This document shows, piece by piece, positions 1 through 39,460 of a stretch of DNA of 39,460 nucleotides (positions are counted from its first letter, which is position 1; the number at the start of each line of letters is the position of its first letter). The DNA is from Flavobacteriales bacterium (GTDB taxonomy: Bacteria > Bacteroidota > Bacteroidia > Flavobacteriales_D > Cryomorphaceae), in contig SLDS01000128.1 in the NCBI GenBank assembly GCA_007125175.1, positions 1 to 39,460 on the forward strand. The letters are read 5' to 3'. Below the pieces are notes generated by a model. The model searched no databases and was not told the DNA's origin. It saw only the letters and a list, made by a program, of their open reading frames with translations. The position numbers and the translations under genes were made by a program.

Positions 1-924
1 ACCGGATTTTGCGGAAGTGTCTCCGACACCTCCGACGTGGTGGCCATCGACCTCACCTTCTTTGGGGATACGGTATGTGGCCTTGAGGTGGCACAGACAT
101 TTGCAGGCCTGGACCCGCCCGGTACCGGCACTTGGTCTTCACCACATGATCACATCAGCTTTAGCGCTCCCGATGAACTCCTTACAAGCATTGAGTCGGA
201 GTTGTTTGGGGTGTATGAAGTGGTTTTCACTGACGACAGATGCCCGGATGATGGGGAGTCGCGCTTCTTCCGATTTGTGGAGCAACCAGTTGTAGAAATC
301 CTTCCGGAAAATCTTGAGTTTTGCCTTGAGCTGGACAGCCTTATCCTAAACACCTCCGTATCGGGCAACAATTCAGGCACTTTCACATGGAGGGTGAATG
401 GCAGCACTATCGATGGCGATGCCGATCGTGTGGCCTTCGAGCCACTGAGTTTTGTGCCTTTAGAAAACAATAAGGTGACGGTGAGCGTGGTAGACAATTT
501 TGGCGTGTGCTCGGTGGCTACCGGCTTGCTCAATTTCGAGGCAACATGGTGCACCTACTTCATTCCAAACGTAATTACTCCCGACGGTAACGGCAGAAAT
601 GACACCTGGCATATCCGCTTTGCGGAATTCTTCCCCAATAGCACCCTGCGTATTTTCAACCGCTGGGGCGCACTGGTATTCGAAGAAAACAACTACGATC
701 AGTTTCAGCGCAGCCTCAATCTGGGGCAGGCAGATTGCCTCTACAACACCCAAAACCTGGACAATATCGATCGCATCGACTGCGATCGCGTGGTGGGTTG
801 GGATCCGGGCGATCTCAGTGATGGCGTATACTTCTACGAGCTCGTGCTGCCCAGCATCAACAAGACGGAATCTGGAGAGCTCTCCATCGTGCGCTTGGTG
901 CAGCGCAGGCGACCGGGCAGGTAG
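1..924 (+). CDS. T9SS cargo protein with type B (CHU_C) C-terminal sorting domain, 5' end outside window
   Basis: The reading frame is open from the first base, so this is the 3' part (307 codons) of a longer gene. The visible part begins with extracellular Ig/PKD-like sequence rich in Thr, Asn and Asp. From about nt 550 it carries the gliding-motility-associated C-terminal domain: FIPNVITPDGNGRNDTW, then IFNRWGALVFE, then a GVYFYEL strand close to the end. In this family the domain directs export through the type IX secretion system, and the protein is released or attached at the cell surface. The domain is interrupted by a Cys-containing stretch (around nt 715-800) between the NRWG and YFYEL motifs, longer than in the other cargo protein at 2602-5283. 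The function of the passenger part cannot be told. No terminator is evident before metF. Confidence 0.85.
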   Translation, partial: TGFCGSVSDTSDVVAIDLTFFGDTVCGLEVAQTFAGLDPPGTGTWSSPHDHISFSAPDELLTSIESELFGVYEVVFTDDRCPDDGESRFFRFVEQPVVEILPENLEFCLELDSLILNTSVSGNNSGTFTWRVNGSTIDGDADRVAFEPLSFVPLENNKVTVSVVDNFGVCSVATGLLNFEATWCTYFIPNVITPDGNGRNDTWHIRFAEFFPNSTLRIFNRWGALVFEENNYDQFQRSLNLGQADCLYNTQNLDNIDRIDCDRVVGWDPGDLSDGVYFYELVLPSINKTESGELSIVRLVQRRRPGR

Positions 925-1029
925 TGCATCAATGCCACAAGGCTGGTATTTTTTGCTTTGACAATAAACCCTTTCAGTGGCGGGCTGTTGGGAAAGTGTT
1001 GGCTATATTAGCGGCCCAAAAACTACGGA

Positions 1030-1983
1030 GTGAAAGTAACGGAGCATCTGGGGGGAAGGAAGGAAACCCTGTTTTCATTTGAGATTTTGCCCCCCTTGCG
1101 GGGAAAAGGTATAGAAGCCATCTTTGAGGGCATCGACCCACTGATGGAATTCGAACCGCCCTTTATCAATGTGACCTATCACAGAGAGGAATACATCTAC
1201 AAACAGCGCGATAAAGGTTTGCTTGAGAAAATAAGCACGCGCAAGCGGCCCGGCACTGTAGGCATATGCGCGGCGATTATCAACAAGTACAAGATCGACG
1301 CCGTTCCCCACCTCATATGCGGGGGCTTCACTGCGGAAGAGACTGAGAGCGCGCTGATCGACCTGCACTTTCTCGGCATAGACAATGTGCTGGCCCTGAG
1401 GGGAGACCCCATCAAATCGGAGAGTACTTTCGTGCCTGAACCCAATGGACACCGATTTGCCGTGGAGCTGATACAGCAAATAGAGGCACTGAACCGCGGC
1501 AAGTATCTGCACGAGGAAAGCCAAAACCAGCAGCGCACCAACTTTTGTATCGGTGCTGCCGGCTATCCCGAAAAGCATTATGAGTCGATGAATCTCAAGA
1601 CCGACCTCGCCTTCCTCAAGCAAAAAATCGATGCCGGCGCCGAGTACATCACCACGCAGATGTTTTATGACAATGACTCTTTCTTCTCATTTGTAGAGCG
1701 CTGCCGCAAAATCGGGATCAAAGTGCCGATCATTCCGGGGCTCAAGCCCATCACCTCATTGAAGCATATTGCTTTCCTGCCCAAGACCTTTCACATCGAT
1801 TTGCCCGACGCCCTCTCCGATGCCCTGATGAGGTGCAAGAGCGATGCCGAAGTGAGAGAAGTAGGTGTGGCCTGGTGCATCGAACAGAGCAAGGAGCTAA
1901 AGCAAGCCGGAGTGCCCTGCCTGCACTACTACACCATGGGCCGCTCCACCGCCGTGCGCGATGTGGCCAAGGCTGTGTTTTGA
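1030..1983 (+). CDS. metF: 5,10-methylenetetrahydrofolate reductase MetF
   Basis: This cytosolic flavoprotein reduces 5,10-methylene-THF to 5-methyl-THF, the methyl donor for methionine synthesis. The 317-residue product has the expected TIM-barrel motifs: FSFEILPP near the N-terminus, where Glu18 matches the catalytic Glu of the family; ALRGDP at 122-127; GAAGYPEKH near 175; and TQMFYDND near 210. The length is typical of Bacteroidota MetF. The start is GTG at 1030 behind CTACGGAG; no ATG lies near a better site. A TATATTAG sequence at 1004-1011 resembles the -7 box with one mismatch, but no TTG sits at the right distance. It converges with ribE, leaving only 16 nt between stops, and no clear terminator is visible. 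Confidence 0.95.
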   Translation: MKVTEHLGGRKETLFSFEILPPLRGKGIEAIFEGIDPLMEFEPPFINVTYHREEYIYKQRDKGLLEKISTRKRPGTVGICAAIINKYKIDAVPHLICGGFTAEETESALIDLHFLGIDNVLALRGDPIKSESTFVPEPNGHRFAVELIQQIEALNRGKYLHEESQNQQRTNFCIGAAGYPEKHYESMNLKTDLAFLKQKIDAGAEYITTQMFYDNDSFFSFVERCRKIGIKVPIIPGLKPITSLKHIAFLPKTFHIDLPDALSDALMRCKSDAEVREVGVAWCIEQSKELKQAGVPCLHYYTMGRSTAVRDVAKAVF

Positions 1984-1999
1984 GCAGCTTTGCGGTAAA

Positions 2000-2593
2000 C
2001 TAAAGCCCGCGGCGCTTGAGCCACTCGCTCACATACTTGCCCACAATGTCAAATTCGAGATTGACCAAATCGCCTGCTCGCAAGCGCCTGAAGGTGGTAT
2101 GCTCGTAGGTGTAAGGAATGATCGCCACTGAAAAGGAATCAGGGGCGCTATCGACCACGGTGAGGCTCACCCCATTTATCGTGATGGAGCCCTTAGCCAC
2201 GGTAAGGTGTTCGGGAGAGACCGGATGGGAAAAGCGAAAAATCCAGCTCCCGCCCTCCTCCTCTACGGAGAGGCAGGTGCCGGTGATGTCCACATGCCCT
2301 TGTACCACGTGTCCATCGAGCCGTGCATCGGCTTTGAGACAGCGCTCCAGGTTGATCTCATCACCCACTTGAAGCTTGCCCAATTGGGTGCGCCTCAATG
2401 TCTCGGCAATGGCTGTTACGGTATGGCTGTCTCCTGCCACCTCAGTCACAGTAAGGCAGGCGCCATTGTGGGCCACGCTTTGATCAATTTTCAATCCCGA
2501 GCTGATATCCGATTGGATCCTCAAGTGCATATTCTCATCCTCACGTTCGAGGCTTATCACCTCGCCCAAACTCTCAATGATTCCTGTAAACAT
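2000..2593 (-). CDS. ribE: Riboflavin synthase alpha subunit
   Basis: The enzyme dismutates two 6,7-dimethyl-8-ribityllumazine molecules to riboflavin. The 197-residue protein shows the internal duplication of the family: it begins MFTGIIESLGEV, and its two lumazine-binding barrels carry the paired motifs SVAHNGACLTV (39-49) and SITINGVSLTVV (136-147). DGHVVQGHVD at 93-102 opens the second half. Length and start codon match the family. The gene starts 8 nt after the stop of the large T9SS cargo gene, so it is probably co-transcribed from that gene's promoter, although the two have no evident functional link. Confidence 0.95.
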   Translation of the reverse strand: MFTGIIESLGEVISLEREDENMHLRIQSDISSGLKIDQSVAHNGACLTVTEVAGDSHTVTAIAETLRRTQLGKLQVGDEINLERCLKADARLDGHVVQGHVDITGTCLSVEEEGGSWIFRFSHPVSPEHLTVAKGSITINGVSLTVVDSAPDSFSVAIIPYTYEHTTFRRLRAGDLVNLEFDIVGKYVSEWLKRRGL

Positions 2594-2601
2594 GTTGTCC
2601 T

Positions 2602-5283
2602 TTAATCTCTAAAGCTTCCGCGATCGGTAATGACCGTAATATTTCCCGCAAGGTTGAGCGGCTTGATGCCTCCCAGACGAATGGTGTATACCTTGCAGGT
2701 GTAGAAGTAGACAGATGCGCTTACCATCTCGCCGGTATCTTTATTGAGGCCATCCCAGCCCAGGTCGGGATCGGTGTTTTCATATACCACAGTACCCCAT
2801 CGGTTGAAAACTGTAAACTCCACCGACTCCACCGAGCGGTATGGAAAGGGTATGAAGAAGTCATTTCGTCCGTCTCCATTGGGCGTAAATACATTGGGCA
2901 GAGAATATTCCGGACAGTTGTCCACACAAATGATATTGCTGAAATCGCTCTCATTGCGCACCAGCTCACCATCGGGCCAGGGATTGAGGGAGTCCAAGGC
3001 CGTGATGGCATAGCAGCCGGCGATGGAATTATCATCCTGAATGCTAAAGGTGGTATTCATGGCTCCCTCTACCACCGCCAACAGGCTGAAGTCGGCACCC
3101 TCGTCGGGAGCGTAGTAGATGTGGTAGATCATGGTATCGTCCGTGTCTTCGCATTCTACATTCGGATTGGTCCATTCCAATTCCAGGCTAAGCTCTTCGC
3201 AATCATCGTCTATCTCCAATTCCGGAGGACAAGGCGGCGTGCGATCGAAAGGTATGGCACAGGCCTGCTGGGAATAATTGATCAAGGTATCCGTCTCGCC
3301 AATAGCAAAATAGGAGCCCCTGGATACGATGTAGTAGCAGTATTCCAAGGTATTGGTGAGGCCCTCGTCGCGGTAGGCGATGGTATCGATGCTGGCTATG
3401 AGACTGAACTCGGTCTCGTTGGGGCCCCTGCGGTAGATGTCGTACTCGAAATTGATCCAAGGCACCTGCTCCTGCCATGTAACTTCGATCTCATTGTCAT
3501 TGGGTATGAGCTCTATGAAGAGTGAGCTGGCGATATTGGCCCTTCCGGCAAATTCACCATCACTGTAGAGCTCTACGCGGTAGGAATGTGAGGTATCGGC
3601 GGTATTGAGACCGGTGGAGATAAAGCTTTCTGGCAGGTCATTGAAATCGTTTGCCGTTTCGCTTTCGAAGACAAGCTCGTCGGGCTCGCCAAAACCCACT
3701 CCGCGCAGGAGGCGATAATGGTAAGGCCCCGGAAAGAGGGAGATATCCAGATCGACCGGGCCGCGCCACTCCACGGTATCTACCCCAAGGGCTGCGGTAA
3801 GTCCGATACTGTTTTTCTTGATGATGGGTATCTCAAAGGCGATGGTAGAGCAGGCCTCATTGCTGGCGTAGCTCTCGGCACCATCGGGGAAGCATGCGAC
3901 CACCATATAGCACACCTCGCGGCCAAAGACCAACTCGTCCAGGTCGATGAAATCCGTTTGGTTGAGACCATCGACGGTGGCAATCTGCTCGTAGCCCGTG
4001 TATCCAGGCACACCTGTTTCGCAGGGCCCCGGCTCGAATCCGAATAGATTGATGCGGCGGTAGATTTTGTAGCCAGTAGCCTGCGGGCAAAAAGAAGGTT
4101 CCCAACTGAGAAAAATTCCAGCACCTGTGGCGTCGGCCACAAGATTTTCCGGAGCAGGGGCTACCACAGTGATCTGAGCCGAAGTGATATCAACGAGGCT
4201 CACTCCATCTCCATTGTCCTTGGCCTCAAAGGTGACCTGATAAGGCGGCAGCCTTACATGCGAGCACCTCGTTTGCCAAGTGAAGACGGCATTCACCGGG
4301 CTTTGGGTGCTGGTTTGGAAGAGGCTGGCCGGAGATTCGGGCACTTCAAAGGGCAGACCAAAGCCGGAAATACTGATATTGTCACCATCCGGATCACTGG
4401 CCATCACATTGTAGTTGAGGGTTTGGGTGGCCTCAATGCAGGTATCGGGCACATCGGCAATCTGTGGAGGTTGATTGTCGCAGGCGAGCACGGTGATCTG
4501 CATGTCGCGCAATACCGAGCCCATGAAGATGCCGTTGCGGTATTCCTCCGCGACGAAGGCAATATTGTACTCCCCCGCCCGCTGCGGGGAGTCCCAGGTA
4601 ATGGTTCCGCTGCTGGGATCGATGGATATTTGATTGTTGGGATTGGGCGCAGGCACCCCTTCGGGATTCACCTCGTCGGGAAAACGGTAAATGCCGTCCG
4701 CAAAGGCTTCACAATTGCCCCCCTGAGATTTGACAAGCTTAAAGACCAGCTCATCGTCAGGGTCTATATCCACCGGGCCGGGACTGAACACCCAAGGCTG
4801 AAAGAGGCAGGCATCCTGCAGCGGCATATTGGTGAAGAATACGGAATTGTTGGGTGCAAGCACACCCGAAATGCGCAGCACCGTGCTCAGTGAGAAAAGT
4901 TGAAGCACTGAATTGCTGATATTGAGCACCCCGAAGTTGCGGTTGGGATCCGTCACGCAGAGCAAATATTCACCTGTGCCGGGAAAGGTGTGCTGGGTGC
5001 GGTATACATTGACCTGTGCATCGCGGGGTGCAAGGGAGGTAAAGCTCTCCCGCTCCACGCTGTCGCGCGGTGTGCCATCGCCGTAAAAAATGGGCAGCCA
5101 ATCGCGGTCGGCTGGCGCTGTGGTCTTGGTGTAGGTGGTGATGACGATTTCGTAGGTGAGGCCGCTTATGTGCGTGTAGGTAATCTCCCCTGCACGGTTG
5201 TGGGTGGCGTGGAGGCTCTGTACAAGCAGCACAGCGCATAAGAGAGCGAGGAGATGTTTCAAAGCTTGAACTGAATAAAGCAC
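2602..5283 (-). CDS. Large secreted T9SS cargo protein, fibronectin-III-rich, type B sorting domain
   Basis: The protein (up to 893 residues) has a signal peptide, then a domain of about 240 residues starting AGEITYTHISGLTY. Next come a cadherin/Ig-like segment (NVMASDPDGDNISI near 295) and several fibronectin type III-like modules; conserved phrases are LSWEPSFCPQATGYKIYRR, VTWQEQVPW..YDIYRRG and LEWTNPNVECEDT. The last 100 or so residues are the CHU_C domain (SLPNVFTPNGDGRNDFF, FNRWGTVVYENTD, ASVYFYTCKV). It is expected to leave the cell by the type IX system and act at the surface, for example in adhesion; the target is unknown. The outer start is GTG at 5283. TTG at 5262, giving MKHLLALLC, makes a more typical signal peptide and would lie better behind a possible promoter (TTG 5316-5318, N23, TACCTTTA 5285-5292, reverse strand). 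Confidence 0.85.
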   Translation of the reverse strand: MLYSVQALKHLLALLCAVLLVQSLHATHNRAGEITYTHISGLTYEIVITTYTKTTAPADRDWLPIFYGDGTPRDSVERESFTSLAPRDAQVNVYRTQHTFPGTGEYLLCVTDPNRNFGVLNISNSVLQLFSLSTVLRISGVLAPNNSVFFTNMPLQDACLFQPWVFSPGPVDIDPDDELVFKLVKSQGGNCEAFADGIYRFPDEVNPEGVPAPNPNNQISIDPSSGTITWDSPQRAGEYNIAFVAEEYRNGIFMGSVLRDMQITVLACDNQPPQIADVPDTCIEATQTLNYNVMASDPDGDNISISGFGLPFEVPESPASLFQTSTQSPVNAVFTWQTRCSHVRLPPYQVTFEAKDNGDGVSLVDITSAQITVVAPAPENLVADATGAGIFLSWEPSFCPQATGYKIYRRINLFGFEPGPCETGVPGYTGYEQIATVDGLNQTDFIDLDELVFGREVCYMVVACFPDGAESYASNEACSTIAFEIPIIKKNSIGLTAALGVDTVEWRGPVDLDISLFPGPYHYRLLRGVGFGEPDELVFESETANDFNDLPESFISTGLNTADTSHSYRVELYSDGEFAGRANIASSLFIELIPNDNEIEVTWQEQVPWINFEYDIYRRGPNETEFSLIASIDTIAYRDEGLTNTLEYCYYIVSRGSYFAIGETDTLINYSQQACAIPFDRTPPCPPELEIDDDCEELSLELEWTNPNVECEDTDDTMIYHIYYAPDEGADFSLLAVVEGAMNTTFSIQDDNSIAGCYAITALDSLNPWPDGELVRNESDFSNIICVDNCPEYSLPNVFTPNGDGRNDFFIPFPYRSVESVEFTVFNRWGTVVYENTDPDLGWDGLNKDTGEMVSASVYFYTCKVYTIRLGGIKPLNLAGNITVITDRGSFRD

Positions 5284-5367
5284 ATAAAGGTAAGCATAAT
5301 CCGCTGCCCGATTTTCAAACAGCCGTTAAAAAAAACGTTCACCATGCGGGCCTTCTTTCATTGCTAC

Positions 5368-5395
5368 TTGAGATTGCAACATTCATGTACATTTG
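5368..5395 (+). promoter_or_regulatory. Predicted Bacteroidota sigma-A promoter for pdxA
   Basis: TTG at 5368-5370, a 17-nt spacer, then TACATTTG at 5388-5395 match the phylum consensus TTG-N17-23-TAnnTTTG. A second, weaker arrangement overlaps it: TTG 5393-5395, N18, GACCTTTG 5414-5421. Either would give a leader of roughly 115-145 nt before the pdxA start. Confidence 0.55.
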
Positions 5396-5545
5396 TACCG
5401 CCTTGCCTGCGGGGACCTTTGCAGCCCTCATTTTTGCGAAAGCAAAAGAAGTACAGCCTAAGAGGCTAAAACCCCACGCGGCTGAGGCGGAAAAGAGAGC
5501 CACGCGAAACTCAATCGCCTTAATACCAGCACTGAAACCTTCAGC
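5396..5545 (+). promoter_or_regulatory. Hairpin-rich 5' leader of pdxA
   Basis: Between the predicted promoter and the pdxA ATG lies about 150 nt without a convincing gene. It can form at least two tight hairpins: TTTTGC-GAAA-GCAAAA at 5432-5447 (a GNRA tetraloop) and AGCCT-AAG-AGGCT at 5455-5467. Weaker pairings are CTGC/GCAG near 5407-5424 and GGCT/AGCC between about 5480 and 5512, beside a repeated CCACGCG. None is followed by a U-run, so this is not an obvious terminator. It matches no riboswitch class I can recognise. A regulatory role is inference only. Confidence 0.3.
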
Positions 5546-6595
5546 ATGAGCAATAGCAAGATCAAAATAGGCATCACCTTTGGAGACTATAACGGCATAG
5601 GGCCGGAAATCATATTGAAGACCCTCTCCGACTCGCGCTTGATGCAATCCTTCACCCCCATTGTGTATGGATCCTCGAGGGTGCTCAACCACTACAAGAA
5701 GCTCCTGGAGCTGGAAAGTGTCAACTTTCAGGGCATTAAAGACACAGACTCGGCTATTGCCAAAAAGCTGAACCTGATATCACTCACCAAGGAGGAACTG
5801 CCGGTAGAGCCGGGCGAAATGACGGAAACGGCCGGAAAACTTGCTTTTCTCTCATTGGAAACCGCTGTGAAGGATTTGGCTTCCAACAAAATCGATGTCC
5901 TCGTCACGGCGCCTATCAATAAGAAAAACATCCAAAGGGAGGACTTCCAGTTTCCCGGACATACCGAATACCTCGCCAAGTATAGCAATGTAGACGAGGC
6001 GCTTATGCTCATGTGTAGCGAGCAGCTGCGGGTTGGGGTGCTGAGCGGCCACATACCACTCTCGGAGGCTCCGGCGAAGGTGAGCAAGGACTCCATTTTG
6101 CGAAAGCTAAAGGCCATGCAGCGCTGCCTCCAACTGGACTTTAGCATACAAAAGCCGCGCATAGCAGTGCTCGGACTCAATCCACATGCGGGAGATGAAG
6201 GGCTTCTGGGCACCGAAGACAAGGAGATCATTGCTCCGGCCCTGGAGGAGGCCCGTTCTGCGGGAATTTTTGCCATAGGCCCGTTTCCGGCTGATGGCTT
6301 TTTTGCCGGGAGCAACTGGAAACAATACGATGCTGTGCTGGCCATGTACCACGATCAAGGCTTGATTCCATTCAAGCACATCGCAGGCGATACCGGGGTG
6401 AATTTCACAGCAGGACTGCCCATCGTGCGCACCTCGCCGGGCCATGGCACTGCTTACGACATAGCCGGCAAGGGTGTGGCCAATGAAAACAGCTTCCGAC
6501 AGGCGCTCTACATGGCAGTGGATATATTCGGCGCCCGCAATCAGAATAGAGCTCTAGAGGCCAGCGCTTTAAATCCCAGCAAAAAAGAAGACTGA
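5546..6595 (+). CDS. pdxA: 4-hydroxythreonine-4-phosphate dehydrogenase PdxA
   Basis: PdxA oxidises 4-phosphohydroxy-L-threonine in DXP-dependent pyridoxal-5'-phosphate synthesis. The 349-residue protein keeps the metal-binding histidines: H169 in SGHIPL, H214 in LNPHAGDEG and H269 in MYHDQG. These sit three positions after the E. coli ones. The substrate-contact pair is H139-T140 in PGHTEYLA. Other family motifs are TAPINK (121-126) and PGHGTAYDIAGKG (298-310). The ATG at 5546 is the natural start. Its product pathway also needs DXP, made by Dxs (11741-13687 here), but the two genes are not linked in one operon. It ends only 5 nt before the -33 element of the next promoter. Confidence 0.95.
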   Translation: MSNSKIKIGITFGDYNGIGPEIILKTLSDSRLMQSFTPIVYGSSRVLNHYKKLLELESVNFQGIKDTDSAIAKKLNLISLTKEELPVEPGEMTETAGKLAFLSLETAVKDLASNKIDVLVTAPINKKNIQREDFQFPGHTEYLAKYSNVDEALMLMCSEQLRVGVLSGHIPLSEAPAKVSKDSILRKLKAMQRCLQLDFSIQKPRIAVLGLNPHAGDEGLLGTEDKEIIAPALEEARSAGIFAIGPFPADGFFAGSNWKQYDAVLAMYHDQGLIPFKHIAGDTGVNFTAGLPIVRTSPGHGTAYDIAGKGVANENSFRQALYMAVDIFGARNQNRALEASALNPSKKED

Positions 6596-6600
6596 GCCTC

Positions 6601-6630
6601 TTGCAGATTTACCTGGAATGCTTACCTTTG
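6601..6630 (+). promoter_or_regulatory. Near-perfect Bacteroidota promoter for yceD-rpmF
   Basis: TTG at 6601-6603, exactly 19 nt, then TACCTTTG at 6623-6630. This is the canonical spacing and a full match to TAnnTTTG. The transcript would start near 6636-6638, about 20 nt before the chosen ATG at 6656. It is the best promoter in the window, fitting for a ribosomal-protein operon. Confidence 0.8.
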
Positions 6631-6655
6631 CCGTCCTTATTTGAGGAGTGTGGTC

Positions 6656-7162
6656 ATGAAAGAGTTTGTGGTACCCTTTGTCGGATTGAAAGAGGGATTG
6701 CACCAATACGATTTTGAGATCAACCCTTCGTTCTTTGAGGCTTTTGAAAGTGAGTTGATACGCGATGCGGAGTTTGACATATTGATGGAGCTTAACAAGT
6801 CCTCCAATATGCTTATTCTCAGTTTTGCGGCCAAGGGAAAGATCCATGTAAACTGCGATCGATGCGGCGGCAATCTGGAGCTACCCATGCAAGTAGACGA
6901 CGAAATAATCGTCAAATTTGCCGACGTGGAAGCGCCGGAATTGCTGGATCAAATCCTGCTCATATCGCATGACAGCTATGAAATCGATGTGTCGCATCTG
7001 ATTTATGAAATGCTCGTATTGCAATTGCCCAGCAAGCGCTTGCATGGAAAATTGAAAGATTGCGATCAGGAAGTGGTACAAAAACTCGATGCTCTCAAAA
7101 ACCAGAAAGACGAAAATAAGGAAAGCGACCCCAGATGGGAAGCACTGAAAAAATTGAAGTAA
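6656..7162 (+). CDS. DUF177 / YceD family protein
   Basis: The 168-residue product belongs to the YceD/DUF177 family, almost always encoded directly before rpmF and thought to be connected with 23S rRNA or ribosome assembly. Visible features are the central CDRCGG Cys pair (in INVNCDRCGG-like context, VNCDRCGGNLELPM) and an acidic C-terminal half ending in the short motif DPRWEALKKLK, typical of the family. I chose ATG 6656 over an upstream in-frame TTG at 6641 because AGGAG at 6644-6648 lies 7 nt before the ATG. rpmF starts 15 nt downstream, so the two are co-transcribed. Confidence 0.85.
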   Translation: MKEFVVPFVGLKEGLHQYDFEINPSFFEAFESELIRDAEFDILMELNKSSNMLILSFAAKGKIHVNCDRCGGNLELPMQVDDEIIVKFADVEAPELLDQILLISHDSYEIDVSHLIYEMLVLQLPSKRLHGKLKDCDQEVVQKLDALKNQKDENKESDPRWEALKKLK

Positions 7163-7177
7163 AGAAAAGAAGCTGCC

Positions 7178-7369
7178 ATGGCACATCCCAAGCGTAAAAC
7201 GTCAAAAACGCGCAGAGACAAGCGCCGCACTCACTACAAGGCCCAAAGCCCCACCTTGGCCAAAGACAAAACCACTGGTGAGTACCATCTATACCACCGT
7301 GCTCATTGGCATGAAGGCAAGCTGTACTACAAAGGAAAAGTAGTGATAGACAATATGGTGGAGGAGTAA
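7178..7369 (+). CDS. rpmF: 50S ribosomal protein L32 (bL32)
   Basis: The 63-residue protein opens with [17 protein letters not shown] and continues [17 protein letters not shown], the standard bL32 pattern of Bacteroidota. It contains no cysteine, so it is the zinc-free form: the position of the usual zinc ribbon reads [15 protein letters not shown]. It follows yceD by 15 nt and is followed by a strong intrinsic terminator, which makes yceD-rpmF a two-gene unit. Confidence 0.97.
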
Positions 7370-7400
7370 GTGGCCGGATACCAAGCCTTCCAAACCTACT

Positions 7401-7428
7401 AAATCAGCCCTTGGCTGATTTTTTTTTG
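7401..7428 (+). terminator. Rho-independent terminator after rpmF
   Basis: A perfect 9-bp stem AAATCAGCC (7401-7409) / GGCTGATTT (7413-7421) with a CTT loop runs into a T-tract through 7427. It separates the ribosomal unit from fabH. Confidence 0.9.
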
Positions 7429-7554
7429 ATCTTTTTTGTCTCTCTCAGGGCTTCATTGTTGGTAAAGCAGACAGAGAAGCGCACGAGCCAAGAACTAAGA
7501 TTGCTATATTCGTCAAAATTTTCGCGCCTCTGCCCGATCAATTTTTGAAACTAA

Positions 7555-8553
7555 ATGTCAAATATAAAGGCTGCTATAACCGGTGTTAGGATCTATGTGC
7601 CGGAGGAAAAATTAACGAATGCCGACCTGGAGCGGATGGTAGAGACCAACGATGAGTGGATCCGCACGCGCACAGGGATACACGAGCGACGCATCCTGAA
7701 AGAGGCCGGTAAGGCCACGAGCGATATGGGTGCAGCAGCCGTAACAGCACTGCTGGAAAGTACCGGCACCTCTCCCGATGAGGTTGATCTGCTCATTTGC
7801 GCTACAGCCACGCCCGACCACCTTTTTCCCGCTACAGCCAATATCATTTCTGACAAGTGCGGAATCAAGAATGCCTTGTCCTTTGATATCATGGCTGCAT
7901 GCAGCGGCTTCATCTACTCGCTGACTACTGCCAGTCAGTTTATTGAGACCGGCAAGTACAAGAAAGTGGTGGTAGTGGGTGCCGACAAGATGAGCTCCAT
8001 AGTCGACTACACCGATCGCACCACTTGCATCATCTTTGGAGATGGCGCCGGAGCCGTGCTCCTCGAGCCCACTGAGGAAGGCGTGGGCATTATGGACTCC
8101 GTATTGCAGAGCGATGGCATGGGCCGGGAGTTTTTGCATCAAAAAGCAGGAGGCTCTATGAAGCCCGCTTCCATAGCCACAGTCGAAAACAGGGAGCACT
8201 TCGTATATCAGGAAGGCAAAACGGTTTTCAAATTTGCCGTGAGCAATATGGCCGATGCTGCCGCAAAAATAATGGAGCGCAATCAGCTCCAAAGTGATGA
8301 CGTGGCCTGGCTGGTACCCCATCAGGCGAATTTGCGCATCATCGACGCCACCGCCCGGCGCATGGGCCTCGACGCATCCAAGGTGATGATCAACATACAG
8401 CGCTATGGAAATACCACCAATGGAACCATACCCCTCTGCCTGCACGAATGGGAGTCAAAACTCAAAAAAGGCGACAATATCGTATTGGCTGCCTTTGGAG
8501 GAGGTTTCACTTGGGGAGCAATGTATGTGAAATGGGCATACGATTCAAATTAA
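7555..8553 (+). CDS. fabH: 3-oxoacyl-ACP synthase III FabH
   Basis: FabH condenses an acyl-CoA with malonyl-ACP to start type II fatty-acid synthesis. The 332-residue protein has the full catalytic triad: Cys116 in DIMAACSGF, His256 in LVPHQANLR and Asn286 in RYGNTTNG. The C-terminal FGGGFTWGA motif is also present. ATG 7555 lies about 185 nt beyond the rpmF stop, with the terminator in between, so fabH needs its own promoter. TATATTCG at 7505-7512 is a one-mismatch -7 candidate without a well-placed TTG. plsX, which often precedes fabH in this neighbourhood, is absent. Confidence 0.95.
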
Positions 8554-8602
8554 TGCACTACTTTTGGGGTAGACAAGCCTTTAGAACCAAAGCTAAAACT
8601 TT

Positions 8603-9142
8603 ATGAAGCTGAGTGAAATCCAGGATCTTATCAAGTTTGTAGCCCGCTCGGGCGTTACAGAGGTGGAGATCGAGCAATCCAACTTTAAGATCACCATCAA
8701 ATCGGAAGGAAGCAAGAAGCGCAACAGCAAGTCCAACGAGGGCAGCGCCGAGATGTACATGCAGCCGCAAATGCCGATGCCCATGCCGCAGATGCCCATG
8801 CCTCAAGCGCAAGGTATGCCGCAGCAGCAAGCTCAAGCCCCAGCGCCACCAAGCCCTCAGCCCCCCGCTGAAAAAGCTCCGGAGGATACATCGACTTCGA
8901 AACACATTACCATCAAGTCGCCCATGATAGGCACCTTCTACCGCTCCTCCGGGCCCGATAAAGACCCCTTCGTATCAGTAGGTGATGAGATCAAACCGGG
9001 CAAAGTCATTTGCATCGTGGAAGCCATGAAGCTCTTCAATGAAATTGAATCAGAGGTGAGTGGCAAAATCGTCAAGGTACTTGTAGACGATGCCTCACCG
9101 GTTGAGTACGACCAGCCCCTATTTCTTGTAGAGCCCTCCTAA
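8603..9142 (+). CDS. accB: Acetyl-CoA carboxylase biotin carboxyl carrier protein
   Basis: AccB carries biotin between the biotin carboxylase and carboxyltransferase halves of acetyl-CoA carboxylase. The 179-residue protein has an N-terminal region (1-50), a low-complexity linker rich in Met, Pro, Gln and Ala (about 51-100) and a biotinyl domain (101-179). The biotin acceptor is Lys143 in VEAMKLFNEIE; Leu replaces the more usual Met after the Lys, a known variant. The loop SPMIGTFYRSS is conserved. A TACTTTTG at 8559-8566, just after the fabH stop, matches the -7 box, but I see no TTG at the right distance, so an internal promoter is only possible. accC follows after 33 nt. Confidence 0.95.
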   Translation: MKLSEIQDLIKFVARSGVTEVEIEQSNFKITIKSEGSKKRNSKSNEGSAEMYMQPQMPMPMPQMPMPQAQGMPQQQAQAPAPPSPQPPAEKAPEDTSTSKHITIKSPMIGTFYRSSGPDKDPFVSVGDEIKPGKVICIVEAMKLFNEIESEVSGKIVKVLVDDASPVEYDQPLFLVEPS

Positions 9143-9175
9143 TCCGGCTCTGTAGCGCCACTAAAACGCCCCGAC

Positions 9176-10519
9176 ATGTTCAAAAAAGTCCTGATAGCCA
9201 ACCGAGGAGAAATTGCCCTGCGCGTGATTCGCACCTGTAAGGAAATGGGCATCAAGACGGTGGCTGTATACAGCAAGGCCGATGCCGACAGCCTGCCGGT
9301 TCGATTTGCCGATGAGGCCGTGTGCATAGGCCCGGCTCCCAGCAGTGAATCCTACCTGAAAATGCCCAATATCATCGCGGCAGCCGAAATCACCAATGCC
9401 GATGCCATTCACCCCGGTTATGGTTTCCTTTCGGAAAATGCGAAGTTTTCGCGCATCTGTCAGGAAAACAAAATCAAGTTCATCGGTGCCCTGCCGGAGC
9501 AAATTGAGGGCATGGGCGACAAAGCCACTGCCAAAGCGACCATGGCCAAGGCCGGGGTACCTTGTGTGCCCGGTTCGGAAGGCTTGCTCAAAGACGGCAA
9601 GCATGCCGTGAAGGTGGCCAAGGAAATTGGTCTACCCGTGATGATGAAGGCCACCGCCGGTGGTGGTGGAAAGGGAATGCGCGTGGTGTGGAAGGAAGAA
9701 GATGTAGAAAAAGCCCTGGATGACATCAAGCGCGAAGCCAAAGCCGCCTTCGGCAATGACGGTGTGTACATGGAAAAATTCATCGAAGAGCCCCGACACA
9801 TCGAGATACAAATAGCAGGAGATCAGTTTGGTACTTTTTGCCATATGAGCGAAAGAGACTGCTCCATACAGCGCCGCCATCAGAAGCTTGTGGAAGAGAC
9901 TCCCTCTCCATTCATGACCAAGTCGCTGCGCAAAAAGATGGGTGAGGCCGCCATTCGTGCAGCGGCAGCGGTGAATTACGAAGGTGTGGGCACGGTGGAG
10001 TTTTTGGTGGACAAGCACCGCAACTTCTACTTTATGGAGATGAACACCCGCATACAGGTGGAGCACACCATCACCGAGGAGGTGATCACCTTCGATCTGA
10101 TCAAAGAACAAATCAAAATCGCTGCCGGCATACCGATCAGTGGTAAGAACTACGAACCCAAGATGCACGCCATACAGTGCCGCATCAATGCCGAGGATCC
10201 CCTGCACGATTTTCGCCCCAGCCCGGGTGCCATCACTGTGTACCACTCACCCGGAGGCCATGGGGTGCGCGTAGATACCCATGCCTATGCGGGCTACACC
10301 ATTCCACCCAATTACGACTCTATGATCAGCAAGCTCATCGTATCGGCCCAAACCCGTGAGGAAGCCATCAAGAAGATGCACAGAGCGCTGAGTGAATACA
10401 TTATCGACGGAGTAAAAACCACCATACCCTTCCACATACAGCTCTTCGAAAACGAAGAATTCAAAAAAGGCAACTTTACCACCAAGTTTCTGGATGACTT
10501 CAAGATGAAGCCGATTTGA
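9176..10519 (+). CDS. accC: Acetyl-CoA carboxylase biotin carboxylase subunit
   Basis: AccC uses ATP and bicarbonate to carboxylate the biotin on AccB, the first half-reaction of malonyl-CoA formation. The 447-residue protein has the ATP-grasp features of the family in near-E. coli numbering: [13 protein letters not shown] at the N-terminus, the glycine-rich lid [11 protein letters not shown] (159-169), [15 protein letters not shown] (227-241) and MNTRIQVEH (289-297), which includes Arg292 and Glu296. The length is normal. It ends 22 nt before a strong terminator, closing the fabH-accB-accC block. The carboxyltransferase genes are not in this window. Confidence 0.97.
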
Positions 10520-10541
10520 CAGATCGTATCTTTCGCAATTC

Positions 10542-10577
10542 AAAAGTCCCGGAGAATACTTCGGGACTTTTTATTTT
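10542..10577 (+). terminator. Rho-independent terminator after accC
   Basis: A 10-bp perfect stem AAAAGTCCCG (10542-10551) / CGGGACTTTT (10562-10571) with a 10-nt loop is followed by a T-rich tail. Its symmetric A/T flanks could also stop transcription arriving from the right. Confidence 0.85.
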
Positions 10578-10718
10578 GCGGGAGCTGAGGAGCTTGGATC
10601 GAGGCCAGCTACAAGATGGGCTGGTGTGGCTTCTTGTAGAAAGGTGCTGAGGCATAGCTGCAGGGTGAGCGTACTGTCGGAGCCTTGCTTGTTTCAGGTA
10701 GGCTTGGTGTGATTTGTT

Positions 10719-10934
10719 TTAAAACTGTGAAGAAAAGTGGCTAGGTTCAAGCTCATAGACCCGGTAGCCGGGGATGCCATGGTCCTTATGAAGGCTGCCC
10801 GCTGCCTCGGGCATCGACACGGGCTCGCGCTCCACACCCAATCTCGCCGAGCCGTATATCATGCGCTCGTTGAGCTGGTAGTCTTCACCGTTTGCGGTGC
10901 TTTTGTGGAGGTAGGTGGCCATGGGGTCTTTCAA
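10719..10934 (-). pseudogene. Remnant of an RHS/YD-repeat core-domain gene
   Basis: About 60 codons resemble the end of the RHS-repeat core domain: MATYLHKSTANGEDYQL, ERMIYGSARLGVE and GYRVYEL. In complete RHS proteins of Bacteroidota this order (KMATY, ERHIYGSSRLG, RYELSNHLGN) lies just before the toxin tip. Here the similarity stops at YEL, where SNHLGN would follow, and the frame ends nine residues later. No longer RHS frame exists on either side. It is therefore read as a decayed fragment of a polymorphic-toxin or cell-surface RHS gene. The identification rests on pattern memory, not an alignment. Confidence 0.55.
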
Positions 10935-10945
10935 ATTTAGGAATT

Positions 10946-11108
10946 TTCGATGTAGGGGGTTTGGGGGGAGGCCACAGAGCTGACGGCCCGCAGAAGGCGG
11001 GTTTTCACAAGCAAGTCGTCAGACCAAGTCAAAGATCAAACAGAAGGCATGCGCATAGGTGTGGTGCATGGCCGATAAGGGATCCCGTAACTACAGGATG
11101 GACAGACA
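10946..11108. other. Intergenic tract with no recognised gene
   Basis: No coding frame here resembles a known protein. A short hairpin CCCGC-AGAAG-GCGGG (10987-10991 / 10997-11001) followed by TTTT looks like a weak forward-strand terminator with no gene in front of it. Together with the RHS fragment to its left it seems to be degraded sequence. Confidence 0.4.
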
Positions 11109-11483
11109 CTAGTTATTTCGCACCGGTATCTCAATATCAATCTTATTAATGCGCTCTTTGGATGGGCCAAATTGTAAGCTTGCCACGGCACCTTCCATAA
11201 AGTAAGCCGGTGTGAGGACGGGCAAGGCCGCTCTGAAAAGCAGGTCAGCATTCGGGCCGTACATAAACAGCCGACCGTCGGTGCCGTCCATGTTTATTTC
11301 GTGGCCGTCATATACGCCTACTCCCTGCTCTTCAATTCTCTCCGCCAATGCCAAGTCGAGCTCATGCAAAGGATCAAGCTCTTCAGTACCGTAGTAGAAG
11401 TCAATAATAACAGCGTGCTGCTTCCCCTCGTGGGAACTTCCGTCTTCAGGGTTTTCGAAAAAGTTATCGGGCAAATCCATCAT
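11109..11483 (-). CDS. Small conserved-looking protein of unknown function
   Basis: The 124-residue acidic protein has no signal peptide or membrane segment and should be cytosolic. It shows a well-formed central pattern: IDFYYGTEELDPLHELD, then GVYDGHEINMDGTDGRLFMYG, then PNADLLFRAALPVL. I recall this YDGHE..DG.L.MYGP.A..LF arrangement from small bacterial proteins without known function, but cannot name the family. Start ATG 11483 (an ATG-ATG pair) has no strong Shine-Dalgarno. The leader contains an inverted repeat TCCCGGATG/CATCCCGGGA at 11508-11528 with one bulged base. It lies just upstream, in reading direction, of the RHS remnant, so a former immunity role is conceivable but unproven. 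Confidence 0.6.
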   Translation of the reverse strand: MMDLPDNFFENPEDGSSHEGKQHAVIIDFYYGTEELDPLHELDLALAERIEEQGVGVYDGHEINMDGTDGRLFMYGPNADLLFRAALPVLTPAYFMEGAVASLQFGPSKERINKIDIEIPVRNN

Positions 11484-11585
11484 TTCCTGAGAATGATTGC
11501 GGTTGATTCCCGGATGTGCATCCCGGGAGCTTTATCGTTTCATGGTTTTGACAAGTTGAATATGGCAAAAATCCCCTTAAACGAC

Positions 11586-11612
11586 CAAATATATCAGCGC
11601 TCCGAGGCCCAA
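11586..11612 (-). promoter_or_regulatory. Possible promoter for the 124-residue protein gene
   Basis: On the reverse strand TATATTTG (11593-11586) is a full match to TAnnTTTG, and TTG lies at 11612-11610 with a 16-nt spacer, one base short of the usual range. The resulting leader would be about 95 nt and include the 11508-11528 hairpin. Confidence 0.35.
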
Positions 11613-11740
11613 AAAGTAAAAGTCGAACGGCAGAACAATCGCAGGCATGTCGACTTTCCTGTGGAATTATCCGATACCGCATGAATCCGTCCCGATTCGA
11701 ATGTCCGCAAATGAGGCGGTGATTATGACGGGATATCAAA

Positions 11741-13687
11741 TCACCCCGCCGCATACTTCGTCAGCTTGCGCTGCTTCTCGCCTATCATGCGGTGGGCGGT
11801 GGCGGCGATGGCTTCGGCATCAAAGCCGGCTTCAGCGTAAAGCTCGGATTGGCTGCCGTGCTCGTACCACTTGTCGGTGATGCCGAGGCGCTTCACATTG
11901 GCCTGGTAGCCATGATCGGCCATGAATTCGAGCACGGCGCTGCCCATGCCGCCCTGTATGCAGCCATCCTCTACCGTGATCACCTTGTCGAACTTGGCAA
12001 ATACCTCGTGCAGCAGCACCTCATCGATGGGCTTGGCGAAGCGCATGTCATACACAGCGGCACTGATGCCTTCTTTATGCAGGTCTTCGGCAGCCTTTAC
12101 GGCAAAATTGCCCGGATGACCGATACTCAGGAAGGCGATGTCGCTGCCATTGCGCACCCGGCGGCCTGTGCCTATCTTGATTTCCTCAAATGGCGTACGC
12201 CAGTCGGTCATGACGCCTTGTCCGCGGGGATAGCGTATGCTGAAAGGCCCGCAATCGCGCAGCTGCGCGGTGTACATAAGGTTGCGCAGCTCACTCTCGT
12301 TCATGGGTGCGCTCACAATCATATTGGGGATGCAGCGGAAGTAAGCAATATCGTAGGTGCCGTGGTGGGTAGGCCCATCCGCTCCGGCAAATCCTGCCCT
12401 GTCCAGGCAGAATATCACATGGAGGTTTTGCAAGGCCACATCGTGCACCACCTGATCGTAGGCACGCTGCATAAAGCTGCTATAGATGTTGCAGAAGGGC
12501 ATCATGCCCTGGGTGGCAAGCCCTGCGCTGAAGGTCACAGCGTGCTGCTCGGCAATGCCAACATCAAAGGCGCGGTCGGGCATGGCTTCCATCATGTATT
12601 TGAGGCTGCAGCCGGTGGGCATGGCCGGGGTGATGCCTACAATTTTTTCATTTTTCTCCGCCAATTCGATGATAGTGTAGCCAAATACATCCTGGTATTT
12701 TGGTGGCTGCGGACTTTTAGGCACCACCTTGATGATCTCGCCCGTGTCTTTGTTGAAGAGGCCGGGGGCATGCCAGGTGGTAGGCGAACCCGCTTCAGCG
12801 GGCTCATAGCCTTTGCCTTTCACGGTAAGGCAGTGCAGAATTTTTGGGCCGGGAATGTCCTTGAGATCCCTGAGCACCTGCGTGAGGTGGTTGACATCGT
12901 GGCCATCTACCGGACCAAAGTAGCGGAAGTTGAGACTTTCAAAAAGGTTGCTCTGCTTAAGCAGGGAGCCCTTGATGGCATTTTCCACTTTTTGGGCGAT
13001 CACCTGGGCATTCGGCCCGAATTTGCTGATTTTGCCGAGCAGGTTCCACACCTCATCCTTCACCTTATTGTAGGTATGGCTGGTGGTGATGTCGGTGAGG
13101 TAATCCTTGAGCGCGCCCACATTTGGGTCGATGCTCATGCAATTGTCATTGAGGATTACCAGCATATTGCTGTTTTCCGATCCGCCATGATTGAGTCCCT
13201 CAAAGGCGAGGCCCGCAGTCATGGAGCCATCCCCAATCACAGCGATGTGCTGCTTGTCGAGCTCTCCTTTCAGTCGGCTTGCCACCGCCATGCCGAGCGC
13301 CCCACTGATGGAGGTGGAGGAGTGCCCCACGCCAAAGGTATCGTACTCGCTTTCTGACCTTTTCGGGAAACCACTCAAGCCTTTGTACTTGCGGTTGGTG
13401 TGGAATACTTTGCGGCGACCGGTAAGTATTTTGTGGCCATAAGCCTGATGACCTACATCCCATACCAGCTGATCATAGGGGGTATTGAACACGTAGTGCA
13501 GGGCCACCGTGAGCTCTACCACACCCAGGCTTGCGCCAAAATGGCCACCTTTGGTACTCACCACATCGATGATGAAATCCCTCAATTCCTCACAGAGCAT
13601 TTCGAGCTCTGTTTCTTTGATTTTCTCTCGCAAATCTTGAGGATACTCAATTCTTTCGAGCAGTGGACCAGCTTTGTAGTCATCCAT
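11741..13687 (-). CDS. dxs: 1-deoxy-D-xylulose-5-phosphate synthase
   Basis: Dxs joins pyruvate and glyceraldehyde-3-phosphate to DXP using thiamine diphosphate, feeding the MEP isoprenoid pathway and also thiamine and PLP synthesis. The 648-residue protein has the TPP/Mg site GDGSMTAG (152-159) with NDN at 180-182, His49 in KGGHFGASLG, HSSTSISGALG (122-132) and the catalytic Glu380 in VGIAEQHAV. Length is normal. ATG 13687 is about 35 nt behind a good promoter. An imperfect inverted repeat (11715-11750) overlaps the stop codon but has no T-run, so its role as terminator is doubtful. A prenyl diphosphate synthase acting later in isoprenoid synthesis is at 28308-29282. Confidence 0.96.
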   Translation of the reverse strand: MDDYKAGPLLERIEYPQDLREKIKETELEMLCEELRDFIIDVVSTKGGHFGASLGVVELTVALHYVFNTPYDQLVWDVGHQAYGHKILTGRRKVFHTNRKYKGLSGFPKRSESEYDTFGVGHSSTSISGALGMAVASRLKGELDKQHIAVIGDGSMTAGLAFEGLNHGGSENSNMLVILNDNCMSIDPNVGALKDYLTDITTSHTYNKVKDEVWNLLGKISKFGPNAQVIAQKVENAIKGSLLKQSNLFESLNFRYFGPVDGHDVNHLTQVLRDLKDIPGPKILHCLTVKGKGYEPAEAGSPTTWHAPGLFNKDTGEIIKVVPKSPQPPKYQDVFGYTIIELAEKNEKIVGITPAMPTGCSLKYMMEAMPDRAFDVGIAEQHAVTFSAGLATQGMMPFCNIYSSFMQRAYDQVVHDVALQNLHVIFCLDRAGFAGADGPTHHGTYDIAYFRCIPNMIVSAPMNESELRNLMYTAQLRDCGPFSIRYPRGQGVMTDWRTPFEEIKIGTGRRVRNGSDIAFLSIGHPGNFAVKAAEDLHKEGISAAVYDMRFAKPIDEVLLHEVFAKFDKVITVEDGCIQGGMGSAVLEFMADHGYQANVKRLGITDKWYEHGSQSELYAEAGFDAEAIAATAHRMIGEKQRKLTKYAAG

Positions 13688-13721
13688 TTTGAAACAGGGT
13701 AGGTGAATGTTAGGAGATTAA

Positions 13722-13754
13722 CAAAAGTAGGAAAATAATGTTGTGCCGGGCCAA
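13722..13754 (-). promoter_or_regulatory. Predicted promoter for dxs
   Basis: Read on the reverse strand: TTG (13754-13752), a 22-nt spacer, TACTTTTG (13729-13722). Both boxes match the Bacteroidota consensus. The start of transcription would fall near 13715, about 28 nt before the dxs ATG. Confidence 0.6.
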
Positions 13755-13884
13755 ATAAAGATGTTGGGGCGGGCTATTCATGGATGAGGTAGCAAGGGCA
13801 TAAGCGTGTAAAGTGCGGGATCGGAAAGGCTTGGCATATGGCTTGCCTTTATGTGCTGTACCTTAAGCGGGAAGATTCAGTTTG

Positions 13885-13955
13885 AACAGACGGTTCAAGT
13901 GCATATTTAAGGTCTGTAAAAGGAAGGGAATCAATACAATGTCGCCCTTATTCAC
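13885..13955 (-). pseudogene. Frameshifted stub of a MazF/PemK-like toxin gene
   Basis: The GTG at 13955-13953 overlaps the antitoxin stop TGA. It reads MNKGDIVLIPF and then leaves the family pattern, ending after 30 codons. Restoring one C in the CCTT after 13923 gives MNKGDIVLIPFPFTDL, the classic N-terminus of MazF/PemK-type endoribonucleases in Bacteroidota, followed by an EPSV that may correspond to the family's RPAV. No further toxin sequence follows before the dxs promoter. The gene is therefore both frameshifted and truncated. The family is known from its N-terminal pattern; loss of function is inferred. Confidence 0.6.
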
Positions 13956-14179
13956 TTGTACCGCTGTTTCAGGTCACTTTCGCAATACAGGTCTTCTTCC
14001 TCTTCCAAAAATTGGAAGGCATTGCCTGAGGACACCATTTCTTGCACACCTTCAGACAAGATTTGATTATCAATGCGATACAAAAGGAATTCCGCAAAAT
14101 CACTTACCTTTAATATTTCCTGCTCGGGCAACTTTGATAGGTGCTCTATGGCTTTTTTAAGCAGCGTTTCCCTTGTCAT
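13952..14179 (-). CDS. Antitoxin-like protein (DUF2281-type), toxin partner decayed
   Basis: The 75-residue acidic protein begins MTRETLLKKAIEHLSKLP and continues EILKVSDFAEFLLYRID, ending EEEEDLYCESDLKQRYK. This pattern is found in small antitoxin proteins of Bacteroidota encoded directly before MazF/PemK-type toxins: the first part helps regulate or dimerise, the acidic tail binds the toxin. I chose ATG 14179 rather than an upstream GTG/ATG at 14263 because AGGAGAAA lies immediately before it and the promoter -7 box is only 19 nt upstream. Its stop overlaps the start of the broken toxin stub, the usual coupled arrangement. It may persist as an orphan antitoxin. Confidence 0.7.
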   Translation of the reverse strand: MTRETLLKKAIEHLSKLPEQEILKVSDFAEFLLYRIDNQILSEGVQEMVSSGNAFQFLEEEEDLYCESDLKQRYK

Positions 14180-14197
14180 TTTCTCCTGATTTGTTTT

Positions 14198-14229
14198 CAA
14201 ATTTAGCAAATTGAGGCTCAATGTTCCAA
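14198..14229 (-). promoter_or_regulatory. Predicted promoter for the antitoxin gene
   Basis: Reverse strand: TTG (14229-14227), a 21-nt spacer, TAAATTTG (14205-14198), a full consensus match. The nearby repeats of CAAATT could also serve as an autoregulatory site, which is typical of such loci but not shown here. Confidence 0.6.
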
Positions 14230-14287
14230 TGCCCGACGCCTGTTCTTGACCACGTGAAACCACGAATATGACAAAACCTCACTCTCC

Positions 14288-17200
14288 TCAGCCCAGCAGC
14301 CGCTCCTTCTCAATCGCGTATTTCACATCCTGCTTGTACACAGCGCGGTACTTGAGCTTGGCCAGGATGAGATACATTACCGGTACGATGATGAGGGTGA
14401 GAAAAGTGGCGAAGCTCAAGCCAAAAATGATGGTCCAGGACATGGGCCCCCAGAATATCACATTGTCACCTCCCACATAGATTTGAGGGTCAAACTCGCT
14501 GAGCAAGGTGAAGAAATTGATATTGAGACCTATGGCCAGTGGCACCAGGCCCAGTATGGTGGTGATGGCCGTGAGCAGCACCGGTCTGAGACGCGTGCGC
14601 CCGCCCTCGATGATGGCGTACACCGTTTCGCCGAAAGGCAATTTGTCATCATCGCCCATGTCGAGCTCCTCCTTGCGGCGGGTGCGCAGCAGGTTGGTGT
14701 AGTCTATGAGTACAATGGCATTGTTGACGACAATGCCCGCCAGTGAGATAATCCCCACCATGGTCATGATGATCACAAAATCCATCTGAAATGCCACCAA
14801 GCCCAGCAAGACCCCAATAAGGCTGAAAAACACGGCAAAGAAGATGATAAACGGCGTACTGATGGAATTGAACTGGGCCGTGATGATGAGAATAATCATG
14901 AACAAGGCCACTGCCAGTGCGGTGCTTAGAAAGGCAAACTCCTCGGCCTGCTCTTCTTGCTGCCCGGTGAAGCGCACTTCATTGCCTGGAAAGAATTCGT
15001 ACTCATCCTGAATGGCTTTGATATTGGCTACCACTTCATTGGCATTAAAGCCCGACAGCACATTGCTGCTGATGGTCACCACCCTGTCCAGATCGCGGCG
15101 CTTCACAGCGCTGAATGTCGTGGCCTTTTTGGCTTCAGCCACACTCGAGATAGGCACTTGTACGATCTTGCCGCTAGCAGCATCGCGAAAGGTAAGGCGC
15201 ATATTGAGCAAGGCATCCTCATTGTCGCGGTAGTGCTTCATGAGGCGAATATTGATGGGGTAATCGTCCTCTCCATCTTTGAAAGTGCTCACTTCCCTGC
15301 CAAAGAGCGCGGTGCGCATGGCATCACCAATTTGATAGGTGCTCAGATTGAGCCTCCGGGCCTTATTGCGATCGATGATGATGGGCATCTCGGGCTTGCC
15401 CAGCTCCACATCGAGCTTGAGCTCTTCAACCCCGGGCACAGCCTGCTCATTGATAAAATCGCGGAAGCCCAATGCATCGGCCATGATGCGGTCGTAATCC
15501 TCACCCCTCACTTCGATATTGATCGGCAGCCCCTGTGGTGGGCCATCCTCATTTTTGCTCACGGAAATCTGTACGCCCGGGAAGCCACGCAAGGCCGTGC
15601 GCACCTCCTCGAGCACATCGGTGGTACTGATGCCGCGCCTGTCCTGAAATTTGGAAAACTGAACCGTGATGCGGGCTTTGTGCGGGGTATTGCCCGCTGA
15701 AAAGCCCTGAGCAGGGTCGCTTGCGCCCTCACCCACCTGACCGATTACAGACTTGATCAGGTAGCTTTCATAGCCCTCGGCATCCTTGTCGTAGTACTTG
15801 TCGAGCACCTCTACCACCCTTGCTTCGAGCTGCTTGCTGATGGCATTGGTTTCCTCGATATCAGTTCCTATGGGATTTTCGATGAAGATGTTGAGGTATT
15901 GAGGCTCATTGATGGGGAAGAAAATTACCTTGGGCGGGAAAATGATCATAAGCGCAAAGGCGGCCAATAGCATTGTGAATGTGCCGCCCAAAAATGCGTA
16001 AGGTCTTTTGCCGGAAAGGGCATAGGCCAAAAATCGCTGGTAAAAACGCTCCAAGGCTGGCAACCACTTGTTTTGCAGCAAGCGACTCCCAGGCCTAAGC
16101 ACATACACATTGAGAAAGCCTGACAAGCCAATGAATACTGATAGGCTGCCAAGTGATACCACACCTTTTGCCGGAAGGCTGAGCCCCACAAAGATGAAAA
16201 GCAAGCCAACTCCAATAAATATCAGACTATTGCGCAACATGCGGCGGATGCTGATCTTCTCCTCTCCCACCTTCATGTAGATGCTGATAAGCACCGGATT
16301 GATGACCAAAGCCACAAAGAGGGAGGAACCCAGCACGATGATGAGGGTCACCGGGAGGTAAAACATGAATTCGCCCACAATGCCCGGCCAGAATGCCAGG
16401 GGCAAGAAGGCCGCCAGGGTGGTGGCAGTAGAAGCGATGATGGGCACAGCCACTTCACCCACGCCCAGCTTGGTGGCCTCAATGGGCGAGTAGCCCTGCT
16501 CCATGAGTCGGTATACATTCTCCACCACCACGATGCCATTGTCCACAAGCATACCAAGGGCCAGTACAAGTGCAAAGAGCACAATCACATTCAGAGTAAC
16601 CCCCAAAATGCCCAAAATGAGAAAGCTCATGAACATGGACAGTGGAATGGCGATACCCACAAAGATGGCATTGCGTAGGCCGAGGAAGAAGAGCAGTACC
16701 CCCACCACGAGCAGCACGCCAAAAATGATGCTGTTTTCCAACTCATCCACCTGCGTCTTGGTCTGATCACTCGTATCGTTGGTGATGGATACGATCAAAT
16801 CGCGCGGGAAGGAATTGGCCTTGGCGTCCTCCACAATCCTATTGATCTTTTCTGCGGCAGCGATGAGGTTTTCTCCGGCACGCTTTTTCACATCGATCAT
16901 CACCACGGGCTTGAGGTACTCGCGGGCATAGCTCTCCTTCTCCTTTTCGCCAAAGGTGATATCAGCAATGTCGCGGAGGTATACCACCTCTTGATTTTCA
17001 CGCTTTACGATCACATCTTCCAGATCGAGGGCACTGCTGAATTCGCCCAGCACACGCACATTGCGGCGGTAGCCATCCATGAGCAAATCTCCCCCGGAGA
17101 CGGTGACATTCTCAGCTGAAATCGCATTTGCAACATCATCAAAATTGATCTCCATGGCTTCCATGGCCAGCACATCGAGGTTTACAGCCACTTCCTTGTC

Positions 17201-17791
17201 CATCACACCGCGTATCTCCACCTTGGTGATCTCGGGAAGGTCTTCGATTCGGTCTTCCAAATACTCGGCATATTGCTTGAGCTGATCGACGGAATAATCT
17301 CCTGAAAGGTTGATATTCAGGATGGGCATGAGCTCGGAGATATTGAGCTCAAAGATGTTTGGATCGGCTGGCAAATCTTGGGGAAAGTCCTTGTCGCTCT
17401 TCGCGATATCTATCTTGTCCTTCACCTTGCGCAGGGCCTCTTCCGGGCTCACGTCAAAGTTGAACTTGACCTGTATGGTGCTATGGCCTTGCATGCTCGT
17501 GGAATTGATCTCATCCACACCGGTGATGGTGTTGAGCTCCTTTTCGAATGGCCTGGTGATCAGTTTTTCGATATCGAGTGGAGAGTTGCCCGGATAGGCC
17601 GTGCTCACGTAGATTTCAGGCGTTACGATATCCGGAAAATTCTCCTTGGCCATGCCATTGTATGCCGCCAGACCTCCCAAAAAGATGATGATAGCCAGCA
17701 CAATGACGGTAGTGCGGTTGTACACCGAAAGAGAGCTGAGGCCAAACTCCTTATAGCCTTTATCGCCGGGTTTAAGATTGCGTTGTGCCAT
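14288..17791 (-). CDS. RND-family multidrug efflux permease (AcrB-like)
   Basis: This 1167-residue inner-membrane transporter belongs to the HAE1-type RND superfamily, which exchanges protons for drugs, dyes or bile-salt-like compounds. It has TM1 near residues 28-45, a large periplasmic loop (FPDIVTPEIYVSTAYPG, TGVDEINSTS), and TM4 with GMLVDNGIVVVEN (413-425). Asp417 matches the proton-relay Asp, but the usual second Asp of the DD pair is Asn, a common variant outside AcrB itself. A second half with the same layout ends in TMs 10-12 (GIISLAGIVVNNAIVLIDY). It is longer than AcrB (about 1050), mainly through extra sequence after TM6 and before TM12. It starts 11 nt after the adaptor gene's stop and is the last gene of the operon. 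Confidence 0.93.
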   Translation of the reverse strand: MAQRNLKPGDKGYKEFGLSSLSVYNRTTVIVLAIIIFLGGLAAYNGMAKENFPDIVTPEIYVSTAYPGNSPLDIEKLITRPFEKELNTITGVDEINSTSMQGHSTIQVKFNFDVSPEEALRKVKDKIDIAKSDKDFPQDLPADPNIFELNISELMPILNINLSGDYSVDQLKQYAEYLEDRIEDLPEITKVEIRGVMDKEVAVNLDVLAMEAMEINFDDVANAISAENVTVSGGDLLMDGYRRNVRVLGEFSSALDLEDVIVKRENQEVVYLRDIADITFGEKEKESYAREYLKPVVMIDVKKRAGENLIAAAEKINRIVEDAKANSFPRDLIVSITNDTSDQTKTQVDELENSIIFGVLLVVGVLLFFLGLRNAIFVGIAIPLSMFMSFLILGILGVTLNVIVLFALVLALGMLVDNGIVVVENVYRLMEQGYSPIEATKLGVGEVAVPIIASTATTLAAFLPLAFWPGIVGEFMFYLPVTLIIVLGSSLFVALVINPVLISIYMKVGEEKISIRRMLRNSLIFIGVGLLFIFVGLSLPAKGVVSLGSLSVFIGLSGFLNVYVLRPGSRLLQNKWLPALERFYQRFLAYALSGKRPYAFLGGTFTMLLAAFALMIIFPPKVIFFPINEPQYLNIFIENPIGTDIEETNAISKQLEARVVEVLDKYYDKDAEGYESYLIKSVIGQVGEGASDPAQGFSAGNTPHKARITVQFSKFQDRRGISTTDVLEEVRTALRGFPGVQISVSKNEDGPPQGLPINIEVRGEDYDRIMADALGFRDFINEQAVPGVEELKLDVELGKPEMPIIIDRNKARRLNLSTYQIGDAMRTALFGREVSTFKDGEDDYPINIRLMKHYRDNEDALLNMRLTFRDAASGKIVQVPISSVAEAKKATTFSAVKRRDLDRVVTISSNVLSGFNANEVVANIKAIQDEYEFFPGNEVRFTGQQEEQAEEFAFLSTALAVALFMIILIITAQFNSISTPFIIFFAVFFSLIGVLLGLVAFQMDFVIIMTMVGIISLAGIVVNNAIVLIDYTNLLRTRRKEELDMGDDDKLPFGETVYAIIEGGRTRLRPVLLTAITTILGLVPLAIGLNINFFTLLSEFDPQIYVGGDNVIFWGPMSWTIIFGLSFATFLTLIIVPVMYLILAKLKYRAVYKQDVKYAIEKERLLG

Positions 17792-17802
17792 GGATCGATT
17801 GC

Positions 17803-18954
17803 TTATAGGGTTGCTTCCTTGATGGGGTCGCCATCTCGTACACTTCGGGAGCCTTTGTCGATGATGGCGTGTTCAGCATCCAGGCCGTCGAGCACCAGGG
17901 TTTGGCCCAGGTAGCGCATGCCGGTTCTTATGTTGCGTTTCTCTGCCTTATGGCCGTTTGCTCCATTGGCTTTCGCCAAAAAAACATAATCTTCGCCACG
18001 ACCATCCTGCATGATGAGGGAGGAGGGGATGGCAATGGCGCTATCAGCAGTGAAATCATTGATTTTGAGCACCACCAAAGAATTTGGCATAAGCGGAACA
18101 TCGGTTTCCCCAAGCTCCACACGCACCTCAAAGCTGCGGTTGGCCGGATTGATGAACTTTCCCACACGGCCTATCTCTGCCTTCAAAGTGTCGCGGCGGT
18201 TTACGATCACTTCCACTTCATCGCCCTGATTCACGCGGCCCATGTAGCGCTCGGTCACATCAGCGCGCACGTAGAGGGCTGATCGATTCACAATGCGTGC
18301 CAGCGGGCTTTGCATGCTGGCCATTTCACCCTCTTTCGGGAAAATCTTGTCCACGACACCATCGAATGGCGCCCTCACCGAAGTTTTGTTGATCTGCTCC
18401 TTGAGTGTGGAGATGGACTTCTCCAGGCTTTCCTTGCGGTTTTTGGCTTCGAGATACTGCACTTCGCTACCGATCTTTTGGTCCCAGAGGCGTTCTTGCT
18501 TCTCGTAGAGGGTATTGGCTAGACTCAAAGAGGTTTCGAGTTCGGCCAGATTGCTGCGGAGCAAGTCATCATCCAGTCGAGCGATGAGCTGCCCACGCCT
18601 TACTTGCTCGCCCTCTCGCACCTGTATGGCTTGTATGATGCCTTGGCTCTCCGGGTAGAGGGTAGCCATGCGGTCGCTCTCTACATTGCCATACACCTCA
18701 AAGAAGTGACGGAAGGTGTCGTGCTCGGGCCGGAATAAGGTGACCAAGCGGGCCTCTCCTATCGTGTCCAGCTCGCTGATTTTCTTTTCTACCGCGATCA
18801 GGTTTTTTTGAAGCTTATCCATCTCCAGTCGCAAGGAGTCACGCCGCTGACGATAGGTTTCAAGCTCACTGCTCGCCTCCTGCTTGCAGGCATTGAGCGC
18901 GATTGCTGCGATGAGCAGCATGATTGAATGGAATGTGATTATTCGGTGCTTCAT
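17803..18954 (-). CDS. Periplasmic adaptor (membrane fusion) lipoprotein of the RND pump
   Basis: The 383-residue adaptor should link the RND permease to the outer-membrane channel. It has a lipoprotein signal with Cys23 in LNACKQ, a heptad-rich stretch at about 28-65, the split biotinyl-lipoyl motif (GIIQAIQVREGEQVRRGQL and, on the far side, VRAPFDGVVDKIFPKEGE), a helical hairpin between them (about 125-180) and beta-barrel sequence (VRADVTERYMGRVNQGDE). ATG 18954 overlaps the stop of the TolC-like gene by 4 nt, indicating translational coupling. Confidence 0.93.
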   Translation of the reverse strand: MKHRIITFHSIMLLIAAIALNACKQEASSELETYRQRRDSLRLEMDKLQKNLIAVEKKISELDTIGEARLVTLFRPEHDTFRHFFEVYGNVESDRMATLYPESQGIIQAIQVREGEQVRRGQLIARLDDDLLRSNLAELETSLSLANTLYEKQERLWDQKIGSEVQYLEAKNRKESLEKSISTLKEQINKTSVRAPFDGVVDKIFPKEGEMASMQSPLARIVNRSALYVRADVTERYMGRVNQGDEVEVIVNRRDTLKAEIGRVGKFINPANRSFEVRVELGETDVPLMPNSLVVLKINDFTADSAIAIPSSLIMQDGRGEDYVFLAKANGANGHKAEKRNIRTGMRYLGQTLVLDGLDAEHAIIDKGSRSVRDGDPIKEATL

Positions 18955-20294
18955 GGTTCTTCATCAAAGAGGTTAAAGGCTTTGTCGAGTTGTTGCTTGG
19001 CATTGAGCAATTGCAAGGCTGCGTCGATGTAGCGACCTTGTTCATTGAGCAATTGGGTGCGGGCCACGTTGAGATCGGTACTGCCGGCCACGCCTTCCTT
19101 GTATTTTACGGAAGTGCGCTCGCTGATGCGCTCAGCCAGAGCCACACTCTGCTTCTGCGTTTCCCATACGCGAAGGGCGTTTTCAAAATCGGCCATGCTA
19201 CGGGTTTGATCCAGCTTTAGGTTTTCTTCGGCTTGGGTGAGCTGCATCTGGCTTTTCTCGAGCTCTATTTCCATGCGCTTCACATTGTGGTTGCGCTGAA
19301 AGCCGCTAAAAATGGGAATGTTCATATTCACACCGAGAATGGTCGCTGGAAACCAGGGCTGACCGCTTTCTGTAAAGTTGAATGCATTGCGCTGGGCATT
19401 CTGCTGATGGGTGAGAAAGAGGTTGAGGCTGGGATAATAGGCCACCTTGGCACCCCTAAGGGTAAGGTCTTGCACCATCACATTGGTGCGCGCGATGAGT
19501 ATGTCGGGATGGGTCTCAAGCTGGCGATCCCGCTGCAAAAAAGCAGGATTATTATTGATTTCCACAAGCTTGTCAATGTCATCACTGAGCACCACCTCTT
19601 CGCTCAGCGGTATGCCCAGCAAGAAGTTGAGCGACTTGCGCGCTATTTCCACATAGCGCTCTGTATTGTCGATATTGTTTTGGATCTGATTCCGGTTGAG
19701 CATGAGCTGATCGAGGTCCTGCTCCTCGATGAGGCCGGCATCATAGAGGGCCTCGCTTTCGCGAAGCAGATCCTCTACAGAGCTCAGGTTATCGCCCAGA
19801 ATGTCGAGATTGGCCTCAGCGACCAAAGTGGTGTAATAGGCATCGGCCACAGCCACGCGCACCTCAACGGCGGTCTTGGTGCGGGCATTTCGGGTGAGCT
19901 CCACAGCGGTGCGGGCGGCTTTGAGGCCCACGAAGTAAGTGCCGTCCACCAGCAGCTGCGAAGCGGTTACCGTTCCGGTAAAGTTGTACTCCAGCCCGAA
20001 CTGTACCTCCGCAAAGGTGCCTGGCTCCATGCCGAGAAATTCTCCCGGAATCAAGCTGACCGGTATTTGCAGCAATTGCTGGTACTCCATATTGGCATTG
20101 ACCTGTGGCAGGCCAGTGGCAATGACCTCTTTCACCTCACGACGGGTGGCTTCCAGATCCATATCGGCTGCCCGCATGGCATAGCTCTGTTCCAGCGCCA
20201 ATTCCTGTGCTTCTCTGAGGGAGAGCACCCTATCCTGAGCATTCATGCCCGTGGCCAGGGCGATTAGAATTCCAAGCGTAGCAACTCTTTTCAT
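18951..20294 (-). CDS. TolC-family outer-membrane efflux protein
   Basis: The 447-residue protein has a cleavable signal peptide (MKRVATLGILIALATGMNAQ) and two related halves of long amphipathic helices broken by short beta segments, the OEP/TolC layout. Recognisable pieces are LSLREAQELALEQSYAMRAA at the mature N-terminus and TSVKYKEGVAGSTDLNVART near the C-terminus. It should form the outer-membrane exit of the RND pump encoded next to it. I chose ATG 20294 because it overlaps the tetR stop (ATGA) and begins a clean signal peptide; an upstream in-frame start at 20372 would lie inside tetR and ruin it. Confidence 0.92.
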   Translation of the reverse strand: MKRVATLGILIALATGMNAQDRVLSLREAQELALEQSYAMRAADMDLEATRREVKEVIATGLPQVNANMEYQQLLQIPVSLIPGEFLGMEPGTFAEVQFGLEYNFTGTVTASQLLVDGTYFVGLKAARTAVELTRNARTKTAVEVRVAVADAYYTTLVAEANLDILGDNLSSVEDLLRESEALYDAGLIEEQDLDQLMLNRNQIQNNIDNTERYVEIARKSLNFLLGIPLSEEVVLSDDIDKLVEINNNPAFLQRDRQLETHPDILIARTNVMVQDLTLRGAKVAYYPSLNLFLTHQQNAQRNAFNFTESGQPWFPATILGVNMNIPIFSGFQRNHNVKRMEIELEKSQMQLTQAEENLKLDQTRSMADFENALRVWETQKQSVALAERISERTSVKYKEGVAGSTDLNVARTQLLNEQGRYIDAALQLLNAKQQLDKAFNLFDEEP

Positions 20295-20929
20295 CGCTTT
20301 TGCATGTTTTTCAGTTTGTCCTTGATTCTGTCCTCGTAGTAGCGTCTGCCTTTTTCGCTGGCAAGGCCGCAAATCTGATGCTCGAACATTTGACCGTACA
20401 CTTCGCTGAGCGAGAATGACTGCATGGGAAAATACCTTGTGTCAAAAATCACATTGATCCGCGAAATCCAAAGGCTTGTATGTATCTCTACATCGATTTC
20501 TTTTCTGAAAAGACCCTCCTCGATTCCCTTGAGCAAATTATTGCGAATCACTTCGGCCGTGAAGTCCTGCTTGCCATGCTGTAAGAGCATCAGGGCTGCC
20601 GGGTGGTAGCGCTCAAGGTCGAAAAAAATCGAAGGGTGCACCTGTTGGATTTGCTTCAGCACGAAATGGCTGATGGCTATGTTTTCGTCAATGGCATTGA
20701 GCCCCTGATGGGTAATGCTCCTGATGGCCTCCTCCTCTTTCTCGCACTCAGCCTGTATGCAGCGCATCACCAGATCGTCCTTATCACTTACGTACTGGTA
20801 CAAGGTCTTTTTAGAGATGTGCAATCTGCGGGCGATCTCGTCCATGGTCATGCTCTTGATCCCATAGGTCATGAAGAGTTCCCTGGCTTGCAGTACAATC
20901 TCAACTTCTCTTTCATCTGCAGTACCCAT
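20291..20929 (-). CDS. TetR/AcrR-family transcriptional regulator
   Basis: The 212-residue protein has the TetR DNA-binding domain: ARELFMTYGIKSMTMDEIA, then RRLHISKKTLYQYVSDKDDLV (about 27-54). The C-terminal ligand domain is divergent, as usual. It is the first gene of the efflux operon and overlaps the TolC-like gene by 4 nt, so it probably represses its own transcription and that of the pump until a substrate binds. The start ATG 20929 gives the typical short N-terminus; an upstream start at 20992 would overlap the predicted promoter. The ligand cannot be guessed. Confidence 0.9.
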   Translation of the reverse strand: MGTADEREVEIVLQARELFMTYGIKSMTMDEIARRLHISKKTLYQYVSDKDDLVMRCIQAECEKEEEAIRSITHQGLNAIDENIAISHFVLKQIQQVHPSIFFDLERYHPAALMLLQHGKQDFTAEVIRNNLLKGIEEGLFRKEIDVEIHTSLWISRINVIFDTRYFPMQSFSLSEVYGQMFEHQICGLASEKGRRYYEDRIKDKLKNMQKR

Positions 20930-20959
20930 AATCTCGAAGGCCGAATTTGAATCGGCGGG

Positions 20960-21012
20960 CAAAGTTACACGGAATAGCCATACAGGAAACAAAAAACGTA
21001 TAAAATGTTTCC
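20960..21012 (-). promoter_or_regulatory. Promoter and candidate operator of the efflux operon
   Basis: Reverse strand: TTG (20992-20990), a 22-nt spacer, TAACTTTG (20967-20960), a full -7 match. An inverted repeat GGAAAC (20985-20990) / GTTTCC (21007-21012), separated by 16 nt, covers the -33 region. A TetR dimer bound there would block RNA polymerase. The promoter is fairly clear; operator status is inference. Confidence 0.5.
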
Positions 21013-21051
21013 ACGGTGTAGCAGCGGAAGACTAAAGTGATAAACGGCCAT

Positions 21052-21078
21052 AAAAAAACCCGCCACAAGGACGGGTTT
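21052..21078 (-). terminator. Rho-independent terminator of the Cys-repeat lipoprotein gene
   Basis: Reverse strand: AAACCCG (21078-21072) and CGGGTTT (21062-21056), extended by seven T residues in a row ending at 21052. It lies about 28 nt after the stop codon at 21106 and also insulates the tetR promoter. Confidence 0.88.
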
Positions 21079-21105
21079 CTGTTTTGTGATCAATCCAGAA
21101 CTGCA

Positions 21106-22827
21106 TCAGTGGAAGAGCGGATTGTATTGTATGGCAAAGTCGATATTGGACACCGTCACCTGGGGATTGGGTTGCCCCGGGATAGCAATACCGGGCTTTC
21201 TCAGTCGGGCAAAGTTGATACTTCCGCGAATCAGTGCTTTGTCATTTTGCACATTGATGTAATTGTACTCAATGCTCATTTGGGGATTGTTGGGGTCACC
21301 AAGTTCATTGGGTGCTGTGACAAATTCAGTAGGTTCAAAGACCTCTGCACCCTCTCCATCCAAAAAGCGCTGCTCTACTTTCACTCCCACGGGCAGCAAT
21401 TGACCTGTATTCTGATTTGCAGGCACCACATCATAGTTTTCGCCCACCTGCAGACTGGAAGGTCGGGCCATAACAACAGTCACTTTTGTTTCAAAGGTAC
21501 CATTGCTGGTAACTATGTGGCGGGTACCGACTATTTGCCTTCGTTGAATAGGGTTGCCCCCGGGGCCGATTGCATTGCCCGGATTCTCAATGATAAGAGC
21601 ATTCTCCACAAAGAGCGTATCGGTATTGCCAAATTGAGCTTGTATGCTGTTAAACCAGAACTGATCTACAAAGCTGCTCGAGAAACCATCGATATCAATT
21701 ACTCCTACTTGGAGATACTGTTCGCAAGGGCCGCAATCCGAATTACCACAATCTACATCGAGCTCCAGCAGTTCTTCGTTCTGTATGCCGTCATGGCAGG
21801 ATGGGCACAGCGGGCAAGGAGTCCCATCGCTTTGTGTGTACTGCGGAATGGGGTAATCCACACAATCCACGTCGAGTTCAGGGCCATTCTTGAAGCCATC
21901 ATCGCAGGTGGCACAGGGAGGACAATCACCGCCGCAGTCGATACCGGTTTCATTGCCATTTTGTACTCCATCGTGGCAGTCGGGGGCATCCGTACAAGCC
22001 GTACCACAATTTCCGCCGCAGTCTACACCTTCCTCAATACCATTCTTGATGCCATCAAAACAGGTTGCTACCGGGCAATCGGGACATGAGGTGAAGGGGT
22101 TCTGATCACAGTCTATACCAGTCTCTACGACCAGGAGATAACCCTCTTGCACCGCAGTGGTCAATTCAATGTGTATGTTTTGAATGCCGTCGGTGCAGCT
22201 TGGATCGGGGCAGGCCTGCCTATCGAGGGGGCAGTAATCTGCGCCACAATCGATGCCGGTTTCAGGGCCATTGCGCACCCCATCGAAGCAGTTTGGTGGC
22301 TCTGGGCAAGGCGGGCAATCGGGGCCTCCGCAGTCCACATTTTCTTCCAGTCCATTGAGGATGCCATCATTGCAGGTGGGTGCACATGCGCTATCGCAGG
22401 GGAAACCGCAGTCAATGCCTTTTTCCATCACCAATCGGTAGAGCATGCCATTCTCATCCCTGCCCACGCTGTCTTTTCCTAAATCATCGGGTCGCAAATT
22501 GGGATCCCTCACCCAGTGGGCGTTTCGGATGCCATCATCGCATGTGCTACAAGGGGGACAGTTCTCACCACCGCAGTCTATCCCAACCACATTACCGGGA
22601 TTGGTCAGGCTCACCGGGCTCATTTCTCCCTGATTTTGTATGCGGTCATCACATGTAGGGTCACATGGATCGCAATTTGGCCCACCGCAGTCTATGGCGG
22701 TTTCGCCCTGATTTTGGATGCCGTCAAAACAAGTCTCCGGTATGCGGTTTTGCTCGTTGCGACAAGAAGAGAATACCAGCATTAGCGCCACCGAGGCCAG
22801 GAATGCTGAGTAAATAGAAAACTTCAT
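21106..22827 (-). CDS. Lipoprotein with ten Cys-rich C-DG-N-E-DCGG repeats
   Basis: The 573-residue protein has a lipoprotein signal with Cys22 in LVFSSCRNE. Residues 33-368 hold ten copies of a Cys-rich unit, in the form C-x-DGIxNGxExxVDCGGxCxPC. Each has four or more Cys plus Asp, Asn and Glu, which suggests disulfides and perhaps calcium. Copies 4, 7 and 8 are compact (about 25 residues); copies 2, 3, 6 and 9 carry 10-30-residue insertions between the Asn and the DC. Residues 372-573 form one domain without recognised motifs. Similar repeats occur in cell-surface proteins of myxobacteria and Bacteroidota with unknown role. The protein should sit in the outer membrane. TATATTTG (22877-22870, reverse) is a -7 candidate with no clear -33. 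Confidence 0.85.
   Translation of the reverse strand: MKFSIYSAFLASVALMLVFSSCRNEQNRIPETCFDGIQNQGETAIDCGGPNCDPCDPTCDDRIQNQGEMSPVSLTNPGNVVGIDCGGENCPPCSTCDDGIRNAHWVRDPNLRPDDLGKDSVGRDENGMLYRLVMEKGIDCGFPCDSACAPTCNDGILNGLEENVDCGGPDCPPCPEPPNCFDGVRNGPETGIDCGADYCPLDRQACPDPSCTDGIQNIHIELTTAVQEGYLLVVETGIDCDQNPFTSCPDCPVATCFDGIKNGIEEGVDCGGNCGTACTDAPDCHDGVQNGNETGIDCGGDCPPCATCDDGFKNGPELDVDCVDYPIPQYTQSDGTPCPLCPSCHDGIQNEELLELDVDCGNSDCGPCEQYLQVGVIDIDGFSSSFVDQFWFNSIQAQFGNTDTLFVENALIIENPGNAIGPGGNPIQRRQIVGTRHIVTSNGTFETKVTVVMARPSSLQVGENYDVVPANQNTGQLLPVGVKVEQRFLDGEGAEVFEPTEFVTAPNELGDPNNPQMSIEYNYINVQNDKALIRGSINFARLRKPGIAIPGQPNPQVTVSNIDFAIQYNPLFH
21724..22731 (-). repeat. Ten tandem, diverged repeats coding for the Cys-rich unit
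   Basis: The DNA coding residues 33-368 of the lipoprotein repeats a segment whose reverse-strand sense carries GATGGCATC...AAT... and GATTGCGGCGG. Copies are diverged at the DNA level, and unit length varies from about 75 to 165 nt because of insertions. This is a protein repeat, not a CRISPR or satellite array. Confidence 0.75.
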
Positions 22828-22948
22828 TCAGTGTATTTTATCTCTATTAAGAGGCTATATAGCAAGGAGCAAATATATACTTCTAAAATTACTTCTCGCA
22901 CCCCCGTGACGATCAAAGATAGCTAAAGTTGTCCGTATGCAAGCTATG

Positions 22949-22975
22949 TTGATAATAAGATTGTGAGCATATTTG
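22949..22975 (+). promoter_or_regulatory. Weak candidate promoter for recJ
   Basis: TTG at 22949-22951, a 16-nt spacer, then CATATTTG at 22968-22975. The -7 box has one mismatch and the spacer is one base short. It lies about 30 nt before the recJ ATG, in the divergent region shared with the Cys-repeat lipoprotein gene. Confidence 0.35.
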
Positions 22976-23006
22976 TAATCCCAGAACCACCAAAGCCCCT
23001 CCGAGC

Positions 23007-24755
23007 ATGTCTATCGACGGACAAAACATCATGACGCGAAGCTGGCAAATGCGCCAAAGTGCGGATGAAAGCGCGTTGGAAAAGCTCAGACAGGAGCTGC
23101 CCCAAATGCATCCCATCATCGCCACCCTGCTCGTGCAAAGAGGGCTGAGCGAAAGATCTTCGGTCGAATCCTTTTTCACCCCTGGATTGAAGCGCATTGA
23201 GGCCTTGCCGGCGATGAAAGATTTGGCGAAAGCCACTGAGAGGGTGCTCAAGGCTTTACAAAATCGGGAGCGCATACTGGTATACGGAGATTACGATGTG
23301 GATGGAAGCTGTGCCACCGCTATGGTGCATTCCTTTTTGCGCGGCAGGGGAGCAGAAGTGCAAGCCTACAACCCCGATCGCTACAAGGAGGGCTATGGCA
23401 TCAGCAAGCAGGGGGTGAGCCATGCCATCGAAGGCGGCTTTGGGCTTGTCCTGGCGCTCGACTGTGGCATTGCGGCTGTAGACCGCATTTCAGAGCTGGC
23501 CGCCGGGGGTATCGACTGCATCGTATGCGACCACCACCTGCCGGGCCCGGTGCTCCCACCGGCTTATGCCATCCTGAATCCCAAGCAGCGCGACTGCCCA
23601 TTGCTGGGTGAGGAACTCTGCGGTTGCGGCGTGGCTTTTGAGCTCATCCGCTCGGTGTGCGGAACCCTGAATTTGCCGAAAGGCGAATGGATGCAATTCC
23701 TGCCCCACGTGGCGGTGGCCACCTGCTGCGACATCGTACCCTTGCTGGGCATTAACAGAAGTCTCGTGAGCGAGGGATTGAAAGCCCTCAATGCTGATCC
23801 CCCACCTGCATATGCTGCCCTCCTGCGCTGCGCTGCGTACAGCGGCACCCTCAGCGTGGCCGATGTGGTGTTCAAAATCGGGCCGCGCATCAATGCGGCC
23901 GGGCGCCTCAATCATGCCCGCAAGGCTGTATCCCTACTCACCGCCACCAGCCTGGACGAAGCGATGCCAATGGCCATGGAGCTCGAGCAATTGAACCGAG
24001 AGCGCCGAAGCATGGACAAGCACATGAGCGAAGAGGCTGTGGAGCTTATGCTGCAGGAAGATCCCCACATGAACCGCGCGGCAACGGTGCTGAGCAAGGA
24101 AGGCTGGCACAAGGGCCTGGTGGGTATAGCGGCCTCAAGGCTTATGGAGCGCTGCTACCGCCCTACGGTGGTGCTCACCGAGCTGGATGGGCAGCTTAGC
24201 GGGAGTGCCCGCAGCGTAGAGGACTTCAACCTGTACAAGGCTCTGCAGCATTGCGAGGAGCACCTCATCCAATTCGGGGGCCATGCTGCGGCAGCGGGAA
24301 TGAGCCTGAGCAAGGAGTCCTTCGCCGATTTCAAGGCCGCCTTTGAGCAGTATTGCGCCTCTCAGCTCGGAGAGGTAGAGTGCATCCCTCCCCTGCGGAT
24401 CGACCTCAAAGTCGATTTTCGGGAATGGGCCAATGAGCAGTTTGGGATCTTTTTCAAGCAAATGAACCGCCTCAGGCCATTCGGGCCGGGCAATATGCAG
24501 GCAGTTTTCGCGACAGAAGGCTGCAAAGCGCGCGACGTGCGGGTTTTGGGAGCGGATGGCAGCCACCTCAAGTTCGAAGCCTATCAGGAAGACAATCCTG
24601 CCAAGGGCTTCTCCACCATCGCCTTTGGTTTCGGACAGCTGGCAGAAGCACTAAAGGAGGGCAATCGATTTGACCTTGCCTACACCATCGGAACCAATTA
24701 CTGGAATGGCGAGAGCCTCTTGCAGCTTGAAGCCAAAGACATCATTGTGAGCTGA
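23007..24755 (+). CDS. recJ: Single-stranded-DNA-specific exonuclease RecJ
   Basis: RecJ degrades single-stranded DNA 5' to 3' in recombination and mismatch/base-excision repair. The 582-residue protein carries the DHH phosphoesterase motifs: GDYDVDG (94-100), LDCGI (151-155) and DHH (175-177) with the following ILNPKQRDCP. The DHHA1 part has GSARSVEDFNLYKAL and the FGGHAAAAGMSL motif, and an OB-like C-terminal region follows. Length matches the family. ATG 23007 is used; an in-frame ATG at 23031 is also possible. The 3' end overlaps the oppositely oriented mscS-type gene by 14 nt. Confidence 0.95.
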   Translation: MSIDGQNIMTRSWQMRQSADESALEKLRQELPQMHPIIATLLVQRGLSERSSVESFFTPGLKRIEALPAMKDLAKATERVLKALQNRERILVYGDYDVDGSCATAMVHSFLRGRGAEVQAYNPDRYKEGYGISKQGVSHAIEGGFGLVLALDCGIAAVDRISELAAGGIDCIVCDHHLPGPVLPPAYAILNPKQRDCPLLGEELCGCGVAFELIRSVCGTLNLPKGEWMQFLPHVAVATCCDIVPLLGINRSLVSEGLKALNADPPPAYAALLRCAAYSGTLSVADVVFKIGPRINAAGRLNHARKAVSLLTATSLDEAMPMAMELEQLNRERRSMDKHMSEEAVELMLQEDPHMNRAATVLSKEGWHKGLVGIAASRLMERCYRPTVVLTELDGQLSGSARSVEDFNLYKALQHCEEHLIQFGGHAAAAGMSLSKESFADFKAAFEQYCASQLGEVECIPPLRIDLKVDFREWANEQFGIFFKQMNRLRPFGPGNMQAVFATEGCKARDVRVLGADGSHLKFEAYQEDNPAKGFSTIAFGFGQLAEALKEGNRFDLAYTIGTNYWNGESLLQLEAKDIIVS

Positions 24756-25893
24756 ATCCGGAGCCCCGGCTGCCCGCAGATCTCCCGAAATCGCCCTGAG
24801 GCCCTGCATCGGCATTGGGAATGAAGTGCAAATCGCGCTGGGGATAGGGCACCTGAATGCCATTTGCGCGAAACTCCTTGTCGATCTCGAAGCGGATTTC
24901 GCTCAGCAAGGTTTCGACCACCCAGGTCTTACGGGCCCAGAAGTACACGTTGAAATGCAGCCCGTTTTCACCAAAATCCTCAAAGCGAACGATGATTTCC
25001 CTGTTCTTGCTCACGTCGGGATGCCGCAGGGCGCAGCCGTAGAGTATCTCCTTCACCTGCTGGGTGTCGCTGCCAAACTTCACGCGGGTGCTGATGCTAA
25101 ATCGGGTGAGTTCCGTGCCATGACTCCAGTTCACCACCTTCTCGCCCACCAGGTTGGAATTGGGAATGATAATGTACTTGCCGTCGCGGGTGAGCACCTT
25201 GGAGGTGCGTATATCGATCTGCTGCACGCGTGCCACAAGGCCGTTTACCTCAATCACATCGCCCACCTTCACCGGACCCTCGAAGAGGATGACAAGGCCC
25301 GCTACAAGGTCGTAGAAGAGGTGCTGCAAGCCAAAGCCAATACCCACGAGTAGCGCCCCTATACCACCGATGATGAGCTTCATATCGATGCCTATGCTGG
25401 TGAGGCCAGCGATCAGGGCAAAGCCGTAGAGGCCGTACTTGGTGAGCTTGTAGATGGTATACTCCTTGCCCTCATCGATCCATGCCTTACGGGAAAAGTT
25501 CTTGCGCAGGATGATGCGCACGAAGCGCGACAATATGCGGGCAAAGATGATGATCAGTACGAGGACGAGTATCTTGCCCAGGCTGATATTGACCCCTTCC
25601 AGCTTGAAAATGCGGTAGGAGAGCAGCAGCTCGAGCACATCGTAAAGGCCAAGACCCGAGATGGCCAGCACCACAGCGAGCAGTACGATGGTGGTGCGGC
25701 CCACGCGCAGGATAATGGCCTCCTTCTCTTTGTCGAAGCGATCCAATGACCGCAATTGCCGATGAACCAGTCTTCTAAAAAGCTTTAGCAGAAAGCGTGT
25801 GGCAAAGACAATGATCAGGAGGAGCAGGAGCTTGCTCAAGGTAAGCTCGAACACGTCTGATTCGTAAAGGGTATAATTGAGAATGTCGCTCAT
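24742..25893 (-). CDS. MscS-family mechanosensitive channel
   Basis: This 383-residue inner-membrane protein belongs to the small-conductance mechanosensitive channel family, which opens under membrane tension to release solutes on hypo-osmotic shock. Hydrophobic segments lie at about 18-38, 65-85, 105-128 and 155-175, and the pore-lining helix is IIGGIGALLVGIGFGLQHL with the Gly/Ala pattern of TM3. The cytoplasmic beta domain contains GPVKVGDVIEVNG and IIIPNSNLVGEKVVNWS. The last 25 residues are a Gly/Ser-rich tail. It follows dnaG by 31 nt and is probably the last gene of that run; its 3' end overlaps recJ. Confidence 0.92.
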   Translation of the reverse strand: MSDILNYTLYESDVFELTLSKLLLLLIIVFATRFLLKLFRRLVHRQLRSLDRFDKEKEAIILRVGRTTIVLLAVVLAISGLGLYDVLELLLSYRIFKLEGVNISLGKILVLVLIIIFARILSRFVRIILRKNFSRKAWIDEGKEYTIYKLTKYGLYGFALIAGLTSIGIDMKLIIGGIGALLVGIGFGLQHLFYDLVAGLVILFEGPVKVGDVIEVNGLVARVQQIDIRTSKVLTRDGKYIIIPNSNLVGEKVVNWSHGTELTRFSISTRVKFGSDTQQVKEILYGCALRHPDVSKNREIIVRFEDFGENGLHFNVYFWARKTWVVETLLSEIRFEIDKEFRANGIQVPYPQRDLHFIPNADAGPQGDFGRSAGSRGSGFSSQ

Positions 25894-25924
25894 AGTGGCT
25901 TCCCGGGGCTATACGGGATGAATC

Positions 25925-27877
25925 TTAGAGGATAGCGGTCCCAAAATACGAACTGAGATGGACTTTGAGCCGATCCAGACGAATTTTCTCCAGGAGGAGC
26001 AAATGTAGTTCATCCACCTCAGAGCAGTCCTTGATCTTGAGCTCAAGCTCAGAAATCATGTGCATCACACGCTTCAGCTTGAGACGCATCAAGGGGTCGA
26101 AGGCCGTTTGCTTGAGGTTTTCTTCCTCCGACTCGGTGTAGATGTGGTACTTCGCCTCCCAATTTTCGCTGAGCTCGTAAGGCTCAGAAATGAGCTCTGC
26201 CACAAGGGGGCTGAGCTCGTGATCGTTCACAAAATAATTGACATCGGGAAATGAGCCCTGCGCCTCAAAGCGCTCCCGAAACACTTCCACAATTTTGCGG
26301 TAAGCAGGGGTGTAAAAGTCAATGCCATCGGTGAAAAGCTCGTGCAGTACATACTCTGCCAGTGGCACATGCAGCTCCTCACTCTCATCTCCTTCCTCTT
26401 CTTCCGGCTCGAGCTCTATGCTGATCTCCTTATTGCCGTAAGTGAGCAGGACACGGGCTATTTCGCGTTCATAGATGCTTTCATCAGCTTTGGGCGGGCC
26501 CTCTTGAGGAGGTGCAGCGAGCACATCCAGTGGCAAATCCGACTCCCGCTCCTCGCGAATGGCCTGTCGGCGTTGCTCCCGGCGTATGATCTTATTGATC
26601 TCATTGTGGATCACCTGCGCAGCAATGCCCAGCTGTCTGCTGCACTTCTCCACGTAAGTGCTGCGCACGATCTGATCCTTGACCAGGGCGAGGCTCTCCA
26701 CCATGCGCCGCACGGCTTCGGCCTTCTTGATAGGCTCGCTGTCCGCGCCATCGGGCAGCATCACTTTCGTGAAAAAATCGATGAAATCAACCGCTTCTTC
26801 TTCGATAAAGGTCTCCAATTCATCCTGGCTCACCGCCCGGGCGTAAGAATCGGGATCCTGCCCGGTGGGAAAAAGCACCACCCTGGCCTGCACACCTTCT
26901 TGCAGCATGAGATCGATAGCCCGCATGGCGGCCTTGATACCGGCCGAATCGCTGTCGTAGAGTATGCTCACATTGCTGGTAAAGCGCTTGATAAGCAGGA
27001 CTTGCTCGCGCGTAAGGGCCGTACCCGAAGAGGCCACCGCATAGCCGAGCCCGGCTTGATGCAGGGAGATTACATCGGTATAGCCCTCTACCAAGAGGCA
27101 ATGATTTTTTTGTACAATGCTGCGCTTGCCTTCGTAGATACCGTAGAGCACCCGGCTCTTTTCGTAGAGGGGGCTTTCGGGTGAGTTGAGGTATTTTACC
27201 TTATTGTCGCTGCGCAGGGTGCGCCCGGCAAAGGCGATGTTTCGGCCACTCACATTGCGGATGGGAAAGATGACCCTTGCCCGGAAAAAATCGTAGGCCC
27301 CGTACTCTCCTTGCTTGATGAGGCCGAGTGTACCCATGTGCTCCTCATTGTGCCCTGCCTCCACGGCGGCCTTGAGCAATGCGTCGCGCTGATCGGGGGC
27401 ATATCCCAAGCCGAAGGTCTCAATGGTAGCATCGGAAAATTCACGCTCTCTGAAATAGCTCAATCCCACACTGCGCCCTTCCTCGCTTTCCCAGAGATTT
27501 TGTCGGAAATGCTCAAATGCAAAATCATTGACAAGGGCCAGACTTTCGCGCAAGCTCACCTCCTCGGCCTGCTCCTTGCTCACTTCGGTCTCCTCCACCT
27601 CTATGCCGTACTTACCGGCCAGATAGCGCAGGGCTTCGGGATAGGTCATGTTCTCGAGCTCCATGAGGAAGCTCACAGCATTGCCGCCCTTGCCGGAGCT
27701 GAAGTCCTTAAAAATGCCTTTGGAGGGCGATACGAAGAAGGAAGGTGTTTTCTCATTGGTCCAGGGACTGAGGCCCTTGAAGTTAGACCCAGCTTTCTTG
27801 AGCTGTACGAAGTCGCCAATGACCTCCTCAATGTGCACAGCATCAAAGATGCGGCTGATGGTGGCTTGAGAAATCAC
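25925..27877 (-). CDS. dnaG: DNA primase DnaG lacking the zinc-ligand residues
   Basis: DnaG makes RNA primers for replication. Taking GTG 27877 as start gives 650 residues beginning VISQATISRIFDAVHIEEV, the family's standard N-terminus. Any start further upstream would run through the preceding lipoprotein gene in another frame. The N-terminal CHC2 region is recognisable (GLSPWTNEKTPSFFVSP, GIFKDFSSGKGGNAVSF), but the four zinc ligands C-x2-H ... C-x2-C are replaced by Ser37, Thr40, Asp58 and Ser61. The Toprim motifs VEGYTDV and LYDSDSAG are intact, so catalysis should remain. The C-terminal helicase-binding part is divergent. The gene starts one base after the lipoprotein stop. Loss of zinc ligands may be usual in related Flavobacteriia; I recall similar sequences but cannot check. 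Confidence 0.93.
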   Translation of the reverse strand: MISQATISRIFDAVHIEEVIGDFVQLKKAGSNFKGLSPWTNEKTPSFFVSPSKGIFKDFSSGKGGNAVSFLMELENMTYPEALRYLAGKYGIEVEETEVSKEQAEEVSLRESLALVNDFAFEHFRQNLWESEEGRSVGLSYFREREFSDATIETFGLGYAPDQRDALLKAAVEAGHNEEHMGTLGLIKQGEYGAYDFFRARVIFPIRNVSGRNIAFAGRTLRSDNKVKYLNSPESPLYEKSRVLYGIYEGKRSIVQKNHCLLVEGYTDVISLHQAGLGYAVASSGTALTREQVLLIKRFTSNVSILYDSDSAGIKAAMRAIDLMLQEGVQARVVLFPTGQDPDSYARAVSQDELETFIEEEAVDFIDFFTKVMLPDGADSEPIKKAEAVRRMVESLALVKDQIVRSTYVEKCSRQLGIAAQVIHNEINKIIRREQRRQAIREERESDLPLDVLAAPPQEGPPKADESIYEREIARVLLTYGNKEISIELEPEEEEGDESEELHVPLAEYVLHELFTDGIDFYTPAYRKIVEVFRERFEAQGSFPDVNYFVNDHELSPLVAELISEPYELSENWEAKYHIYTESEEENLKQTAFDPLMRLKLKRVMHMISELELKIKDCSEVDELHLLLLEKIRLDRLKVHLSSYFGTAIL

Positions 27878-27878
27878 G

Positions 27879-28298
27879 TCAAAGAGGAGAATGCTGAATG
27901 ATGGAATCGGCCTTTTCAGGTTGCACATCCATATCGATGCGCGCCGCCACAACCCCTGTGGTATCGTAAAAGGTCCAAACACCACTGCGCTCATCGCTGT
28001 AATAGCGACCACTGTAGCGCATGATGCCATTGGGGTAAAAGGTAGTGGTAGGCCCCTCCTTGTACCCGTACTTGAAGGTGGTTTCGCTCCACTTGAGTCC
28101 ATTGGGATAGTACGACTCCCAAAGTCCGGAGCGCTTACCATCGATGGTGGTGCCGCGCTTGCTGAGCATGCCGTTCTCGTAATATTCTTCCACCTTTTTT
28201 ACTTCGGGTTCTTTTTGCTCTTCCTTTCCTGACTCGGGCCCGGCACATGCAGCCACGAGCAAAGAGAGCATGACGATGTACAAAAATCTCACATCCAT
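27879..28298 (-). CDS. Lipoprotein with MORN-type (YwqK-like) repeats
   Basis: The 139-residue protein has a lipoprotein signal ending LLVAAC (Cys18), a charged linker of Glu and Lys, then several copies of the two-strand MORN variant: EEYYENGMLSKRG, LWESYYPNGLKWSE, TTFYPNGIMRYSG and VWTFYDTTGVVA. Proteins with these YYPNG-type repeats are frequent in Bacteroidota; some resemble the YwqK antitoxin family, but most have no known role. It should be attached to the membrane facing the periplasm or the surface. It starts 9 nt after the prenyl synthase stop and ends one base before dnaG, so it is clearly part of the same transcript. Confidence 0.85.
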   Translation of the reverse strand: MDVRFLYIVMLSLLVAACAGPESGKEEQKEPEVKKVEEYYENGMLSKRGTTIDGKRSGLWESYYPNGLKWSETTFKYGYKEGPTTTFYPNGIMRYSGRYYSDERSGVWTFYDTTGVVAARIDMDVQPEKADSIIQHSPL

Positions 28299-28307
28299 GG
28301 TATACAG

Positions 28308-29282
28308 CTATTTGTTGCGGTTGATGGTATATGCCACGAGCGCCTCCAAAGCATCTCTGGCCTCTCCTTGATCAAATCTATAAAGAATTTCCATAGCCTG
28401 CTTTCGATGAGATTCCATCTGTGAGGCGGCATAATCGATGCCTCCGCTGCCCAGCACATAATCTATCAATTCCTGCACCTTGGCCTTGTTGCGGTTGTGG
28501 TGCTTGACCGTGCGAATCATCCAGCGCCGCCTGTCGGGCTCGGCGTGCTGGATGGCGTAGATCAGCGGCAGGGTCATTTTCTTTTCTTTGATGTCGATGC
28601 CGGTGGGCTTGCCCAATTGCCCGCCCTTGCTGTAGTCGAATAGGTCGTCTTTGATTTGAAAAGCGATGCCCACAGCATTGCCAAAGGAGCGCATGAGGCT
28701 GCGCTGCTCCTCGTCGCCACCAGCCGAGTAGGCTCCGCATTCACAGCAAGCGGCAATCAATGAGGCTGTCTTTTGGCGGATGATGTCGAAGTAGACCTCT
28801 TCGGTGATATTGAGTTTTCGCGTTTTCTCCATTTGCAGCAGCTCCCCTTCGCTCATTTCGCGCACCGCATGGCTCATGATGCGCAGTAGCTCAAACTCAT
28901 TTTGCTCCACGCTGAGCAGCAATCCCCTGGACAGCAAGTAGTCGCCTACGAGTACGGCGATCTTGTTCTTCCAAAGGGCATTGATGGAGAAAAAGCCCCG
29001 TCTCAAATTGGCATCGTCTACCACATCATCGTGTACAAGTGTAGCCGTGTGCAGGAGCTCGATCAATGAGGCCGCAGTATAAGTACTGTCGCCGACGCTT
29101 CCAACCAATTTTGCCGAAAGGAAGACAAACATAGGCCTCATCTGCTTGCCCTTGCGCTTTACGATGTAGTGCGTAATGCGGTCGAGAAGGGCCGTATTGC
29201 TTTTCATAGAGCCGCGAAAGCGCTCCTCGAAAGTTTCCATTTCGTCGGCTATGGGAGCTTTGATATGCTTTATATCGGCCAT
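28308..29282 (-). CDS. Polyprenyl diphosphate synthase (long-chain trans type)
   Basis: The 324-residue enzyme belongs to the trans-isoprenyl diphosphate synthase family. It has both aspartate-rich motifs: VHDDVVDDANLRRG (first DDxxD at 85-89) and FQIKDDLFDYS (second at 212-216). GKQMRP (45-50) and GKPTGIDIKEKKMTLP are also conserved. The phrasing is closest to octaprenyl/solanesyl synthases that make the side chain of menaquinone, but chain length cannot be fixed from the sequence. I chose ATG 29282 over 29294 because MADIKHIKAP fits the family. It follows the 529-residue secreted-protein gene by 49 nt. Confidence 0.92.
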   Translation of the reverse strand: MADIKHIKAPIADEMETFEERFRGSMKSNTALLDRITHYIVKRKGKQMRPMFVFLSAKLVGSVGDSTYTAASLIELLHTATLVHDDVVDDANLRRGFFSINALWKNKIAVLVGDYLLSRGLLLSVEQNEFELLRIMSHAVREMSEGELLQMEKTRKLNITEEVYFDIIRQKTASLIAACCECGAYSAGGDEEQRSLMRSFGNAVGIAFQIKDDLFDYSKGGQLGKPTGIDIKEKKMTLPLIYAIQHAEPDRRRWMIRTVKHHNRNKAKVQELIDYVLGSGGIDYAASQMESHRKQAMEILYRFDQGEARDALEALVAYTINRNK

Positions 29283-29331
29283 GCAGCGCCGCAAATATCC
29301 GAATTCATAACGATTGAATTGCCACTTCGGC

Positions 29332-30921
29332 TCAATCCTGGCTCAAACGGAAAAATTGCCAGAGGCCATTGCCCACTGTGAGCATGACCATACCGCGCGG
29401 CAGGGCATAGTGAAAATAGGGGGTAAAAATCCCATCGAGGGGAGAGCGCCGGAAGAGCACATGCTTGATGAGCTCACCATTCATGCGGAGCTCGTATAGC
29501 ACGGCCTGCGCATGGGCCGGGCCGCCGAGCACACTGTACTTGGCCCCGGCATGGCTCTCGAGTGGGGCATTGCGATCGTGATCATTGTACACCAGATAGA
29601 GGCTCTCATTCTCATGCCATGATAGGTATGAGGTATAGCTGGCCACCTCGCGCGAGGAGTTTTGAAACTTGGGTATGGTGAGGTTGAACCTGATCTCGCT
29701 TGATGGCAAAATACTGGTGAGCAATATGGTGTCGAAGTGGTAGTTTTCAATGACGAGGTAAGTGCCGGTGGCCGGATTGAAAATGGTGCTGGGCCTGCGG
29801 TCCCTCAATTCACTCACCATGAGCTGCTCATTATTGGGCAGGCTATAGGTGTCATCGAGTTGAAAAAGTGCCAGATCGGGGCGCTCGCTCATGGAGGGAA
29901 GTGGCCTGAACTGGGATTTAAAATTTCTACTGAAGGGATTGAGCCCCTGTGCAGTGATGGCGCCAGTATTGCGGTGGAAGGCCACGGAAAAGGTGCCGGA
30001 CATGACGAGGTCGACCATATTGCTGAAATAGCCAAATACTTGGATATCGCCAGACTCATGAAGGGCTAGCCGCGCCTCGTAAATCCAATAAGTGCCTATG
30101 GACAGAAACTTCTCGCGCACGGTATGCCCCTTCCAGTCGTAACGGATCAATGCATGGTCGCGGCCTATTTTCTTGGCCTTGCTAATCTCCTCTATTCGGC
30201 TCGATGGCAAGGTAATGAGCATGTAGTAGGCGTGGTCGGAATCGAGTAAGGTACCGGTGTATCTCAGATCCTCGATATGATGTGGCAGCTCGATATTCCG
30301 GGCATCAAGCAGACCGAGATCGGAGTTGAACAAGCGCAGCTCACGCTTTTCATTGCGCTCGGCATTGTCCTCCAAGGGGATGCTCACGCAGAGGTAATCG
30401 TCCTGTTCAGAGACATCGATGGAGTAAGGAAGCTTGCGGGCCAGCACTTCGCGCGAGATTTCAGCCAGCATCGTCGGCTCCATGCCCATCTCCAGGCTTG
30501 AGTCCAACTCAAAGGCCCAGAGCTGCACAGCCTCCTTTGACGGATCATCGACAGAGGTGATGAGGTAGCTCCTTCCGGCAAATACGAGGCTCTCCAAGAA
30601 ATAGGGTGTGAAGCCGCCCACCTCTGGGAGCTCCAAACTTTTGCGGCGTAGCACATTGAGGCTATCGGTCTCTATCACAGCCAGGCTGAGGCCCGCCTGC
30701 CGACTCTGAGATTGGCCAAGCAGGTAGAAGTAAGATGAATCTGAGCCAAAAATGTCGACTATGCTCACCTTGGACTCCCACTTGATGCCGGGCCCCCAAA
30801 GCAGCTTCATATCGCCCTGCGCCATCAGAAGTGGCGCCCATAGCAAAGCACAGCAGGACAAAAGCAGGCAGCTTGAGGCCATGGCGCTTGTGAATTTCTG
30901 TTTACCTTTAGCCAGTCTCAT
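29332..30921 (-). CDS. Secreted protein of unknown function
   Basis: The 529-residue protein begins with a basic segment and a hydrophobic stretch (SSCLLLSCCALLWAPLLMAQ) that reads as a cleavable signal peptide. The rest has no membrane segment and consists of alternating beta-like stretches with Tyr and aromatic residues (for example YFYLLGQSQSR, YYMLITLPSS, YLVIENYHFDT, ESLYLVYNDHDRN), suggesting a beta-propeller-like fold. No family was recognised and no T9SS sorting domain is present at the C-terminus. An alternative start is ATG 30882. It diverges from the outer-membrane candidate at 30941 with 19 nt between the starts, and it heads the run leading to dnaG. Confidence 0.75.
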   Translation of the reverse strand: MRLAKGKQKFTSAMASSCLLLSCCALLWAPLLMAQGDMKLLWGPGIKWESKVSIVDIFGSDSSYFYLLGQSQSRQAGLSLAVIETDSLNVLRRKSLELPEVGGFTPYFLESLVFAGRSYLITSVDDPSKEAVQLWAFELDSSLEMGMEPTMLAEISREVLARKLPYSIDVSEQDDYLCVSIPLEDNAERNEKRELRLFNSDLGLLDARNIELPHHIEDLRYTGTLLDSDHAYYMLITLPSSRIEEISKAKKIGRDHALIRYDWKGHTVREKFLSIGTYWIYEARLALHESGDIQVFGYFSNMVDLVMSGTFSVAFHRNTGAITAQGLNPFSRNFKSQFRPLPSMSERPDLALFQLDDTYSLPNNEQLMVSELRDRRPSTIFNPATGTYLVIENYHFDTILLTSILPSSEIRFNLTIPKFQNSSREVASYTSYLSWHENESLYLVYNDHDRNAPLESHAGAKYSVLGGPAHAQAVLYELRMNGELIKHVLFRRSPLDGIFTPYFHYALPRGMVMLTVGNGLWQFFRLSQD

Positions 30922-30940
30922 ATTTTGCGTAAAGCAGGCG

Positions 30941-31630
30941 ATGCATCAAGGGCAGCACCACAAATATATAGCCATTCTCAGTCTTCTCCTTGCTTTTTGG
31001 GCGGGAAGCGCTGCCGCTCAAAATGAGGAAGACGCATACTACGACCTGCCCGACACCATGCCGGCAGTGACTTATGCCCTGAAATTTGACCCTCTACAGG
31101 TGTTTTTGGGCGATTTTCAATTGTACTTCGAAGGAACGATTGCAAAACAATGGAGCATGGAGGTGGGCCTGGGATTTACCCGTCGCGACTACACAGCGAG
31201 TTTTTTTGCCTATGAGCTCGACGATTTTGGTGACAACGTGGACATCCAAACCCGCTATGCCGGTAGCTTGTGGCTCAAGCGCTACTTCTGGGATACCGGT
31301 GAGCTCTACGGACCTTACATGGCTCTTGGTCTCTTGCACAGGCGCCACGACAAGACCTACAATGTGATCAATGAGGCAGGTGAGCTCTCAGGCGCTTCAT
31401 TCGATGACAGCCGAAGCTTCACCAGCCTGATGCTCTTTGGAGGTTTTCAGGCCATACCCATGCAGAGCAATTTCTTCTGCGATTTCTACCTCGGTGCGGG
31501 GCTGCGCTTCCGCGATTTTGATATGGTGAGGAGCACAGACAGCAATGACCCGGATATGTATTCGGTAAGCCGCGAGCAGAGCTGGGTGGGTGCCTTGCAC
31601 CTGGGTATCAAGTTTGGCATTGGCTTTTAG
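30941..31630 (+). CDS. Probable outer-membrane beta-barrel protein
   Basis: The 229-residue protein has a signal peptide (IAILSLLLAFWAGSAAAQ) and then amphipathic strands with aromatic girdles: LQVFLGDFQLYFEG, WSMEVGLGFTRRDYT, SLWLKRYFW, YGPYMALGLLHRRH, FFCDFYLGAGLRFRDFD and ALHLGIKFGIGF at the C-terminus, which ends in Phe as many barrels do. The pattern fits a small outer-membrane barrel of about ten strands; cargo or partner is unknown. I chose ATG 30941 since upstream in-frame starts precede the signal peptide without sense. TACCTTTA at 30903-30910 is a one-mismatch -7 box with no good TTG. It converges with rlmN. Confidence 0.7.
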   Translation: MHQGQHHKYIAILSLLLAFWAGSAAAQNEEDAYYDLPDTMPAVTYALKFDPLQVFLGDFQLYFEGTIAKQWSMEVGLGFTRRDYTASFFAYELDDFGDNVDIQTRYAGSLWLKRYFWDTGELYGPYMALGLLHRRHDKTYNVINEAGELSGASFDDSRSFTSLMLFGGFQAIPMQSNFFCDFYLGAGLRFRDFDMVRSTDSNDPDMYSVSREQSWVGALHLGIKFGIGF

Positions 31631-31671
31631 TACTCAGAGCAAGCTTTTGCTCGGAGCAAATTCGGCTGCTA

Positions 31672-32727
31672 TCAGACCTTTAGGGCCGCTTCGTTCTTGT
31701 TGGCAAGCTGACCACAAGCAGCGTCAATGTCCTTGCCCCTGCTGCGGCGCACATTTACGATGATATTCCGCTCTTCCAAAAAAGCTGCAAAAGCATCCAC
31801 TTTTTCGGGTTCAGCCTGCTCAAAACGGCCATCGTCGATGGGATTGTATTCGATAATGTTCACCTTGCAGGGCACGTGGCGGCAAAATGCGGCAAGCTCT
31901 GCGGCATCTTCGAGGGTATCGTTGAAGTCCTTGAACACGATGTACTCATAGGTAACACGGCTGCCCGTTTTGGCATAGAAGTAGCGCAGGGCATCCGCGA
32001 GCACTTCCAGATTATTGCTCTCGTTGATGGCCATGATCTCATTGCGCTTCACATCATTGGCAGCGTGCAGGGAGAGGGCAAGGTTGAATTTCACCTCATC
32101 ATCGCCCAATTGGCGAATCATCTTAGCGATACCTGCCGTGCTCACCGTGATGCGCTTGGGCGACATGCCAAGACCTTTGTCATCGGCGATGCGCCGGGTG
32201 CTTTCGAGCATATTGGCATAGTTGAGCAGGGGCTCACCCATGCCCATGTACACAATATTGCTGAGGGGCTTATCCCTTAGGATTTCGGCATCCCGATATA
32301 TTTCGGCCACCTGATCATAGATCTCATAGGCCTCCAGATTGCGCATGCGCTTGAGGCGGCCCGTAGCGCAAAAGGCGCAGGCGAGGCTACAGCCTACCTG
32401 AGAGGATATACACGCTGTGGTGCGGCTGCGCGTGGGGATGAGCACCCCCTCCACGATGTGGCCCGAAGCCAACCTGAAGGCGTATTTGATGGTGCCATCG
32501 CTGCTCACCTGCTTATCGGCTATCCCAAGGCTTCTTATCTCAAAGTGGGTATGTAGCTTGTCGCGAAGCTCTTTGGAGAGGTTGCTCATTTCCTCGAAGC
32601 TGCGCGCCCTTTTCGCCCACAACCATTCGTGAATCTGCTTGCCGCGAAAGGCTTTTTCGCCAAGTTCGGCCATGGCTTCCATTAGCGCTTCCCGGCTGTA
32701 CTTGCGGATGTCCTGCTTACTCTTCAC
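31672..32727 (-). CDS. rlmN: 23S rRNA (A2503-C2)/tRNA A37 methyltransferase RlmN
   Basis: RlmN is a radical-SAM enzyme that methylates C2 of A2503 in 23S rRNA and A37 in some tRNAs. With GTG 32727 as start it has 351 residues. The [4Fe-4S] ligands are Cys113, Cys117 and Cys120 in CSLACAFC. The two methyl-transfer cysteines are Cys106 or so in TTACISSQVGC context and Cys338 in DIDAACGQL. YMGMGEPLLNY and LSLHAAND are family motifs. The N-terminal accessory domain (FRGKQIHEWLWAKR) is present. A full -7 match TACCTTTG (32739-32732, reverse) lies only 4 nt before the GTG, which would give a leaderless or nearly leaderless mRNA; no proper -33 is visible. A start at 32796 would overlap the upstream gene. 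Confidence 0.95.
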   Translation of the reverse strand: MKSKQDIRKYSREALMEAMAELGEKAFRGKQIHEWLWAKRARSFEEMSNLSKELRDKLHTHFEIRSLGIADKQVSSDGTIKYAFRLASGHIVEGVLIPTRSRTTACISSQVGCSLACAFCATGRLKRMRNLEAYEIYDQVAEIYRDAEILRDKPLSNIVYMGMGEPLLNYANMLESTRRIADDKGLGMSPKRITVSTAGIAKMIRQLGDDEVKFNLALSLHAANDVKRNEIMAINESNNLEVLADALRYFYAKTGSRVTYEYIVFKDFNDTLEDAAELAAFCRHVPCKVNIIEYNPIDDGRFEQAEPEKVDAFAAFLEERNIIVNVRRSRGKDIDAACGQLANKNEAALKV

Positions 32728-32771
32728 CCTGCAAAGGTACGCAATATGCCTTGGGGGTGGGAGCAGCCAGA

Positions 32772-34904
32772 TTACACCCTGATGCCGAGCAGGCATACAT
32801 CGTCGATCTGCTCATTGTCGCCGCGCCACATCTCGAAGGTCTTGGCCAATAGAATCTCCTGCTCCTTGAGGCTGTGGCTTGCCAGTTCTGAAATAATTTG
32901 AAGCAGGGGTTTGGTTTTGAGCTTCTTGTCATTGGGGCCGCCAAACTGGTCGGGAAAGCCATCGGTGAAAGCGTAGAGGGTATCGCCCTCCTGAAGCTGC
33001 AATTCGCGATCGGTGAAAAGGCCCTCTTCGGATACAAAGTCGGCCCCGAGTGAGATGCGATCGCCCTTGAGCTCAATGAAGTTCCCATCTCTGAACACGT
33101 AGAGATTGTTTTTAGCTCCTGCAAAAAAGAGCTTGCGCTCCAGCGGATTGTACGCGCAAAGTACGAGATCCATCCCGTCTCTTACCGAAGATTCCTCCCC
33201 GGATTGCTGCAAGCTCCTCACGATTTCATTGTTGATGAAGCGCAGGGCACTGGCCGGGCTGTTCACCTCGGGGTGATTCACGCAGCGATCCAGCCCATTG
33301 TGGCCCAGCATACTCATCAGGGCACCAGGCACCCCATGTCCTGTACAATCCACGGCGGCAAAAAGGCTCAGCCTGGGGCCACCTCTCCAAGGATTTTCCT
33401 CGCTGCTCTGGCCAAACCAGTAAAAGTCGCCACTTACAATGTCGCGGGGTTTGTACAGCACAAAGCTCTCGTGAAAGAGCTGCGAAATAGAGGACTGAGA
33501 AGGCAAGAGCGATTTCTGAATGCGCTCTGCATAGCGTATGCTTGAGAGGATCTCCTCCTTTTGGTTTTCCACTACAGCCTTTTGGGCCTGTATCTCCTCT
33601 GTGCGCTCGGTCACTTTTTGCTCCAGCTCCTCATTGGCCTTGGCCTTCATGGTATTGATGGTGACCAGCCTGGAAAAGGCTTCCTCGCGAAATCGCTTGA
33701 ACTTGTCCACAATCGCAAATGAGAGCAAGATGACCTCAGCCGCCGATCCGATCTGCAAGCCATAAGCCGCATAAAAATCACTCTTGGTCAGGCCAAAATT
33801 GTTGAGCACAAAAAAGAACACTGTGATCACCAGCACCACAAAGGCAAGCAAAAAATAACGGGCCGGCTTGAATCCCCGACGCATCACCATAAATGCCACC
33901 GGAATGATGAGGATATTGAGAAGAAGCGCGATGGAATTGATAGCCAGAACGGAAACATGAAAAGTGAGCGGGGTGTAGATCAATGCCAGCAAACAATTGG
34001 CAGCCACCGCATAGCTCACCCAGGTAAAGGCCTTGTGGAGCCGGGGATAGAACTCGTACAACTGCAAAAAGTACTGAGTGAAACGGATGAGTGCGTAGAT
34101 GCTCGCTGAGGCAAAAAAGGGATTGGCAATATTGGCCAGATAGGGCGACTCAGGCCACAAATAGCGGTATGCAAAACCTCCCAGAGAGAGCTGTAGCATG
34201 AGCAGGAAAAACACATAGGCCACATAGTATAGCGATGAGCGCTCCCGAATGATCAGATAGATGAAGAGGTTGAAAAGGAGCACAAAAAGGATGATGCCAA
34301 AATAGCTGCCCTGAAGAAGTCTGTCCTTCTCATCCCGCAGGTTGATCTCCGAAGCCGAGCGCAATCTCAGCGGTACTTGCAGCTGCTCACCTGCGGATGA
34401 CACTTCGAGCAAATACTCCTTGCTGCCATTGGCCTGTACATCTATCGGAAAGAGGATGTTGAGATGGCTGAGAGGGCGCTCCGAAAAGGCGTAGTCATCT
34501 CCTGCCCTGTAGAGACGAACGGCTCTATTGGCCCGCAATTCATAGAGATTGCATTGATTGAGAATGGGATTATTGACTTCAAGGATGCGGCTCATCTTGT
34601 AGTCCTTGCCATTGAGCACGCGGAGCTTGAGCCAGTGCCGGGCTGTGCTGAAACCAAAAGTGGGAACATCGTCGGCGGCATGAAAGGATTCATCGCTGTA
34701 GCCAGCGAGCTCCTGAGCCTCCAGCTGCCAATCTTCATCGGCGATATAGCCGATCACTGTAAGAGGATGCTCATCCTGATTGTACGAACCTTCGGGCCCA
34801 GCCTTGGCCTTGCCCGCAGCGCTGCCGCATGCATAAAGGGCAAGTATGAGCAGAAAGCCCATTGCTTTCCTCAGTATTCCGTATGCAGGGGAGGGCAATT
34901 TCAT
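32772..34904 (-). CDS. 7TMR-DISM membrane protein with SpoIIE-type PP2C phosphatase domain
   Basis: The 710-residue protein starts MKLPSPAYGILRKAMGFLL with a signal sequence and a possible lipobox (LALYAC, Cys26). An extracytoplasmic sensory domain of the 7TMR-DISM extracellular type follows (about 45-190, including FSTARHWLKLRV), then seven hydrophobic segments (about 200-400), a coiled coil (about 420-465, rich in Glu and Gln) and a SpoIIE/PP2C-like Ser/Thr phosphatase (about 480-710). Phosphatase motifs are PRDIVSGDFYWF, AAVDCTGHGVPGALMS, LYAFTDGFPDQFGG and IDDVCLLGIRV, with the metal-binding Asp residues intact. In known pathways such proteins dephosphorylate anti-anti-sigma factors; no partner is encoded here. 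ATG 34904 gives a normal N-terminus. Confidence 0.9.
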   Translation of the reverse strand: MKLPSPAYGILRKAMGFLLILALYACGSAAGKAKAGPEGSYNQDEHPLTVIGYIADEDWQLEAQELAGYSDESFHAADDVPTFGFSTARHWLKLRVLNGKDYKMSRILEVNNPILNQCNLYELRANRAVRLYRAGDDYAFSERPLSHLNILFPIDVQANGSKEYLLEVSSAGEQLQVPLRLRSASEINLRDEKDRLLQGSYFGIILFVLLFNLFIYLIIRERSSLYYVAYVFFLLMLQLSLGGFAYRYLWPESPYLANIANPFFASASIYALIRFTQYFLQLYEFYPRLHKAFTWVSYAVAANCLLALIYTPLTFHVSVLAINSIALLLNILIIPVAFMVMRRGFKPARYFLLAFVVLVITVFFFVLNNFGLTKSDFYAAYGLQIGSAAEVILLSFAIVDKFKRFREEAFSRLVTINTMKAKANEELEQKVTERTEEIQAQKAVVENQKEEILSSIRYAERIQKSLLPSQSSISQLFHESFVLYKPRDIVSGDFYWFGQSSEENPWRGGPRLSLFAAVDCTGHGVPGALMSMLGHNGLDRCVNHPEVNSPASALRFINNEIVRSLQQSGEESSVRDGMDLVLCAYNPLERKLFFAGAKNNLYVFRDGNFIELKGDRISLGADFVSEEGLFTDRELQLQEGDTLYAFTDGFPDQFGGPNDKKLKTKPLLQIISELASHSLKEQEILLAKTFEMWRGDNEQIDDVCLLGIRV

Positions 34905-35036
34905 AGCTTCTTGGATACGTCTGTTCCGACAAAAAGTTGTGGCCGCGCTTGTCACTATTTTGCGGAAGCGCAAGTGGCAGCAAAACCCCAAGGGGGCACT
35001 AACTCAGCCATTGTTCTTCCGGATTACCAGCGCGAT

Positions 35037-35915
35037 TTAATTCGCCCGCATGCGGGCATTGACAAAGATCGCTGCGAGCAGTACGGCTGTCCCGGCATAG
35101 AAGCCTCCACTCATCTTTTCGCTTTCGCCAAAAATGAGCAATGCGAGCAGGATGCCATAGACAGGTTCCAGATTGATGCTCAAGGATACGGTGAAGGGTG
35201 TGAGTACCCGCATTACGCGCACGCTTGCCACAAATGCGAAGGCTGTGCACAGCGTGCCCAGAAGGGCTATCCATACCCAGTCCATGGCCGGCATGGAAAA
35301 GAGCTCTGTGCCGAGCTTGCCGCGAAATGCCAGCCACAGGAGTATGGCCAAGCTGCCTGAGATCATCTCCACCAGGCTGATGCGAATGGGATTGTCATGC
35401 CGGATAAAGGTGCCATTGAGCACATTGAACAGAGCAGCCAAGAAGGCGGAACTCAGGGCATAGGCAATGCCAAGGGCATACTGACTCTCAAAACTGAAAA
35501 TCAAACCCAGCCCAAAGATGACGGCAAGCCCGAGAAGCAATTCGCCGAGGTGCAAGCGCCTCTTGAAAGCCAGGGGTTCGATGAGGGCCGTGAACAGGGT
35601 AGCCGCGCTCATACAAGCGAGCGTCACAGAGACATTGCTCACCTTCACCGCTTCGAAAAAGGTGATCCAATGAGCTGCAATGACAAGGCCCACAAGGGCG
35701 TAGCGGTGGGCATTCAGCCACAAAGATTTTCGGATGATACCGCTCAGATAGCCAAAAGCGGCTATGCCCGCAGCCGCTATGAGCATGCGCCAGAGCACAA
35801 GCTGATCGGAGGGGGTCTCAATGAGTTTTCCCAAAATGGCCGTAAAGCCAAAAATAAATACCACAAGGTGAAGCAAGGCCACATGGGCCCGCTTGCTCTC
35901 AACGCGGAGTTTCAT
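35037..35915 (-). CDS. DMT-family (EamA) transporter
   Basis: The 292-residue inner-membrane protein has ten hydrophobic segments in two homologous halves, the drug/metabolite transporter layout. The first half holds GFTAILGKLI and ALVGLVIAAHWITFFEAVKV; the second has LGTLCTAFAFVASVRVMR and the family motif SLSINLEPVYGILLALLIFGE. The C-terminus is short and basic. Substrate unknown; such proteins often export amino acids or nucleosides. ATG 35915 lies inside the DUF502 gene (17-nt overlap), indicating coupling. Confidence 0.9.
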   Translation of the reverse strand: MKLRVESKRAHVALLHLVVFIFGFTAILGKLIETPSDQLVLWRMLIAAAGIAAFGYLSGIIRKSLWLNAHRYALVGLVIAAHWITFFEAVKVSNVSVTLACMSAATLFTALIEPLAFKRRLHLGELLLGLAVIFGLGLIFSFESQYALGIAYALSSAFLAALFNVLNGTFIRHDNPIRISLVEMISGSLAILLWLAFRGKLGTELFSMPAMDWVWIALLGTLCTAFAFVASVRVMRVLTPFTVSLSINLEPVYGILLALLIFGESEKMSGGFYAGTAVLLAAIFVNARMRAN

Positions 35916-36543
35916 CCTGGATTTGCTGCCTGGGGCTGAGCCCTATCTCAGTAACCCCACCACTCACGATAAACTTCATAAACTCGGCCGTGGACACTTG
36001 CACAGGGGTCACGCTGGCGGCTGGCACGATGAAGATATTACCCGAAAAATTGTAGCTGTGGGGCATGTACACGGCCACCATATCGCTGCCGAGCCCCAGT
36101 GGGCTCAGGTCTTCGGCGGTGATGAATCCGGGCTTCTGTACGTGGCCATCCGGGGTGAGCTTCACCATCACCGGATGCGAAAAGCTCTTCTTTTGCCCGG
36201 TGAAGGCGCCGAGCAGATCGCTCACTGCGGTATAGAAAGTCTTAACGATGGGCACCCGATCGAGCACAGCATTGGCCCTGCGGATGATGGGCTGGGAGAT
36301 GAAGCTAGAACCCAGATAACCCAGGGCAGTGATGGTGATCAAAAGAATGAGCAGGCCCAGGCCGGGTATCTTGGTTGGGATCAGGCCATCGAGAAATACG
36401 AAGAGGGCATAGACCACATATACGAGCACAAAGGTAGGCACCACGAGGAGCAGGCCCTTGAGGAAGAAGCCAAGCATCCGTCGCTTGAGTGGCTTTCGCG
36501 GTTCGATTGGATAAGTCATAGGCGTGGGCTTATTGAGGTTCAT
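35899..36543 (-). CDS. DUF502 family membrane protein
   Basis: The 214-residue protein matches DUF502: two N-terminal hydrophobic segments (LKGLLLVVPTFVLVYVVYAL and LGLLILLITITALGYLG), then the conserved VPIVKTFYTAVSDL, MVAVYMPHSYNFSG and a soluble C-terminal part. Its function is unknown; in plants the family includes LIKE-COV vesicle-trafficking proteins. ATG 36543 overlaps the mmcQ stop by 4 nt and its end overlaps the DMT transporter start, so the three form one operon under the promoter at 36921-36949. Confidence 0.9.
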   Translation of the reverse strand: MNLNKPTPMTYPIEPRKPLKRRMLGFFLKGLLLVVPTFVLVYVVYALFVFLDGLIPTKIPGLGLLILLITITALGYLGSSFISQPIIRRANAVLDRVPIVKTFYTAVSDLLGAFTGQKKSFSHPVMVKLTPDGHVQKPGFITAEDLSPLGLGSDMVAVYMPHSYNFSGNIFIVPAASVTPVQVSTAEFMKFIVSGGVTEIGLSPRQQIQDETPR

Positions 36544-36899
36544 GAAAGTTCATTCAAGGCATCACGGAGCTTTCTGCTCAGGCCCGCCACCACCAGCTCA
36601 TAGCTGTGGTCGATGAGCTCGCGCTGCAGCTCATCGGGCACATTGGCATGGGCTACGATGGTATTCCAATGCTTCTTATTGCTGTGCCATCCGGGCAGGA
36701 TGCCTTCGGGATATTGCTCGCGGAGTTCGATGGCCCTCTCCGGATCGCACTTGGCATTGAATCCCTTGTATTCATCCACATCGCAAATGGCAAACATCTT
36801 GCCCATGACCTTGTACACCAGGGTGCGATCGTCGAAGGGAAAGGTCTCCTCAGCCGCAAGCTTGGAGAGGCAGTGGGCGCGAAAAGCTTCTATGTGCAT
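36540..36899 (-). CDS. MmcQ/YjbR family protein
   Basis: The 119-residue cytosolic protein belongs to the MmcQ/YjbR family, which adopts a CyaY-like fold and is described as DNA-binding without a firm role. Typical phrases are ETFPFDDRTLVYKVMGKMFAI, YPEGILPGWHSNKKHWNTI and LIDHSYELVVAGLSRK. Length is normal. It is the first gene of a three-gene operon (with DUF502 and the DMT transporter) and lies about 15 nt behind its predicted transcription start. Confidence 0.9.
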   Translation of the reverse strand: MHIEAFRAHCLSKLAAEETFPFDDRTLVYKVMGKMFAICDVDEYKGFNAKCDPERAIELREQYPEGILPGWHSNKKHWNTIVAHANVPDELQRELIDHSYELVVAGLSRKLRDALNELS

Positions 36900-36920
36900 G
36901 GCTTCGGTCTTTTAGCGGGC

Positions 36921-36949
36921 CAAAGGTAGGGAGAATCGCATTGCTGCAA
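36921..36949 (-). promoter_or_regulatory. Predicted promoter of the mmcQ operon
   Basis: Reverse strand: TTG (36949-36947), an 18-nt spacer, TACCTTTG (36928-36921), a full consensus match with good spacing. The hairpin cluster at 36974-37117 lies directly upstream. Confidence 0.7.
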
Positions 36950-36973
36950 ATGGGTGAAATAGATACCCGCCTC

Positions 36974-37117
36974 TGCCTAATGGCACATTCGGGCAGACTT
37001 GCCCGGATGACACAAGTCGGACGAGTCCATCCGTCCGACTGGTATGGGGAGCGGGGTGGCAGGAGATATTTTTGATGAAGGCATCTGCACCCCGCTTTTG
37101 CAAAGCCTGGCCCATAC
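36974..37117. repeat. Cluster of five inverted repeats in the ompA-mmcQ intergenic region
   Basis: Within 144 nt the sequence holds three side-by-side hairpins and a nested pair. The first three are TGCC/GGCA (36974-36985, loop TAAT), CGGGCA/TGCCCG (36990-37005, 4-nt loop) and AGTCGGACG/CGTCCGACT (37015-37040, 9 bp, 8-nt loop). AGCGGGGTG/CACCCCGCT (37050-37096, 9 bp, 29-nt loop) is nested in GTATGGG/CCCATAC (37042-37117). No coding frame there resembles a protein. It may be a structured RNA, an interspersed palindromic repeat element or part of a 3' UTR. Confidence 0.6.
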
Positions 37118-37185
37118 ATCCTGAATTGACTAATGTGCACTCAGGACATTGAGCACAGTCTTGCTGGGAGCTTTGGCCTTCCGAA

Positions 37186-38076
37186 TCAATTCAAGAGGTC
37201 CATCAACTCATCGAGCTTAGGCGATAGGATGATTTCTGTGCGGCGATTGCTGGCCCTGCCCTCGGGAGTTTTGTTGTCGGCGCGCGGCTGGTACTCGCCC
37301 CTGCCAGCTGCCGTAAGCCGCGTAGGTGCAATACCGTGCTCATCGCTAAGCAGGCGCACGATGGAGGTTGCTCTGGCAGCACTCAGATCCCAATTGTCAT
37401 TGAAGACTGCCGTCTTGATGGGTACATTATCGGTGTGGCCCTCAACGAGTATGTCGATATCTTGGTTCTTTTGCAAAACCCCGGCAAGGGCTACGATGGC
37501 CTCCTTCCCTTTGTTTTCGACCCCGGCACTACCCGATCTGAAGAGGAGTTTATCGCTCATCGATACATACACCTTCCCGTTTTTGACTTCTACCGTGAGC
37601 TCGTCATCCTCAAATCCCAGCAGCGCATTGCGCAGCACGCTGTTCAGGCGGTCTGTAATGCTGTCCCGGCGGGCAATTTCGGCCTGCATTTCGCGAAGTG
37701 TTTTCTCGCGCTCCTGCAAGGTGCGCTCCTTCTCGCTGAGTTCTTCCGACTTCTTCACCAGATCCCTTCTCAACTCGTCGGTGGTGGCGGCACTCTCCTG
37801 CTGCAGGCGTTCATAGTCATCTTGCAAGGCCTGTCGGCTCTTACCGAGCTCCACATGCTCCTCGTGCAAACTGTCCAATTCTACCTTGAGCCCAGCGCTC
37901 AGCGCTTCTTCATCGGCCAATCGGGTGCAGAGGCTATCGCGCTCATCCACCACTTCCATTACAATGCGGGGTGCACGAAAATTGTCGGGGCGCGGCTCTC
38001 CACATTGGTATACCGGAGCGCAAGCACCGAGGAAGAGCAATATCAAACAGGCAAAGAGGGAAATTCTTAATCTCAT
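37186..38076 (-). CDS. OmpA-family peptidoglycan-binding lipoprotein with coiled coil
   Basis: The 296-residue protein has a lipoprotein signal ending LLFLGAC (Cys19), a long coiled coil (about 55-135, Glu/Lys/Leu heptads such as KKSEELSEKERTLQEREKTL) and an OmpA C-terminal domain (about 165-290). The peptidoglycan-binding motif reads LVEGHTDNVPI...NWDLSAARATSIV and ends GRASNRRTEIIL. It should be anchored in the outer membrane with the OmpA domain touching the cell wall, joined by the coiled-coil spacer. I chose ATG 38076; an in-frame extension upstream to 38505 runs antisense through trpS. A full -7 match TACATTTG lies at 38107-38100 (reverse). Confidence 0.93.
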   Translation of the reverse strand: MRLRISLFACLILLFLGACAPVYQCGEPRPDNFRAPRIVMEVVDERDSLCTRLADEEALSAGLKVELDSLHEEHVELGKSRQALQDDYERLQQESAATTDELRRDLVKKSEELSEKERTLQEREKTLREMQAEIARRDSITDRLNSVLRNALLGFEDDELTVEVKNGKVYVSMSDKLLFRSGSAGVENKGKEAIVALAGVLQKNQDIDILVEGHTDNVPIKTAVFNDNWDLSAARATSIVRLLSDEHGIAPTRLTAAGRGEYQPRADNKTPEGRASNRRTEIILSPKLDELMDLLN

Positions 38077-38099
38077 GGCAGCTAGGCTTTGCATTTGAG

Positions 38100-38159
38100 C
38101 AAATGTAAGAATCCATCCGCTGCCACGGCCCATGCGCACGCCATATTTCCATACATTTG
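38100..38159. promoter_or_regulatory. Divergent -7 boxes for ompA-like gene and trpS
   Basis: TACATTTG occurs on the reverse strand at 38107-38100 (toward the OmpA-like gene) and again on the forward strand at 38152-38159 (toward trpS). Both match TAnnTTTG fully, each about 23 nt from its start codon. Neither has a TTG at 17-23 nt, so both promoters may be weak or activator-dependent. Confidence 0.45.
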
Positions 38160-38181
38160 CCCGCGAGCAATACACCTCCAC

Positions 38182-39150
38182 ATGGCACGCATACTCACAG
38201 GCATTCAAAGCACCGGCACTCCTCACCTGGGCAATATTCTCGGAGCCATTGAGCCCGCCATTGCCCTGGCCAATGCCGACAATAATGAGGCATTTTTTTT
38301 CATAGCCGACTTCCACTCGCTCACCGCTCTGAAAGATGCTGATACCCGCCGTCGCAATGTGCTGAGTACAGCAGCAGCCTGGCTGGCTTTTGGGCTGGAT
38401 ACAGAGCGCCACACCTTCTACAAGCAAAGCGATGTGGCTGAGGTGGCCGAGCTCAATTGGTACCTCTCCTGCTTCACCCCTTATCCCATGCTCGCCAATG
38501 CGCATAGCTTCAAGGACAAAAGCAGCCGCCTCAGCGATGTGAATGCGGGCTTATTTACCTATCCCGTGCTCATGGCTGCCGACATCCTGCTATACGATGC
38601 TGAACTGGTGCCCGTTGGCAAAGACCAATTGCAGCACCTGGAAATGACCCGTGACATTGGCAACTCCTTCAACCACTTGATGGGTGACACCTTGGTAATC
38701 CCCGAAGCACGGGTGAAGGAAGATACCATGTACATACCCGGCACCGACGGACAGAAAATGAGCAAGAGCTATGGCAATGTGATCGACATCTTTGCCCCTG
38801 AAAAAGTACTCAAGAAGACGGTTATGAGCATAGTGACAGACAGCAAGGCCTTGGAAGAGCCCAAGGATCCGGATACCTGCAATGTGTATGCGATCTACCG
38901 CTTGCTCGCAGATGCTACACGGCAAGCTGAGATGCGCGAGCACTACATGGCCGGCAATTACGGCTATGGTCACGCCAAAAAGGCTTTATTCGAATTGATT
39001 CTCGATCGATTTGCCGAAGAGCGCAAAATTTATGATGATCTCATCAAAGATCCCGGAAGCGTGGATGAGATACTCCACAAAGGAGCGGAAAAAGCACGTG
39101 AGACTGCCGGAGAGGTGCTGCTCAGGGTGCGCAAAGCTTTGGGATATTGA
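38182..39150 (+). CDS. trpS: Tryptophanyl-tRNA synthetase
   Basis: TrpS charges tRNA-Trp. The 322-residue class Ic enzyme has the HIGH-type signature as TPHLGN (13-18) in GIQSTGTPHLGN and the KMSKS loop at 192-196 (GQKMSKSYGN). FFIADFHSLTAL, PVGKDQLQHLEMTRDI and GLFTYPVLMAADILLY are family motifs. Length matches the bacterial enzyme. ATG 38182 (MARILTG) is the normal start; upstream in-frame ATG 38089 would include a meaningless extension across the promoter region. Confidence 0.97.
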   Translation: MARILTGIQSTGTPHLGNILGAIEPAIALANADNNEAFFFIADFHSLTALKDADTRRRNVLSTAAAWLAFGLDTERHTFYKQSDVAEVAELNWYLSCFTPYPMLANAHSFKDKSSRLSDVNAGLFTYPVLMAADILLYDAELVPVGKDQLQHLEMTRDIGNSFNHLMGDTLVIPEARVKEDTMYIPGTDGQKMSKSYGNVIDIFAPEKVLKKTVMSIVTDSKALEEPKDPDTCNVYAIYRLLADATRQAEMREHYMAGNYGYGHAKKALFELILDRFAEERKIYDDLIKDPGSVDEILHKGAEKARETAGEVLLRVRKALGY

Positions 39151-39316
39151 CAGATTTATGTTTCGAAGTGGTGGAGACCCTCTCAGCCTTGTGAAGATTA
39201 GAAGGAGCGATTGCATACCTTCGCATTATCAGCCATGTCGAGAAATGAGCAGACTTTAACCAGTTTTTGTTAAGAAATGAACTGTACCAAATTCGCTACG
39301 ATCGTCAGCTCGAGTG

Positions 39317-39371
39317 TTTTTCAGCCCTTGTTGTAGTTTGCCTCCAACGACATCGGTGTTGGGCTGAAAAA
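39317..39371. repeat. 11-bp inverted repeat near the right edge
   Basis: TTTTTCAGCCC (39317-39327) and GGGCTGAAAAA (39361-39371) are perfectly complementary with 33 nt between them. The left arm contains the stop codon of the possible reverse-strand gene described next. The reverse-strand transcript would not show a T-run after the stem, so it is not a standard terminator. Confidence 0.5.
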
Positions 39372-39460
39372 TGTATCGAGAGCCTTGTAATCGGGATCTT
39401 TGATTTCAAGAGGTCTCGATACCTTTTTCCCGGCACCAAAGTTTTTGGTTGGCGATGAGC
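39321..39460 (-). CDS. Possible 3' end of a reverse-strand gene entering from the right edge
   Basis: One reverse-strand frame is open from the window edge to a TGA at 39323-39321, coding 45 residues that end LDTFFSPTPMSLEANYNKG. Its composition (Lys, Asp, Glu, aromatic and Pro residues, few Arg and no Cys) is protein-like, unlike the Arg-rich alternative frames. No family is recognised. The call rests only on composition and the missing start lies outside the window, so it may be chance. It would converge with trpS, leaving about 170 nt without a gene (39151-39320). Confidence 0.3.
   Translation of the reverse strand, partial: SSPTKNFGAGKKVSRPLEIKDPDYKALDTFFSPTPMSLEANYNKG

Follow-up and report, generated by a model that had tools for sequence, protein, structure and literature searches.

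DnaG primases with a replaced zinc site in Bacteroidota

We describe a DnaG primase, encoded in a 39,460-nucleotide stretch of DNA from a Flavobacteriales bacterium (contig SLDS01000128.1 of assembly GCA_007125175.1; the whole stretch is referred to here as the window), in which all four zinc ligands of the N-terminal CHC2 domain are replaced. The protein is a new variant of a familiar one, and across a survey of Bacteroidota and phages the variant proved to be phylum-wide but patchy in its distribution, with a strikingly uniform set of replacement residues. We consider it likely (at a probability of roughly three in four) that this protein is the cell's own DnaG and that its initiation domain keeps the zinc-ribbon fold with no zinc, a polar core taking the place of the metal.

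The dnaG gene of the window and its zinc-ligand positions

Read from the sequence alone, dnaG is an intact frame within a row of genes on the same strand, and its product passes the TIGR01391 dnaG equivalog model, which places it in the DnaG-type primase family (Table 1). Position 27877, at which the first-pass annotation ended its feature, is the GTG start codon of the gene. A longer ATG start offered by the list of open reading frames runs into the upstream MORN-repeat gene, which lies in another frame; this start is unlikely to be that of dnaG because the stop codon of the upstream gene ends at 27879.

Profile searches matched PF08275 and Toprim in the body of the protein, and PF10410 (30.9 bits, cut-off 20.6) in its helicase-binding domain. 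Residues Glu264, Asp308 and Asp310, which we take to be the catalytic acidic residues of the Toprim site, are all kept, and the corresponding columns are invariant across 49 sequences. A whole-protein model (mean pLDDT 88.6, pTM 0.59) fits the polymerase domain of S. aureus (4EDG) and the helicase-binding domain of M. tuberculosis (5Z51). The earlier impression that the Toprim motifs are intact is borne out by this comparison.

Table 1. Positions of dnaG, its domains, its ligand codons and the neighbouring genes within the window
Feature	Coordinates	Strand	Remarks
dnaG, DNA primase, 650 aa	25925..27877	(-)	GTG start at 27877, stop codon included; TIGR01391 411.1 bits (cut-off 283.6)
CHC2 zinc-ribbon-type domain without zinc ligands, residues 1-99	27581..27877	(-)	PF01807 89.6 bits, cut-off 24.9
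Ligand position 1, Ser37 (AGT)	27767..27769	(-)	Ser in 223/223 zinc-less rows
Ligand position 2, Thr40 (ACC)	27758..27760	(-)	Position varies among zinc-less rows
Ligand position 3, Asp58 (GAC)	27704..27706	(-)	Asp in 158 and Cys in 65 of 223 zinc-less rows
Ser60 (AGC), non-ligand, changes together with the site	27698..27700	(-)	Ser in 223/223 zinc-less rows
Ligand position 4, Ser61 (TCC)	27695..27697	(-)	Ser/Thr in 223/223 zinc-less rows
RNA polymerase domain, Toprim fold, residues 106-427	26597..27562	(-)	Model vs 4EDG: Z 36.1, rmsd 2.5 Å, 319 aligned
Helicase-binding domain, residues 466-648	25934..26482	(-)	Model vs 5Z51: Z 9.7, rmsd 3.7 Å, 141 aligned
MORN-repeat protein, 139 aa	27879..28298	(-)	Upstream; stop codon ends one base ahead of dnaG
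Polyprenyl synthetase	28308..29294	(-)	Next upstream gene beyond the MORN-repeat gene
MscS-type mechanosensitive channel	24742..25893	(-)	Next gene downstream of dnaG

The N-terminal residues are recognized as a CHC2 domain both by the Pfam Zn_ribbon_DnaG profile (PF01807) and by the predicted model. Alignment to that profile assigned the four ligand columns to residues 37, 40, 58 and 61, which read STDS in the window's protein; E. coli K-12 and Bacteroides finegoldii, aligned to the same profile, read CHCC. Where the Cys-x2-His and Cys-x2-Cys pairs would stand, the protein has Ser37, Thr40, Asp58 and Ser61, so that the codons and the profile alignment agree with the first-pass annotation that every ligand is replaced, and the loss is confirmed as real. 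Compared with the DnaG proteins that carry a canonical CHC2 domain (Bacillus stearothermophilus, 1D0Q; Aquifex aeolicus, 2AU3; E. coli), the window's protein has the same three domains, the same polymerase domain and the same predicted ribbon fold, but an S-x-D-S set in place of three cysteines and one histidine. Those four residues are called highly conserved in a 2018 review (PMC6163395).

Residues 1-101, modeled alone with AlphaFold2 (pLDDT 94.6), superimpose on 1D0Q with a Z score of 16.6 and an rmsd of 1.4 Å over 98 residues (Z 17.1 and 1.6 Å for the same comparison with the whole-protein model). The first-pass annotation had argued that the domain must fold without zinc and had proposed predicting its structure; the zinc-ribbon fold is indeed kept in the prediction, although a good model is no proof of a zinc-free fold because AlphaFold2 models no metals. 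Conservation was expressed as the mean majority residue over the 49 proteins: residues 1-99 score 0.83 and the Toprim core (residues 195-345) 0.82, the polymerase domain as a whole scoring 0.73 and the helicase-binding domain 0.45. Ser37, Lys57, Phe59, Ser60, Gly64 and Gly65 are invariant across the same set.

Distribution and uniformity of the replacement

A total of 380 Bacteroidota loci were fetched, of which 362 gave usable rows; the remaining 18 were dropped because the protein was truncated or split, had a low score, or was a long primase of the mobile type. The ligand states of these rows (CHCC 138, CHWC 1, S-x-[D/C]-[S/T] 223) describe a sample and no census, in which families with low CHC2 scores were fetched deliberately, 79 named rows came from a zinc-less query, and the rows of families f16 and f17 came from the listing of a zinc-less profile search. 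Some genomes are represented twice, and the 273 distinct coded genomes comprise 137 with the zinc type, 78 with the Asp form and 58 with the Cys form. None of the 38 genera with at least two genomes (118 genomes; 193 genera in total) is mixed; the zinc state switches between families of one order and between genera of one family.

Of the 55 genomes from the window's order, 44 are zinc-less; the 11 that read CHCC belong to families f7, f10 and f13. The zinc-less rows include all 52 named Flavobacteriaceae, 10 named Weeksellaceae, and all rows of f17 (29) and f16 (3), each gathered with the zinc-less query. Elsewhere the zinc-less state was found in 6 of 36 genomes of f14, 18 of 39 of f19 and one of five of f43. 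Families f26, f28 and f39, from another class, have only the Cys58 form (37/37 rows), as does the single f60 row, which the tree places with them. From their clustering with named rows we take f14, f16 and f17 to be Sphingobacteriaceae, Weeksellaceae and Flavobacteriaceae, respectively; the zinc-less f14 genomes cluster with Mucilaginibacter.

The suggestion that ligand loss might be a lineage-wide trait of Flavobacteriia-like bacteria needs correcting. It does not hold as a uniform trait, since three families of that order keep CHCC, nor as an exclusive one, since the same state occurs in f14, f19, f43, another class and phages. An alignment of DnaG across Bacteroidota with ligand loss placed on a tree, which the first-pass annotation had proposed, gave a patchy pattern with 13 changes. 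Zinc-ligand loss is wider and patchier than had been guessed.

The replacement set itself varies little. Every one of the 223 zinc-less rows has Ser37, Ser60 and Ser/Thr61, with position 40 free to vary; of the 139 zinc-type rows, 130 have Gly60, 7 have Ser60 and 2 have Ala60. Half-way ligand states were absent from the 362 cellular rows, the single CHWC row aside, and the zinc site changes as a block. That row (L061) comes from a draft genome (G026) with a second dnaG copy on a separate contig (L013) that reads CHCC, the 44 domain residues shown for the two being identical apart from CHCC/CHWC; L061 may be an assembly fault or a strain mixture, because the other copy in the same draft genome reads CHCC. 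In most groups the switch is accompanied by changes at four further positions: Arg/Lys29 gives way to Ser/Ala, position 34 becomes Lys/Arg, position 48 takes a bulkier residue, and position 69 becomes Ser/Thr. The first three of these are not required, because the zinc-less f14 rows are without them.

The codon for Ser37 is AGY in 87 of the 95 zinc-less rows with a gap-free reading, and the two sets of serine codons are mixed at positions 60 and 61. AGY lies one step from the cysteine codon TGY, and the bias at position 37 therefore suggests that this serine arose from cysteine and was not free to pass via other residues. The Cys58 form (S-x-C-[S/T]) may be an older or an alternative solution. 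Members of a Chryseobacterium group (L123, L129, L134, L208-L210 and others) have His40 beside Ser37, Asp58 and Ser/Thr61, keeping one residue of the original ligand type in isolation (SHDT in 9 and SHDS in 2 of the 362 rows).

Phages carry the same set. The primase of Flavobacterium phage 1H reads STDS and that of Cellulophaga phage Ingeline_1 reads SVCS, their genes being longer (3558 and 3261 bases; annotated as toprim domain-containing protein and DNA primase). In a viral scan that was seeded with zinc-less patterns and is biased toward such forms, 65 of 74 loci read S-x-[CD]-[ST], the other nine being CCCC (4), CHCC (3), STCC (1) and CKCC (1). The zinc-less viral loci have Ser60 in 63 of 65 and Ala60 in two; frames of 1,062-1,133 residues account for 29 of them, and the others are shorter, some being cut by a contig end. 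The viral domain that reads STCC is L403, and those that read CCCC are L437 and L450-L452.

Several loci in the sample were irregular. In a one-contig genome (G009, L059, positions 2480-2680) dnaG is split within the N-terminal domain into two overlapping frames at an A run; because the genome is 99% complete, an indel introduced by sequencing is more probable here than a dead primase. In another one-contig genome (G236, contig 1, 4513397-4513677) the CHC2 domain spans two overlapping frames of 82 and 617 aa. Three genomes listed as 99% complete (G464 of f19; G113 and G210 of f28) had no CHC2 match, pointing to a dnaG that is diverged, broken or unassembled. Second primases of 1127, 987 and 1089 aa, reading SICT, TGCT and SGDS, were present in G031 (L058), G462 (L341) and G458 (L342); the genomes' own DnaG proteins are zinc-less, and the second primases probably belong to mobile elements or prophages.

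Most likely, the zinc-less protein is the DnaG at work in the cell rather than a spare copy. Neither a second dnaG with intact ligands, which the first-pass annotation had named as a finding that would overturn its claim, nor any second CHC2 match at an E-value of 0.001 was found in the window's genome (a draft of 257 contigs, 94.88% complete). A single CHC2 match was likewise present in 12 of 15 one-contig genomes with an unsplit zinc-less DnaG (G025, G064, G088, G109, G120, G132, G163, G175, G191, G283, G338 and G463). We regard the zinc-less DnaG as the probable working copy because of these single matches, in the window's genome and in the 12. The remaining three genomes have further CHC2 matches: three weak ones in G515 (E 3.7e-8 or worse), one in G160 and two in G255. 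A second copy could sit in the missing 5% of the window's draft genome.

We also inspected other zinc proteins in 20 genomes of the window's order, a set that includes two genomes with a CHCC DnaG (G013, G016) and one without a DnaG match (G004). ClpX and LigA were each found in 19 of the 20, and the ClpX motif C..C...C..C and the four LigA cysteines are kept in all 19 loci of each. The RecR zinc motif is kept in 19 of 22 loci; the exceptions are the locus of the window's own genome (L510), which ends inside the motif, and two sub-cut-off matches (L517, L518). A general saving of zinc is rejected because the motifs of ClpX, LigA and RecR are kept.

Evolutionary history of the zinc-less domain

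A tree of the DnaG body, built from 71 rows without the first domain, required 13 changes between the zinc and zinc-less states, 10 of them forced by well-supported branches, and none of 200 bootstrap trees of the same body alignment had just one change. Constraining the zinc-less rows to one clade cost 583 log-likelihood units, and a single origin on the DnaG body is rejected (p-AU 2e-85). With three states (zinc, Asp58 and Cys58), the same careful tree required 18 changes; a quick body tree of 152 rows gave 16 changes between two states, 8 of them forced.

We somewhat favor the reading that zinc was abandoned independently in at least four Bacteroidota lineages, each reaching the same metal-free set of Ser37, Asp/Cys58, Ser60 and Ser/Thr61. 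By our judgement, and not as a test result, these conversions would be those of the f28 group, f43, f19 and the Flavobacteriales core; the other switches may include exchanges of the domain. Some of the 13 switches on the body tree may accordingly be exchanges of the N-terminal domain.

The alternative, which we hold only tentatively, is that the zinc-less domain had few origins and was spread by recombination of the first 100 codons. Trees of the domain itself have fewer changes than the 13 or 16 of the body: five with 152 rows; four with 71 rows and the five site columns removed (one clade not rejected, p-AU 0.19); and eight with eleven columns removed (one clade rejected, p-AU 0.0025), the extra six having been picked post hoc since they track the zinc switch. 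The columns of the domain are too few to tell repeated conversion from domain exchange. The best matches of the zinc-less domains of f14 are other zinc-less domains (79.7%, versus 73.9% for their own zinc type), as are those of the window's order (74.6% versus 70.5%), and in one locus (L343) a Mucilaginibacter-like domain is joined to a body whose sister on the tree is a CHCC row. By mean identity, however, the zinc-less f14 domains are nearer to their own zinc type (67.5%) than to other zinc-less domains (63.7%), and those of f19 are nearer to their own zinc type by best match (69.5% versus 66.4%) as well as by mean (60.9% versus 57.1%). The zinc-less domains of the f28 group are closer to zinc-type domains elsewhere (66.4%) than to other zinc-less domains (59.8%), though their own two zinc-type neighbors stand at only 51.7%.

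Proposed function and alternatives

Recognition of the start site falls to the first domain in DnaG-type primases, and primases of the T7 type also rely on this domain for help in passing on the primer (PMC6163395, PMC5634424, PMC10557236). The usual initiation role is to be expected of the window's DnaG, because its fold and conserved residues are kept. For the zinc-less DnaG we infer the absence of metal, a hydrogen-bonded core and template recognition. In the mechanism that we propose, the two zinc knuckles would be joined by a polar core consisting of Ser37, Asp58 (Cys58 in many relatives), Ser60 and Ser/Thr61, a grouping suggested by conservation alone, with neighboring positions (29, 31, 34, 48, 69 and 77) that appear to have adapted in most groups. 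The domain would still recognize the start site on the single-stranded template and would aid the polymerase domain in synthesizing the first primer nucleotides. Because the Cys58 form is without Asp58, a single mechanism may not serve for both. Counting against zinc-free function, one paper reports that the short form of T7 gp4, in which the zinc motif is missing, lacks primase activity, and puts the loss of priming by human Twinkle partly on its missing zinc cysteines (PMC3610141).

It is improbable, in our estimation, that the remodeled site holds another metal, for example Mg2+, Ca2+ or Fe bound by Asp58 and the hydroxyls, or an Fe-S cluster formed between chains via Cys58. Asp58 together with two or three hydroxyls could coordinate a hard cation, His40 is available in addition in Chryseobacterium-like rows, and the mitochondrial helicase of Drosophila is reported to carry an Fe-S cluster in its N-terminal domain (PMC8688847). 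Against this, 65 of the 223 zinc-less rows are without Asp58 and the other 158 have no cysteine at a ligand position, position 40 varies, and no site is common to the Asp58 and Cys58 forms.

That the N-terminal domain is degenerate and dispensable, the RNA polymerase domain priming alone, is very unlikely. The canonical ligands are all gone, and animal Twinkle lost both its zinc cysteines and its priming (PMC3610141); but the domain equals the Toprim core in conservation, with its six invariant residues in 49 sequences, and decay would not preserve one residue set. A pseudogene is also rejected, the ligand replacement being conserved among relatives. A sequencing or assembly error in the window, whose genome is a draft, has next to no probability and had been named in the first-pass annotation as a way for its claim to fail: two more genomes of the window's genus are zinc-less (SGDS, SNDS), as are one-contig genomes and named isolates, and chance and error are both excluded because Ser37 is conserved in 223 of 223 zinc-less rows.

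Two known systems resemble the polar-core DnaG that we favor. Animal Twinkle, a mitochondrial helicase that lost its primase, likewise has a primase N-terminal domain without the zinc cysteines, and its fold was the next match to the window's domain after two DnaG structures (7T8B, Z 7.1, rmsd 2.5 Å, 62 aligned). Human Twinkle differs in that other primase motifs are also missing and it does not prime (PMC3610141), whereas the window's DnaG retains its Toprim residues. No Twinkle-like loss of primase motifs beyond the zinc site is seen, the residues of the polymerase domain being conserved and its fold kept in the model.

Zinc-free ribosomal protein paralogues (RpsN.2 of group A streptococcus, for example) offer a parallel in that an essential protein has lost its zinc-ribbon cysteines; they are usually second copies for times of zinc scarcity and are reportedly covered by the survey 'Two C or not two C'. 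Paralogues of the RpsN.2 type are described as second copies of use in zinc scarcity (PMC12707111). The window's DnaG, in contrast, is a single zinc-less copy, and other zinc proteins in its order are kept. We found no report of zinc-ligand loss in DnaG among the matches listed from open-access papers, which is weak evidence of novelty since subscription papers lay mostly outside the search.

Priming without zinc ligands, which we presume to occur, would separate the two roles that have been proposed, the holding of the fold and the sensing of DNA, and the zinc-less Mucilaginibacter and the CHCC members of the same family form natural pairs for domain swaps. In many Bacteroidota, Flavobacterium and Chryseobacterium among them, drugs aimed at the CHC2 domain may meet an altered site. 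The strictness of the replacement set leads to testable predictions on the evolutionary replacement of a structural metal site. If the interpretation is true, these proteins would represent a repeatable evolutionary path by which a zinc ribbon becomes a metal-free fold, with the one-cysteine form as a living alternative state, and the choice of start sites on DNA would possibly be altered.
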